From assembly GCA_902588315.1 (NCBI GenBank), contig CACIOP010000003.1, forward strand, positions 33,329 to 97,328: a DNA stretch of 64,000 nucleotides, in the 5' to 3' direction. The notes beneath the pieces were generated by a model. The model had not been told where the DNA came from. It saw nothing but the letters and a program-made list of their open reading frames with translations, and made no database searches. Positions 1 through 64,000 of the stretch are shown here, piece after piece. How positions within the stretch are numbered: position 1 is the first letter of the stretch; each line of letters begins with the position of its first letter. Source of the stretch: an uncultured Pelagibacteraceae bacterium (GTDB lineage: Bacteria > Pseudomonadota > Alphaproteobacteria > Pelagibacterales > Pelagibacteraceae). Both the position numbers and the translations under genes were made by a program.

Positions 1-503
1 ATCAAAATAATAAAAGATTTTATTCAAAAAAAATAAAATCTTTAGAAAGTACAAAAAAATACTTTCAAGAAAGTCAGTCTTTGACTGGAGTTGAATTAAA
101 AGAGTTTTCTCTATTATACTTGGTGATAAATAACCTAGATTTGTTGCAAGCAAATATTCATCTGATTGAAAATATTAAATTATTTACTGAGTTTAATAAA
201 AAAATATTTGAAATGATTGTTGAAAAATTAAAATCTGGTTCACAAATTATAATTGAAGATCTTAATTTAGATATTCAATTAATAGAAAAAATAAACAAAT
301 TTGCCCCAATCAAACATATTCTAAAAAATCAATCTAAGGATAATCAAAAAATAATCGAATTATTAGAGGACATCTCTAGAGATTTGATGAATTATGATCT
401 TGAGTTCAGAATCCAGGAATTAGAATCGAAGTTTTCTGTTGATATGAGCGAGTCTACATTTAATGAGTTAAAAGAGCTCAAAAAAAAGCAGAATCTCAAT
501 TAA
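1..503 (+). CDS. dnaG: DNA primase DnaG, C-terminal part (5' truncated by window edge)
   Basis: Open frame continues upstream of the listed ORF to base 3; helical C-terminal domain-like sequence immediately upstream of rpoD, the usual dnaG-rpoD order. Confidence 0.75.
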   Translation, partial: QNNKRFYSKKIKSLESTKKYFQESQSLTGVELKEFSLLYLVINNLDLLQANIHLIENIKLFTEFNKKIFEMIVEKLKSGSQIIIEDLNLDIQLIEKINKFAPIKHILKNQSKDNQKIIELLEDISRDLMNYDLEFRIQELESKFSVDMSESTFNELKELKKKQNLN

Positions 504-570
504 ACTGACTAAATTAGTAATAGATTTTTATATAATTGACATTATATAAGACCTTTAAATTCAAACTATC

Positions 571-2394
571 GTGGAAAGAATTATTACAAAATCATTTGCT
601 AGACTTATGGGTCGAGGAACCCATAGAGGTTTTATCACTTATGAAGAATTGAGTAAATCTTTAGGAAAAAGAAATTTATCTGATGAAAATTTATCTCAAG
701 CATTCATTCATATTTTAGATGAAAACATCACTTTAGTTGAAAAAAAATCAGACTTTAAGGTTTTAAGAAAAAAAGAAAATTCGAATAAAGAAGAGGGTAA
801 AACTATTGAGAAGAGTGATGATCCGATAAGAATGTATTTACGTGAAATGGGTGGAGTTGAGTTGCTATCCAGAGAAGGTGAAATTGCAATTGCTAAAAGA
901 ATTGAGGCTGGTAAAGATGTAATGCTTATTGCATTATCTCAAAGCCCAATTACAGCCCAACAGTTTTTCGAATGGAATAATAAATTACAAAAAGATGAAA
1001 TTTTAGTAAGGGAGATAATTGATATAGATACTAATTATATGGAAGATGAGTCAACTGGTCCAAGCGCAAAACAAAAGAATGCTGGTGAGGGAGAAAAAGA
1101 AGAAGGCTCGTCAGACGATGAGGAAGATTTTAACCCTACACTTGCTGCAATGGAAACAGAGATAAAACCAAAGGTTTTAAAAACAGTTAATACACTTACT
1201 AAGGAATATTCTAAATTAATAAAGTATCAAAAAGATAAACTGGAATGTGTCTTGAATTCCCAAACTTTTTCACCTGCAAAAGAAAAAGGATATGAAAAAA
1301 TTGTAAAAGATATTTTAGAAAATATTAAATCACTTCAGTTGTCTCCAGCAGTCTTGGAAGATCTAGTTCAAAAACATTATATAGAAAATAAAAAAATAAT
1401 ATCTTTAGAAGGTAATTTATTAAGATTAGCGATGGACCATAAAATTTCTAGAAATGAGTTTGTCAAATTTTATGTAGGAAATGAAATCAACCCTAATCTA
1501 AAAAAATTTTTAGATACTAATACTGTTTGGAAACAGTTTTTTATTAAAAATAAGGATGAATTTAAAAATATAAGAGATAGGTTGGTTGAAATTAGCCATA
1601 AATTAGAAATTTCAGTAACTGATTTTAAAAAATTAGTTAGTAGAGTTCAAAAAGGAGAAAAAGAATCTAGGCTAGCAAAAAAAGAAATGGTCGAAGCTAA
1701 TCTAAGATTAGTGATATCGATTGCAAAAAAATATACAAATCGTGGTTTACAATTCTTGGATTTAATTCAAGAAGGAAATATAGGTTTAATGAAAGCAGTT
1801 GACAAATTTGAGTATAGGAGAGGATATAAGTTTTCAACTTATGCAACCTGGTGGATTAGACAGGCAATAACACGTTCGATAGCAGACCAAGCAAGAACAA
1901 TAAGAATACCTGTTCATATGATTGAGACAATAAACAAGATTGTTAGAACGCAAAGATTAATTTTAAGTGAATTTGGGAGAGAGGCTACTCCAGAAGAACT
2001 AGCTAAAAAACTAAGAATGCCACTAGATAAAGTCAGAAAGGTGTTGAAAATTTCAAAAGAGCCTGTTTCTTTAGAGAAGCCAGTTGGAGATGAGGAAGAT
2101 AGTAGTTTGGGAGATTTCATAGAGGATACAAAAGCACTAGCTCCATTGGAACAGGCAATAAAATCTAATCTCGGGGAAGCTACAACAAAAATTTTATCAA
2201 CCTTAACACCTCGTGAAGAAAGAGTTTTAAGAATGAGATTTGGAGTAGGTATGAACACAGATCATACTCTTGAGGAAGTGGGTTTACAATTTTCTGTTAC
2301 AAGAGAAAGAATAAGACAAATTGAGGCGAAAGCTCTCAGAAAGCTTAAGCATCCAAGTAGATCAAAACAATTGAAGAGTTTTTTGGAAAGTTAA
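571..2394 (+). CDS. rpoD: RNA polymerase primary sigma factor RpoD (sigma-70)
   Basis: Regions 2-4 clear: [74 protein letters not shown] and [23 protein letters not shown] start. Confidence 0.97.
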
Positions 2395-2398
2395 TTGA

Positions 2399-2473
2399 GG
2401 GCCGTTAGCTCAATAGTAGAGTACTGCATTGACATTGCAGGGGTAGTTGGAGCGTAACCAACACGGCCCACCA
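2399..2473 (+). tRNA. tRNA-Val(GAC), atypical D- and T-loops
   Basis: Full cloverleaf by hand: acceptor GGGCCGT/ACGGCCC, D stem GCTC/GAGT, anticodon arm CTGCA-TTGACAT-TGCAG, T stem GTTGG/CCAAC, encoded CCA. Confidence 0.85.
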
Positions 2474-2530
2474 ATAATAAATTATCTTTAATTGATATGT
2501 TAAAAAAAATAGTATAACTAATTGTCATTT

Positions 2531-2607
2531 GGGCCTGTAGCTCAGTTGGTTAGAGCAGTACACTCATAATGTATTGGTCCCAGGTTCGAGTCCTGGCGGG
2601 CCCACCA
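2531..2607 (+). tRNA. tRNA with CAT anticodon (probably tRNA-Ile2, lysidine type; elongator Met is the alternative)
   Basis: Acceptor GGGCCTG/CGGGCCC, anticodon loop CTCATAA, canonical T-arm CCAGGTTCGAGTCCTGG, CCA encoded; C4:G69 and C5:G68 pairs fit TilS substrates. Confidence 0.9.
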
Positions 2608-2754
2608 AATCCAGTAAAATCAACGTTTAGAAATCTTGAGAATATAGATGAATTAAAAAGGAATTTAAAATGGTTTCTGAAAGAAAAAGATATAATTAAT
2701 GCATGTAATTCTGTAATGGAAGATCATTTGGTCAACTGGAAATCAAACCTGTAA
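2608..2754 (+). pseudogene. Possible 3' remnant of a GntR/FadR-family regulator (FCD-domain C-terminus)
   Basis: Frame directly abutting the tRNA CCA reads ...ELKRNLKWFLKEKDIINACNSVMEDHLVNWKSNL*, similar in pattern to FCD C-termini (L..al...D...A...M..HL); no start codon other than inside the tRNA. Confidence 0.35.
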
Positions 2755-2801
2755 TTTAGACAAAAGAGATAATAGAATATAATAACTATTCTAGATAAAT
2801 G

Positions 2802-4562
2802 TTATATATTTAATATTCGATCAGTCATTTCTTCCCTCTGAATATTCTTATTATTATGCATTTTTTTTATTGGAAGATTAAATTCGTCAATATAGTGATC
2901 CCAAAAATCAGTATTGGCTCTTATTTTATTTACTTGTTCATAGTGATATTTCATTTCATCAATTTTTCCTAATTTTTCGAAGCACTTAGAGGCAAAATAA
3001 TGTGCGAACAAATGATCAGATTTAACATTAATAACATTATGAAAACTTTCGATAGCAGTTTTGTAATTTCCAAGTCTGTAGTTTGAGTTATAAACAAAAT
3101 TAAGCTCTAAATTCATATAATAAGTCATGTATTGCACATATTCTGATGTCAAATGTTCTGTTTCAATAACTGCTCTTTTATAGTTTGCTCTAATTGGAGG
3201 AATTTTATAATATTTTTTATCCATAACAGTTTGATGCATTTCACTACCTGGTATTGGTGTGGCAATAAAAACCCTAAACCAATCAGCATAAATTGTTTTT
3301 AAAAATTCCCTACTGTCTTCTATGTCTTTTTTTGTTTCTCCTGGCATTCCAATAACTATATTGCAGTCCGTATAAATTCCAATTTTTCTACAATTCTCAA
3401 CAACAATAGGTATTTTCTCTAACTTTAAAGGTTTTCTCATTTCTTCTCTTAAAACTCTCATGCTTCCACTTTCAACAGGAAGAACCAATTCATCAACACC
3501 CATTTTTTTTATTAACTTTAAAAACTCAAAATCTAAGGCATAAATTGCTAAAGCATTTTGAAAAAACATTTTTAATTTTTCTTTACCTATAACCTCAACG
3601 ATTTCATATGGACGCTTTTTACCTGCCATAAAATGATCATCTTGAATTACTACTCCTCCAACTCCATAACGCTGAACTAATTTTTCAAGATCTTCTTTAA
3701 CTCTTTCCTTACTCTGGTATCTCATATCTCTTCCATGGGCGGCATGTGATGCACAAAATGTACATTTAAATGGACAGCCTCTTGAAGTCATAATTGGTAT
3801 ACTATAATTATTCAAAATTTTAACATTTGATTGGTTTGTTTCCTCAACATTAGTCACGTTATATCTATTAGAAGTCGGGTTTAATTTGTAGCCTTCTAGG
3901 TCCAATATATCGTAATCCAAAAAAGGAATTTCATCTAAATCATTTATAAAATTGTGCGATAATTTTAATCTATTATTTGTTTTTTTTTCATTTTCTATTT
4001 TTTTATGTGTTGCCCATGAGTTGCTTGTTTCAAAATAATTAATCTTATTTTCAGACTTTAACATTTCTAATAAAGGTTTTTCACCTTCACCAAAACAAAC
4101 TGCATCAACAAAAATTGAATCTTCCAAAATTTCTCTAAACATTGATGTCGGTAGATTTCCACCAACAATTAAAATTGCATTTGGAAATATTTCCTTAGAT
4201 AATTCAGCTAAGTCTAAAATACTTTGATACGCTGGTGTAAATAAAGATGAAATTCCAATAATCGTAGGATTAAAATCTATATTATTTTTATTTTGTAAAA
4301 ATTTTTTAAAATATTCTTTAAATGAAGTATAATTAAACTCACTCTCTTTATTGAGTTCGACATTAAAATCTATAGCGGATGTTTCAATAGGAAAATGTTC
4401 TTTGATGTAAGCACTTAAGGAAATTATTCCAAGAGGGATATCAGTTATTATTGATCCAAAAGATTTATTTCCTTTTTTTATGGTACTTATATTTTTAGGT
4501 GGGTTTACAAAATCATTAAATTCTATATTTGGTGGGACTAAAAAAACTAATCTATCTTGCAT
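2802..4562 (-). CDS. B12-binding-domain radical SAM protein with C-terminal TPR-like region
   Basis: CxxxCxxC motif SRGCPFKCTFC; N-terminal B12-binding-like Rossmann region (IIGISSLFTPAY...ILIVGGNLPT); C-terminal TPR-like segment. Confidence 0.85.
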   Translation of the reverse strand: MQDRLVFLVPPNIEFNDFVNPPKNISTIKKGNKSFGSIITDIPLGIISLSAYIKEHFPIETSAIDFNVELNKESEFNYTSFKEYFKKFLQNKNNIDFNPTIIGISSLFTPAYQSILDLAELSKEIFPNAILIVGGNLPTSMFREILEDSIFVDAVCFGEGEKPLLEMLKSENKINYFETSNSWATHKKIENEKKTNNRLKLSHNFINDLDEIPFLDYDILDLEGYKLNPTSNRYNVTNVEETNQSNVKILNNYSIPIMTSRGCPFKCTFCASHAAHGRDMRYQSKERVKEDLEKLVQRYGVGGVVIQDDHFMAGKKRPYEIVEVIGKEKLKMFFQNALAIYALDFEFLKLIKKMGVDELVLPVESGSMRVLREEMRKPLKLEKIPIVVENCRKIGIYTDCNIVIGMPGETKKDIEDSREFLKTIYADWFRVFIATPIPGSEMHQTVMDKKYYKIPPIRANYKRAVIETEHLTSEYVQYMTYYMNLELNFVYNSNYRLGNYKTAIESFHNVINVKSDHLFAHYFASKCFEKLGKIDEMKYHYEQVNKIRANTDFWDHYIDEFNLPIKKMHNNKNIQREEMTDRILNI

Positions 4563-4608
4563 AAATTTTTACTAGTTATATTTTACAATCTATGTATTTT
4601 TAAAAATT

Positions 4609-6477
4609 ATGATAAAAATTTCAATTTTCATAACTTTAATTACATTTTTATTTAATTATAATAACCCATTATTAGCAGCAAATCTTAACGAGTGTAAATG
4701 GCAAAATCGGACTAATATTCCATGTGTTGAAATCAAGAAACATATCTCAAATACCTCAAAATTCGCTAAATCTAATATTAATAGTGTTTTATTTACAAAA
4801 AAAGAAATTGAGGAAATTGGTGCTATTGATTTAATAGATATTCTAAAATTTGTACCAGGTATAAACATAACCCAATCCGGTCCTAAAGGTCAGCAAGCCT
4901 CTGTTTTTATGAATGGAACAGGCTCGAACCACACCTTGGTTATGATTAATGGAATTCCTATAAATGATCAATCAACCACACAAGGACTTCATGATTTTGG
5001 TGTAGATTTTTTACAAACAGTTCAACAAATTGAAATTTATCCTGGTTCAAGCGCAGTTAACTTTGGAGCTAATTCAATTGGAGGTGTAGTAAATATAATC
5101 TTAACTGGAGATTATAAGGAATCAGTTTCTCTTTCAAAAGATAAGAACTCAGGTCAAGAATTTTCAGGAAACAAAACATTTGTATATGATAATTCATCAT
5201 TAAATGTAAAAATAGGTAATGTAAAAAATAAAAGCATAAGTGCCAGAGGAAATGTTTCTAATGAAAAAGATGCCTTAAATAACTACTCAACAAACATCAA
5301 TTATGAAAAATTTATAAATGATAATGTAAGAATTTTTAATACAACTTACTTAAGACAAACTAAAGCAGAGTATGATAATTCTAATGTTAATCAGACAGGC
5401 TATGAAGGTGACAATAAGATGGGATCACTTCAATTTGGTTTAGAGAAACAGCTTGATTCACAAAAAAATAATTATATTTTTTATTATAATATTTATGACA
5501 GAGAATATGACGAAAGAGGAACTATCGATACATATAAAAGCCAAGTTTTAGGTTTAAAATATGATATTTCAAGATTAGTTAATCAAACAATTTCTTTTGG
5601 CGCAGGATCTGAATATAAATATGACTGGGGAAGTTTTAATAATAAAGGATCGTATGAAGCATCAACCAAGGGAAATTCTGACAATCTTGCTATTTACGGT
5701 AATTTAGGTTTTAATTTTTTACAAAATTCAAACATTTCTTTTTTTGCAAGAAGTGACAAGCATAAACACGCTGGGAAAAATAATTCTTATAAATTAAATT
5801 TTGATCAAAACTTTGGTAGCTTTAATTTAGGAGCATCATACATGAATAGTATGAGAAACCCTACACTTTACGAAATGTTTGGAACTGATAATTATGGATA
5901 TTCAGGTAATATTAACTTAAAACCTGAAAAAAGTAATACTTATGAAGTTTATTCAAATATAATTTTTAATGAAAATTTCAATTTATCTTTAAGAGCTTTC
6001 AGAGCTAACATAAAAGATAATATTGAATATATAGACAATAAGTATCAAAATGATACTGATAATATTAATTTGAATCAATCTGGATTTAATAATCAACTGA
6101 AAATTAAACTTAAAAATAAAAGTATAAATTTATTTTCTTCCTTTTTATCATCAAAAAAAGAAAACAATGCAGATCAATTAAGAAGACCAGAAAAAAATTA
6201 TGGTTTAATCATCAAAAGTAAAATTACTAACAATTTTTTTGGAGATTTAGATTTTAATCTTATGTACAATCACTATGGAAAGCACTTTGATACACATTCC
6301 TCCAACTTTAGCACTATAGAATTAGATAGCACCGATTTGATTGATTTAAAGGTTTCAAAGAAACTATTTAATAGTAATTTTTTTGTTAAGATCTCAAACA
6401 TATTAAATGAAAATTATCAAAGGCCTCATGGGTATAATCAAGATAAGAGATTGATTAGATTTGGAATTAAATATTAA
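4609..6477 (+). CDS. TonB-dependent outer membrane receptor (BtuB-like)
   Basis: Signal peptide; plug domain (IDILKFVPGINITQSGPKGQQASVFMNGTGSNHTLVMINGIPIND...VQQIEIYPGSSAVNFGANSIGGVVNIIL); beta-barrel ending in aromatic-rich C-terminus. Confidence 0.9.
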   Translation: MIKISIFITLITFLFNYNNPLLAANLNECKWQNRTNIPCVEIKKHISNTSKFAKSNINSVLFTKKEIEEIGAIDLIDILKFVPGINITQSGPKGQQASVFMNGTGSNHTLVMINGIPINDQSTTQGLHDFGVDFLQTVQQIEIYPGSSAVNFGANSIGGVVNIILTGDYKESVSLSKDKNSGQEFSGNKTFVYDNSSLNVKIGNVKNKSISARGNVSNEKDALNNYSTNINYEKFINDNVRIFNTTYLRQTKAEYDNSNVNQTGYEGDNKMGSLQFGLEKQLDSQKNNYIFYYNIYDREYDERGTIDTYKSQVLGLKYDISRLVNQTISFGAGSEYKYDWGSFNNKGSYEASTKGNSDNLAIYGNLGFNFLQNSNISFFARSDKHKHAGKNNSYKLNFDQNFGSFNLGASYMNSMRNPTLYEMFGTDNYGYSGNINLKPEKSNTYEVYSNIIFNENFNLSLRAFRANIKDNIEYIDNKYQNDTDNINLNQSGFNNQLKIKLKNKSINLFSSFLSSKKENNADQLRRPEKNYGLIIKSKITNNFFGDLDFNLMYNHYGKHFDTHSSNFSTIELDSTDLIDLKVSKKLFNSNFFVKISNILNENYQRPHGYNQDKRLIRFGIKY

Positions 6478-6515
6478 ATAATTGTTTTCAAAAAATTAAA
6501 TGATAAATTAAATCT

Positions 6516-7004
6516 ATGCATTATTTTAAAGTCACATTGGCTCTTTTAGTTGTTTTATCCGTAAGCAGATTTATCCCACACCCACCAAATTTTACAACCT
6601 TACTAGCTTTGAGTTTTTATGTACCGGCAGTATTGGGTTTAAGATATATCCCTGTGGTATTAATGTCCTTATTCTTTACAGATTTAATATTAGGACTACA
6701 TTCTTTAATGGTTTTCACATTAAGTAGTATCTTAATTATTGGATTAATTTCAAAATATTTTAATAGATCAATTTTATTTAGATTAACAGGTGCTTTGAGT
6801 GGTGCTGTAATTTTTTATATCATTACAAACTTTGGTGTTTGGTTAAATGGATCTTATGGTTATAATTTAAGTGGATTAATCACTTGTTATATTATGGCTA
6901 TACCTTTTTTTGGTAATACAGTTTTGTCAACATTTCTATATTCGGTATTAATTGAAATTATTTATTTTATTTTTATTCTTAAAAGAAATAAAAGAATTAT
7001 CTAA
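6516..7004 (+). CDS. DUF6580-like integral membrane protein, ECF S-component-like topology
   Basis: Multiple TM segments and SRFIPHPPNFTTLLAL motif; directly downstream of TonB receptor. Confidence 0.65.
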   Translation: MHYFKVTLALLVVLSVSRFIPHPPNFTTLLALSFYVPAVLGLRYIPVVLMSLFFTDLILGLHSLMVFTLSSILIIGLISKYFNRSILFRLTGALSGAVIFYIITNFGVWLNGSYGYNLSGLITCYIMAIPFFGNTVLSTFLYSVLIEIIYFIFILKRNKRII

Positions 7005-7083
7005 ATAAATTTTTCCTCATATCCATTGGAATAGAGGTTTGGCTAGTTAATGCACCACCAAACCTACCTTTAAAATCACTAAA

Positions 7084-7710
7084 CTAATTATTTGAAAATT
7101 CCTCTAAAATTTTAAATAAAGCATCTATATTTCCATCATTAGAATTTAAAATAGATGCAAACTCCTCTTTTTGTGTTCTTGCTAAACTAAGACCCTCAAT
7201 AATTAAATCTCTAATTAAAGGATTATCAGAATTTTTTGTATAGACCCTCCAATCAATTCTAACTTCTGGTCTATCATCAGTGGCAATTAAAATACTATTT
7301 ACAATAGTATAATTATCGTTCAGGATTTGTTTGTTTTTAACTTCAATTTCTGGATTTGTATATTCAGCCAATCTACTTGAAAAACTTTTTAAAAAATAAT
7401 TCTCGAATAAATTTGAGTATGTAATTTTTTGATCATTATTAAGACCTTTTCTTGCAGGGCCTAGAGAGTAGAAACCAACACCTTTTATATCCACAGTTTC
7501 CATTGCTATTAGTTTAAGTTTTTTTATCTTTTCTTCTTTAGAAATATTTTCAGACAATACTTGAGAGGCTCTATTGACTGTCGATTGAATAAATACGTCA
7601 GGCGAAATGGAATATGCAGGATTAAAATTTGTGAAAAATATTATAAAAAAAAGACTTAAAATAATTTTTTTTTTCATTTTAGCACTTATTTTGTATCTAT
7701 TTCTTCCCAA
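7084..7710 (-). CDS. mlaC: MlaC/Ttg2D phospholipid-binding ABC transporter auxiliary protein
   Basis: Signal peptide, VNRASQVLSEN...YSNLFENYFLKSFSSRLAEYTN...VRIDWRVY...IRDLIIEGLSLARTQKEEFASIL. Confidence 0.88.
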   Translation of the reverse strand: MGRNRYKISAKMKKKIILSLFFIIFFTNFNPAYSISPDVFIQSTVNRASQVLSENISKEEKIKKLKLIAMETVDIKGVGFYSLGPARKGLNNDQKITYSNLFENYFLKSFSSRLAEYTNPEIEVKNKQILNDNYTIVNSILIATDDRPEVRIDWRVYTKNSDNPLIRDLIIEGLSLARTQKEEFASILNSNDGNIDALFKILEEFSNN

Positions 7711-8477
7711 TCATCATCTTCTTTATAAATTACTTCTATGCTTCCTCTTTGAATATTTTTAATTTTATTTGCTCTATCTTGAGTATACAAGCTTTTAACC
7801 GATGCATAAAAATCTACGGAATTTGTCTCTAAATTATTTAAAGACTCAATATTGTTTGATCTAAACTCTACGCCAGACAATATTTTTGTAACTGCAAATA
7901 GCTGACTGTCTAAATATTCATTATTACCGTTTACTGAAATGTTATAGTAAGGATCACCCCCCATTACATTTATGAACATTCCTGCAGTGTCTCTAGTTGT
8001 TGATGGTCCCAAAACTGGTAAAACCAAATAACATCCTGGACCAACACCCCAAGTTCCCAAAGTTTGTCCATAATCTTCCTTAACATACACAGGGAAACCC
8101 ATTTCAGATGCGGGATCAAATATACCCAATATTCCAAGTGTTGTGTTTACAACCAGTCTTCCTGTATTTATACCCGCAAGTTTAAAATCACCTTGTAATA
8201 AATTATTTGGAATAGTTATTAAAGTTGAGAGATTATTTAAAACATTTCCAGTTCCTTTTTTTATAGGTGCTGGCAAAGATCTGTATCCCTTTGCAACTGG
8301 TTTTAAAATAGCTTTATCTAAAGTTTGATTAAATGCGAATGTTGCTCTATTTAATGGCTCAAAACAATCTTTTGTAGATTTACTTTTATTTGATAGCTGT
8401 AAGTCACCATCAGATCCTGCTAAAGCATTTGACGTAAGAAATATGAATAAAAAAATAAATTTTAAAAATCTGTTCAT
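7686..8477 (-). CDS. mlaA: MlaA/VacJ outer-membrane lipid asymmetry protein
   Basis: DCFEPLNRATFAFNQTLDKAILKPVAKGYR...NLSTLITIPNNLLQGDFKLAG...LGTWGVGPGCYLVLPVLGPSTTRDTAG. Confidence 0.93.
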   Translation of the reverse strand: MNRFLKFIFLFIFLTSNALAGSDGDLQLSNKSKSTKDCFEPLNRATFAFNQTLDKAILKPVAKGYRSLPAPIKKGTGNVLNNLSTLITIPNNLLQGDFKLAGINTGRLVVNTTLGILGIFDPASEMGFPVYVKEDYGQTLGTWGVGPGCYLVLPVLGPSTTRDTAGMFINVMGGDPYYNISVNGNNEYLDSQLFAVTKILSGVEFRSNNIESLNNLETNSVDFYASVKSLYTQDRANKIKNIQRGSIEVIYKEDDDWEEIDTK

Positions 8478-8578
8478 ATTAAACGAATTATATAGTGTTT
8501 TTGTATTTAAAGTAAATCAAGATTTAGTGCTAAAAATGACTTAAATATGGCTTAAAATAATCTAATAATGCAAATAAA

Positions 8579-9322
8579 ATGAGATTAAAAATTTTTTCTA
8601 ATTATTCACTTAATTTCGATCCTATAAAAAGACACAAAACTGAAATAAAATTTTTAATTTTTCATTATACAGGAATGAAGAATGAATCCAATGCTATTAA
8701 TAAGTTAACTAATTTTAAATCTGATGTCAGCTGCCATTATTTTATAAAAACAAATGGTGAAATATCTGTTATGGTACCTGATTTATATGTTGCATGGCAC
8801 GCTGGTAAATCCAATTGGAAAAACTATAAATCTCTTAATAAATATTCCATTGGGATAGAAATCAACAATCCTGGACATGACTTTAATTATAAAAAATTTT
8901 CTAAAAACCAAATTCAATCTTTAATAAAATTAAGTAAAATATTAATAAAAAAATATAAAATTAATTCTAAAAATATTTTGGGACATTCAGATATAGCCCC
9001 AGAAAGAAAGAAAGATCCAGGAGAAAAATTTCCATGGAAACAGCTCTCAAAGGGGGGTATAGGCTTATGGCACTCATTGTCTATTCATGCATTAAAAAAA
9101 AATAGAAAAGTTGAATTAAATAAAGTTGACAAAAAAATATTTTATCTCAATTTATCAAAAATTGGATACGTGATTAAAAAAACTCAAAATTTAAATAATA
9201 GAAAATTTAATAATTTTATTGTTAAAGCTTTCCAAAGAAGATTTAGACAGGAATTAGTTAATGGAAAGATTGATAAAGAATGTTTCCTTATCAGTAACAA
9301 TTTAGCAAAAAAATTTAATTAA
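8579..9322 (+). CDS. N-acetylmuramoyl-L-alanine amidase (Amidase_2, AmpD/AmiD-like)
   Basis: LIFHYTGM, SCHYFIKTNGEI, AWHAGKSNW, IGIEINNPG, LGHSDIAPERKKDPGEKFPW motifs. Confidence 0.92.
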   Translation: MRLKIFSNYSLNFDPIKRHKTEIKFLIFHYTGMKNESNAINKLTNFKSDVSCHYFIKTNGEISVMVPDLYVAWHAGKSNWKNYKSLNKYSIGIEINNPGHDFNYKKFSKNQIQSLIKLSKILIKKYKINSKNILGHSDIAPERKKDPGEKFPWKQLSKGGIGLWHSLSIHALKKNRKVELNKVDKKIFYLNLSKIGYVIKKTQNLNNRKFNNFIVKAFQRRFRQELVNGKIDKECFLISNNLAKKFN

Positions 9323-9356
9323 ATTCCTTGAATTTTTAAAAATTAGTAATAAGTTA

Positions 9357-9720
9357 ACCTAGCCAGATAAATGACTTATCGCTTTAAATTAATTTTAAAG
9401 AGGAAAGTCCGGGCTCTACAAGGACGCAGTGCCAGGTAATACCTGGCGGGGGAAACCCTAGGGATAGTGCCACAGAAAATAAACCGCCATAACATGGCAA
9501 GGGTGAAAAGGTGTGGTAAGAGCACACCGGTTCTATTGGTAACAATGAACGCTGGAAAACCCCACTGGGAGCAAGACTAAGTAGAGATGACATTGTTGAA
9601 AAACTAAAAGCCGTCCTTGGCTAGTCATCAGGGTTAGTTGCTTGAGCTTAAGAGTGATCTTAAGTCTAGACAAATGATAAGTTTAAAAGACAGAACCCGG
9701 CTTATAGTTTATCTGGCACT
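9357..9720 (+). ncRNA. rnpB: RNase P RNA
   Basis: GAGGAAAGTCCGGGCTC core, GGGAAACCC, ACAGAAAATAAACCGCC, GGTAAGAGCACACCGG, terminal ACAGAACCCGGCTTATAG and closing helix CCAGATAAA/TTTATCTGG. Confidence 0.95.
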
Positions 9721-9844
9721 TCTGATTTAAAAGATAAAAACAGCTCCAATAAAAAATTAAATTTGGATGAAAGTTTCAACGAATAAGCACCATAAAGTAC
9801 TATAAATTATGCTGAGAATCATTGTTTGACTATCATATAAAATA

Positions 9845-9874
9845 CCCATATATTCCCATATATTCCCAAATATG
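9845..9874 (+). promoter_or_regulatory. Three tandem MraZ boxes upstream of mraZ
   Basis: CCCATATATT CCCATATATT CCCAAATATG: three CCCA (TGGG on the other strand) units at exact 10-nt period, about 25 bp upstream of the mraZ start. Confidence 0.8.
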
Positions 9875-9896
9875 GAATTTATAAATTTAAAAAAAC

Positions 9897-10364
9897 ATGT
9901 TTTTATCTACTTACGAGAACAAATTAGACAAAAAAGGGAGGGTTTCTGTGCCTGCTAGTTTCAGGTCATATTTATCAAACCTAGGTTACAATGGTGTAAT
10001 CTGTTATCCTTCCTTTAATAATTCTTCAATAGAGGCATGTTCTCAAGATAGAATTGAAAAAATTTCCTCAGCAATAGACTCTTTAAATCCTTTTGAGGAA
10101 AAAAGAGATTACTTTGCAACATCAATATTGGCAGAAAGTACAAATTTACAGTTTGATAGTGAAGGTAGAATTTCACTTTCATCAAAATTATTAAAACATG
10201 CAAAAATAAAAAATAGCATGTTGTTTGTTGGTCAAGGTCGAACGTTTCAGATTTGGGAACCAACAGCATTTGAAAAATTTAAGATATCAGCAAGAAAAAA
10301 AGCAAATATAAATCGAGCGGGTCTTAAATGGGAAAAACAGTTAAACAACAATGAGGGGAAATAA
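9897..10364 (+). CDS. mraZ: MraZ transcriptional regulator
   Basis: [21 protein letters not shown] and [27 protein letters not shown] AbrB-like repeats; heads the dcw cluster. Confidence 0.95.
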
Positions 10365-10365
10365 G

Positions 10366-11847
10366 ATGACAATTAACTTTAAAGCACCAGAAATTAAAGA
10401 ATTACAGCCACGACTACTTGTATTAGGTGTGGGTGGAGCAGGTGGAAATGCTATTAACGAAATGATAGAAAATAATCTGCAAGGAGTAGAATTTATCGCA
10501 GTAAACACGGACGCACAAGATTTAAAGTTAAGTAAAGCAAAAACAAGAATTCAAATTGGTTTAAATTTAACAAAAGGTTTAGGTGCAGGAGCAAAACTTG
10601 ATATCGGTCAAGCAGCTGCTGATGAATCTTTAAATGAAATTGTAAATACACTTCAAGGTGCAAATATGGTGTTTATAGCAGCTGGTATGGGTGGTGGAAC
10701 GGGCACTGGTGCTGCTCATGTTATCGCAAGAGCTGCAAAAGAATTAAATATACTAACTGTAGGTGTTGTGACTCTTCCATTTTTATATGAAGGCCCCTCT
10801 AGAATGAGAAGAGCACAACAAGGTTTGGAGGAATTAAGAAAACATGTTGACACAATAATTGTTATCCCAAATCAAAATTTATTTAAAATAGCGAATGAAC
10901 AAACAACTTTTGAAGAATCTTTTAATCTTTCAAATAATGTTTTGATGCATGGCGTTCAAAGTATTACAGATCTAATGGTTAGACCTGGTTTGATCAACTT
11001 AGATTTTGCAGATGTTGAAACTGTAATGGCAGCCATGGGTAAAGCTATGATGGGAACGGGTGAAGCTGAAGGTGAAGGTAGAGCTCTTAAAGCAGCAGAG
11101 ATGGCAATTAGTAATCCATTAATAGATGACTACACTTTAAAAGGTGCAAAAGGATTACTGGTAAATATCACTGGAGGTAAAGATCTGAAACTCTTTGAGG
11201 TTGATGAAGCTGTTAATAAAGTTAGAGCGGAAGTTGATCCTGAAGCTGAGTTAATTATTGGTGCTATAACTGATACAGAGCTAGATGGCAAGATGAGAGT
11301 TTCAATTGTTGCAACCTCATTAGATGGTCAACAACCTGAGTCAAAATCCGTGGTAAATATGGTTCATAGAATTCAAAACCGTAATCCTGGTTATTCAGAT
11401 TTTTCAAACATGGGTTCCTCTCAATCCTTTAATTTTTCAAACTCAACAGCATCAAACCCTGTTACACATGGCGCTAATGCTTTGAAGCTTGAAAATGAGA
11501 TTGTCCAAGAACAACAAACTGAAAGCTCTCATAATCAAATGATGAATGAAGAAGTTATTCAAAATTCTAGTATGGAAAGTGAAAGTATAGTTGAAGACAG
11601 TTCAGTTAATGAAATGGAAAAATCTTTTGCTCAAGAAGCTGTGGAAGCTTCCCATGAAGATCATCAAGATATTAACAACGAACAAGAAATCTCTAATGAT
11701 TTAAAAGAATTCGGAGTTGATTCAGATGCACCAGATTTATTTAGTTCAGAATCTGATAATTCAAGACCTGAAGATTTATTGACTTCAGATGAAAAGGAAG
11801 AAGATGATCTTGAGATACCAGCATTCTTAAGAAGACAAAAAAATTAA
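10366..11847 (+). CDS. ftsZ: Cell division protein FtsZ
   Basis: Tubulin signature [24 protein letters not shown]-terminal conserved peptide [14 protein letters not shown] at 10366 preferred (AGGGG upstream); ORF track opens at 10351. Confidence 0.98.
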
Positions 11848-11865
11848 TGGTCTTCCAAGAGATAA

Positions 11866-12876
11866 ATGGACGCCACCATAGTACCAAAAATGCAAAAGCA
11901 TTATCCGGTACTGCTAAAAGAAATTATTAGCGTTATTTCCCCTCAACATGGTGGCACATTTATTGATTGTACTTTCGGTCAAGGTGGTTATTCCAAAAAA
12001 ATTTTAGATTTTAAAAATACAAAAGTAATAGCTATTGATAGAGACAAAGAAAGTGAAAAAATTGCTTATCAATTTAAAGAAAACTTTGAAGATAGATTTG
12101 TTTTTAAAAATATAAAATTTAGTCAATTAAGTAATTTAAAGCTCAAAAATGAAAATGTAAGAGGTGTAATTTTTGATCTTGGTTACTCTTATACTCAAAT
12201 AAAAGATCCACAAAAAGGATTGTCATTCTCTGATAGTGGTAAATTAAATATGCAGCTCGGATTAAATAGTTATTCAGCAGAGGATGTAATCAATAAACTC
12301 GATGAAAAAGAATTAGAAAGGATTTTTAAATTTTTTGGAGATGAAAAAGAAGCAAAATTTATTGTACGAAATATCATAAAAGAAAGATCAAAAAATCAAA
12401 TTGATACCAAATCTTTAGTTAAAATTATTGACAAATCAAAAAAAAGAAAAAATTTTAAAGTTCATAATGCGACCAAAGTTTTTCAGGCACTTAGAATATT
12501 TGTAAATAAAGAAATAAGTGAATTAATTTATGGGCTTATTAATGCAACAAAAGTTTTAAAAAAAGGAGGCATTTTAGGTGTAGTTACATTTCATTCTTTA
12601 GAAGATAAAATAGTAAAATATTTTTTTAAAAGTCTCTCTGAAAATAAAAGTATTTCACGATATAGCCCAGTTATTGAACAAGAAGATACATTGTTTAACT
12701 TAATTCAAAAAAAACCAATTACACCCTCAGATGAGGAGGTGAATGAAAATCCACCATCTAGATCTGCTAAATTTAGATATGCAATTAAAAAAAAAGATTT
12801 TTATAATTTTGATACTGATATAGAGGAACAATTTAGAAATTACATTGAAATTGAAAATTATGGAGAAAAACTGTGA
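11866..12876 (+). CDS. rsmH: 16S rRNA m4C1402 methyltransferase RsmH (MraW)
   Basis: [67 protein letters not shown]. Confidence 0.95.
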
Positions 12877-13178
12877 AAAAGTTTGCTTTAGCAGTGGTGA
12901 TTTTTTTTTTAGTACTCTCAACTGCAATAATAAAAAATACGACTAAACAGATTGAAGATGAAATATTTACGGTAAAAGAGAATATTAGAATTTTAAAGAC
13001 TGAATTTGAAAATGTATCTTTGGAGCATGATTATTTAAGTTCCTCAGAAAGGTTACTTGAATATCAGTCTCAGTATTTTGAGGATGAGTTGTTTCAAAAA
13101 AATATAAACGACATAAGAGTCTACAATATTTTAAATGATGGAAATAAAATCCAAAATTTTAAAATTATTAAAGAGTAA
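12873..13178 (+). CDS. ftsL: FtsL-like division protein
   Basis: Small bitopic coiled-coil protein between rsmH and ftsI. Confidence 0.7.
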
Positions 13179-14869
13179 TGGCTGATAATAAATTAAAATT
13201 AACTATAGAAGACTATAAAAGTGAGTTTACATTTAAAAAAAAAGAAAATGGATTAAATATTCAATTTAATCGTATAGCTTTTATTTTCTTCGTTTTTTTT
13301 ATCATATATTTAATTTACACAATACACCTAGTTCACTTAGGTTCACGAAAGAGTAAATTAGAAAACATCAATAATCTTCCTTCATTTAAAAATAAGCTTT
13401 ATCGAGCAGATATGATAGATATTAATGGAAATTATTTAGCTAAGACAGTTAAATCGATTGATATTGGTTTAAAAACTTCAGATATAATCAATGAAAAAAA
13501 ATTACTTCTAAGTTTAAATATTATTTTTCCTTATAAAAATTTTGATGAAATTAAAAAAAAAATAAAAACTAAGAAATTTTTTTATTTAGAAAAGAAAATT
13601 TCAGAGGAAAATTATGAAAAAATTATGAATTTAGGGGACAAATCTTTAGTTCCAGAAGAGAGAGTTTTAAGAATCTATCCACAAAAAAATCTTTTTAGTC
13701 ATGTTTTAGGTCAGATAGATGATGACAACAATGGTATTTCTGGATTAGAAAAATCGTTAAATGATGAACTTAGAAAATCAAGTGAGTCAATTAAACTTAC
13801 TTTAGATAAAGATATCCAATTTTTAATTAGAAAAGAATTAATTAAATATCAGGAAATATTTAAAAGCAAAGGTAGCGCAGCTATTTTAATGGATGTTAAT
13901 AATGGCAATATTTTATCATTAGTTTCTTTGCCAGATTTTAATCCAAATGAAAGACAAAATATTACAGATCCAAATTATATCAATAGGGTAACTAAAGGAA
14001 CATATGAACTTGGGTCAGTATTTAAAGCATTTACTTTTGCTAGCGCCTTAAATGAAAAGGTAATTAAACCAGAGACTGAATTTTTAGATTTACCCAAATC
14101 AATAAAATGTGACAAATACAGAATAGGTGAGTACGACAATGAAATACCATCAGATTTAACTGCAGAGCAAATTTTAGTTAGATCTGGAAATATAGGATCA
14201 GTAAAAATTGCCCAAAAAGTTGGCTCAGAAAAATTTAAATTATTTTTAGAAAAAGTCGGCGTGCTAAGTGGTATTGATTTTGATATTGAAGAAGTTGCTC
14301 CTCAAAAAAATTATGATTTTGGAAAATGCAGATTGGCTACAGCTTCTTTTGGACATGGAATAGCAACTACAATTCTTCAATTAGCAAAAGGTTATTCTAT
14401 TTTATCAAATGGAGGGTATGAAATTAAACCAACATTAATTTATAAAGAAAATAATTTTAATAAAAAAAATAAAAGAATATTAAACAGAGGTATTTCAGAG
14501 CAAGTTGTTAGCGCTTTAAGAAAAATTGTAAATACTGAGGAAGGGACAGCTAAATTTGCAGATGTTCAAAATTATGAAATTGGTGGAAAAACAGGAACCG
14601 CCGATCAACCTGAGGGAGGAGCATATTCTGAGGCTAAAATAAATACTTTTGCCTCCATTTTTCCCACATCAAATCCACAATTTGTTTTTGTTGTAATGCT
14701 AGATACTCCAAAAAAATCTAAAGATTATTATTATAAGTATAGACATCGAAAAGGAGGGTGGAAGGGCACTCTTTATAATACTGCTGGCTGGACCTCAGTA
14801 GAGGTAGCTGGAAAAGTTATAGATAAAATCGGGCCTATTTTAGCCACAAAATATATAGAGGTTAATTAA
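13178..14869 (+). CDS. ftsI: Peptidoglycan transpeptidase FtsI / PBP3
   Basis: SVFK, SGN, KTGTAD catalytic motifs; N-terminal TM. Confidence 0.93.
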   Translation: MADNKLKLTIEDYKSEFTFKKKENGLNIQFNRIAFIFFVFFIIYLIYTIHLVHLGSRKSKLENINNLPSFKNKLYRADMIDINGNYLAKTVKSIDIGLKTSDIINEKKLLLSLNIIFPYKNFDEIKKKIKTKKFFYLEKKISEENYEKIMNLGDKSLVPEERVLRIYPQKNLFSHVLGQIDDDNNGISGLEKSLNDELRKSSESIKLTLDKDIQFLIRKELIKYQEIFKSKGSAAILMDVNNGNILSLVSLPDFNPNERQNITDPNYINRVTKGTYELGSVFKAFTFASALNEKVIKPETEFLDLPKSIKCDKYRIGEYDNEIPSDLTAEQILVRSGNIGSVKIAQKVGSEKFKLFLEKVGVLSGIDFDIEEVAPQKNYDFGKCRLATASFGHGIATTILQLAKGYSILSNGGYEIKPTLIYKENNFNKKNKRILNRGISEQVVSALRKIVNTEEGTAKFADVQNYEIGGKTGTADQPEGGAYSEAKINTFASIFPTSNPQFVFVVMLDTPKKSKDYYYKYRHRKGGWKGTLYNTAGWTSVEVAGKVIDKIGPILATKYIEVN

Positions 14870-14871
14870 TT

Positions 14872-17715
14872 ATGCTTCTAGGAAACTACTTTCATAACAT
14901 AAATAAAAATTATAAAAATTTTTCTTTTTCAGGAATTTCATTTGACACGAATACTATAAAAAAAAATAATATTTTTTTTGCAATCAAAGGAAATAGCATT
15001 GATGGTAATAAATTTATTCCTAAAGCAATAAAAAAAGGATCTAAAATTATTGTAACCGAAAGAAAAACAAATCAATTCCAAAATGGAATTTTGTATATTC
15101 ATACAAATAATGTAAGAAAATTGTTAGCTGAAACTGCTTTTAAAATTTATAATAAAAAACCAAAAAATTTAATTGCAGTTACTGGAACAAATGGAAAATC
15201 ATCAGTTGCAGATTTTTATTATCAAATTTTAAAATTAAATAATAAAAAAGGCGCTTCAATTGGTACATTAGGTATTAAATCAAAAAGTATTAATTTGAAT
15301 TTATCTAATACTACAATAGATCCAATAAAATTGGCTAAAATATTAAGCAAGTTAAAAAATCAAAAAATAGAAAATGTAATTATGGAAGCCTCAAGTCATG
15401 GTTTAAAGCAAAATAGATTAGATGGTTTAAAGTTTAATTCAGGTATATTTACCAATCTATCCCAGGATCATCTTGATTATCATAAAAATTTAAAAAACTA
15501 TTTAAAAGCAAAACTTTATTTATTTGAAAACCTAATCACAAAAAGAGGAAATGTAATTACAGATCAATTAATACCTGAGTTTAGAAAAATAAAAAAAATT
15601 GTAATTAATAAGAAATTAAAATTGCATACAATTAATGATCAGAAAAATAATCTAAAGCTTTTATCTCATAATTTTAAAGGAGAGGTTCAATTTCTTAAAA
15701 TTAAATTAAATAGTACAATAAGGGATATAAATTTAAATTTAATTGGAAAAATACAATTAAAAAATGTTTTAATGGCAATAATTGCAGCAAAATATAGCGG
15801 TATTAGTTTAGATAAAATTTTAAATACAATTCCAAAATTAAAAGCAGTTGAGGGAAGGTTTGAAAAAATTGGTAAAATTAAAAATCAATCAAAAGTAATT
15901 CTTGATTATGCTCATACGCCTGATGCTTTAAAAACTTGTCTTTTAAATCTTAGAGAACAATTTCCTAATAAAACAATCACAGTTCTATTCGGTTGTGGGG
16001 GAAATAGGGACCAAAATAAAAGATCTAAAATGGGAAAAATAGCTAGTGATTTTGCAGATAGTATAATTCTTACAAATGATAATCCTAGATTTGAAAATCC
16101 TCAAAAAATAAGAAGAGATATAAAAAAGGGAATTAAAAAAAAGAGAATTATTGAAATATCTAATAGAGCAATAGCAATAACACAAGCTATTCATAATTTG
16201 AATTCAGGTGATATCTTGTTAGTTGCTGGTAAAGGCCATGAGAAAACGCAAGATATTGGAAATAAGAAAATTTTCTTTTCAGACAGAAAAATAATTCTAA
16301 ATGCTATTAAGAAAAAAAATATCAATTTATCAGATAATTTAAAATTAAATGTGGTTAAAGAGGCAGCTAAAATTAAAAAATTATCTCAGTACACACCTTT
16401 AAAACAAGCAAGAATTAATTCACAGGAGGTCACTAAAAATGATATTTTTTTTGCTATTAAAGGAAAAAAAAATGATGGTAATAAATATGTTGCACAATCA
16501 TTCAATAGAAAAGCTGCTTTGGCTGTAGTAAATAAAATTCAAAATAAATTAGATAAAAGTCGTCAGATCAAAGTAAATAATACTTTAAAATTCCTAACAG
16601 ATATTTCAAAAACTTTTAGAAAAAGCATTGATACAAATATAGTAGCTATTACAGGTAGTTGTGGCAAAACTACACTTAAAGAATTACTGGGCAATATATT
16701 AAGTAAAATTTCGAACGTAAGCATTTCTCCAAAATCTTATAACAATAAATTTGGAGTTCCTTTGAGTCTTTTTAATTTAAAACCAAATGATGAATTTGGA
16801 ATTTTAGAAGTTGGAATGGATAAAAAAGGTGAAATTGATTATTTATCAAAATTAATAGAACCAGATGTTGGAGTAATAACAAATGTAAATTATGCACATG
16901 CTAAAAATTTTAAAAATATCAAACAAATTGCTTTGGCAAAATCTGAAATTATTAATAACATAAAACCTAATGGTTATGTAGTATTGAATGCAGATGATAA
17001 TTTTTTTCAATTACATAAAAAAATTGCCAAAGAAAAGAAAATTAAAATTATTTCTTTTGGCATTAAAAGTCAGAGCGCAGACATTAAATTAATTAACATA
17101 AAGGCTTTTGGAAAAAGATTTAAAATATATATTAAATTAAATAATAAAAAAAAGCATTTCATATTATCAAACGATTTTCAAAACAATATATACAATGTAC
17201 TTTCTGCTTTAGCAGTTATTAGCATTTATAAAAATATATTTAAATTCAATGAAAAAATTTTTCTCAATTTTAAAATTCCTGGGGGAAGAGGAGACCATTC
17301 TGTGGTTAAAATTGAGAATAAAAAAATTAATTTAATCGATCAAAGTTATAATTCAAATCCGTTATCATTAAAATCAGCAATAAAAAATTTTGATAAAATA
17401 AACTTAAAAAAATCAAATAAATATTTATTAATTGGTGACATGTTGGAGCTTGGTAATCATTCTAAAAAACTTCATAAATCTATTTCCCCAATAATAAATC
17501 AAACCAAGATAGATAAGGTATTTGTAAAAGGAAAATTGGCTTCAATAATATTTGAAAATATCTCAAAAGGTAAAAGAGGGAGGATTTTATCAAACAAATC
17601 TCAAATTGTTGAATTTATTAGAAAAGATTTAAATAATAATGATTATTTAATGATTAAAGCCTCACTTGCGACAGGATTCAACGACATAGTGAAAGATCTG
17701 AAAGGATTACATTAA
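14872..17715 (+). CDS. murEF: Fused MurE-MurF bifunctional Mur ligase
   Basis: Two Mur-ligase modules in one 947-aa frame: VTGTNGKSSVADFYYQ ... DNPRFENP (meso-DAP MurE) and ITGSCGKTTLKELLGN ... DQSYNSNPLSLKSAI (MurF). Confidence 0.92.
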   Translation: MLLGNYFHNINKNYKNFSFSGISFDTNTIKKNNIFFAIKGNSIDGNKFIPKAIKKGSKIIVTERKTNQFQNGILYIHTNNVRKLLAETAFKIYNKKPKNLIAVTGTNGKSSVADFYYQILKLNNKKGASIGTLGIKSKSINLNLSNTTIDPIKLAKILSKLKNQKIENVIMEASSHGLKQNRLDGLKFNSGIFTNLSQDHLDYHKNLKNYLKAKLYLFENLITKRGNVITDQLIPEFRKIKKIVINKKLKLHTINDQKNNLKLLSHNFKGEVQFLKIKLNSTIRDINLNLIGKIQLKNVLMAIIAAKYSGISLDKILNTIPKLKAVEGRFEKIGKIKNQSKVILDYAHTPDALKTCLLNLREQFPNKTITVLFGCGGNRDQNKRSKMGKIASDFADSIILTNDNPRFENPQKIRRDIKKGIKKKRIIEISNRAIAITQAIHNLNSGDILLVAGKGHEKTQDIGNKKIFFSDRKIILNAIKKKNINLSDNLKLNVVKEAAKIKKLSQYTPLKQARINSQEVTKNDIFFAIKGKKNDGNKYVAQSFNRKAALAVVNKIQNKLDKSRQIKVNNTLKFLTDISKTFRKSIDTNIVAITGSCGKTTLKELLGNILSKISNVSISPKSYNNKFGVPLSLFNLKPNDEFGILEVGMDKKGEIDYLSKLIEPDVGVITNVNYAHAKNFKNIKQIALAKSEIINNIKPNGYVVLNADDNFFQLHKKIAKEKKIKIISFGIKSQSADIKLINIKAFGKRFKIYIKLNNKKKHFILSNDFQNNIYNVLSALAVISIYKNIFKFNEKIFLNFKIPGGRGDHSVVKIENKKINLIDQSYNSNPLSLKSAIKNFDKINLKKSNKYLLIGDMLELGNHSKKLHKSISPIINQTKIDKVFVKGKLASIIFENISKGKRGRILSNKSQIVEFIRKDLNNNDYLMIKASLATGFNDIVKDLKGLH

Positions 17716-18801
17716 ATGCTTTATCAATTTTTATTAAATTTTGTTGATACCTTTAGTTTTTTAAATGTATTTAAATATTTAACTTTTAGAACAGGTTTAT
17801 CTTTTTTTACCTCATTGGTTATAGTGCTGATTATTGGAGGTCCTTTTATTAAATTTTTTTCAAAACAAAAAATTTTAAATCCAATTCGGGACGATGGACC
17901 TGAAGATCATATAGTTAAAAAAATTGGTACACCAACAATGGGAGGCTTAATAATTTTATTCGGCTTATTAGTATCAGTAATATTTTGGGCAGATTTATCA
18001 AATATTAATATTTTATTTTGTATTTACATAGCAATTACTTTTGGTTTACTGGGAGCATATGATGACTTTAAGAAAATTAAATATAGCAACTCATCAGGAA
18101 TTTCTTCAAAGTTTAAATTAACTTCACAAATAATTATAGCAATTATTGGTTTAAGTTTTTTTGTTTATTTTAATGATTATCAAGATTTAAATAATTTATA
18201 CTTTCCATTCTTTAAAAATTTAATCATAAACCTTGGATGGTTTTTTATGCCATTTGCAATATTCGTAATTATTGGTTCGTCTAATGCTGTTAACCTTACG
18301 GATGGATTAGATGGTCTAGCAACAGTGCCTGTAATATTAGTTGCGGCATGCTTTGCTTTTATAAGTTATGTTACTGGAAACATTGTATTTTCTAATTATT
18401 TACAAATTCCCTATATAGAAGGAACTGGTGAAGTATCAATTTTTTGTGGGGCAATTATTGGCTCTTGTTTAGGATTTTTATGGTTTAATGCTCCACCTGC
18501 TAAAATTTTTATGGGTGATACGGGCTCTTTATCTCTTGGAGGATCTTTAGGTGCAGTGGGAATTATCACAAAGCATGAAATTGTTTTAGCTATTACTGGT
18601 GGTCTTTTTGTACTAGAGGCAGTTTCAGTAATGGTTCAGGTAATTTCGTTTAAACTTACAGGAAAAAGAATTTTTAAAATGGCACCCATTCATCATCATT
18701 TTGAGAAAAAAGGATGGCCAGAGTCTACAGTTGTGATTAGGTTTTGGATTATCTCTATAATTCTAGCAATGATTGGTTTAGCTACCTTAAAATTAAGATA
18801 A
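17716..18801 (+). CDS. mraY: Phospho-MurNAc-pentapeptide transferase MraY
   Basis: PTMGGLIIL, NAVNLTDGLDGLA, NAPPAKIFMGDTGSL, HHHFEKKGWPE. Confidence 0.97.
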   Translation: MLYQFLLNFVDTFSFLNVFKYLTFRTGLSFFTSLVIVLIIGGPFIKFFSKQKILNPIRDDGPEDHIVKKIGTPTMGGLIILFGLLVSVIFWADLSNINILFCIYIAITFGLLGAYDDFKKIKYSNSSGISSKFKLTSQIIIAIIGLSFFVYFNDYQDLNNLYFPFFKNLIINLGWFFMPFAIFVIIGSSNAVNLTDGLDGLATVPVILVAACFAFISYVTGNIVFSNYLQIPYIEGTGEVSIFCGAIIGSCLGFLWFNAPPAKIFMGDTGSLSLGGSLGAVGIITKHEIVLAITGGLFVLEAVSVMVQVISFKLTGKRIFKMAPIHHHFEKKGWPESTVVIRFWIISIILAMIGLATLKLR

Positions 18802-20099
18802 TGAAAGTATTTAATAATATTTTTTTAAGAAAAAAAATATTAATTTATGGTTTAGGAAAGAGTGGCATTTCATCTTATAAGTTTTTAAAAAATAAGTCCG
18901 ATGTTTATTTGTTTGATGATAATCAAAAAATTCAATTAAAATATAAAAAAAAAATAATTAGATTTGACCAAATTCAAAAAACAAATTTTGATAGAATTAT
19001 TATTAGTCCTGGAATTGATATTTCAAATTGTAAATTATCAAAATTTTTAAATAAAAATTTTAAAAAAATTCATACCGACCTAGATGTGTTGTTTTCATTT
19101 TATAACAATGAAAGTATTACGATTACGGGAACTAACGGTAAATCTACAACTGCAAAAATTTTACATGATGCTTTAATCGATCAAAAAAGAGACTCAAGAC
19201 TTATTGGAAATATTGGAAATCCAGCATTATCAGAAAAAAATATTACAAAAAAAACAATCTTTGTAATAGAGGCGTCTTCTTATCAGCTAGATTACAGCAA
19301 TATATTTAGATCAAAATATGCATTAATTTTAAACATAACTGCAGACCACATTGAGAGACATAAAAGTTTAAGGAATTATGTAAATGCTAAATTCAAATTA
19401 TTAAAATCTCAAATAAGAGGATCTTTCGCATACGTAAAAAAAGAGGATGAACTAATAACCAAAAAATTAAATAAAAATAATTATAGTTCAAAAATTTACA
19501 GAGTGCAGACCTCTAGAATAGATAAAAAGTTAAATAAAATTACTAATAAATATTTTATATCTGATGGCAATAAAGAAAATTTGTCATTTATATTGAAAAT
19601 TGCTCCAAGATTAAAACTTAATTTCAAAAAATTAATTAAAACCATTAATAAATTTAAAGGTCTAGATTTCAGACAACAAATTATATTTGATAAAAAAAAT
19701 CTCACAATAATTAACGATTCTAAATCTACAAGCTTTGCTTCTTCAGAAAATATATTAAAAAATTTAAATAATGCCTATTGGATCTTAGGAGGAATTCCCA
19801 AAAAAGCAGATAAATTTAAACTATCAAAAATAAAGTGTAAAAATATCAAAGCTTATATTTTTGGATCATATCATAGAGAATTTATAAAAATTTTAAAAAA
19901 TAGATTAAAAATTAAAAATTTTAAAAATTTACAAGAAACTCTTAAGGTTATTTTTTCAGAAATTAATATTCAACAATCTAAAAAAAATATTATTTTTTTT
20001 AGTCCAGCTGGAGCTTCATTTGATAGTTTCAAAAATTTTGAAGATAGAGGACATTATTTTAATCAAATTATTAAAAAGTATATAAATGCAAAGCGATAG
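18801..20099 (+). CDS. murD: UDP-MurNAc-alanine--D-glutamate ligase MurD
   Basis: ITGTNGKSTTAKIL, EASSYQLD, NDSKSTSFASS; ATG at 18801 overlaps mraY stop (ORF opens at 18744). Confidence 0.92.
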   Translation: MKVFNNIFLRKKILIYGLGKSGISSYKFLKNKSDVYLFDDNQKIQLKYKKKIIRFDQIQKTNFDRIIISPGIDISNCKLSKFLNKNFKKIHTDLDVLFSFYNNESITITGTNGKSTTAKILHDALIDQKRDSRLIGNIGNPALSEKNITKKTIFVIEASSYQLDYSNIFRSKYALILNITADHIERHKSLRNYVNAKFKLLKSQIRGSFAYVKKEDELITKKLNKNNYSSKIYRVQTSRIDKKLNKITNKYFISDGNKENLSFILKIAPRLKLNFKKLIKTINKFKGLDFRQQIIFDKKNLTIINDSKSTSFASSENILKNLNNAYWILGGIPKKADKFKLSKIKCKNIKAYIFGSYHREFIKILKNRLKIKNFKNLQETLKVIFSEINIQQSKKNIIFFSPAGASFDSFKNFEDRGHYFNQIIKKYINAKR

Positions 20100-21207
20100 T
20101 ATTGTTTACAAATTTTATTATCAATGGTGGAAAAACATAGATAAATCTATTTTTTTATTAATAAGTTTATTATTTATTATTGGATTATTTTTTTCTTTAG
20201 TTTCAACTTCTCTAATAGCTTCTGATAAGTTAGATACCAACAGTTATTTCTTCTTTTTTAAGCACTTGATTTATGTGTTAATTGGAATATGTCTTATTTT
20301 TATATTTTCCTCTTTAAATTCAGATCAATTATATAAATACTCTATTATTCTTTTTTTTATTTCACTTATTTCTCTTTTTTTTGTGCCATTCGTTGGTGTT
20401 GAAGTTAAAGGGTCTAAAAGATGGATAGATTTATTTATTTTACCAAGATTTCAACCCATAGAGGTTCTAAAACCATTTTTGATAATAATTTTAGCAACTA
20501 TTCTGTGCGATATTAGATCAAATATTTTATTTAAGTATTTGATATCTATTATTTTGATATCAATCATTTGTTTACTTTTAATAGTTCAACCAGATATTGG
20601 CCAAACTTTATTAGTGATATTTTCTTGGGCGGTTCTAATCTTCACATCAGGAATTAATATATACATTCTTTTGGCAATAATTTTTATTGGCATATTTTCG
20701 CTTGCTTATCTAATTATTTTTGTACCTAAGTTTGATTATATCCAAGGACGAATTTTTTCTTTTTTTAACAGAGAAACAGGTAGTCATAATTTCCAATCCG
20801 ATAAAGCATTAGAGTCAATTACAAGTGGAGGTTTTTTTGGCAAAGGTATAGGCGAGGGGGTTCTTAAAAATAGAGTTCCAGAGGCTCATACTGACTATAT
20901 TATTTCAGTAATTTCTGAAGAGTTTGGTGTTGTTGCCATAATCTTAATATTATTATTGTTTTTGATATTAATTTATATGGTTTTTAAAAAGATAAGTTTT
21001 GAAACAAATGATAAAGCTAAACTTATTTTAATTGGATCTATTAGTTTAATATTAATGCAGGCCACAATTCATATTGGAGTTAATATAAGATTATTTCCGA
21101 CTACTGGAATGACATTACCTTTTTTAAGTTATGGTGGTTCATCGATAATAAGTACATCAATATTAGCTGGTATAATTTTAAATTTAACAAAAAGAAAAAT
21201 AACTTAA
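20086..21207 (+). CDS. ftsW: Lipid II polymerase FtsW (SEDS)
   Basis: Polytopic; GVEVKGSKRWIDLF, QPDIGQTLL, PEAHTDYIISVISEEFG, FPTTGMTLPFLSYGGSS. Confidence 0.95.
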   Translation: MQSDSIVYKFYYQWWKNIDKSIFLLISLLFIIGLFFSLVSTSLIASDKLDTNSYFFFFKHLIYVLIGICLIFIFSSLNSDQLYKYSIILFFISLISLFFVPFVGVEVKGSKRWIDLFILPRFQPIEVLKPFLIIILATILCDIRSNILFKYLISIILISIICLLLIVQPDIGQTLLVIFSWAVLIFTSGINIYILLAIIFIGIFSLAYLIIFVPKFDYIQGRIFSFFNRETGSHNFQSDKALESITSGGFFGKGIGEGVLKNRVPEAHTDYIISVISEEFGVVAIILILLLFLILIYMVFKKISFETNDKAKLILIGSISLILMQATIHIGVNIRLFPTTGMTLPFLSYGGSSIISTSILAGIILNLTKRKIT

Positions 21208-21210
21208 TAA

Positions 21211-22275
21211 ATGAAAAAAAAAATTTTAATTTCCACCGGTGGATCTGGAGGTCATGTGATACCAGCAATTACAATTTATAATCATTTAAAAAATACTCAT
21301 GAAATCTTGATTTCTACTGATATAAGAGGTCTTAAATATTTAGATAAGAATTATAAAGCATTTGTAATTAATACCCCAAAATTAAATAATTACTTCCTGC
21401 TTCCTTTTTCATTTTTAAAAATACTTTTTTTGACTATTAAATCTTTTTTTCTTTTAAAAAAAAGAAATATTTCAATTTTAATTTCAACAGGTGGCTATAT
21501 GTCTTTACCACTATGCTTAGCAGCCAAAATATTAGGAATTAATATTTTTTTAATTGAACCAAATATGGTTCTTGGTAGAGCAAACAAATTTTTTTTAAAT
21601 TTTTCAAGAAAATTAATATGTTATTCAAAGAATTTAATTAATTTGCCATCAGGGATTAATCACAAATTAACTACTATTAAACCTTTAATAAGAAAAGAAT
21701 ATTATGAAACCAGTAAGTACCAAAAACATGATAATTTATTCACAATAATAATCATAGGGGGTAGTCAAGGTGCAAAAATCTTTGATGAGCTTTTAAACAA
21801 ATGTTTTGTGAGTATTGCAAAAAAGATATCTATAAAAATTATTCATCAAACAAGCGAAAAAAATATAAATTTTTTAAAAAATTTTTATTTTCAAAATAAT
21901 ATTGAAAGTAAAGTTTTTAGTTTTGATCAAAATCTTAATGACGTTTTAAAACAAGGAGATTTATGTATAACAAGAGCAGGCGCGTCTAGTTTAGCTGAAT
22001 TATCACTCTTAAATATTCCATTTGTAGCAATACCACTTCCTTCATCAAAAGATAATCATCAATATAAAAATGCAAAATATTACTTTGAACAGGATTGTTG
22101 TTGGATAATTGATCAAAAAAATTTTGATGAACAGAAATTTGAGAAATTTTTGCTAGAATTGACAAAAAAAAGTCAGGATTACTTGACAAAAAAAAATAAC
22201 TTGAAGAAATTAAATTACCTAAATACCTGGAATAATGTTAATCAAAAAATACTAAAAATTATTAATGAAAATTAA
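21211..22275 (+). CDS. murG: MurG N-acetylglucosaminyltransferase
   Basis: STGGSGGHVIPAI, GGYMSLPLCLAA, IIIGGSQGAK, TRAGASSLAEL, DNHQYKNA. Confidence 0.95.
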   Translation: MKKKILISTGGSGGHVIPAITIYNHLKNTHEILISTDIRGLKYLDKNYKAFVINTPKLNNYFLLPFSFLKILFLTIKSFFLLKKRNISILISTGGYMSLPLCLAAKILGINIFLIEPNMVLGRANKFFLNFSRKLICYSKNLINLPSGINHKLTTIKPLIRKEYYETSKYQKHDNLFTIIIIGGSQGAKIFDELLNKCFVSIAKKISIKIIHQTSEKNINFLKNFYFQNNIESKVFSFDQNLNDVLKQGDLCITRAGASSLAELSLLNIPFVAIPLPSSKDNHQYKNAKYYFEQDCCWIIDQKNFDEQKFEKFLLELTKKSQDYLTKKNNLKKLNYLNTWNNVNQKILKIINEN

Positions 22276-23662
22276 GTTAGCAAAATCTGAACTTATACAT
22301 TTTGTCGGAATAGGTGGAATAGGTATGAGTGGCCTAGCATTAATAATGAAAGGAAAAGGTTTTAATGTTCAGGGAAGTGATATTTCAAATAATAAAAATA
22401 TTGAAAGATTAAGAAAAGAAAAAATAAAAGTTTTTATTGGACATAAGAAACAAAATATAAATAAAGGAACTATTCTAGTTATATCTTCAGCTATTAAAAA
22501 AAATAATCCAGAGTTTGTTGCTGCCAAAAAAAAACAATTACCAATTTATAAAAGAGGAGAAATGTTGGCCAACATTGTTTCTTTAACTAAAAACATTGTA
22601 GTTGTTGGATCACACGGCAAAACTACAACAACATCTTTGATAGCATCTATATTTCAAGAAACAAAAATTGATCCTACAATAATCAATGGGGGAGTGATAA
22701 ATTCAATTAATAATTCTGCTAAATTAGGAAAAAGTGATTGGTCTATATTAGAGGCAGATGAGTCTGATGGAAGTTTTATTTTTATACCCCCAACATATTC
22801 AATCATCACTAATATAGATCGAGAACATATGGATTATTATGGTAATATGAATAAATTAAATAAATATTTCGAAAATTTTGTTAATAAAGTTCCTTCATTT
22901 GGAAAATCATTCATTTGTTTAGATGACAAAAATAACAAAAATTTAATTAAAAATATAAAAAATAAAAACTTTTATACATATGGCCTCGATGTTAATTCAA
23001 ATTTTTGTATTAAAAATATAAAACAATTTAAAGAGTACTCTGAGTTTGACTTAAGTATAAAATTACCCAATAAAAAAAATCAATTAATTAAAAAATTCAA
23101 AATTCCTTTATTAGGAACTCATAATATTAAAAATTCTGTAGCTGCAGCTGCATTAGCTTTAATCGTAGGTCTACCAATAAATAATATAAAAAAAGGACTT
23201 AAAAATTTTACAGGGGTTCAAAGAAGATTTAATAAACTTTTTAATTTTAATAATGTAGATTTTTATGATGATTATGCCCATCATCCTACAGAAATCAAAG
23301 AAGTGCTAGATGGTGTAAAAAAAGTTTATAAAGACTATGAAAAAATATGTATTTTCCAACCACATAGAATATCAAGATTAAAAGATTTAAAAAAAGAATT
23401 TACCTACGCTTTTAAAAATGCAGATAAAGTTATCTTGTTTCCAATATATACTGCTGGAGAAAAATTAAAGCTTGGATTTAGTTATATAAATTTTGCAAAA
23501 GAAATAATTAAAAACTCAAGAGTCCAGCTATTTTTAGTAGATGATAGATTTCAATTAGCAAAATTTATTAAAGCAAACATATTTGGAAAAAAAATTGTTA
23601 TAGGAATGGGCGCGGGGACTATTTCAAGCTGGATGCGAGAATTACCTAAATTGTTATCATGA
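22265..23662 (+). CDS. murC: UDP-N-acetylmuramate--L-alanine ligase MurC
   Basis: HFVGIGGIGMSGLA, VVGSHGKTTTTSLIA, YDDYAHHPTEI. Confidence 0.96.
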   Translation: MKIKLAKSELIHFVGIGGIGMSGLALIMKGKGFNVQGSDISNNKNIERLRKEKIKVFIGHKKQNINKGTILVISSAIKKNNPEFVAAKKKQLPIYKRGEMLANIVSLTKNIVVVGSHGKTTTTSLIASIFQETKIDPTIINGGVINSINNSAKLGKSDWSILEADESDGSFIFIPPTYSIITNIDREHMDYYGNMNKLNKYFENFVNKVPSFGKSFICLDDKNNKNLIKNIKNKNFYTYGLDVNSNFCIKNIKQFKEYSEFDLSIKLPNKKNQLIKKFKIPLLGTHNIKNSVAAAALALIVGLPINNIKKGLKNFTGVQRRFNKLFNFNNVDFYDDYAHHPTEIKEVLDGVKKVYKDYEKICIFQPHRISRLKDLKKEFTYAFKNADKVILFPIYTAGEKLKLGFSYINFAKEIIKNSRVQLFLVDDRFQLAKFIKANIFGKKIVIGMGAGTISSWMRELPKLLS

Positions 23663-24564
23663 AAATTGATTTAAAAAAGCTAATCCCAGAATTTAATAAC
23701 AATTTAAAATTAGATTATGATCTAAAAAAAAAAAATTGGTTTAACATAGGAGGCAAAACCAAAGCTTTCTATAAGGCAGGTGATTTAAAAGAATTAATAA
23801 AGTTTCTTAAAAAAATTCAAGATAAAGAAAAAATATTTATATTAGGAGCTGGTTCTAATACACTTATATCCGACAATAAATTTGATGGAGTTGTAATAAA
23901 ACTTACTCAAAATTTTAATAATATTTCTTTACATTCTGAAGAAATCATAGTTGCTGGTAGTGCTGTTACAGATAAATCTTTATCTGAATTTGCAATGGAA
24001 AATAGTTTAGGTGGTTTTGAGTTTCTTTCCTGTATACCTGGTACGATAGGTGGTGGCATTAAAATGAATGCAGGTTGTTTTCACAGGGAATTTAAAGATA
24101 TTCTTATTTCTATTCAGGCAGTAAATAAATCAGGTCAAGTAATTACTATGCCTGCAAAAGATATAAATTTTAAATATAGAGATAGTGGATTATCTGAAGA
24201 TCTTATTTTTTTAAGTGCATCATTTAGAGGTTTTAAAAAAGATAAGAGTATAATAGAGAATGAGATGAGATTACTTAAAGAAAAAAAAGAGCAAGCTCAA
24301 CCGACAAAAATTAAAACCAGTGGTAGCACATTTAAAAATCCTATAGATCAGTCTAATAAAAAAGTTTGGGAATTAATTAAAGAGTCTGTGCCGTTGGAAA
24401 AATCATTTGGAGATGCGTCAATTTCTCAAAAACATTGTAATTTTTTTGTAAATAAAGGTAATGCTAAGTTTGAAGATATGAAAAAATTAATAAATTTTGT
24501 ATCCGACAGTGTCTTTAAAAAAACAGGGATTAAATTAGAAACAGAAATAAAAATTTTAGAATAA
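23659..24564 (+). CDS. murB: UDP-N-acetylenolpyruvoylglucosamine reductase MurB
   Basis: NWFNIGGKT, LGAGSNTLISD, IPGTIGGGIKMNAGC, SGSTFKNP. Confidence 0.95.
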   Translation: MKIDLKKLIPEFNNNLKLDYDLKKKNWFNIGGKTKAFYKAGDLKELIKFLKKIQDKEKIFILGAGSNTLISDNKFDGVVIKLTQNFNNISLHSEEIIVAGSAVTDKSLSEFAMENSLGGFEFLSCIPGTIGGGIKMNAGCFHREFKDILISIQAVNKSGQVITMPAKDINFKYRDSGLSEDLIFLSASFRGFKKDKSIIENEMRLLKEKKEQAQPTKIKTSGSTFKNPIDQSNKKVWELIKESVPLEKSFGDASISQKHCNFFVNKGNAKFEDMKKLINFVSDSVFKKTGIKLETEIKILE

Positions 24565-24565
24565 A

Positions 24566-25480
24566 TTGAAAAAAAAAGTACTTATAATATCAGGTGGAAT
24601 TTCTAAAGAGAGATTAATTAGTCTTGATACAGGAAATCAAGTTTTTAAAGAATTAAAAAAAAACGGTTATAGAGTTAAAATTTCTGAACCAGATAATTAT
24701 TTAGAAAAAAATATAAAAATGTTTAAGCCGAATGTGATCTTTAATGCTTTACACGGTCAATTTGGAGAGGATGGATATATTCAAACCATATTGGACAGGT
24801 TTAAAATTCCATACACTCATTCAAGTGCAATAGCATCTTCAACAGCTATGGATAAGGAAATTTCAAAAAAACTATTCATTAAAAATAAAATAAAAACCCC
24901 AAAATTTTTTACATATTCTTATGACATTACAAAATCTAATTTAATAAAGAAAATCAGCAAAAACTTAAGATTTCCAGTTGTAATTAAACCTTTGAATGAA
25001 GGCTCGAGTGTAAATGTCTACATAAGTAGTAAAAAGACTCTAGATAAAATTCTTTACAAACTGAAAGTTTATAAAAAAGTATTAATTGAGGAATTTATTG
25101 GAGGAAGAGAAATACAAGTTGCGATTATGGGTGATAAAAAATTAGGAGCAATTGAATTGAAACCTAAAAGAAAATTTTATGATTACAAAGCAAAATATGA
25201 CTCAAAATCTAAAACTCAACATATTATCCCTGTAGATTTGCCTAAATCTAAATTTGATAAGGTAATGGATATAGCTTTCAAAGCTCATAAAATTATTGGC
25301 TGCAGAGGAGTAACTAGGTCAGATTTTAAATTTTTCAATGGAAAATTTTATTTACTAGAACTTAACACTCAGCCTGGAATGACTAAATTATCATTAGTAC
25401 CAGAAATAGCATTGTACAGAGGTATAAGCTTTTTAAAATTAATTGAATGGATGTTGAAAGATGCATCAAAGAAAAAGTAA
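24566..25480 (+). CDS. ddl: D-alanine--D-alanine ligase
   Basis: HGQFGEDGYIQTILD, PVVIKPLNEGSSVNV, RSDFKF, LELNTQPGMT; TTG start. Confidence 0.94.
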   Translation: MKKKVLIISGGISKERLISLDTGNQVFKELKKNGYRVKISEPDNYLEKNIKMFKPNVIFNALHGQFGEDGYIQTILDRFKIPYTHSSAIASSTAMDKEISKKLFIKNKIKTPKFFTYSYDITKSNLIKKISKNLRFPVVIKPLNEGSSVNVYISSKKTLDKILYKLKVYKKVLIEEFIGGREIQVAIMGDKKLGAIELKPKRKFYDYKAKYDSKSKTQHIIPVDLPKSKFDKVMDIAFKAHKIIGCRGVTRSDFKFFNGKFYLLELNTQPGMTKLSLVPEIALYRGISFLKLIEWMLKDASKKK

Positions 25481-26132
25481 AAAAATTCTAATTTATTTTT
25501 TTTTATTAATAATTGCTTCGTCAATTGGTAACAACACAATCAATAATTATAAATTTAAAAAAATAGAAAATATTAATATTTTTGGATTAGATAAAAAAAA
25601 TAATCAAATTCTTTCGAATAAGTTAAAAAATTTGAGTTTAGGAAATATTTTTTTTGTTAATAAAAAAAAAATTGAAAAATTAATTAATTCAAACTCTTTA
25701 ATTGAGAGCTATGTAGTATTTAAAGAATATCCATCTACATTAAATATTAAAATTGATAAAACGAATTTTTTTGCAAAAATAAACGATAATGGTAAAAATT
25801 ATCTCGTTGGATCTAATGGTAAATTAACCCTAATTAACTCTGGTTACAATCAATTACCTTATATTTTTGGCAAACCTAAAGTTGAAGAATTTTTAAAATT
25901 TAAAAAAATTATAGATAGGTCTAAATTTTCATATAATGAAATAAAAAATATATATTTTTTTCCCTCAAAAAGATGGGACTTAAAGTTTCATGACAATATT
26001 TTATTAAAACTACCAAATAATTTAACACAAGAAACTTTGGATAATTTGTACAATTTTTTAGAAAATTATAATGGAGAAAATTTTAATATTATTGATGCAA
26101 GATTAGAAAACAAGATTGTTTTAGATGAATAA
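25461..26132 (+). CDS. ftsQ: FtsQ-like POTRA division protein
   Basis: Short N-terminal TM then POTRA-like domain (FKKIENINIFGLDKKNNQIL...ESYVVFKEYPSTLNIKI); position between ddl and ftsA. Confidence 0.78.
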   Translation: MHQRKSKKILIYFFLLIIASSIGNNTINNYKFKKIENINIFGLDKKNNQILSNKLKNLSLGNIFFVNKKKIEKLINSNSLIESYVVFKEYPSTLNIKIDKTNFFAKINDNGKNYLVGSNGKLTLINSGYNQLPYIFGKPKVEEFLKFKKIIDRSKFSYNEIKNIYFFPSKRWDLKFHDNILLKLPNNLTQETLDNLYNFLENYNGENFNIIDARLENKIVLDE

Positions 26133-26826
26133 AGAGAATGAATTAAAATATTACTTAAGTGTTTCCCCAAATAAATATGGAATATATTTGTTTGATACAA
26201 AAAATTTAAAAAATCTATATAAAGAGGAAATTATCTTAAATAATGATACAAACTATCAAAATCATGATGAATTAAAAAAATTTCTTGATGATAATATATT
26301 TAAAATTGAAAAATTGAGCGGAAAATTCATAGAAAATATATTTCTTATACTTGAAGATAAAAAAATTTTTAATCTAGAAATTGGAATTAAAAAAAAAAAT
26401 TACAATATTTCAGTCACAAAAGAATATTTAGAAAATTCACTTGTTGAAGCTAAAGATTTGTTTAGAGAGAGTTATCACAACCAAGAAATTATTCATATGA
26501 TAGTTAATAAATATTTTATTAATGGTAAGACACTTTTATTATTTGAAGAAAACCTAAAATGTGAAAACTTTGCTTTGGAAGTTAATTTTAAATCTATCTC
26601 AAATGATATCATTTATGATCTAAATAAGATTTTAGAAAATTATCAAATAAAAATATCAAAATATTTAGATGGAAGTTATGTCAAAAAAAATTTTAAGAAT
26701 GATATTGAGCTATCAGAAATGTCTTATAGGATTTTGTGCGGTCATAATCAAAATGAAGTTATGTTTGTAACAAAAAACACTAAAAAGTTAGCTTTTTTTG
26801 AAAAATTTTTTCAACTATTTAGCTAA
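26125..26826 (+). CDS. ftsA: Reduced FtsA-like protein (SHS2/1C region plus C-terminal amphipathic helix)
   Basis: Position after ftsQ and before lpxC; FtsA 1C-like pattern ISVTKEYLENSLVEAKDLFRESYHNQEIIHMIVNKYFINGK...ALEVNFKSIS; only 233 aa; ends KKLAFFEKFFQLFS. Confidence 0.65.
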   Translation: MNKENELKYYLSVSPNKYGIYLFDTKNLKNLYKEEIILNNDTNYQNHDELKKFLDDNIFKIEKLSGKFIENIFLILEDKKIFNLEIGIKKKNYNISVTKEYLENSLVEAKDLFRESYHNQEIIHMIVNKYFINGKTLLLFEENLKCENFALEVNFKSISNDIIYDLNKILENYQIKISKYLDGSYVKKNFKNDIELSEMSYRILCGHNQNEVMFVTKNTKKLAFFEKFFQLFS

Positions 26827-26889
26827 TTTTGTTTTTTCCCGTAACATTTGTTGTTTTTTAATAACTAAAAATTCAAATAAAAAGTATAT

Positions 26890-27810
26890 GTGTCTTATTT
26901 AACTCAAAAAACCATCAAAAATAATGTGAGCTTCAGCGGCATTGCCCTTCATAGTGGACTAAGTGTAAATGTGTGTATTAAGCCCGCTGAGCCTAATTTT
27001 GGAATTGTATTTAAAAGAGTAGATCTAAAAGAAAACAATATAGTTTATCCAAATTTTATGAATGTAAGTAATACATCTTTGAACACAACAGTCGAAAATG
27101 AATCTGGGGTAAAAGTTTCAACAATAGAGCATTTAATGGGTGCATTATTTGGATTAGGAATTGATAATGCTTTGATTGAAATAGACAATGAAGAAGTTCC
27201 AATATTGGATGGTTCAGCAAAGGTCTTTATTGAAACGATTTTAGCAGTTGGTTTTGAAATTAGTACCTCACCAATTAAAATTATAAAAATAAATAAAGAA
27301 GTAGTATTTTCAGAAGGAGAAAGGTTTATTAAAATTAAGCCATCTACACTTAATCTTGAAATTGATTTTGAACTTAAATATGAAAATGAGGTAATTGGAA
27401 ATCAAAGAAATAAAGTAAAAGTTTTTGAAGATAATCTGACAAACGTTTATAATTCAAGAACATATTGTTTGTTTGAGGATATAGAATTAATAAAACAAAA
27501 AGGGCTTGCTAAAGGTGGCAGTTTAGAAAATGCCATAGTGGTTAAGGGTAAAGAAATTCTAAATACTGAAGGTTTAAGAAATGATAAAGAATTTGTTAAT
27601 CACAAAATACTAGATTGTATAGGAGATCTTTATACTTCAGGCTATAGAATAATAGCTAGTATTGAATGTTCTCAGGGTGGTCATTATCTAACAAATCAAT
27701 TGCTTAGAAAAGTCTTTGAAAGCAAAGATAATTTTTCTATTTTAGAAATTAAAGAAAAAAACCTACCACACACACTAATAAATAGAAACATACTTAAATC
27801 TATAGCCTAA
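26890..27810 (+). CDS. lpxC: UDP-3-O-acyl-GlcNAc deacetylase LpxC
   Basis: SFSGIALHSGLSVNV, VSTIEHLMGALFGLGIDNALIEID, PILDGSAKVFIE, NHKILDCIGDLY, GGHYLTNQLL; GTG start. Confidence 0.96.
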   Translation: MSYLTQKTIKNNVSFSGIALHSGLSVNVCIKPAEPNFGIVFKRVDLKENNIVYPNFMNVSNTSLNTTVENESGVKVSTIEHLMGALFGLGIDNALIEIDNEEVPILDGSAKVFIETILAVGFEISTSPIKIIKINKEVVFSEGERFIKIKPSTLNLEIDFELKYENEVIGNQRNKVKVFEDNLTNVYNSRTYCLFEDIELIKQKGLAKGGSLENAIVVKGKEILNTEGLRNDKEFVNHKILDCIGDLYTSGYRIIASIECSQGGHYLTNQLLRKVFESKDNFSILEIKEKNLPHTLINRNILKSIA

Positions 27811-27859
27811 TAGTTAAACATATCTTTAAAATTATTTGGTAAATAAGTATAAATTTAAT

Positions 27860-28699
27860 ATGGAAAAGTTAAAAATTTTTTTATTCATCATTTTAGTATC
27901 TGTAATTAATCTTTCGTGCGCAAAAAAAGATACAAATAATTCTGTAATAAACGAGAAAAGTCTAGATCAACAAGTGCTCGAAGCGTATTCTGAAGGAAAA
28001 AAATCTTTAGAGGAAGGAGACGTTTTGTTTGCTGCTAAAAAATTTAATGAAGCTGAGATTTTATTTCCCCAATCAGATTGGGCACCCAAAGCTGCATTGA
28101 TGGCGGCATATTCATATTATAGGCAAGATTATTATGTTGATGCAATAGATGAAATAAAAAGATTTGTTAAGGTTTATCCAAAAGATCCAAATTTAGATTA
28201 TGCATATTATCTACTAGCAGTTTGTTATTATGAGCAAATTGTAGATGAAAAAACAGATCTTGATTCTATTAAAAATGCTAAAAAAAGTTTTGAATTTATT
28301 TTATCTAATTTTGCAAATACAGATTATGCATTAGATAGTGAATTTAAACTGGATTTAATAAACGACATTTTAGCATCCAAAGAAATGTATGTTGGAAGAT
28401 ATTATTTCAAAAAAAAAAAGTGGATAGCAGCTATTAATAGATTTAGAGCTGTAGTAGATGTTTATGATAATACAATTTATACAGAGGAAGCTTTGCATCG
28501 ACTAGTAGAAGCCTACTATACAATCGGTTTAAAAGATGAAGCTAAAAAATATGCACAGGTTTTAGGATATAATTATCAATCTTCCCAGTGGTATGAAATG
28601 TCCTATAGTGTGTTCAATGAAAAATATAAAAAACAAAAAATTAAAAATAATAAAGAAAAAAATTCAATTTTAAGTAAAGCAAAATCTCTATTTAAATGA
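27860..28699 (+). CDS. bamD: Outer membrane assembly lipoprotein BamD
   Basis: Lipobox NLSC; TPR pattern SLEEGDVLFAAKKFNEAEILFPQSDWAPKAALMAAYSYY; ATG 27860 preferred over ORF start 27836. Confidence 0.92.
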   Translation: MEKLKIFLFIILVSVINLSCAKKDTNNSVINEKSLDQQVLEAYSEGKKSLEEGDVLFAAKKFNEAEILFPQSDWAPKAALMAAYSYYRQDYYVDAIDEIKRFVKVYPKDPNLDYAYYLLAVCYYEQIVDEKTDLDSIKNAKKSFEFILSNFANTDYALDSEFKLDLINDILASKEMYVGRYYFKKKKWIAAINRFRAVVDVYDNTIYTEEALHRLVEAYYTIGLKDEAKKYAQVLGYNYQSSQWYEMSYSVFNEKYKKQKIKNNKEKNSILSKAKSLFK

Positions 28700-28700
28700 G

Positions 28701-30731
28701 ATGAAAAAAAAAGAAATTCAAAAAATCTATAAAAAAAAAATTAAATTAATTAAAAAATTTAATGAATTTTATTATAATAAGAGCAAACCTGCTGTAACTG
28801 ATGAAGAATATGATAATTTAAAAAAAGAAATATTATTATTAGAGGAAAAATATAATTTTCTTGATTTAATTGAGTCACCATCAAAAATAGTAGGTCATAA
28901 ACCCTCTAAAAATTTCAAAAAAGACTTTCATAGAGTACCAATGCTTTCATTGGCAAATGCTTTTACAGAGGAAGATTTGATAAATTTTGAAAAAAAAATT
29001 CTAAATTTCTTATCAAAGGATAAAAATTATACAATTTTTTATAGTGCAGAACCAAAAATAGATGGTATTTCAGCATCTTTAACTTATAAAAGTGGTGAAT
29101 TTGTTAAAGGTTTGTCTAGAGGTGATGGAAAAGAAGGTGAAGATATAACTGCAAACCTTTTGACATTAACAGATATACCAAAAAAAATTCATTCAAAAGA
29201 TTTTCCCGAGGAAATTGATATAAGAGGTGAAGTTTTTATTCAAAATAGCGATTTTGAAAAATTAAAAGAAAAATTTGCAAACCCAAGAAATGCTGCCTCA
29301 GGATCCTTAAGACAAAAAAATCCAGAAGATACAAAAAAAATACCACTAAAATTTATTGCATACACATTCGGTTTTGAAAAAGGATTAAAAATAAATAGTC
29401 AATTTGATTATCTTACTGAACTAAATAAATGGGGTTTTAAAACAAACCCTCTTAATAAATTAATTTCTGGTGTCAGTAATTTAATTGAAAATTATAATTT
29501 TGTTGAAAAACAAAGATCCAATTTAGATTTTGATATTGATGGTATAGTTTACAAAGTAAATGATTTTATACTTCAAAAAAGACTAGGTAATGTTGCAAAT
29601 GCTCCAAGATGGGCAGTTGCTCATAAGTTTTCTTCAAACAAAGCAACATCCAAAATAACAGATATAGAAATACAATTAGGCAGAACTGGAGCTTTAACAC
29701 CTGTTGCAAAAATAAAGCCAGTTAATATTGGAGGTGTTTTAGTATCTAACGCAACATTACACAATGAAGACGAAATAATTCGAAAAGATATAAGAATTGG
29801 AGATACAGTGACTGTAGAAAGAGCTGGAGATGTTATACCGCATATTCTTTCAGTAGATTTAAAAAAAAGGTCAAAAAAAAGTTCTAAGTTTATATTTCCT
29901 AAAACTTGCCCATCTTGTGGATCAAAAACAATAAAAGAATTTAATAAACTTACAAAAAAAAATGATGCAGTTAGAAGGTGTTCTAGCGAGGGTTACAAAT
30001 GTGATAAAATTTCAATTGAAAAATTAAAACACTTTGTTTCAAAAGAAGCATTTAATATAGATGGTTTTGGGAAAAAAATAGTTGAAAATTTTTGGAAATT
30101 AAAATTAATTAAATATCCTCAAGATATTTTTAATTTAGATTTTTCAAAAATTGAAAATTTAGATGGGTGGGGAAAACTTTCTGTTCAAAACTTAAAGTAT
30201 TCAATCGAACAAAAAAAAACTATTTCATTAGAAAAATTTATATATTCTCTAGGTATAAGACATATAGGTTTGGAAAATGCAAAATTGTTGTCTAAACATT
30301 TTATATCATTTTCAGAATTTAAAAATTTATCTAAACAAACTAATTATGAAGATTTGCTAAATATTGATGGAATTGGTGAAACACAAGTCAGTTCAATTAA
30401 AAGTTTTTTATCAAATGAAGCTAACATAAAAGTTTTAAACGAATTAGAAAAAGTTTTGTTAATAAAAGATGCTATTCAAAATTCAGATGATGGTTTGTTA
30501 AATAATAAGACTTTTTTAGTTACTGGAAAATTAAATGGAATTAGTAGAGCTGAAGTTAAATCCTTAATCGAGGAAAATTCTGGAAAAACAATTAGCAGTG
30601 TATCAAAAAAACTTAATTTTTTAATTATTGGTGAAAAACCTACTAGAAAAAAAGTAGAATACGCCAAACAGTTAAAAATAAAAATCATTGACCAAGCTGA
30701 ATTTTTGAAGATGCTAAATAAAACTAGCTAA
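28701..30731 (+). CDS. ligA: NAD-dependent DNA ligase LigA
   Basis: SAEPKIDGISASLTYKSG, RGDGKEGEDIT, NPRNAASGSLRQKN, 4-Cys zinc finger, HhH and C-terminal BRCT. Confidence 0.97.
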   Translation: MKKKEIQKIYKKKIKLIKKFNEFYYNKSKPAVTDEEYDNLKKEILLLEEKYNFLDLIESPSKIVGHKPSKNFKKDFHRVPMLSLANAFTEEDLINFEKKILNFLSKDKNYTIFYSAEPKIDGISASLTYKSGEFVKGLSRGDGKEGEDITANLLTLTDIPKKIHSKDFPEEIDIRGEVFIQNSDFEKLKEKFANPRNAASGSLRQKNPEDTKKIPLKFIAYTFGFEKGLKINSQFDYLTELNKWGFKTNPLNKLISGVSNLIENYNFVEKQRSNLDFDIDGIVYKVNDFILQKRLGNVANAPRWAVAHKFSSNKATSKITDIEIQLGRTGALTPVAKIKPVNIGGVLVSNATLHNEDEIIRKDIRIGDTVTVERAGDVIPHILSVDLKKRSKKSSKFIFPKTCPSCGSKTIKEFNKLTKKNDAVRRCSSEGYKCDKISIEKLKHFVSKEAFNIDGFGKKIVENFWKLKLIKYPQDIFNLDFSKIENLDGWGKLSVQNLKYSIEQKKTISLEKFIYSLGIRHIGLENAKLLSKHFISFSEFKNLSKQTNYEDLLNIDGIGETQVSSIKSFLSNEANIKVLNELEKVLLIKDAIQNSDDGLLNNKTFLVTGKLNGISRAEVKSLIEENSGKTISSVSKKLNFLIIGEKPTRKKVEYAKQLKIKIIDQAEFLKMLNKTS

Positions 30732-32408
30732 CCACTTTCTCTCATGTAGATTTAAATATTTTGAAATCTTTGAATAAACTTCTAAATGATATTCAAACAG
30801 ATAGTTTTTCTCATCAATTGTTAATAAATCATAATTTATTAAATCTTTCTCTATTGGTGCCATTGTTAAATTTTGAAATAATAAATTTTTCTTCATTTTT
30901 TTAACATAAACTAAATTTTCAATCCTAATTCCATATTCATTAGTTTTATAATACCCAGGTTCATTACTTAAAATCATTCCTTCTCTAATTTTTACAGTAT
31001 TTATTTTTGTAATAGATTGAGGTCCTTCATGAACATTAAGAAAAAAACCAACACCATGTCCTGTACCATGCGCATAATCTAAGTTGCTTTTATTTAAAAA
31101 TTTTCGTGCTCTTTTATCAATTTTTTTACCTGTATCATCTTTATTAATATCAGTCGTAGCTACAGCAATATGACCTTTTAAAACATTGGTGAAAACATTT
31201 TTGATATTTTGTTTCTGTTTTGAAAAACATATTGTTCTTGTAACATCAGTTGTCCCATATTTGTATTGCCCACCTGAGTCACATAGTAAAATATCATTTT
31301 TATTGATAGTTCTGCAATTTTCTTTTCTTGCTCGGTAGTGAACAATTGCACCATTTTTGCCAGAGCCTGCTATTGTATCAAAACTAGGATAGAGAAAGTT
31401 TTTATTTAATTTTCTAAAATTTTCCAATTTCTTTGCTGCTTTTACTTCTGTGATATTATTTTTATTAATTTTTTTTATCCAGTATATAAATTTTGTTAAT
31501 GCTACCCCATCTAAGATATGAGCATTAATCATATTTTTAATCTCAGTTTTATTTTTAATTGCTTTTAAAAGATAAATTGGATCTTCCCTTTTTATGATTT
31601 TAAATTTAGATTTAATTAAATTTTCATAAAATATTGAACAAGATTTATCATCTATAATAAAGTTTTTTTTCTTAAGATGTGCTATTTTACTTGGTAAATT
31701 ATTTACATCTAAAAATTCGTCTTTCCTAATAACTTTATTTTTTAATAATTTCTTACACTTTTTGAGATTACTTATAAGTAATATTTTTTTTGATTTACTT
31801 ACTATCAATCTTGAATTGGGAATTGGGCTATTGGGGCTATCTCCACCTCGTATATTTAAAGTCCACGCAACATTTTCTGGTGCACTAATAAAAATATAAT
31901 CTGCTTTGTTTTTTTTTAAGTATTTAGTTATCTTATTTAATTTTGAATTAATACTCTCACCAACTATATTTTTATTTAAAGAAAAAAATGGAATAGAATT
32001 ATATTCTTTCTGTTTTTTTATTTCATCAATTAGATTTTTTTCAACATATTTAATTTTATTATATTTTAAAAAATAATTTTTAACTTGAGTATTTGTAAAT
32101 AACTTTGGATCTATACCAAGAGTAAGATTTTTAAATAAACTACAATTTATTAATTTTTCAAATCCATAAATTTTAAAATTTTTTCCACTCTCAATTTTAC
32201 TTTGAATTGTATATCTTCCATCAGTAAATAAATAATTTTTATCTTTAAGAATTATCGCTAAACCAGCAGATCCACTAAAGTTTGAGATAACCTCTAATCG
32301 ATTTAATTTTGAATATTCTGTAAAATACTCATCATTTTTTGGAATTACATAACCATCAATTTCATATTTCTTGAATTTTCTTGTTAATTCTTTTATGTAA
32401 TTTTTCAT
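30714..32408 (-). CDS. Xaa-Pro aminopeptidase (M24B, PepP family)
   Basis: FTDGRYTIQ, DSGGQYKYGTTDVTRTI, YAHGTGHGVGFFLNVHEGPQSI, LSNEPGYYK, GIRIENL. Confidence 0.94.
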   Translation of the reverse strand: MKNYIKELTRKFKKYEIDGYVIPKNDEYFTEYSKLNRLEVISNFSGSAGLAIILKDKNYLFTDGRYTIQSKIESGKNFKIYGFEKLINCSLFKNLTLGIDPKLFTNTQVKNYFLKYNKIKYVEKNLIDEIKKQKEYNSIPFFSLNKNIVGESINSKLNKITKYLKKNKADYIFISAPENVAWTLNIRGGDSPNSPIPNSRLIVSKSKKILLISNLKKCKKLLKNKVIRKDEFLDVNNLPSKIAHLKKKNFIIDDKSCSIFYENLIKSKFKIIKREDPIYLLKAIKNKTEIKNMINAHILDGVALTKFIYWIKKINKNNITEVKAAKKLENFRKLNKNFLYPSFDTIAGSGKNGAIVHYRARKENCRTINKNDILLCDSGGQYKYGTTDVTRTICFSKQKQNIKNVFTNVLKGHIAVATTDINKDDTGKKIDKRARKFLNKSNLDYAHGTGHGVGFFLNVHEGPQSITKINTVKIREGMILSNEPGYYKTNEYGIRIENLVYVKKMKKNLLFQNLTMAPIEKDLINYDLLTIDEKNYLFEYHLEVYSKISKYLNLHERKWLASFI

Positions 32409-34441
32409 TTAATTCTCTTTTGATATCTTATCCAGCCAGGACTTCTTGTACCTTCCTCAATTTCAAAATCTTGATTAAATTCAAAATCATCATCATGGTT
32501 ATTTTCTTCATCAAAAAAAGAATTTTTCTCAACATTTTTTTCAGGTAATTCTTCTATAAACCTTGAGGCCATACTGTCTATCCAGTCTCCTTGATAAAAT
32601 CTATTCATAGAAAAAGATATTATAGCTTTTTTCTTAGCTCTAGTAATTCCTACATAAGCTAAACGTCTTTCTTCTTCTAAGCCATTTTGACCTTTTTCCT
32701 CAATAGATTTTTGATGAGGAAACAAACCTTCTTCCCAGCCTGGAAGAAAGACAACATCAAACTCTAATCCTTTTGCAGCATGCATTGTCATCATATTTAT
32801 TTTTTCACCTTCCCACTCTTGATCTACTGAAGTTGCCAAAGATACATGTTCTAAAAAACTTTCTAAATTATCAAATTCTTTCATGGCGCTTAACAATTCC
32901 TTAATATTCTCCAATCTGTTCTCATTATCTACATCTTTTTTGTTTTTTAACATTGCTGAGTATCCAGACTCGTCCAAGACAATTTGTAATAATTTAATGT
33001 GGTTTGATTTTTTAATTCTTATATCATTTCTCCATTTGTTTAGAGAATTTATAAATAAATTTAAACCAATTTTAGCTTTTGGTTTAATCAAATTTTGTTC
33101 AAGCATTTTAATTGATGCTCTTTCTAAATTTAAATTATTTTCTTTCGCAAATTCATGAATATTTTTTAAGGTACTATCTCCTATTGATCTTTTTGGGTTG
33201 TTAACAATTCTTTCAAAAGCAAGATCATCTTTTTCTTGATTGATCAATCTTAGATAAGCTACACAGTCTTTTATTTCAGCTCTTTCATAAAATTTTGTAC
33301 CACCTAATATTCTATAAGGCATACCAACTTTAAGAAAACGTTCTTCAAATTCACGAGTTTGAAAAATGGCTCTTACAAGAATTGCGATATTGTTATAAGA
33401 AATTTTTTTTTTAATGTTTTTCTCTATCTCATCTGAAATTCCAACTGCTTCATCTTTACCATTTTTAAAACAGTTTAGTTTAACTAAATCACCTTCATCC
33501 ATATTTGTAATTAACGTTTTACCAACTCTGTTTTGATTATTAGAAATAAGATTCGAAGCGACGTTCAAAATATTTTGCGAAGATCTATAATTTTGTTCTA
33601 GTCTAATTACTTTTGTATTTTTATATACTTGGTCAAATTCTAAAAAATTTTTAATCTCTGCTCCTCTCCAGCTATAAATTGATTGATCATCATCTCCAAC
33701 ACAACAAATATTTTTGTTTTTTTCTGACAATAGATTAAGCCATTTACTTTGTATAAAATTAGTATCTTGATATTCATCAACAAGGATATATTTAAAATTT
33801 TTTGAATATATTTCTTTAATGTCAGAATTGAATTCCAAAATTTTAACTGCATGTAATATAAGGTCACCAAAATCACATGAGTTTAAGTCAATTAATTTTT
33901 GTTGATAAATTTTATATAGTGGGAGAATTGTTTTTTCATAAAGATCTTTTTTATTCACTACTACTTCATTTGGATAAAATCCTTTATTTTTCCAACGATC
34001 AATTATTGCTAATATAAACCTCGGAGATAATTGTTTAATGTCAACATTTTCAGCCTTACAAATATTTTTAATAAGTCTGATTTGATCATCTGTGTCTACT
34101 ATAGTAAAATTGGAATTAAGGTTTGCTGCAGATGCATGTTTTCTTAATAATTTGGCACAAATTGAGTGAAATGTTCCTAGCCACGAAAGTCCGACTGCCG
34201 TAGAGCCAAGTATTTGACTAACTCTATTTTGCATTTCTTTTGCAGCCTTATTAGTAAATGTTACTGCTAAGATTTGATTTGGAAACGCTTTTTTTTCTTT
34301 AATAATATTAGCAATTCTGGAGGTTAAAACTTTTGTTTTACCAGATCCAGCTCCAGCAACAATCAAAAGAGGCCCCTCAAGATGCATAACAGCTTCTTTT
34401 TGAGCATCATTCAAATTTTTTAAATAATCATTGTTTATCAT
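32405..34441 (-). CDS. uvrD: UvrD/PcrA-type SF1 DNA helicase
   Basis: LNDAQKEAVMHLEGPLLIVAGAGSGKTKVLTSRIA, VDEYQDTN, GDDDQSIYSWRGA, TMHAAKGLEF, EEERRLAYVGITRAK. Confidence 0.95.
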   Translation of the reverse strand: MINNDYLKNLNDAQKEAVMHLEGPLLIVAGAGSGKTKVLTSRIANIIKEKKAFPNQILAVTFTNKAAKEMQNRVSQILGSTAVGLSWLGTFHSICAKLLRKHASAANLNSNFTIVDTDDQIRLIKNICKAENVDIKQLSPRFILAIIDRWKNKGFYPNEVVVNKKDLYEKTILPLYKIYQQKLIDLNSCDFGDLILHAVKILEFNSDIKEIYSKNFKYILVDEYQDTNFIQSKWLNLLSEKNKNICCVGDDDQSIYSWRGAEIKNFLEFDQVYKNTKVIRLEQNYRSSQNILNVASNLISNNQNRVGKTLITNMDEGDLVKLNCFKNGKDEAVGISDEIEKNIKKKISYNNIAILVRAIFQTREFEERFLKVGMPYRILGGTKFYERAEIKDCVAYLRLINQEKDDLAFERIVNNPKRSIGDSTLKNIHEFAKENNLNLERASIKMLEQNLIKPKAKIGLNLFINSLNKWRNDIRIKKSNHIKLLQIVLDESGYSAMLKNKKDVDNENRLENIKELLSAMKEFDNLESFLEHVSLATSVDQEWEGEKINMMTMHAAKGLEFDVVFLPGWEEGLFPHQKSIEEKGQNGLEEERRLAYVGITRAKKKAIISFSMNRFYQGDWIDSMASRFIEELPEKNVEKNSFFDEENNHDDDFEFNQDFEIEEGTRSPGWIRYQKRIK

Positions 34442-34475
34442 TTAAAATAATACTTTATAAGTTTTCTTTATTATT

Positions 34476-35966
34476 ATGAGCAAAAAAATTTTTTTTGTAA
34501 AATATTTAAAACACATTAATAATTTAATTAATAATCTTTTAGAAAAAAATTTAAACAAGTTAAATTCTAAAAACCTTGGTTTTTTAATTAAAAATAATAA
34601 AATAATTTTAACTTTTGTCGCACTTATTGTTATTTTTATAACATATTTACTATTGCCAACTTTTTACTCACAGTCAGATATTTCCGAAAAAATCAAATTA
34701 GAAATTAAAAATAAATATAATATGGATTTTAAATTTTCTCAAAGTTTTAAATATAATTTATTTCCTATGCCACATTTTGAAACAAAAACTTCAATTATTT
34801 TAGACAAGAAAAATGAAATATCAAAAATAAATAAATTAAAAATATTTATATCTTTAGATAAACTTTTTTCTCCAGAAAATTTGAATGTAAAAGGTTTAAT
34901 TATTGAGAATGCTAATTTTAACTTAAATAGTAAAAATTATAATTTTTTTTTCGAACTTTTAGATCAGAACTTTAAAAATAGAAAACTTCAAATAAATAAT
35001 AGTAATATTTTTTTTAGAAATCAAGAAGACGAAGTATTATTCATAAATAAAATTTTAAAATCTAAATATTATTATGAAATAAATGAAGTTAAAAATATTT
35101 TTTATTCAGAAAACGAAATATTTAATATTCCTTTTTCAATAGAATCATTTTATGGTGAAAATAAAAACAATTTTATTTCTAAAATTGATTTATCCTCAAT
35201 TAAACTTAAAATACATAATGATTTAAACTTTCAGAACGAGAGCAAACTAGGAAAGTCTACATTAATTCTTAACAATTCAAAAAAAAACGTTGAATATGAA
35301 ATTAAAAAAGATTTTTTTACATTTTATATTTTTGATAAAATAGATAACCCGAGTTTATCTTACAAAGGTAATTTCAACTTAAAACCTTTTTACGCTAGTT
35401 TGAATGGCAATTTAAGAAATATAAATTTAAACCATTTATTTGGGTCTAATGCTATAATCAAAGATTTTTTAAAAACAAAGATATTAAATAATAAAAATAT
35501 TGATTTTCAACTAAATATAAATGCAGGAAATATTTATGACAATTATAATTTTAAAAATGTAAAAATAAAATCAAAAATCAAAGAAGGTCTCATTGATCTA
35601 GACAAAACAAAATTTGAGTGGCAAGATTTTGCAGAATTTGAATTAAATGAAAGTTTAATTTTTGTTAAAAAGGGAGAATTAGTATTAGATGGTAAATTAA
35701 AAATTAAAATTAAAAATTATAATAAAATATATAGATTTCTTCTTACTCCAAAAAATTATAGATATAAAATTGAAGATATCGACTTAAATTTTACTTATAA
35801 TTTTGATCAAAAAATAGTTGAATTGAAAGATATCAGAATTGATAATAAGAATGCCCAAAATGTAAATAAAATCCTAACTAATATAAATCTTAATAATAAT
35901 AAACTTCAAAATAAAATATATTTAAAAAATTTATTGAACGATGCGATTAAAAATTACGCTGGATAA
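34476..35966 (+). CDS. AsmA-like / hypothetical inner-membrane-anchored protein
   Basis: Single N-terminal TM then YNMDFKFSQSFKYNLFPMPHFET-like AsmA pattern and repetitive beta-rich sequence. Confidence 0.55.
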   Translation: MSKKIFFVKYLKHINNLINNLLEKNLNKLNSKNLGFLIKNNKIILTFVALIVIFITYLLLPTFYSQSDISEKIKLEIKNKYNMDFKFSQSFKYNLFPMPHFETKTSIILDKKNEISKINKLKIFISLDKLFSPENLNVKGLIIENANFNLNSKNYNFFFELLDQNFKNRKLQINNSNIFFRNQEDEVLFINKILKSKYYYEINEVKNIFYSENEIFNIPFSIESFYGENKNNFISKIDLSSIKLKIHNDLNFQNESKLGKSTLILNNSKKNVEYEIKKDFFTFYIFDKIDNPSLSYKGNFNLKPFYASLNGNLRNINLNHLFGSNAIIKDFLKTKILNNKNIDFQLNINAGNIYDNYNFKNVKIKSKIKEGLIDLDKTKFEWQDFAEFELNESLIFVKKGELVLDGKLKIKIKNYNKIYRFLLTPKNYRYKIEDIDLNFTYNFDQKIVELKDIRIDNKNAQNVNKILTNINLNNNKLQNKIYLKNLLNDAIKNYAG

Positions 35967-37342
35967 ATCATTTTTTTTGGATCAACTATTCTGTTATAAT
36001 CTTTTTCACTAATTAATCTTGTTTTTAAGGTTTCAAATTTAAGAGTGGTATCATTTTTTAAAGCCTTTTTAGCAATTTTTGCAGCATTGTCGTATCCGAT
36101 ATGTGGTGCTAATGCTGTTACAAGCATAAGTGAATTATCCAAATGTTGTTTAATTTTCTTTTTGTTTGCTTTTATTCCTTTAACACAATAAAGAGCAAAA
36201 TTTTTTGTACTGTCAGCAATTAAGTCGATTGATTGAAGTATGTTATGGGCAATTAAGGGCTTAAAAACATTTAGTTCAAAATGCCCATGAGAGCCAGCCA
36301 TAGTTATTCCATTGTGGTTTCCAATTACTTTCACACAAACCATAGTAACTGCTTCGCATTGTGTTGGATTTACTTTTCCAGGCATAATAGATGAGCCTGG
36401 TTCATTTTCAGGTAAGATTAATTCTCCGTATCCAGCTCTTGGGCCAGAACCTAAGAAACGAATATCATTAGATATTTTCATTAAAGCTACCGCACAAGTA
36501 TTTAGAGCACCAGAAAAATTAACAATTGCATCATGAGCTGCAAGCTCAGCAAATTTATTTGGAGCTGGTTTAAAATTTATATTTGTAAATTTTGTAATTT
36601 CTTTAACAATTTTTTTATCGAAATTTTTCTTTGAATTTATTCCAGTACCTACTGCCGTACCACCTTGTGCAAGAAATAATATTTCTTTTAATGCATACTC
36701 TATTCTTTCAATACTTTTTTTTACTTGAAAATGATATCCTGAAAATTCTTGTCCAAGAGATAATGGGGTAGCATCTTGTAAATGAGTTCTTCCAATTTTT
36801 ACTATATTTTTAAATTCATTGGATTTTCTTCTCAACTCTCTTTCTAAAAATTTGAGACTTGGTAGCATTTTAGCAATGGTCTCTTTAGCAACAGAGATGT
36901 GCATTGCAGTTGGAAAAACATCATTTGTAGATTGCGATTTATTTACATGGTCATTTGGATGAACTGGCTTTTTTGTACCTTTTTTTCCACCTAAAATTTC
37001 TATTGCCCTGTTTGCAATGACCTCATTTACATTCATATTTGTTTGTGTCCCTGAACCTGTTTGCCAGACTTTTAATGGAAAGTTTTCATTCAATTTACCC
37101 TTGATTATTTCATCTGATGCTTTGACTATTGCTTTAGAAATTTTCTTATCAATTAATTTGTCTTTTGAATGAACTATTGCAGCAGATCTCTTAATAATCG
37201 CAATTGATTTAATGATTGAAATGTTTACTAAAATTTTACCTATATTAAAAAATTTATTAGATCTTTGAGTAGATGCACCCCAATATTTATCATTTGGGAC
37301 GTTTACACTTCCAATACTGTCAAATTCTTTTCTTAATTTCAT
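35954..37342 (-). CDS. fumC: Class II fumarate hydratase
   Basis: VWQTGSGTQTNMNVNEVIANRA, GRTHLQDATPLSLGQEFSGY, GSSIMPGKVNPTQCE. Confidence 0.96.
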   Translation of the reverse strand: MKLRKEFDSIGSVNVPNDKYWGASTQRSNKFFNIGKILVNISIIKSIAIIKRSAAIVHSKDKLIDKKISKAIVKASDEIIKGKLNENFPLKVWQTGSGTQTNMNVNEVIANRAIEILGGKKGTKKPVHPNDHVNKSQSTNDVFPTAMHISVAKETIAKMLPSLKFLERELRRKSNEFKNIVKIGRTHLQDATPLSLGQEFSGYHFQVKKSIERIEYALKEILFLAQGGTAVGTGINSKKNFDKKIVKEITKFTNINFKPAPNKFAELAAHDAIVNFSGALNTCAVALMKISNDIRFLGSGPRAGYGELILPENEPGSSIMPGKVNPTQCEAVTMVCVKVIGNHNGITMAGSHGHFELNVFKPLIAHNILQSIDLIADSTKNFALYCVKGIKANKKKIKQHLDNSLMLVTALAPHIGYDNAAKIAKKALKNDTTLKFETLKTRLISEKDYNRIVDPKKMIYPA

Positions 37343-37409
37343 TGATTAATTTTTAAGTAACAAATAATTATTAACATACAATAATTTTATAAAAACATAC
37401 AGGAGCATT

Positions 37410-37781
37410 ATGTCGAATTTTAGTAAAGTTGGCACTTTCATGAAAACTTTTGGTCAGGAAGTTAAAACTAAACCATCATTTAGTACTGATAAAATAAATA
37501 AATTAAGGATAGATCTAATTAAAGAGGAACTAGAAGAGCTTAAAGAAGCCATGAATAATAAGGACTTATTGGAGGTAGCTGATGCGCTGACTGATATATT
37601 ATATGTAACTTATGGAGCAGGGCATGCTTTTGGGATTGATTTGGATAAGTGCTTTGAGGAGGTACAAAACTCAAACATGAGTAAGTTAGATGAAAATGGT
37701 AAACCAATTTATAATGAATCCGGAAAAGTCATGAAAGGGCCTAACTATTTCAAACCAGACCTATCTAAGTTTGTGAATTAG
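37410..37781 (+). CDS. MazG-like nucleotide pyrophosphohydrolase
   Basis: LIKEELEELKEAMNNKDLLEVADALTDILYVTYGAGHAFGID (EExxE...D motif). Confidence 0.85.
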   Translation: MSNFSKVGTFMKTFGQEVKTKPSFSTDKINKLRIDLIKEELEELKEAMNNKDLLEVADALTDILYVTYGAGHAFGIDLDKCFEEVQNSNMSKLDENGKPIYNESGKVMKGPNYFKPDLSKFVN

Positions 37782-38611
37782 ATTTCTAACTTAAAGTCAA
37801 CCGCAGGAGCGCTGTGTGTAATGCTGCCAACAGAAATTCTATTTACTCCAGTCGATGCGACAGCTTTGATATTTTTTAAAGTAATATTGCCAGATGCTTC
37901 AGTTTCATAAAATTTTTTAGCAATTTTAACACCATGTTTAAGATTTTTAACATTCATATTATCGAGCAGAACAGTATTAAATTTTAGACCCAATATTGAC
38001 TTAAGCTGCTTAATTGTATCAACTTCGACAGTAATTTTTTTTCCTTTTTTATTATTAATAGCTTTTAAAACTAAACTATTTAAATCTGAACTAGCAATAT
38101 GGTTATCTTTAATTAAATATTCATCGCTTAAATTAAATCTATGATTGATACCACCTCCTAATTTAACAGCATATTTTTGGATAACTCTTAAATTAGGAAT
38201 TGTTTTTCTTGTGCAACAAATTTTAGTTTTTTTTCCAGCTAATTTAACAAACTGATTTGTTTTAGTTGCTATTCCAGAAATATGAGACATAAAATTTAAA
38301 GCTACTCTTTCAGCGATTAGAATATTTTTTGCATTACCTTTAATTAAAGCAACTAAATTTCCTTTTTTAACTCTAGAACCTTCTTTTTTCTTAATAATGA
38401 ATTTTATTTTATCATCAATTAATGCAAAAGTTTGTTTAGCAAATAATAATCCTCCAACAATTGCACTTTGATTTGAAATTAATTTAACTGTAAAGATTTT
38501 ATCATTTTTAATTAAACCTGAAGTAATGTCTCCTGACGGATAAAGATCTTCATTCAATGCAAGCTTAACGGTACTTTTAATAAATTCTTTGCTTAATTTT
38601 ATTTTTGACAC
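37778..38611 (-). CDS. nadC: Nicotinate-nucleotide pyrophosphorylase (carboxylating) NadC
   Basis: ALNEDLYPSGDITS, ERVALNFMSHISGIAT, CTRKTIPNLRVIQKYAVKLGGGINHR, LLDNM, EASGNITLKNI. Confidence 0.96.
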   Translation of the reverse strand: MSKIKLSKEFIKSTVKLALNEDLYPSGDITSGLIKNDKIFTVKLISNQSAIVGGLLFAKQTFALIDDKIKFIIKKKEGSRVKKGNLVALIKGNAKNILIAERVALNFMSHISGIATKTNQFVKLAGKKTKICCTRKTIPNLRVIQKYAVKLGGGINHRFNLSDEYLIKDNHIASSDLNSLVLKAINNKKGKKITVEVDTIKQLKSILGLKFNTVLLDNMNVKNLKHGVKIAKKFYETEASGNITLKNIKAVASTGVNRISVGSITHSAPAVDFKLEI

Positions 38612-38615
38612 TTAA

Positions 38616-39620
38616 TTATCTGCCAATTGCTGCCATTCTCTCTACAGATATTCTAGCTTTATCAATTGTTTCTTTGTCCATAATAATTTCACCAGTCTCA
38701 TTTTCTAAACAATCTAATATCTTTGGAAGTGTAATTTTCTTCATATGAGGACACATATTACATGGTTTGACAAAGTCTACATTTGGATTTTCTATTTGAA
38801 TATTGTCACTCATTGAACATTCGGTGACCATCATTACTTTTTTTGGTTGATTATCTTTTACATATTTAATCATTCCAGAAGTAGATCCTGCAAAATCACT
38901 TGCCTCAATTACATCAGGAGGACATTCTGGATGTGCAATAATTTTAATTCCTGGATTATTTTTTCTTATATCCTCTATTTCTTTTTTATTAAACTGATCA
39001 TGAACAATGCAAATTCCTTTCCAAGAAATAATTTCAACATCTGTTTGAGAAGCTACATATTTAGCTAAATAATCATCAGGCAAAAATATTACTCTTTTTA
39101 CACCAAGCGATTTAACTATTTTAACCGCATTAGCGGAAGTGCAACAAACGTCTGTTTCCGCCTTAACTTCTGCTGAGGTATTGACATAAGATACAACAGG
39201 AACGCCTGGGTATTTTTCTTTTAATAGTCTAACATCTTTACCTGTAATAGATGATGATAAAGAACAGCCAGCATCCATATCAGGAAGAATAACTTTTTTA
39301 TTTGGGCTCATTAATTTTGCAGTTTCTGCCATGAAATGTACACCAGCCATTAAAATAATATCAGCTGAAGTTTTTGAGGCTTCAATTGCTAATGCAAGAG
39401 AGTCCGCAGAAAAATCTGCAACACCATGATAAATTTCAGGAGTTTGATAGTTGTGGGCTAGAATTACAGCATTCTTTTCTTTTTTTAATTTATTAATTTT
39501 ATGAATGTATGGAGCATGCACAGACCATTCAATTTCAGGCATAACCTTAGAAATTTTTTGATAAATAGGATCTGTTGCTTTACGCACTTCTTGTGTAAAT
39601 TCCATGAAGATTTTTACCAA
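38616..39620 (-). CDS. nadA: Quinolinate synthase NadA
   Basis: AVILAHNYQTPEIYHGVADFSADSLALA, GVHFMAETAKLMSPNK, DMDAGCSL, HPECPP, CNMCPHMKKITL. Confidence 0.96.
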   Translation of the reverse strand: MVKIFMEFTQEVRKATDPIYQKISKVMPEIEWSVHAPYIHKINKLKKEKNAVILAHNYQTPEIYHGVADFSADSLALAIEASKTSADIILMAGVHFMAETAKLMSPNKKVILPDMDAGCSLSSSITGKDVRLLKEKYPGVPVVSYVNTSAEVKAETDVCCTSANAVKIVKSLGVKRVIFLPDDYLAKYVASQTDVEIISWKGICIVHDQFNKKEIEDIRKNNPGIKIIAHPECPPDVIEASDFAGSTSGMIKYVKDNQPKKVMMVTECSMSDNIQIENPNVDFVKPCNMCPHMKKITLPKILDCLENETGEIIMDKETIDKARISVERMAAIGR

Positions 39621-39660
39621 TTTGAATCAAGATTGTCATTCATTTATTATGGGACATATC

Positions 39661-39746
39661 GCGGTCGTGCTGAAATTGGTAGACAGGCACGGTTGAGGGC
39701 CGTGTGGACCTAGTCCATGAGAGTTCGAGTCTCTCCGACCGCACCA
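39661..39746 (+). tRNA. tRNA-Leu(GAG)
   Basis: Acceptor GCGGTCG/CGACCGC, anticodon arm CACGG-TTGAGGG-CCGTG, long variable arm, T-arm GAGAGTTCGAGTCTCTC, CCA encoded. Confidence 0.93.
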
Positions 39747-39772
39747 AAGTGAATTTTATATAGGAGTTTTTG

Positions 39773-39937
39773 ATGGATAAATTACTTTCAGTAATATTTA
39801 TGGTTGTGGTTTTGCTTTTAGTTCTCCCAAGTTTTTTACAATCAAATTCCCAATCAAAGCAATTTCTTAAAAATCTAAGTATTTGGATTATTGTAGTTTT
39901 TATAATTTTAATGATTGTTTATTTCTTTAAATTATAA
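39773..39937 (+). CDS. Small membrane protein, 54 aa (below ORF-track cutoff)
   Basis: AGGAG upstream; MDKLLSVIFMVVVLLLVLPSFLQSNSQSKQFLKNLSIWIIVVFIILMIVYFFKL*; two hydrophobic segments. Confidence 0.6.
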   Translation: MDKLLSVIFMVVVLLLVLPSFLQSNSQSKQFLKNLSIWIIVVFIILMIVYFFKL

Positions 39938-39939
39938 TA

Positions 39940-40830
39940 TTAGTTTTTTATCCAGTCAGGCTTATTGATATTTATTAAAGCTTCTTTAGTTTTAAAATTT
40001 GCTTTTTCATCAAAGTTTTCGTTTAAGTATTTAATTAAAGCAAAAGGGTAGTCGCTATCAATTAAAACCTTACCTATTTCAATTTCATTATTATAAATAC
40101 TTTCGCCTTCGTGTAGTTTTCCATTAATTATATTTATTGGAAATAATCTTTTTGAAAGCTTGTTCTTTAATTTAATTCGCGCCGTATTTTCTTGGCCAAC
40201 ATAACAGCCTTTTTTGAAATCAATTCCATTTAATTCTTCAAAATTACATTCAATACCGAACAATTTGTCTTTCAACTTATTTAAATCTTTTGGAACTATC
40301 CCAAGTCTATGACTTAATGTATAATATTCTTTCAGATTTGCATCGTGAAGATCTAGTTTTTTCAAGGATAAATAAAGTTTTTCTAAATTAATAACCAATC
40401 TAGCACCCAAATACTTATTTCTTGGATCTAAAAAAATTGGATCTTCTCTATATTTAATTGTGTAACCAGGTTGATCTTTTGCTTCATCGAAAGTTAAGAA
40501 TTTTTCATGAGAAAATGCTGCAACAACAAATTCATTACTTAAATTGAGAATTTCAACTTTTGATCTAAGTTTATACAAGGATAATTGTTTGAATAACTCC
40601 TCTGCCTGAGTTTTTTCACAATCCAAAATATATCCTGACTTATGTTTTACGATTATAAATTCATATAAAAATTTACCCTGGGGTGTAAGCAATGAACTAA
40701 AACAACTATTTACATCATTTACTTTGTTCATATCGTTACTAATAAGATTTTGAAGAAACTCTTTTGCATCTTCTCCATTAATATAAAGAATTGCTCTATC
40801 ATCTAAAATATAAACGTTTTTTATATTCAT
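39940..40830 (-). CDS. ygfZ: YgfZ/GcvT-family folate-binding protein (Fe-S cluster repair)
   Basis: GEDAKEFLQNLISNDM, LLTPQGKFLYEFII, FKKGCYVGQENTAR motif. Confidence 0.93.
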   Translation of the reverse strand: MNIKNVYILDDRAILYINGEDAKEFLQNLISNDMNKVNDVNSCFSSLLTPQGKFLYEFIIVKHKSGYILDCEKTQAEELFKQLSLYKLRSKVEILNLSNEFVVAAFSHEKFLTFDEAKDQPGYTIKYREDPIFLDPRNKYLGARLVINLEKLYLSLKKLDLHDANLKEYYTLSHRLGIVPKDLNKLKDKLFGIECNFEELNGIDFKKGCYVGQENTARIKLKNKLSKRLFPINIINGKLHEGESIYNNEIEIGKVLIDSDYPFALIKYLNENFDEKANFKTKEALININKPDWIKN

Positions 40831-40873
40831 AATTGATTAATTATAGATTGTAATATAATAACAATTTCTCAAA

Positions 40874-42181
40874 ATGTTAGATCTTATAATTAAAAACGGA
40901 CAATGTTACATCGATGGTGAGTTAAAAGATGTAGATGTTGCTATAAAAGAAGGAAAAATTCAAAAGATTGGACAAATTTCAGAAGAAGCAAAAAAGACAA
41001 TTAATGCAGAAGGCCATACAGTATTACCTGGTTGCATAGATACCCAAACACATTTTAGAGAACCAGGATCAACAGATACTGAGGATCTTCATTCAGGTAG
41101 TAGAGCAGCAATTGCAGGTGGAATAACTAGTGTATTTGAAATGCCAAATACTAATCCGCCAACTTCAAATATGAAAGAGTTTCAAAGGAAATTAAATCTC
41201 GCTAAAAATAGAATGTATTGTAATTATGCTTTTTACTTTGGTGCAACTGCTGATAATGCAGATGATTTAGCAAGTCTAAAAGGTTTGGAAGGGTGCTGCG
41301 GAATTAAACTTTTTGCAGGATCTTCAACTGGTAATTTATTAGTTGCTGAAGAAGACGATATAGATAAAGTTTTTCAAAATGCTTCAAAAGTTGTGGCAGT
41401 TCATTCTGAAGATGAGGCAATTTTAAAAGTTAATAAGAAATTAATAAAAGAGGGGGATGTTCATACTCATCCAGTATGGAGAAGTGCAGAATGCGCAATA
41501 GCATCTACAAGAAGAATTGTCCGGATTGCAGAAAAGCATAATAAAAAAGCCCATGTGCTTCATATTACTACCAAAGAGGAAATTGATTTTTTATCTCAAC
41601 ATAAAGGAAATATTACATTTGAAATTACTCCGCAGCATTTAACGCTTTTTGCTCCAGATTGTTATGACAAGCTTGGAACTTATGCTCAGATGAACCCACC
41701 ATTAAGAGATAAATCTCATTATGATAGATTGTGGTATGGAGTGAGAAATAATTTCAATGATACGATTGGATCTGATCACGCTCCTCATTTAAAAGAGAAT
41801 AAAGATAAGGTATACCCAAACACCCCTTCAGGAATGCCAGGAGTTCAAACTTTAATGCCTGTTATGTTAAATCATATCAACGATGGAAAATTATCTCTAA
41901 ACCAATTAATGAACTTTGTTTGTGAAAATCCTGTGAAAATTTTCGGAATAAAAAATAAAGGATTTATCAAAGAAGGTTATGATGCAGACTTCACAATTAT
42001 TGATATGAACAAAACAATTGAGATTAAAAATGAAAACATTGAAAGTAAATGTAAGTGGTCACCATTTAATGGATTTAAATTTAAAGGAACACCCACACAT
42101 ACAATTATTGCAGGAAACATTAAGATGCAGGATGGAAAAATTTTGGGTGATCCTGATGGAACACCATTACAGTTTAGCTAA
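40874..42181 (+). CDS. pyrC: Dihydroorotase
   Basis: VLPGCIDTQTHFREPGSTDTEDLHSGSRAAIAGGITSVFEMPNT, HVLHITT, IGSDHAPH, PSGMPGVQTLMPVML. Confidence 0.92.
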   Translation: MLDLIIKNGQCYIDGELKDVDVAIKEGKIQKIGQISEEAKKTINAEGHTVLPGCIDTQTHFREPGSTDTEDLHSGSRAAIAGGITSVFEMPNTNPPTSNMKEFQRKLNLAKNRMYCNYAFYFGATADNADDLASLKGLEGCCGIKLFAGSSTGNLLVAEEDDIDKVFQNASKVVAVHSEDEAILKVNKKLIKEGDVHTHPVWRSAECAIASTRRIVRIAEKHNKKAHVLHITTKEEIDFLSQHKGNITFEITPQHLTLFAPDCYDKLGTYAQMNPPLRDKSHYDRLWYGVRNNFNDTIGSDHAPHLKENKDKVYPNTPSGMPGVQTLMPVMLNHINDGKLSLNQLMNFVCENPVKIFGIKNKGFIKEGYDADFTIIDMNKTIEIKNENIESKCKWSPFNGFKFKGTPTHTIIAGNIKMQDGKILGDPDGTPLQFS

Positions 42182-42506
42182 GTTTTCCAGTAAAACTATT
42201 TACTAAAATTACTCCAATCACTATTAAAAATAATCCTACTATTGCTTGCCAAGCTAAAGTTTGTTTAAAAAATATGTATCCAAGGATTGCAATAGTAAAA
42301 ATTCCTAAACCACTCCATGTTGCATAAACAATTGCTATTGGAAGTTTGTTAACTACAAAAGTTAATAGATAGAATGCAGTAAGATAAAATGCAGATAAAG
42401 CAACTGTTGGTATAATTTTTGTGAAGTTTTGAGAAATAGGAAGCAACATTGTTCCAGCAACCTCACAAAATATTGCAGCGATTAAAAAAATATAAGTTTT
42501 AACCAT
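42174..42506 (-). CDS. Small multidrug resistance (EmrE/SugE-family) transporter
   Basis: 110 aa, four TM; AAIFCEVAGTMLLP, AIVYATWSGLGIFTIAILGYIFFKQ, LIVIGVILVN. Confidence 0.92.
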   Translation of the reverse strand: MVKTYIFLIAAIFCEVAGTMLLPISQNFTKIIPTVALSAFYLTAFYLLTFVVNKLPIAIVYATWSGLGIFTIAILGYIFFKQTLAWQAIVGLFLIVIGVILVNSFTGKLS

Positions 42507-44400
42507 TATTTAAGATTTTGTGATTTATTAAATCTTCTGTAATTTCAGTTAGAATTGCTGGATCATCAATTGTGGGTGGCACTTTATAATCAACACCATC
42601 TGCAATTTTTCTTATAGTTCCTCTTAAAATTTTTCCTGATCTAGTTTTTGGTAATCTCTTAATAACAATTACAACTTTAAATGCAGCAACTGGTCCGATT
42701 TTATCTCTTACCATTTGCACACATTCTTTAGATATAGTTTCATTATCTTTATCAACACCTGATTTTAAAACTACTAATCCAATAGGTAATTGGCCTTTTA
42801 ATTTATCTGCTATTCCAAGTACCGCACATTCAGCAACAGATTGATGTTCTGACAACACTTCTTCTATGGCACCAGTAGATAATCTATGACCTGCTACATT
42901 AATAATGTCATCAGTTCTAGACATAATCCAAATATAACCATCATCATCGATATGACCTGCATCATATGTTTGATAATACCCGTCATAATTAGACATGTAG
43001 TTTTCTTTGTATCTTTGGTCTGCATTCCATAATGTTGGAAATGTACCTGGAGGCAATGGGAGTTTTACAACAATATCTCCCATTTCATTTGGTTTAGCTA
43101 AAGATTGATCTGGTTTAATGATTTTAACATCATATCCAGGAACAGCTTTACAAGCTGAACCATATTTTGTTTCCATCATTTCAATACCAGTACAATTTGA
43201 GCTAATTGCCCAGCTAGTTTCTGTTTGCCACCAATGATCAATCACTGGAACCTTAAGTAAATTCTCAGCCCATTTTATTGTGTCTGGATCAGCTCTTTCT
43301 CCAGCAAGAAACAAGCTTTCAAAACTTCTTAAATCATATTTTGAGAAAAATTTACCCTCGGGATCCTCTTTCTTAATAGCTCTAAAGGCTGTTGGAGCTG
43401 TAAAAAGAGATTTTACTTTATAGTCTGAAATTATTTTCCAGAAAGCCCCAGCATCTGGAGTTCCTACAGGCTTACCTTCAAACAAAACTGTAGTGCATCC
43501 TTTAAACAATGGAGCATAAACAATATAAGAATGCCCAACAATCCAACCTATATCACTAGCAGACCACCAAATATCATCAGCATCTATGTTATAGATATTT
43601 TTCATAGTCCATTTGAGAGCAACAATGTGACCCCCAATATCTCTTACAATTCCTTTTGGAGTTCCAGTTGTGCCAGATGTATATAGAATATAAGCAAACT
43701 CATTTGAATTCATCTCAACACAGTCAGCATCTTTAGCATTAGAGATAACTTCTTCCCAACTGACCTCTTCAGGTGCATTTAGTTTGACCTCATTTCCAGG
43801 TCTTTGGAACAAAATCATTTTTTCAATTTTATGATTTGCTATTTTTATTGCTTCATCAACAAGAGGTTTGTACTCAACGGTTCTTCCTGGCTCAAAACCG
43901 CATGAGGCAGTCACTAATAGTTTTGCTCTGCTATCATCTATTCTGCTCGCAAGCTCATTTGAGGCAAATCCACCAAAAACGACAGAATGAATTGCACCAA
44001 TTCTTGCACAAGCTAGCATCGCAACTACCGCTTCAGGGATCATTGGCATGTAAATGATCACTCGATCACCCTTATTTGCACCTTGAGCTCTTAAAGCTCC
44101 AGCAAATTTTGAAACTTTTGACCTTAATTCCTCATAAGTGAACTGACTTTTGTTACCAGTGATAGGACTATCATAAATTAATGCTGTCTTTTGACCTCTT
44201 CCTTGATCAATATGAATGTCTAAAGCGTTATAACAGGTGTTTGTAACCCCATCTTCAAACCATTTATAGAAAGGTGGGTTAGATTTATTCAAAATTTTTG
44301 ATGGTTTCTTAAACCAAAAGATATCTTCAGAGGCATCTTGCCAAAATTTTTCAGGATTTTTTATAGAATTTTCGTAAATTTCATTAAACTTAGAAGACAT
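42499..44400 (-). CDS. prpE: Propionyl-CoA / acetyl-CoA synthetase (PrpE-like)
   Basis: YTSGTTGTPKGIVRDIGGH, WWSASDIGWIVGHSYIVYAPL, WWQTETSWAIS, RTDDIINVAGHRLSTGAIEE, PKTRSGKILRGTIRKI. Confidence 0.9.
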   Translation of the reverse strand: MSSKFNEIYENSIKNPEKFWQDASEDIFWFKKPSKILNKSNPPFYKWFEDGVTNTCYNALDIHIDQGRGQKTALIYDSPITGNKSQFTYEELRSKVSKFAGALRAQGANKGDRVIIYMPMIPEAVVAMLACARIGAIHSVVFGGFASNELASRIDDSRAKLLVTASCGFEPGRTVEYKPLVDEAIKIANHKIEKMILFQRPGNEVKLNAPEEVSWEEVISNAKDADCVEMNSNEFAYILYTSGTTGTPKGIVRDIGGHIVALKWTMKNIYNIDADDIWWSASDIGWIVGHSYIVYAPLFKGCTTVLFEGKPVGTPDAGAFWKIISDYKVKSLFTAPTAFRAIKKEDPEGKFFSKYDLRSFESLFLAGERADPDTIKWAENLLKVPVIDHWWQTETSWAISSNCTGIEMMETKYGSACKAVPGYDVKIIKPDQSLAKPNEMGDIVVKLPLPPGTFPTLWNADQRYKENYMSNYDGYYQTYDAGHIDDDGYIWIMSRTDDIINVAGHRLSTGAIEEVLSEHQSVAECAVLGIADKLKGQLPIGLVVLKSGVDKDNETISKECVQMVRDKIGPVAAFKVVIVIKRLPKTRSGKILRGTIRKIADGVDYKVPPTIDDPAILTEITEDLINHKILNNG

Positions 44401-44564
44401 GACGATTTGATTCGAATTCCTTATTTTTTTTGGTTTTTAACTTATAAATTGTATTTAATTTTAAAAATTGAGTAAAATCAATGCTTATTAGTGAAAATTA
44501 AGTCTTCATAAAACTAATTTAATTTGCTATCTAACCACGAAATTGGCTTAAGGTAACTTAAGTC

Positions 44565-44580
44565 TAGTTTATATAAACTA
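44565..44580. promoter_or_regulatory. 16-bp perfect palindrome TAGTTTATATAAACTA upstream of proteorhodopsin
   Basis: Exact inverted repeat about 30 bp upstream of the ATG at 44611. Confidence 0.45.
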
Positions 44581-44610
44581 AAATAAAAACTAACGAAGAG
44601 GGAGTTTTTT

Positions 44611-45384
44611 ATGAAAAAACTTAAACTGTTTGCTTTAGCAGCTATGGCCTTGATAGGTTTTTCAGGTATAGCTATTGCAGCAGACGCAACGATGTTGATG
44701 CAAGATGACTTCGTAGGAATTTCATTCTGGGTTATCTCTATGGGAATGTTGGCAGCTACTGCTTTCTTTTTCATGGAAGCAGGCAATGTCGCATCAGGCT
44801 GGAGAACATCAGTTATTGTTGCTGGTCTAGTAACTGGTATTGCATTCATACACTACATGTACATGAGAGAAGTATGGGTTGCTACTGGAGACTCACCAAC
44901 TGTTTACAGATACATTGACTGGTTAATCACTGTGCCACTACAGATGGTAGAATTCTATTTAATTCTAGCAGCTATCAATAAAGCAAACTCTGGAATGTTC
45001 TGGAGATTGTTAATTGGTTCATTAGTAATGCTTATCGGTGGTTACTTAGGTGAAGCAGGTTACATTAATGCTACACTAGGTTTCATCATCGGAATGGCAG
45101 GTTGGGTATACATTCTTTATGAAGTATTCTCAGGTGAAGCTGGAAAAGCTGCAGCGAAAAGTGGAAACAAAGCTCTTGTAACTGCTTTTGGCGCAATGAG
45201 AATGATCGTTACAGTAGGTTGGGCAATTTACCCATTAGGTTATGTATTTGGTTACTTAACTGGTGGAGTAGACGCTAACTCACTTAACGTCGTTTATAAC
45301 TTAGCTGACTTCATTAACAAAATTGCATTCGGTCTAGTAATTTGGGCTGCTGCAACTAGTTCTGCGGGAAGAAGAGCTAAATAA
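44611..45384 (+). CDS. Proteorhodopsin, blue-absorbing type
   Basis: 7-TM with RYIDWLITVPLQMVEFYLIL (D97, Q105, E108 by alignment to GPR), HYMYMREVW (H75), Schiff base Lys in NLADFINKIAFG; signal peptide. Confidence 0.97.
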   Translation: MKKLKLFALAAMALIGFSGIAIAADATMLMQDDFVGISFWVISMGMLAATAFFFMEAGNVASGWRTSVIVAGLVTGIAFIHYMYMREVWVATGDSPTVYRYIDWLITVPLQMVEFYLILAAINKANSGMFWRLLIGSLVMLIGGYLGEAGYINATLGFIIGMAGWVYILYEVFSGEAGKAAAKSGNKALVTAFGAMRMIVTVGWAIYPLGYVFGYLTGGVDANSLNVVYNLADFINKIAFGLVIWAAATSSAGRRAK

Positions 45385-45402
45385 TTATCTAAAATTTAAA
45401 TT

Positions 45403-45440
45403 AAGGGCAGGTACAATTATGTACTTGCCCTTTTTTTTTA
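45403..45440 (+). terminator. Rho-independent terminator after proteorhodopsin
   Basis: AAGGGCAGGTACA-ATTA-TGTACTTGCCCTT stem followed by T-tract. Confidence 0.9.
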
Positions 45441-45484
45441 CCTTTAATAAAATTATGTATAATAACTATACATAATTTTTGTTC

Positions 45485-46486
45485 ATGGATGTTAAATTAG
45501 ATAAATGGCACAAATGCCAAATTGATAAAGAAGTCCTTAAAGAGCTTTCTAAGAGATCAGATATAAAAGGATTGCAACATGTTTCAGTTTTTTTTGGTCT
45601 ATTGTTGGTAACTGGAATCTTGGCTTATCAAACTTGGGGCACATGGTGGTCAGTATTTTGGTTTTTGGTTTATGGGAATATTTATTCTTTTTCTAATCCA
45701 TTATGGCATGAGACGGGTCACAAAACTGCATTTCAAACAAAATTTCTAAACGAGCTTTTTTATTATATCTCTTCATACATGGCTAATTTTGAGCCAACAA
45801 GATGGAGATACACACATTTCGTTCATCATGGAAATACTTATTCAACCGAAAATCCATTTGATCATGAAATTGAGTATGGAAATGATTTAAAAGAAACTCC
45901 AAAAAGATTAATTATAAACATAATTCCATTTTTAGATTTAGTTTTCTTTAAAAAACATATTTCATTTGAAATTATTCAGCATGCTTTAGGAATTAAAACA
46001 AAAGTTATGCAAGATAGCATTCCAGAAAATGCACAACCAAAAGCGATTTTTATTTCTAGAATTTATGTTGCTATTTGGCTTTCAATTATTTTGTGGTCTA
46101 TTTTAGTTTCTTCTTGGATGCCACTATTATATTTTGTGTTACCACAATTTTATGGAAAAACTTTACATAAACTTGTTGCATTTACTCAGCATGCAGGTTT
46201 AGCTAGAAATATAAAAGATCATAGAGTTACATCGCGTGAGATGTATTTAAATCCAATACTGAGTTTTTTATATTGGAAAATGGAATATCATTTAACTCAT
46301 CATATGTTTCCAACAGTTCCATCATATAATCTTGATAAGGTACATCATCATATAAAAGACCAATTACCAAAGCCAAATGATGGTTTAATTGACGCTTATA
46401 AAGAAATTATTCCTGCGTTAATGAAACAAAAAGAAGATACAAGCTATTTTATAAAAAAAGAGCTACCAGAGCCTCAAAATATTTAA
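45485..46486 (+). CDS. Membrane fatty acid desaturase-type di-iron protein
   Basis: His boxes WHETGHKTAF, HFVHHGNTY, MEYHLTHHMFP; ATG 45485 preferred over 45479. Confidence 0.88.
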   Translation: MDVKLDKWHKCQIDKEVLKELSKRSDIKGLQHVSVFFGLLLVTGILAYQTWGTWWSVFWFLVYGNIYSFSNPLWHETGHKTAFQTKFLNELFYYISSYMANFEPTRWRYTHFVHHGNTYSTENPFDHEIEYGNDLKETPKRLIINIIPFLDLVFFKKHISFEIIQHALGIKTKVMQDSIPENAQPKAIFISRIYVAIWLSIILWSILVSSWMPLLYFVLPQFYGKTLHKLVAFTQHAGLARNIKDHRVTSREMYLNPILSFLYWKMEYHLTHHMFPTVPSYNLDKVHHHIKDQLPKPNDGLIDAYKEIIPALMKQKEDTSYFIKKELPEPQNI

Positions 46487-46546
46487 AAAATATTAAGTAT
46501 GATTTTACTTACTTGTTCAATTTAGATAAGGAACTATATATAACGC

Positions 46547-46867
46547 ATGGCAAAAATAACTTACCACACACACGATAATAAAACTCATACAATTGATGTT
46601 CAAAAGGGACTAACTGTAATGGAAGGTGCAATTCAAAATGATATTCCTGGAATTGATGCAGATTGTGGAGGAGGAATGGCTTGTGCTACTTGCCATGTCT
46701 ATGTCAAAGAAGAATGGTTAGATAAACTACCAGCAAAAGAAGATGGTGAAGAAGATATGCTTGATATGGCTTTTGAACCAAAAAATAATAGCAGGTTGAG
46801 CTGTCAGTTAATAGTTTCGGATGAGTTAGATGGATTAGAAGTAAACATTCCATCAAAGCAAGGATAG
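46547..46867 (+). CDS. 2Fe-2S ferredoxin (adrenodoxin type)
   Basis: [14 protein letters not shown] and SRLSCQL cluster ligands. Confidence 0.95.
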
Positions 46868-47884
46868 ATGAATAAAACAGATGTATTAATTATTGGAGCA
46901 GGGCCAACAGGGTTGTTTTGTGCTCACCAACTTGGAATTATTGGTTTGACTTGTGAAATAGTCGACAATCTAGATAAAGCTGGTGGTCAATGTATAGAAC
47001 TTTATCCTGATAAACCTATTTATGATATCCCAGCCGTACCAGAGTGTACTGGGGAAGAGCTAACTAATAATCTTTTAAAACAAATTAAACCTTTCAATGT
47101 AAAATTTCATTTAAATGAAAGAGTTGAAGAGATAAAAAAGAATCAAAATAGATGGCATGTTAAAACTTCTGCCGGAGTAGAGTTTGATGTTGCAGCTATC
47201 GTTATAGCTGGTGGTGTTGGTTCTTTTGAACCTAGAAAATTTTCAGTCAAAGAGTGTGAAAAATTTGAGGGTAATTCTTTATTTTATTCAATTAAAGATA
47301 AATCAATATTTAAAGATAAAACTATTTCAATTTTTGGTGGAGGGGACTCAGCCTTAGATTGGGCAATTGAATTATCAAATACATCTAAAGTAAATTTAAT
47401 TCATAGAAGAGATGGTTTTAGTGGTGCAGAAGCAAGTGTTCAAAAACTAAAAGAGCTTAATGATCAAGGAAAGTTAAATTTATTTACGAAATATCAAATG
47501 GATTCTGTTAGTGGAGATAAACAAATTGAGTATGTTAAAATAAAACATGATGAAGGTGAAATTAAAGAGATCAAATCTGATTATGTATTAGGTTTTTTTG
47601 GTTTGATTATGCAACTTGGCCCTATATTAGATTGGGGATTAAATATTGATAAAAAAACTGTTCAGGTAAATACTGAAAACTTTGAAACCAATGTAAACGG
47701 TATATTTGCCATTGGAGATATTTGTTCTTATCCAGGAAAATTAAAATTAATTCTTTCAGGGTTTCATGAAGGTGCATTGGCAGCAAGAGGCTGTTTTAAA
47801 TATGCTAAACCAGATGAAAAATTAAGATTTGAATTCACAACAACTTCTAAAGCTGCACAGGAAAGACTTGGAATTAAAAAATGA
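46868..47884 (+). CDS. Thioredoxin-reductase-like ferredoxin--NADP+ reductase
   Basis: VLIIGAGPTGLFCAHQLGI, GGGDSALDWAIEL, IFAIGDIC; no redox CxxC. Confidence 0.92.
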   Translation: MNKTDVLIIGAGPTGLFCAHQLGIIGLTCEIVDNLDKAGGQCIELYPDKPIYDIPAVPECTGEELTNNLLKQIKPFNVKFHLNERVEEIKKNQNRWHVKTSAGVEFDVAAIVIAGGVGSFEPRKFSVKECEKFEGNSLFYSIKDKSIFKDKTISIFGGGDSALDWAIELSNTSKVNLIHRRDGFSGAEASVQKLKELNDQGKLNLFTKYQMDSVSGDKQIEYVKIKHDEGEIKEIKSDYVLGFFGLIMQLGPILDWGLNIDKKTVQVNTENFETNVNGIFAIGDICSYPGKLKLILSGFHEGALAARGCFKYAKPDEKLRFEFTTTSKAAQERLGIKK

Positions 47885-48507
47885 TAGAGCTTTTTTCTGC
47901 CAACACTCCTAATGGATGGAAAATAAGTATCATGCTTGAAGAAATTGGTTATGAGTATAAAGTAACCAAAGTTGATCTTGGTAAAGATGAACAATTTAAA
48001 CCAGAATTCGTAAAGCTAAGTCCATTTGGAAAAATTCCTGTAATTATTGATCATGATAACAATAAAAGTATTTTCGAGTCAGGTGCTATATTAATGTACT
48101 TGGCAGATAAAAGTGGAAAACTTTATAATGAAAAAGATAGATTGGTTATTAATCAATGGTTAATGGCTCAAATGGGAACTGTAGGTCCAATGATTGGTCA
48201 ACATCATCAGTTCCATCACTACAATCCAGGTAAAAGTAATTTTGGTGAGGAAAGATATTTTAAAATTACTAAAAGAATTTATGAAGAATTGGATGCAAGA
48301 TTAAAGGTGTCAAAATTTCTTGCAGGACCTGATTATACAATTGCTGATATTGCAACGTGGCCATGGATGGCAAGACATGAATGGCATGATATTGGTTTAA
48401 AAAATTACAAAAATCTATCTAGATGGTATTTAGAGATTTCTGAGCGAGAAGCAGTGGTTAGAGGTTATAGTTTTATGGATAAGAACGCTAAAATTCCTAA
48501 ACTCTAA
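47881..48507 (+). CDS. Glutathione S-transferase family protein
   Basis: TPNGWKISIMLEEIGYEYKV, GKIPVIIDHD, IFESGAILMYLADKSGKL, YTIADIATWPW. Confidence 0.92.
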   Translation: MIELFSANTPNGWKISIMLEEIGYEYKVTKVDLGKDEQFKPEFVKLSPFGKIPVIIDHDNNKSIFESGAILMYLADKSGKLYNEKDRLVINQWLMAQMGTVGPMIGQHHQFHHYNPGKSNFGEERYFKITKRIYEELDARLKVSKFLAGPDYTIADIATWPWMARHEWHDIGLKNYKNLSRWYLEISEREAVVRGYSFMDKNAKIPKL

Positions 48508-48511
48508 AAAT

Positions 48512-48607
48512 TTACCCAAATAATCTATAAAGAGTACTAAGAATCCCATAACCTGAAAATTCAATAGCAACTATAATTATAATGATTAAAACTAATTTTT
48601 TGTTCAT
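48512..48607 (-). CDS. Putative 31-aa single-TM microprotein
   Basis: MNKKLVLIIIIIVAIEFSGYGILSTLYRLFG*; ATGA overlap with upstream small ORF. Confidence 0.4.
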   Translation of the reverse strand: MNKKLVLIIIIIVAIEFSGYGILSTLYRLFG

Positions 48608-48720
48608 TTCAAAAATAAATAAATCAATAAAACAACCCAAAAAAAAGGGTAATAAAAGTAAATATATTTCTTTGCAAAAAGAAATGATATTGATTTTTGT
48701 TTAGTTGATTTTTTTCTCAT
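48604..48720 (-). CDS. Putative 38-aa basic/TM microprotein
   Basis: MRKKSTKQKSISFLFAKKYIYFYYPFFWVVLLIYLFLK*; starts 2 nt after the dksA stop and ends overlapping the next ATG. Confidence 0.4.
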   Translation of the reverse strand: MRKKSTKQKSISFLFAKKYIYFYYPFFWVVLLIYLFLK

Positions 48721-48722
48721 TG

Positions 48723-49238
48723 TTAATCATCTGCATGAACTTTTTCTTCTTTTTCATGCTTTTCTTGTGCAGCAATAGTATATTTAGCAACAGGTCTTGC
48801 CATTAATCTTTTTAATCCAATTGGTTCTGCAGTATCCAAACAATAACCATAAGTGTCTTCTCTAATCCTTCTTAACGCTTTATCAATTTCTGAGATTAAT
48901 TTAATCTGTCTGTTAATTGCTTTCATCTCTACATTACTATCAATATAGGAGTTTGCTTGATCAACAATATCTGCAGAAATATTATTGTCATCCATCCCAC
49001 CATTATAGAGAGCTTCATTATTAGCTTTGATTAATTCTTTTTTCCATTCAGTTAGTCTCATTCTGAAAAATACTTTATGTTTTTCACACATATATTTTTC
49101 AGTATCTTTTGGAACATAAGTTTTTGAAATTTTTACAGGACCTTTGGACACAACTTTAGTTGCAGTTGGTTTTGCTTTACTTACAACTTTAGTTTTTGGT
49201 TTTGATACTTTTTTCTTTGCTTTAGCAGTCTTTGGCAT
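48723..49238 (-). CDS. dksA: DksA/TraR-family transcription factor
   Basis: RIREDTYGYCLDTAEPIGLKRLMARPVAKYTIAAQEKHE; Lys/Ala-rich N-terminus. Confidence 0.9.
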   Translation of the reverse strand: MPKTAKAKKKVSKPKTKVVSKAKPTATKVVSKGPVKISKTYVPKDTEKYMCEKHKVFFRMRLTEWKKELIKANNEALYNGGMDDNNISADIVDQANSYIDSNVEMKAINRQIKLISEIDKALRRIREDTYGYCLDTAEPIGLKRLMARPVAKYTIAAQEKHEKEEKVHADD

Positions 49239-49316
49239 AGCGTAATTTTAATCGCTCGCAGTATATTCAGCAAATTAGGGGTGTCAAGCAAGCTTAATTG
49301 ATATAAATATTTATAA

Positions 49317-50639
49317 ATGACCATTAATAACAAAAATATCGATAATGTGTTTTATATTTTTGTTACAGCTCATCTAATTTTTTGGACTTTGATTCCATCA
49401 ATTACAAATCATAATTTACCACTTGATACAATTGAAGCTTTAGCTTGGGGAAGCAAATTAGATTGGGGATTTAATAAACATCCTCCAATGAGTGCTTTTT
49501 TCCCAGAAATTTTTTTTCAAATTTTTGGATCACAAGATTGGGTTTATTATTTATTAAGTCAAATTTTTGTAATTATATCTTTTTATTATGTATTTAAATT
49601 TTCAAATGAAATATTTAAGAGCAGGATTTTAGGTTTAATTTCTATATTACTAATTGAAGGAATTTATTTTTATAACTTCACCACACCAGAATTTAATGTA
49701 AATGTATGTCAATTACCTTTCTGGTCTTTAACAGTCTATTACTCATGGAAAATTTATAGTAGCAAAGATATAAGGTTTTTAGATTGTTTTTTAGTAGGTC
49801 TGTTTGCTGCTTTTGGGTTTCTGTCAAAATATTTATTTATTTATTTGTTAGCATCCATTGATCTTTTATTTATTTATTTAATTTTTTTTAAAAAGGAGAG
49901 AAAGTTTGATTTTAAATATTTAATTACTGTTGAAGTTTTCTTAGTAGTTTTAGTTCCACATTTTATTTGGCTATTTAACAATGATTTTATTACTATAACA
50001 TATGGATTAGCTAGAACGGGCTTAGAACAATCTAGCTTTATAGATCATATTAAATTTCCAGTAATCTTTTTATTGAAACAGGTTGGGATCTTAATTCCTT
50101 TTTTACTGCTATCCTGGTTATTAATTAAAAAAATTAAATTAAATTTAAATCTTAAAGATAAAAAATTACTATTTTTATTAGCAATAAATATTTTACCTGT
50201 TGTTTTAATGTTTTTAACATCAGTAATTACTGGATCAAAAATAAGAACAATGTGGATGACACCATTTTTTTTGTTTTTTGGATCATTATTTGTTTATTTG
50301 TTCCAGGCACAAATAAATATTAAAAAACTTAAACCATTTTTAGTTGGATTTATTTTCTTTTTCTTTTTATCACCAGCGCTTTACGCTTATGTTTCAATTT
50401 CAAAAGACGACAAGAGAACTGATTATCCGGGCAAAGAAATTGCAATAAAAACTCAATATGCTTGGGACCAACAATTTGACTCTAAAATAAATGTAGTTTT
50501 AGGTGATGAATGGAATGCTGGAAATTTATCATATCATTTAAAATCTAGACCAGTTTGGGAAGGATTTGTTGAAAGAGAAAAACTCAATCAATTGAAAGAT
50601 TATATGTGCCTTGATAATGTTTGTGTAGGATCAAGATAG
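49317..50639 (+). CDS. GT39/ArnT-like polytopic glycosyltransferase
   Basis: Many TM segments; LDTIEALAWGSKLDWGFNKHPPMSAFFPEIFFQIFG acidic-loop pattern. Confidence 0.8.
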   Translation: MTINNKNIDNVFYIFVTAHLIFWTLIPSITNHNLPLDTIEALAWGSKLDWGFNKHPPMSAFFPEIFFQIFGSQDWVYYLLSQIFVIISFYYVFKFSNEIFKSRILGLISILLIEGIYFYNFTTPEFNVNVCQLPFWSLTVYYSWKIYSSKDIRFLDCFLVGLFAAFGFLSKYLFIYLLASIDLLFIYLIFFKKERKFDFKYLITVEVFLVVLVPHFIWLFNNDFITITYGLARTGLEQSSFIDHIKFPVIFLLKQVGILIPFLLLSWLLIKKIKLNLNLKDKKLLFLLAINILPVVLMFLTSVITGSKIRTMWMTPFFLFFGSLFVYLFQAQINIKKLKPFLVGFIFFFFLSPALYAYVSISKDDKRTDYPGKEIAIKTQYAWDQQFDSKINVVLGDEWNAGNLSYHLKSRPVWEGFVEREKLNQLKDYMCLDNVCVGSR

Positions 50640-51509
50640 ATGAAATACGTAATTTTAATTCCAATTTATAACGACAGAGAATCTTTAAAAATGCTGATTG
50701 AGAATATTAATAGTGAAATTAAAGATTTAGATCATGATACATCTTTAGTTGTGATAAACGATGGTTCTTCTCAACAGATAGTTGATACCTATACAAATAT
50801 CAAAAATATCAATTCAATTGAGATAGTTAATATGAAAGAGAACAGAGGTCATGCGAGATGCATTGCAACTGGCTTAAAATATATCTTTGATAAAAAAGAA
50901 TTCGATTTTGTTATTCCAATGGATGGTGATGGAGAGGATAGACCTGAAGAAATCAAAAATTTTATTGAGCTTTCTAAAGAAGCTGGGGATAAATCTATTA
51001 TAGGGGAAAGAGTAAAGAGATCTGAGGGTTTAATTTTTAAAACCTGTTATCAATTTCACAAATTTTTGACCTTAGCTTTTACAGGACAATCAATTAAATT
51101 TGGTAATTTTACATGCTTATCAAAAGCAACAGTGAAAAAAATGTTAGAAGAAAAAGCTACTTGGAATAGTTTTTCTGGTTCATTAAAAAAAATAGAAAAA
51201 AATCTAATTTCTATTCCATCCACACGAGGCAAAAGGTATTTTGGTCCGTCTAAAATGAGTTTTTTTAATTTATTAAAACATTCGCTTTCAATAATAAGTG
51301 TTTTTAGAAAAACTGTTTTAATTCGATCAGCTTTATTTATTATTTTTTATATATTGCTTATTAAAAGTTACGCCTCAATAATAACCTCAATCCCATTAGT
51401 TTTGTTATTAATAATGATTTATTCAATTTCTAGTTTAGCTTTAAGAGAAAATATTGATGAATTTAAAAATTGTTTAAAAAATATTCACGATATTGATAAA
51501 ATAAAATAA
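50640..51509 (+). CDS. GT2 glycosyltransferase (dolichol-phosphate mannosyltransferase-like)
   Basis: VILIPIYNDRESLKMLIENI, VVINDGSS, RGHARCIATGLKYIF, IPMDGDGEDRPEEI; C-terminal TMs. Confidence 0.85.
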   Translation: MKYVILIPIYNDRESLKMLIENINSEIKDLDHDTSLVVINDGSSQQIVDTYTNIKNINSIEIVNMKENRGHARCIATGLKYIFDKKEFDFVIPMDGDGEDRPEEIKNFIELSKEAGDKSIIGERVKRSEGLIFKTCYQFHKFLTLAFTGQSIKFGNFTCLSKATVKKMLEEKATWNSFSGSLKKIEKNLISIPSTRGKRYFGPSKMSFFNLLKHSLSIISVFRKTVLIRSALFIIFYILLIKSYASIITSIPLVLLLIMIYSISSLALRENIDEFKNCLKNIHDIDKIK

Positions 51510-51512
51510 ATT

Positions 51513-53030
51513 ATGAAAAAACTTTTACAAGTTTTAAGCATTATATTTTTTTCTAGTTTTAATTCTTATTCTGATGAAAAAGTTACTAATGAAAAAATTA
51601 CATTTAAGCCTTTTAAATGTGAACAAATAAATTCAGAATTTATAAGAACTAAATCTGAAAACAGTTGTTTAATTATTCAGAAGCTAGAAAATCATTATGA
51701 GGTAAAATCACACCCACATTCAATTAATACTTGGAACTCTCCTCAATTATTAAAATATATTGATAACAAAGATGGAAATAAAATTATTGCTCATACTTGG
51801 AATAATGTAGTTGAGTGGGGAAAACAATCAGATAAACAGCCATTTTCACATCTTGTAAGCATAAGTTTAGAAAATTTAGATGATTTATTTAAGTCTGATA
51901 ATTTAGAATTAAAATCTAATCATTTAACATTACCTTTGACCGCCAGAAGAATGAATGTTTTGGATATTGATAGTGATGGAAATGAAGAAATAGTTTATCT
52001 AGGAAATCGTGAAGATGGAAGAAACAGAAATAGCAGCTGGAAAGATGTTAATTATATTTTTGATTTAAATTCAAATGAATTAAAAAGTTTTGGATCACCT
52101 CATTTTTCTCATGATTTAATGTATTTTGATTTTAATCAAGATGGATATTATGAAATTATTGACTACTTTTATGGTGACCAAAAACCTGGTGCAATTGAAG
52201 TTTGTGATATGAAAACAAATAAATGTCGAAAAGCTAAAAAAGCAAATAACTTTATAGACATTGGATTTAATCATATTCTTCCAACAAAAAAAGGAGCAAT
52301 TATTTTTGGAAGTTGCCCAGGTTTGGGTAATACAACTTTTTGTTGGTCTAAGGTGACTAGTAAAAAAAATAAATTAAAATTTGAAAAGCTTGATAGCTAT
52401 CAATTTAAAGAAAAACCAACTGGTAAAGCAAACTTCTTAATCTGGACGGGAGACATCAACGATAAACCTGGTTATTGGGTGGTGGGATCAGATAAAAAAG
52501 TTTTTAAAATGGCTGATCGAGCATGGATCTCTACCGCTATAGATTTTAACAAAGATGGTAAGACAGATAGTATTGGTGTTGCTAAAGATGTAGTTTGTAA
52601 GCGAAAAGATAATACAAAACCTTTTAATCGTGGAAAAGATTGTAAGACAGAAGAAACTCTTTACATTTTTAAAAATAAAGATGACAAGACTTTTGAAAAA
52701 TATCAGGTAATGCCAGTTTCTCTTAATGGTTCATTTAGAATTGAAACTGCAGATATAAATAAAGATGGAACAGATGATATTTATGGTTTTAAAGAAGATT
52801 GGTTTAATCCGTGGATTGATTGTAAAAAACAAGTAAGTGCAATGTATTTTAATCAAGAGAATAAATCTTTTGAACAAGCTTCTAAATCATTTAATAAAGA
52901 AAATTTTGGGTTATATGGTTGTGAACGAGCTTCTAGTTTTTTTAAAAACAATAGTAATTATTACAGATTATTTATAACAATACCTTCTACAGATTCAAAG
53001 TTTGCGTATTTGGGGATTGAAAGATATTAA
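51513..53030 (+). CDS. Secreted FG-GAP/VCBS-repeat-like protein
   Basis: Signal peptide; repeated Ca-binding-like DIDSDGNEEIVYLG, DFNQDGYYEIIDY, DFNKDGKTDSIGV, DINKDGTDDIYGF. Confidence 0.7.
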   Translation: MKKLLQVLSIIFFSSFNSYSDEKVTNEKITFKPFKCEQINSEFIRTKSENSCLIIQKLENHYEVKSHPHSINTWNSPQLLKYIDNKDGNKIIAHTWNNVVEWGKQSDKQPFSHLVSISLENLDDLFKSDNLELKSNHLTLPLTARRMNVLDIDSDGNEEIVYLGNREDGRNRNSSWKDVNYIFDLNSNELKSFGSPHFSHDLMYFDFNQDGYYEIIDYFYGDQKPGAIEVCDMKTNKCRKAKKANNFIDIGFNHILPTKKGAIIFGSCPGLGNTTFCWSKVTSKKNKLKFEKLDSYQFKEKPTGKANFLIWTGDINDKPGYWVVGSDKKVFKMADRAWISTAIDFNKDGKTDSIGVAKDVVCKRKDNTKPFNRGKDCKTEETLYIFKNKDDKTFEKYQVMPVSLNGSFRIETADINKDGTDDIYGFKEDWFNPWIDCKKQVSAMYFNQENKSFEQASKSFNKENFGLYGCERASSFFKNNSNYYRLFITIPSTDSKFAYLGIERY

Positions 53031-53248
53031 CAACAGCCACAGCTTTTTTTAGCAGCTTTGGGCTGATTGTCAGTTTTTACAGCTTCCAATTCTTTTTGTT
53101 CATCCTCAAGAGCTTTTTGTTTCTTTGAAATCTTATCTTCAAAGTAATCATAAAGAGAAGCAAATCCCAATTTAGATGCTCTTTTTTCCTCATAATTTCT
53201 TCGTCCTTTAAGGTTTTCAATTATTTTGACTATTTCTTGGTTTTGCAT
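53027..53248 (-). CDS. Small coiled-coil protein ending in Cys-rich KSCGCC
   Basis: 73 aa, coding-like composition; overlaps 3' end of preceding gene by 4 nt. Confidence 0.55.
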   Translation of the reverse strand: MQNQEIVKIIENLKGRRNYEEKRASKLGFASLYDYFEDKISKKQKALEDEQKELEAVKTDNQPKAAKKSCGCC

Positions 53249-53334
53249 CTTCTCTTTTTATTTAAAAAGGCAAATAATTCAAGCTGTAAAAATTGGCAAA
53301 TTATAAAAAGGTTATTTTGTGTTAGGATAATGTC

Positions 53335-54144
53335 ATGAATATAAGTCAAAAAAAACTTGAAAAATCTAGGGGCAGATTAGAAATAAAAATTAAAGATCAA
53401 AATTTACAAAAACTTTACCAACAAGGATCTTCAAAAGCTTTGATGCCAGATTTTCATGAAAATTTAAAACAATTAATGCTTATTAATACTGCTGGTGGAA
53501 TTACTAGTGGAGATGAATATGACTTCAAATTTGAAATTGATAGTTCAAATCTTTGTATTTCAACCCAAGCAGCAGAAAAAATTTATAGTGGTTTTGGTAA
53601 TCCTGCCAATTTAGAAATTAATGTAAATTTGTTAAATAATTCAAATTTATTTTGGCTACCTAAAAAGTTAATTTTATTTAATAATTGTAATTTAAAAAGA
53701 AAAATTAATTTTAATTTATCAAAAAATTCAAATCTACTTCTTTGTGAAAATATTATTTTTGGACGAACTTCTATGAAGGAGGAGTTTGAAAAGGGATATT
53801 TTTCTGATTTTTGGAATATTAATATTGATAAAAAGTTAATTCATACAGAAGCAATAAATACAGGTTTATTTGAGAAAAAATATTTGAGTAGTTTTTCGAC
53901 ATTAAATAAAAATTCTGCAGTTGCAACAATTATTATTGTAGGAAATAAGTTTTTGAATAATGTTAATAATCTATCTGAAACTTTAACTAACAATGAAAAT
54001 ACAACTTCAAATTATTCTCAATGGGATAATAAATTGATCCTAAGACTTTTATCTAAAGATAGTTATAATCTTAAATTTGCAATTGATAAAATTTTATCTT
54101 ATTTTTTTGAAGGTTCAAAAATACCAAAAGTATGGAACATATAA
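53335..54144 (+). CDS. ureD: Urease accessory protein UreD/UreH
   Basis: LMLINTAGGITSGDEYDFKFEI, STQAAEKIYSG, FGRTSMKEEFEKG; first gene of urease operon. Confidence 0.92.
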   Translation: MNISQKKLEKSRGRLEIKIKDQNLQKLYQQGSSKALMPDFHENLKQLMLINTAGGITSGDEYDFKFEIDSSNLCISTQAAEKIYSGFGNPANLEINVNLLNNSNLFWLPKKLILFNNCNLKRKINFNLSKNSNLLLCENIIFGRTSMKEEFEKGYFSDFWNINIDKKLIHTEAINTGLFEKKYLSSFSTLNKNSAVATIIIVGNKFLNNVNNLSETLTNNENTTSNYSQWDNKLILRLLSKDSYNLKFAIDKILSYFFEGSKIPKVWNI

Positions 54145-54447
54145 ATGAAACTAACTCCTAGAGAAAAAGATAAACTTTTAATAAGCCTTTCAGCGCTTGT
54201 CGCTAAAAATAGATTATCAAAAGGTATAAAATTGAATTATCCAGAGGCTATCGCTTTAATAACAGATTTTGTTGTCGAGGGAGCTAGAGAGGGTAAAAGT
54301 GTTGCGGAACTGATGGAGGCAGGAGCTCATGTCATTAAAAAAAAGGATTGTATGGAGGGCATTCCAGATATGGTCAAGGAAGTTCAAGTAGAAGCTACTT
54401 TTCCAGATGGAACTAAATTAGTAACTGTGCACAAACCTATAAGGTAA
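54145..54447 (+). CDS. ureA: Urease gamma subunit
   Basis: [55 protein letters not shown]. Confidence 0.98.
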
Positions 54448-54455
54448 TAATTATT

Positions 54456-54761
54456 ATGAAGCCAGGCGAAGTAATTACAAAAAAAGAGGAAATTAACTTA
54501 AATAAAGACTCCAAAATTACTAAAATTAAAATTTCTAATTCCGGAGATAGACCTGTGCAAGTTGGAAGCCATTATCATTTTTTTGAAACAAACGAGCATT
54601 TAGTTTTTGATAGAAAATTAGCATATGGAAAAAGATTAAATATCCCCTCAGGAACTGCTGTGAGATTTGAACCAGGTCAATCTAAAGATGTTGAGCTAAT
54701 AGAAATAAATGGATTAAAAAAAATATATGGTTTCAATAAGAAAGTTATGGGTAATTTATAA
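54456..54761 (+). CDS. ureB: Urease beta subunit
   Basis: [59 protein letters not shown]. Confidence 0.98.
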
Positions 54762-56467
54762 TGGCTAAAATTTCTAGAGCAGCTTATGCAGATATGTATG
54801 GGCCCACAACAGGAGATAAAGTAAGGCTCGCAGATACTGAACTATTTATTGAGGTTGAAAACGATCTAACCACTTATGGTGAAGAAGTAAAGTTTGGTGG
54901 TGGAAAAGTAATAAGAGATGGGATGGGCCAATCTCAAATCAGTAGAGAAAAAGGAGCTGCTGATACAGTTATTACAAATGTTTTAATAGTTGATGTAAAT
55001 GGAATTTATAAAGCTGATGTAGGTTTAAAAGATGGAAAAATATTTGAAATTGGTAAAGCTGGTAATCCAGATACTCAATCTAAAGTAAATATTATTATTG
55101 GTCCAGGAACAGAAATAATTGCTGGTGAAGGAAAAATTTTAACAGCAGGGGGTTTTGATAGTCACATTCATTATATATGTCCCCAACAAATTGATGATGC
55201 ATTGCACTCAGGTATTACAACTATGCTTGGAGGAGGAACTGGACCGGCTCATGGAACACTTGCAACAACGTGCACACCCGGACCATGGCACATACAGAGG
55301 ATGATTCAATCTGCTGATGGTTTTTCTATGAATTTAGCTTTTGCAGGAAAAGGAAACTCTTCATTACCAGAGGGACTTGAGGAACAAATTCTAGCAGGAG
55401 CTTCAGCTTTAAAATTACATGAGGATTGGGGAACCACTCCTGGAGCAATTGATAATTGCTTGAATATTGCTGACAAAAATGATGTTCAAGTAATGATTCA
55501 CACAGACACTTTAAATGAAAGTGGGTTTGTAGAAAATACTATCAAAGCAATTAACAAAAGAACTATACATGCTTTTCATACAGAGGGTGCTGGTGGCGGA
55601 CACGCGCCTGATATAATCAAAGTTTGTGGAGAAGAGTATGTTATCCCTTCTTCAACAAATCCAACCAGACCATATACCATCAATACGATAGAGGAACATT
55701 TGGATATGCTAATGGTGTGTCACCATCTCGATAAATCTATTCCAGAGGATGTTGCATTTGCTGAAAGTAGAATAAGAAGAGAAACAATAGCAGCAGAAGA
55801 TATTCTCCATGACATGGGAGCCTTTTCAATTATTGCATCAGATAGTCAAGCAATGGGTAGAGTTGGAGAAGTTATAATTAGAACTTGGCAAACTGCACAC
55901 AAAATGAAAGTTCAAAGAGGTAGTTTACCTGAGGAAAAAGGAGATAATGATAACTTTAGAGTTAAAAGATATTTAGCAAAATACACAATTAATCCGGCAA
56001 TTGCTCATGGAATTTCAAAACATATTGGTAGTATTGAAAAAAATAAACGTGCAGATTTAGTTTTATGGGACCCAGCATTTTTTGGTGCAAAGCCAGAAAT
56101 GATATTAATAGGGGGAAGTATAGCTTGTGCTCAAATGGGAGACCCGAATGCATCAATTCCAACTCCTCAACCAGTATACACTAGACCTATGTTTTCATCA
56201 TTTGGGACTTCGTTAGAAAAATCTTCAGTAATTTTCACAAGCAAACTAGCTCTTGAAAAGAATTCATTAAAAGATGCAAGTATAAGAAAAGACTTGTTAC
56301 CTGTAGAAAATACAAGAGCTATTTCTAAAAAAGATATGATTTTAAATAACAAGTGTCCAAAGATTGAGGTTAATCCCGAGACTTATGAAGTAAAAGCTGA
56401 TGGTGAAATAATTACTTGTGAACCAGCCAAAGAACTTCCTTTGGCACAAAGATATTTTATGTTCTAG
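54761..56467 (+). CDS. ureC: Urease alpha subunit (catalytic)
   Basis: [50 protein letters not shown] (carbamylated Lys), [40 protein letters not shown]. Confidence 0.98.
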
Positions 56468-56470
56468 CTT

Positions 56471-56914
56471 ATGGACAATTGTTTTTTAATAGTTAATAAA
56501 ATTGCCAAAAATAAAGCAAAAGATCACATATCTTTATCTTATGATGAGAGATTTTTAAGAAGAAAAAAACTTGTTTCAGATAATGGTTTTGAATTTTTAG
56601 TTAATTTACCAGAGACAAAATCTCTGTCAGAAAATCAAGCGTTTAGGCTTCAAAGTGGAAATTTGATTTTAATCAAAAACAAAAAAGAAAGTTTACTTGA
56701 AATAAAAGGAAAAAATTTAATGCAATTAATTTGGCATATTGGAAACAGGCATATGCCATGCCAAATTGAAAAAGATAGAATTTTTATTCAGTACGACGAA
56801 GTAATTAGAAAAATGATATTAAAATTAGGAGGAAAGGTTAAGAAAGTTTTAAGACCTTTTAAACCAGAGGGAGGAGCATATGGAATTGGTAGAACCCATA
56901 GCCATAAACACTAA
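56471..56914 (+). CDS. ureE: Urease accessory protein UreE (nickel chaperone)
   Basis: LSYDERFLRRKK, LIWHIGNRHMPCQI, short His tail [10 protein letters not shown]. Confidence 0.92.
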   Translation: MDNCFLIVNKIAKNKAKDHISLSYDERFLRRKKLVSDNGFEFLVNLPETKSLSENQAFRLQSGNLILIKNKKESLLEIKGKNLMQLIWHIGNRHMPCQIEKDRIFIQYDEVIRKMILKLGGKVKKVLRPFKPEGGAYGIGRTHSHKH

Positions 56915-57560
56915 AATAAAAGATAAAAAAGATTTAAAAGAATCGTTACAAATTCTTCAAACTTGGTTTTCACCATCATTTCCTATTGGAAGTTTTTCAT
57001 ATTCTCATGGTTTAGAAGCTATGATTAATGATAATTTAGTTAAGTCAAAAGAAGATATGTTGGATTATTTAAAATGTGTTCTAAAATATGGCACTGGTAA
57101 AAATGATATAATATTAATGAAATATACCTATCAAGGGGAAGATTTAAATGAACTTGCTCTATCACTTTGTCCAAGCAAAGAAAGAAAAATTGAGTCCACA
57201 GAGATGGGTAATGGATTTAGAAAAGTTTTAGCTGATAGTTGGGATTTTAAAATTCAGGAAAATACTGCATATCCAATTGCAGTTGCTAAAGCTGCTAAAC
57301 ATTTTGATATACCGCTTAACTTAACAATAATATCTTATTTACAATCCTTTGTATCAAATCTAATAAATGTTTGCATTAAACATATACCAATTGGGCAAAA
57401 AATTGGACAGGACTGTATAATTCAGACTTACGAATTAATAAGAGAAATAGAAAAAGAAAGTCAAAATTTAAATTTAGAAGACTTAGGTGGAATTTGTTTT
57501 AATAGTGATATCTATAGTATCAAGCATGAAAATTTGAAAACTCGAATTTATAAGACATGA
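56880..57560 (+). CDS. ureF: Urease accessory protein UreF
   Basis: [24 protein letters not shown]; overlaps ureE 3' end. Confidence 0.93.
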
Positions 57561-58168
57561 AAAATATAAATGGACCATTAAAAGTTGGAATAGGTGGACC
57601 CGTTGGTGCAGGGAAGACAAGTTTAACAGCTGAATTGTGCAAATTTTTATCAAAGAAAATTTCTATGGCTGTAATATCAAACGATATTTATACAAAAGAA
57701 GATGCAGAATTTTTGATGAAAGTTCAAGCCTTACCTTTAGAGAGAATTAAAGGAGTTGAAACAGGAGGATGTCCACATACAGCAATTCGTGAAGATGCTT
57801 CAATTAATATGCTTGCTGTAGAAAATATGAAAAAAAAATTTCCTGACCTTGATTTGATTTTAATCGAGTCTGGTGGAGATAATTTAGCAGCAACTTTTAG
57901 TCCTGAATTAGTTGATCTATCAATTTATGTTATTGATGTTGGTATGGGTGGAGATATCCCAAGAAAAGGTGGTCCTGCTATCCAAAAGTCAGATTTGTTA
58001 ATTATTAATAAGACAGATTTAGCTCCTCATGTAGAAGTTAATCTTGAAACTATGAAAGAGGATGTGAAAAAGGCTCGAAATGGTTTGCCTTATGTTTTTT
58101 GCCAAATGAAAAGCCAAATTGGTGTTGAAGATGTTGCAAAATTTTTATATTCATCAGGTGGTCTATAA
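57557..58168 (+). CDS. ureG: Urease accessory GTPase UreG
   Basis: [59 protein letters not shown]. Confidence 0.98.
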
Positions 58169-58195
58169 CAAATTTATATATAACAAAGTGTTTTT

Positions 58196-59122
58196 ATGAA
58201 AAAAATATTCTTATTAATACTTGGATTATTACTTTGTGCTAATTCTTTTGCTAAAACTAAATTTTCTGAAGTAAAAAAAGCTTTAAAAGAGGATGGATAC
58301 GGAAAAGCTGTTCCAGAAAAATTTCATCACTTGAATTCACCTAAAGCCATCAATCCAGTATCTGTAAGTGATTTTTCAATAATTGGAGATAAGTCAATTA
58401 GATTTGAGTCAAATGATGGTGAATGTTGGAAAGAACCTAAATGGAATGATTGTACAAATGATCGAGAGAGAACAGAATTATATTATAAGAAAAAACCTTG
58501 GAAAAAAGAACGATGGTATAGATTTTATATTCATCTACCTGAAGATTATAATTCAATTGCACCTGCAAAAATGTCTTTAATACAATGGAAAAGGCATAAC
58601 CCCTCAAAAGTTTTAGTAATGTTTCAGCATGACCACTCTGGACTAACTTTTAATAGGAATGGAGATACCTTTAAAGACACGTATATTGTTTTAAAACCCA
58701 ATAAAGATTTATTAGGTAGTTGGACTGAGATTATTTATAGTACCAATTGGCATCTTGATCCTGAAAAAGGTTTTATGAAAGTTTGGATAGATGGAAAATT
58801 AAAAGTAGATTTTAAAGGTAGATCTAACAATAAAAAGGGAAAAGAGTTAAGTTTGAGATACGGATTGTATTCTTCATCAATGTCTAGATACAAAGCAGTC
58901 TTTGAAACTGATACTATGCCACAAAGAATTGTTTTTTTTGATGGTGTTAAAGAAGAAAATAGTTGTGAAAAGTTGCTCGATGAAACAAAGTGTCAAAGTC
59001 TAAAATCTCAAACTATTAATGAGTACGATGTATTTAGGTATGGCAAATATGATAAAAAATTGAGACCAAATTCAATTCTTAAAATGTCTTTATCACAATT
59101 TAACGCTCTCTATGGTCAGTAA
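58196..59122 (+). CDS. Secreted polysaccharide lyase-like protein (PF14099-type fold)
   Basis: Signal peptide; DRERTELYYKKKPWKKERWYRFYIHLPEDY, LIQWKRHNPSKVLVMFQHDHSG, WTEIIYSTNWHLDPEKGFMKVWIDGK. Confidence 0.75.
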   Translation: MKKIFLLILGLLLCANSFAKTKFSEVKKALKEDGYGKAVPEKFHHLNSPKAINPVSVSDFSIIGDKSIRFESNDGECWKEPKWNDCTNDRERTELYYKKKPWKKERWYRFYIHLPEDYNSIAPAKMSLIQWKRHNPSKVLVMFQHDHSGLTFNRNGDTFKDTYIVLKPNKDLLGSWTEIIYSTNWHLDPEKGFMKVWIDGKLKVDFKGRSNNKKGKELSLRYGLYSSSMSRYKAVFETDTMPQRIVFFDGVKEENSCEKLLDETKCQSLKSQTINEYDVFRYGKYDKKLRPNSILKMSLSQFNALYGQ

Positions 59123-59128
59123 TTAAAT

Positions 59129-60415
59129 TCAGGCTCTAATCGTTGGTAAACAATAGAAATCAGCTGTATCAATTTTAGAAGAATATTGTCTTCGCATATT
59201 CCACTTTTTATGAACGCCAGCGCTTGCAACACTTAAAGTCGATCTTCCGTATCGATGATTAGTATTATCAATAGATCTCATTAAGCTATTTATTTTTTCA
59301 TCTTTTTCAGATGTAAATAAATTTGTTTTATCACTTGCATTCGATAAACCTGTTAGCATGACACCTGCTTTTTGATAACGGTAACCATTTTTAAAAATAC
59401 TCTCAAGTATTGAAACTGCTGTCTTAACTGTTTCAATACTGTTGTTTGTTGCAATTGGAAAATCAACTGTCTTTGCGTTTGAATAATATCCAAAGTTTCT
59501 TTGGAAAGGACTGGTTCTAACAAATACTGTAATTGCTTTTGCAACTAAAGACTCTGATCTAATTTTTTCAGAAGCATTCAAGCAATAATTTGCAACTGCT
59601 TCTTTTAATTCCTGAAATGTCTCAATTCTTTTCCCAAATGATCTTGAAACCACACAGCTTTTTCTTTTAGTAGTAGTTGTCTCTAGACCAATACAAGAAA
59701 TTCCTCTAAGCTCCATTGCAGTTCTTGAACTTAAAACATTAGAAGATTTTTTGATCCAGGTATTAGACTTATTTTTTAATTGCTTAGCATTATAAATTCC
59801 ATGCTTTTGATAAAACTTTGTTAGCTGTCTACCAACACCCCAGACATCATTGATTTCGACTTTTTCTAAAATAGGATCTAGGTTTTCAATTCCAATTAAG
59901 CTTGTTACTCCTGATTGTTTTTTCTTTGCAATGTGATTTGCAACTTTACTTAAAGTCTTTGTATTAGCTATTCCAATACTTGTTGGAATACCTGTCCATT
60001 GTAAAACTGTTTCTCTAATTTCTTTTCCAACTTTTTCTACTTCGGTATCAGGAAAGTTTGATAAATCTAAAAAAGCTTCATCAATAGAGTAAACTTCTAT
60101 TTCTGAATTAAATCTTTTAAGAGTTCGCATCACTCTTCTAGATAAATCTCCATATAAAGAATAATTAGATGAGAAAACTTCAACTTTATTTTTAAGAATG
60201 ATATCTTTTGCTTTAAAATAAGGTTCCCCCATCTTAATTCCCAAAGCTTTTGCTTCATTTGATCTTGAAATAATACAGCCATCATTATTTGATAAAACAA
60301 CGACAGGCTTTCTTCTTATTTTGGGATTAAATAAACGCTCACATGAAACATAAAAAGAATTACAATCAATTAATGCTATTTTTTTAGTACGTTGAATGGA
60401 TGACATAAGTAACAA
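59129..60415 (-). CDS. umuC: Y-family DNA polymerase V subunit UmuC
   Basis: [76 protein letters not shown]. Confidence 0.96.
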
Positions 60416-60779
60416 CCCCCCAAATAAAAATATCTTGTTCTTCGTTAATTAAAATTCTGTCAGAAAACTCTTTAGATCCAGAAGTTAAAAATTTTTTATC
60501 TCGTTCTTGAACTAAAGTTTTAACCACAAGTTCGTCATGAACATTCGCAATCACTGTTGAAAAGTTTTTTGGTTTTAAACTTTTATCAACCACTAATAAG
60601 TCACCATCATTAATTCCAACATCGATCATTGATTTACCTTGAACTCTAATGATGAAAGTTGCCGGAACATTTCTTATTAAATGCATGTTCAGATCAATAT
60701 CTTCCTCGATATAATCAGTAGCAGGGGAAGGAAAACCAGCGCCTGCTTTATGTAGATAATAAGGGATTGTTAGTTTCAT
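60384..60779 (-). CDS. umuD: UmuD S24 peptidase / Pol V subunit
   Basis: Cleavage region [20 protein letters not shown]; catalytic S in [15 protein letters not shown] and K in [15 protein letters not shown] 60779 preferred over ORF start 60809. Confidence 0.94.
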
Positions 60780-60794
60780 GTTCTTGTTTTGTTC
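60780..60794 (-). promoter_or_regulatory. Putative LexA (SOS) box flush with umuD ATG
   Basis: GAAC-AAAACAA-GAAC (minus strand), the alphaproteobacterial GAACN7GAAC / GTTCN7GTTC direct repeat. Confidence 0.75.
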
Positions 60795-60954
60795 TACTTT
60801 ATAGACCATTTATACAATACACTCAAGAGGTTGTATTTTGAGTCTGTAACTGAATCAAAAGTGAATCAAAACGTGAACATCGAAAACAACATTTGGTGGA
60901 CATGTGGATAACTTTTACAATAAGTAGTCTTAAAGTGATTTATAAAGGAAAATT

Positions 60955-61149
60955 ATGATTTGTATTAAAGCAGATATTCCAGAAGAGTTAAACAAAATAA
61001 ATGATGAATTAAAAGCAGTTTACCATAGCAAAGATACTGTTTGTTTTTTCATATTAAAAACAAGAGAATTAAGAAATAAGTTTATAGAAGAAACCAAGGG
61101 AATGAACAAAAGTGAAAGAGAAAAAGTTTATGAGATATATAATAAATAA
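60955..61149 (+). CDS. Small uncharacterised protein, 64 aa
   Basis: AAAGGAAAATT upstream of ATG; charged helical sequence; divergent from umuD. Confidence 0.55.
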   Translation: MICIKADIPEELNKINDELKAVYHSKDTVCFFILKTRELRNKFIEETKGMNKSEREKVYEIYNK

Positions 61150-61152
61150 ATC

Positions 61153-61536
61153 ATGAATATTTTAGATTTTGTGATGGTTGGTTCTGATGATCATGAAAAA
61201 TCAGGTGATTTTTATGATGCTGTATTTGAACCTTTGAAATTAAAAAGAGTTTTGAAAACACAAAAATATCTTGGTTACGCTCATTCAAGTGATCCAGAGA
61301 AAGTCCAATTTTATGTAACCCATCCAGTAAATGGAAAAGATGCAACGTTTGGTAACGGAACCCAAATAACTTTATTAGCAGATAATAAAGAAGCAGTCGA
61401 AAAATTTTACGAAATTGCAATCTCAAAAGGAGCAACAGACGAGGGGGCTCCAGGAGTTAGAAAAGATGGAAATTATTATGGATATATTCGTGATTTAGAT
61501 GGAAATAAGATTGCAGCTAAAAGTATTTTAAAATAA
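61153..61536 (+). CDS. VOC/glyoxalase-family protein
   Basis: LDFVMVGSDDHEKSGDFYDAVFEPL ... FYEIAISKGATDEGAPGVRKDGNYYGYIRDLDGNKIAAKS. Confidence 0.9.
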   Translation: MNILDFVMVGSDDHEKSGDFYDAVFEPLKLKRVLKTQKYLGYAHSSDPEKVQFYVTHPVNGKDATFGNGTQITLLADNKEAVEKFYEIAISKGATDEGAPGVRKDGNYYGYIRDLDGNKIAAKSILK

Positions 61537-61548
61537 AAAAGGAGATAT

Positions 61549-61914
61549 ATGAAATTAAATTGTCATTGTGGAGCCATTGAAGCGGAAATTAATGCTACAG
61601 TTAATGAATTAGCAAAAATTGTAAGATGCAATTGTTCAATATGTAAAAGAAAAAATGCAACAATGGGAATGGTTAAAAACGAGGATTTTAAAGTTACTAA
61701 AGGACAAGATAAATTAAAACTTTATCAGTACCATACTAGAGTTGCTAACCATTACTTTTGTACTGAATGTGGAATTTACACTCATCACAATCCAAGAAGT
61801 GCACCTGCTATGACTGGTTTTAATATGGGATGTGTAGATGAAGTTAAAGTAGAAGATTTAAAAGAAGTAGTAAACTTCGATGGTTTAAACCATCCGATGG
61901 ATCAAGAAAAATAA
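61549..61914 (+). CDS. GFA-family (glutathione-dependent formaldehyde-activating-like) zinc protein
   Basis: CHCGAIEAEI, RCNCSICKRKNA, YFCTECGIYTHHNPRS. Confidence 0.9.
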   Translation: MKLNCHCGAIEAEINATVNELAKIVRCNCSICKRKNATMGMVKNEDFKVTKGQDKLKLYQYHTRVANHYFCTECGIYTHHNPRSAPAMTGFNMGCVDEVKVEDLKEVVNFDGLNHPMDQEK

Positions 61915-61921
61915 AAGTCTA

Positions 61922-62851
61922 ATGAAATTATCTGAAGAGTGTTTTAAGAAAGTTAAAAAAGATTGTTTTAAATTTATTAAATCACAAGAAACTTCAACTG
62001 AAAAGTTTGGTAATAAACAGGGGATGATCAAAAACTATTTAATCCCAATATGTTTTTGGATTACAAAAAAAGCAGATAACAAAAAACCTTACTTTGTTGG
62101 TTTAGCTGGAGGTCAAGGAACAGGTAAAACAACAATAAGTTCAATAATAAAAATAATTTTAGAAAAGTATTTTAAGTTAAAAGTGTTTAAAATTTCTATT
62201 GATGATTTTTATAAAACCAGGAAAGAAAGAATTGCTTTATCAAAAAAAGTCCATCCTATGCTTTTAACTAGAGGTGTCCCAGGTACTCATGATATTAATA
62301 TGATGTTAGATTTCTTTAAAAAATCAAAAAGTAAAAAATTTAAAACAATGAAATTACCCAATTTTAATAAGGCTATTGATGATAGATTTCCAAAAAATAA
62401 ATGGAATAAAATCAATAAAAGACCGGATGTAATTATTTTTGAGGGTTGGTGTGTGGGAGCAAGAGCAGAAACAAACAAGACATTAAAAAAATCAATTAAT
62501 TCTATGGAAAAAGCTAATGATCAAAAACTAGTTTGGAGAAAATACGTAAATCAACAATTAAAAACTAAGTATAAAAAGTTATATTCTCAGTTAAATTGCA
62601 TGGTTTACTTGAAAGCAAAAAACTTTAGTTTATTGCAAAAGTGGAGATTAAAGCAGGAACATAAACTATGGTTAAAAACAAAGAATAAAGGTGGTCATAA
62701 AATAATGAGTAAAGGGGATGTGATAAATTTTATGCAAACCTATCAAAGAATTACTCAAAATATGTTTAAAAATATGCCAAAATACGCATCTATAATTTTA
62801 AATTTAAACAGTAACCATCAAATTAAAACTGCTGTATACAAATCGAAATGA
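61922..62851 (+). CDS. P-loop kinase, D-glycerate 3-kinase (GLYK)-like
   Basis: VGLAGGQGTGKTTISSII, SIDDFYKTRKERIALSKKVHPMLLTRGVPGTHD, IIFEGWCVGA. Confidence 0.85.
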   Translation: MKLSEECFKKVKKDCFKFIKSQETSTEKFGNKQGMIKNYLIPICFWITKKADNKKPYFVGLAGGQGTGKTTISSIIKIILEKYFKLKVFKISIDDFYKTRKERIALSKKVHPMLLTRGVPGTHDINMMLDFFKKSKSKKFKTMKLPNFNKAIDDRFPKNKWNKINKRPDVIIFEGWCVGARAETNKTLKKSINSMEKANDQKLVWRKYVNQQLKTKYKKLYSQLNCMVYLKAKNFSLLQKWRLKQEHKLWLKTKNKGGHKIMSKGDVINFMQTYQRITQNMFKNMPKYASIILNLNSNHQIKTAVYKSK

Positions 62852-64000
62852 AAAAAATATTTATAATAGTTATCGCATCAATATTATATTTTAGTAATGC
62901 TTTTGGAGTTACGCTTCTTGATGCATTAAATCAAACTTATAAAAATAACATTCAATTAAATGCTGAAAGAGAAAATATTAAAGCATCGGTAGAAGATGTG
63001 AATATTGCAAAAGCTGATTACAAACCATCTTTAACTTTAAGTGGAACAAAAAGTATTGAGGATACGAATAAACTAACTAATCGAAGTGGAGGTGATGCAA
63101 GTATAACTGATGTAGACCCATTAACCACTTCAATTAAATTAGAACAAACACTGTTGGATTTTGGTAGAGATCTTACACTTCAAAAAAATATTACTGCTTT
63201 AGATTTAGCAAAAGCTAAATTAGTTAAAAAAGAACAAGATATTTTACATAAAGCAATCGATGCTTTCACCAATTTAATTTTAGCTAGAGAAACTTTAGAT
63301 ATAAATGAAAAAAATTTAAATCTCTTAATCAGACAAGTTGAAAATGATCAAATTAGAAGAGACAGAGGTCAAATCACTAATACTGATTTAGCACAATCCG
63401 AGTCATCACTTGCAGGTGCTCAAGCTCAATTTGCAAAATCGAAAAGTGATTTATTAATTAGTAAACTAAATTATGAGAATATAATTGGTAAAATCAGTGA
63501 TCCAACCCAATTACAGAAAAATTCAACAGCAATAGTCAGTATTCCAAAATCTTTAAACGAGGCAATTAGTATTTCAAAACAAAATAATCCAGATATTCAA
63601 ATTGCAAAATTTGATTTAGCTAAAGCTGAAAAAGAATTAGCAATTTCAGAGTCAGACTTAAAACCGACTGCCTCTTTATCTTTAGAAAGATCTTATACTG
63701 ATGATCTAAGTTCTACATATGATGAAAGAGAAAAAGATGTATTAAAGGCAACAGTTAATTGGCCTTTTTATTCAGGTGGAAAAAAAAGATCAACTATTTC
63801 TAAAAATTCAAATTTAACTACTAGAAAAAGACTATTGTTAGATGATGCTGTAAGAACAAATGAAAAAAATGTAGCAAGTGCTTGGTCTAGTCTAGAATCT
63901 TCAGAAAGTTTTTTAAATTCAGTTAGGGTTCAAGTAAATACAGCCGAAATAGCTAATGAAGGAATAGCTGCAGAATACGAAAGAGGTTCGAGAACAACTT
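62848..64000 (+). CDS. tolC: TolC-family outer membrane efflux protein (3' truncated by window)
   Basis: Open frame to window end: MKKIFIIVIASILYFSNAFGVTLLDALNQTYKNNIQLNAERENIKASVEDVNIAKADYKPSLTLSG...TSIKLEQTLLDFGRD. Confidence 0.88.
   Translation, partial: MKKIFIIVIASILYFSNAFGVTLLDALNQTYKNNIQLNAERENIKASVEDVNIAKADYKPSLTLSGTKSIEDTNKLTNRSGGDASITDVDPLTTSIKLEQTLLDFGRDLTLQKNITALDLAKAKLVKKEQDILHKAIDAFTNLILARETLDINEKNLNLLIRQVENDQIRRDRGQITNTDLAQSESSLAGAQAQFAKSKSDLLISKLNYENIIGKISDPTQLQKNSTAIVSIPKSLNEAISISKQNNPDIQIAKFDLAKAEKELAISESDLKPTASLSLERSYTDDLSSTYDEREKDVLKATVNWPFYSGGKKRSTISKNSNLTTRKRLLLDDAVRTNEKNVASAWSSLESSESFLNSVRVQVNTAEIANEGIAAEYERGSRTT

Follow-up and report, generated by a model that had tools for sequence, protein, structure and literature searches.

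In the usual view, FtsA is an actin homologue that forms ATP-dependent polymers, and these polymers anchor FtsZ and control the synthesis of the septal wall. The site that receives the C-terminal tail of FtsZ lies in subdomain 2B, as established for the FtsA of Thermotoga maritima, and the same tail has other bacterial partners, including ClpX, ZapD, SlmA and FzlC. The FtsA protofilament is built by the contact between IIA and IIB while IC makes lateral contacts, the tail of FtsN binds in the cleft between IA and IC, and membrane binding is through an amphipathic helix at the C-terminus; in PilM, a bitopic protein docks with its short cytoplasmic tail into the IA–IC cleft (PMC7613929). Less oligomeric FtsA has been proposed to free IC for recruiting late proteins (PMC5508204). 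Here, we analysed the ftsA locus in a 64,000-nucleotide stretch of DNA (referred to as the window) from an uncultured bacterium of the Pelagibacteraceae, in which a shortened FtsA appeared to be encoded. In the open-access papers searched, we found no earlier account of a shortened SAR11 FtsA.

A short gene in the ftsA slot of the dcw cluster

A first-pass annotation, made from the letters of the window, had pointed to a gene of only 233 codons in the slot between ftsQ and lpxC, and the open reading frame in question was confirmed there (mini-ftsA; Table 1). Its start overlaps the 3′ end of ftsQ by 8 nt, and the order ftsQ–mini-ftsA–lpxC corresponds to the position of ftsA in the dcw cluster. 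Further upstream, and in the same direction, lie ftsZ, rsmH, a small membrane ORF at the ftsL position, ftsI, a fused Mur ligase, mraY, murD, ftsW, murG, murC, murB and ddlB. This neighbourhood is that of the dcw cluster, and not the type IV pilus or type II secretion context that would mark a PilM or GspL. The Mur ligase (a 947-aa ORF at 14872-17715 of the window, in which the Mur-ligase middle and C-terminal domains each occur twice) would, by size and position, be a murE–murF fusion, and the ORF in the ftsL place (101 aa, GTG start, 12873-13178, between rsmH and ftsI) has an N-terminal hydrophobic stretch.

Table 1. Window positions of mini-ftsA, its predicted parts and the dcw genes used as landmarks.
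Feature	Position	Strand	Basis
ftsZ, with intact C-terminal peptide EIPAFLRRQ	10351..11847	+	
ftsQ	25461..26132	+	Pfam POTRA_1 and FtsQ_DivIB_C
mini-ftsA, 233 aa, FtsA minus IIA and IIB	26125..26826	+	ORF, profile homology, locus and size in 44 genomes, dN/dS
IA first part, residues 1–79	26125..26361	+	alignment with full-length congeners; approximate boundary
IC / SHS2_FTSA, residues ~80–157	26362..26595	+	profile alignment to 7q6d and Pfam; approximate boundary
IA second part, ending at the deletion point, residues ~158–193	26596..26703	+	hhalign to residue ~187 of full-length relatives
Junction, ~140 aa (IIA and IIB) missing versus the full-length FtsA of G107	26703..26704	+	alignment
Last IA helix, residues ~194–215, IELSEMSYRILCG...	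26704..26769	+	alignment with the final ~41 residues of full-length relatives
Hydrophobic/amphipathic segment at the C-terminus, KKLAFFEKFFQLFS; candidate membrane-targeting helix	26782..26823	+	kept in minis and full-length FtsA
lpxC, syntenic anchor	26890..27810	+	Pfam LpxC, 305 bits

To place this gene among its relatives, the gene immediately 5′ of lpxC was extracted from 147 genomes of the order wherever the contig permitted. Within the window's genus, complete short versions of 220–236 aa (referred to as minis) occupy the ftsA locus in 44 genomes and complete full-length FtsAs of 368–391 aa in 22, while a few further copies are interrupted by contig ends; in other genera of the order, FtsA measures ~376–410 aa. 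The gene lies directly 5′ of lpxC in all complete relatives extracted, and the slot was occupied wherever the interval upstream of lpxC was fully sequenced. Even shorter copies of 96–170 aa, seen in four genomes (G030, G066, G128 and G141), proved to be cut by contig ends and are no real shorter forms. Twelve close mini relatives of the window protein, in other Pelagibacteraceae genomes, share 56–95% identity with it.

Among 289 genomes of Alphaproteobacteria, surveyed with limited sensitivity for such a group, no second group with a mini-FtsA was found. The cut-off for full-length FtsA was exceeded in 264 of them, and a recheck of 21 low-scoring genomes gave an FtsA-type SHS2 match in six, all in frames of 396–475 aa, and none in 15. 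In three single-contig genomes, i.e., G324 and G399 (Alphaproteobacteria, family code f92) and G189, neither a full FtsA nor an FtsA-type SHS2 was found, G189 being without any match to TIGR01174.

Homology to FtsA

Searched on its own, the window protein matches the ftsA profile TIGR01174 over residues 51–179 (E = 0.006) with 15.7 bits against a curated cut-off of 175.85 bits, and a Pfam search with this single protein returned nothing reliable, SHS2_FTSA included. Across 17 members of the mini family, TIGR01174 matches 13 (best E = 2e-13) and SHS2_FTSA matches 10 (best 1.6e-6). An HMM built from 17 diverse minis (A3) aligned to residues 54–195 of E. coli FtsA (PDB 7q6d; E = 6e-5) and also matched two other FtsAs, with no other significant match in the PDB; a profile of close relatives alone (A1) had no PDB match, so that the more diverse A3 was needed. 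The 1C/SHS2 pattern of FtsA that the first-pass annotation had read from the letters is thus borne out by the family matches to SHS2_FTSA and 7q6d.

In profile–profile comparison with hhalign, the minis aligned to the full-length FtsA of their own genus with 99.9% probability, to that of other genera with 98.3% and to that of the sister family with 93%, versus less than 1% for five unrelated dcw proteins taken as control. Against a single canonical alphaproteobacterial FtsA, used without a family alignment, the probability was only 5%. Full-length SAR11 FtsA itself matches FtsA structures with E = 4e-48.

The SHS2/1C fold is also consistent with AlphaFold models, which are of low confidence (pLDDT 60–62). 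For the model of the window protein (pLDDT 59.6, pTM 0.38), Foldseek placed T. maritima FtsA first (E = 4e-4), and for that of a 57%-identical homologue (pLDDT 61.9, pTM 0.57), the better of the two, the best 18 matches in the PDB were all FtsA (E from 7e-8 to 9e-6), followed by PilM and then GspL/EpsL. The Foldseek matches include PDB 4a2a, the complex of T. maritima FtsA with the FtsZ tail. At the level of sequence, then, mini-ftsA is an FtsA orthologue by descent, homologous over IA and IC, and we read it as the native ftsA of a Pelagibacter (SAR11) species from which the segment for IIA and IIB has been deleted.

Parts kept and lost

Residues 1–193 align to IA and IC and end just before the phosphate-2 strand of IIA, after which the alignment skips to the final ~40 residues, i.e., the C-terminal IA helix and the hydrophobic tail. 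The 2A/2B nucleotide-binding half, which had been suspected to be absent, is indeed missing (~140 aa relative to full-length relatives, by alignment), and the phosphate-2 and adenosine motifs fall within the deleted part. The phosphate-1 loop had likewise been called replaced: DxGS gives way to SVSPNK in the window protein, and its Asp is found in all 22 full-length FtsAs of the genus and in none of the 44 minis. Two earlier statements needed adjusting. The loss is real, but it does not extend to most of the actin fold; since one RNase-H-like half (IA) is retained together with IC, about half of the fold is gone. Similarly, the hydrophobic C-terminal helix is kept as described, but the protein does not jump straight to it, as the last IA helix (~194–212) precedes it too.

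The stretch AFFEKFFQLFS has a hydrophobic moment of 0.53, a value reached by 3% of shuffles, while that of the C-terminal 14-mer is not unusual versus shuffles; the predicted amphipathic character of this segment is modest. The IC core and the C-terminus are conserved across divergent mini species, whose protein length is nearly constant.

A different kind of erosion is seen in genera g5 and g6 of the same family (e.g., L150, L151, L152 and L153), where FtsA (~376–399 aa) has kept domain II but lost all three nucleotide motifs and would be a putative pseudo-ATPase. SAR11 bacteria thus have FtsAs with ATP-site motifs, with eroded motifs and with a deleted domain side by side.

One deletion or several

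A tree built from six other dcw proteins (2557 columns) splits the minis into three groups, separated by full-length groups. A single mini clade is rejected on this tree (AU p = 4e-11), and support is 100/100 for the placement of one full-length group (G107, G011 and G024) between mini groups. Provided that a lost domain cannot be regained and that inheritance is vertical, at least three deletions are implied. One reading falls only just short of an even bet in our estimate: within this one genus, three or more independent deletions removed IIA and IIB at nearly the same point and left an IA–IC membrane adaptor. In these cells, FtsA could then do without ATPase activity, polymer formation and the known site for the FtsZ tail, and an undescribed contact would tether the Z-ring.

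The FtsA gene tree (234 shared columns) fails to confirm repeated deletion and thereby makes an exchange of ftsA between lineages possible. A single mini clade is not rejected by these columns (AU p = 0.29–0.40), the complete dcw topology is rejected (p = 7e-6), and a constraint on the deep backbone alone is mildly disfavoured, with a borderline p of 0.017. All three results would suit a single deletion that was scattered by ftsA exchange between Pelagibacter lineages. This is a credible alternative, if one that we tend to doubt: it conflicts with both dcw-tree results above, the replacement must have hit ftsA within the cluster yet spared its neighbours, and the FtsA tree is not only short and saturated but also prone to long-branch artefacts. 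The three mini clades of the dcw tree thus reflect either repeated loss, or fewer losses together with gene exchange.

The FtsZ tail, possible partners and a proposed function

The first-pass annotation had noted a canonical C-terminal peptide in the FtsZ of the same cluster, and this tail, EIPAFLRRQ, is invariant in the genomes of the genus that were examined (36/36 with a mini and 17/17 with a full-length FtsA). Such an invariant tail must serve some partner. ZipA and SepF, previously raised as replacement tethers, were not found by sequence profiles in 58 genomes of the order; in 16 genomes, MinC was not found by sequence profile and no FtsX scored above its cut-off. Remote FtsX-like matches were frames of 410–837 aa, by size of the permease type. 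ZapA was present in 16/16 genomes. An FtsN-like SPOR protein was not recognised in the window's genome, so that the classical partner of IC is missing or unrecognisable and its place may be taken by another membrane protein. The sole SPOR match of this genome (L254 1459-2220) lies between mltB-like and dac-like genes and belongs to an RlpA-like lipoprotein, not to FtsN.

The best explanation, to which we assign a probability of roughly 65%, is that mini-FtsA is a native FtsA without IIA and IIB that acts as a nucleotide-independent IA–IC membrane adaptor for downstream divisome proteins. It would be anchored in the membrane through its C-terminal helix, while both ATP binding and the longitudinal IIA–IIB filament contact would be impossible, making it akin to a permanently un-polymerised FtsA. 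Its IC domain and IA–IC cleft would bind the cytoplasmic parts of downstream divisome membrane proteins. Since FtsZ binding through IIB would be lost, FtsZ would be tethered either via a re-made site on mini-FtsA or via another partner of the conserved tail. The earlier idea of a non-ATPase adaptor with a moved FtsZ contact agrees with the absence of both IIA/IIB and the phosphate-1 Asp. Because the ATP-binding, FtsZ-gripping half has been lost yet the rest is under selection, the link between division ring and membrane in species with a mini probably differs from that of model bacteria.

A more specific possibility, which we regard as rather doubtful, is that mini-FtsA still tethers FtsZ directly and is the main anchor of the Z-ring, with a new IA/IC surface binding the tail. 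The identity of this tail in mini and full-length genomes would fit, as would the conserved C-terminal anchor and the SepF, ZipA, MinC and FtsX search results. However, the FtsZ-tail site of subdomain 2B is deleted, and since the tail has further partners that could explain its conservation, the latter is no proof of a contact with mini-FtsA.

Selection on the gene

Compared with its close relatives, mini-ftsA has a dN/dS of 0.12–0.23 and is under purifying selection. At the same time, ftsA evolves fast: over the retained FtsA columns, its median end branch measures 0.47 changes per column, against 0.13 for the other dcw genes, a pace that for mini-ftsA fits a relaxed function as well. One copy (L083, in the single-contig genome G026) is split by a frameshift in an A-rich stretch, either a sequencing error or real decay. 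That FtsA function is vanishing in streamlined SAR11 and that the minis are remnants on their way out is very unlikely: a stepwise loss (eroded nucleotide motifs in g5 and g6, domain loss in Pelagibacter), the fast evolution and the G026 frameshift would fit it, but the purifying selection, the 44 complete copies of near-constant length, conserved in IC core and C-terminus over divergent species, and the presence of the gene wherever a genome has the interval upstream of lpxC fully sequenced argue against it.

A second FtsA was found neither in the window's assembly, in which MreB was the only other FtsA-superfamily match identified, nor in complete single-contig relatives with minis; a PF14450 match elsewhere in the assembly is this MreB and hence not a second FtsA. 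A frameshift or assembly error, named as a caveat by the first-pass annotation, is excluded for the window gene because 44 complete copies of similar size occur in other genomes. Although the window's assembly is 83% complete, the idea of a misassembled or frameshifted normal ftsA, or of a full-length FtsA elsewhere in the genome, can be dismissed, given that the same state recurs in 44 genomes, including several that are single-contig and 99% complete, and that otherwise only MreB-type matches were found.

Significance and comparison with known systems

Pelagibacter (SAR11) is the most abundant bacterial genus of the ocean. A natural FtsA that is under selection without the nucleotide site, the longitudinal interface and the FtsZ-tail pocket would cleanly separate these functions from the remaining activity, which would require only IA, IC and the membrane helix. 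With full-length FtsA retained in close relatives, the two forms are open to comparison against an almost identical cellular background. Domain II would be a removable module, should the dcw tree be correct about several independent deletions.

With canonical FtsA (E. coli, T. maritima and V. maritimus; TIGR01174, PF14450 and PF02491), mini-FtsA shares the gene position, IA, IC, the last IA helix and the C-terminal hydrophobic helix, but it is without IIA, IIB and the phosphate-1 Asp and measures 233 instead of ~400–420 aa. The full-length FtsA of sister Pelagibacter (368–391 aa; G107, G011 and G024) has the locus and C-terminal helix in common with the minis and aligns to them over the N-terminal 185 columns (hhalign, 99.9%); unlike them, it has IIA/IIB, a DxGS-like phosphate-1 motif and a GxGS adenosine motif, its phosphate-2 motif being degenerate. 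PilM of type IV pili is, like mini-FtsA, FtsA-like with an IC domain, but retains IIA and nucleotide binding and has, to our knowledge, no membrane helix of its own. Finally, the cytoplasmic domain of GspL/EpsL (PDB 4pht and 1w97), found among the Foldseek matches, resembles mini-FtsA as a reduced membrane adaptor of the actin-like superfamily (~225 aa); it serves a different machine, i.e., type II secretion, and has both RNase-H-like halves with only IIB missing, whereas mini-FtsA retains one half and IC only.
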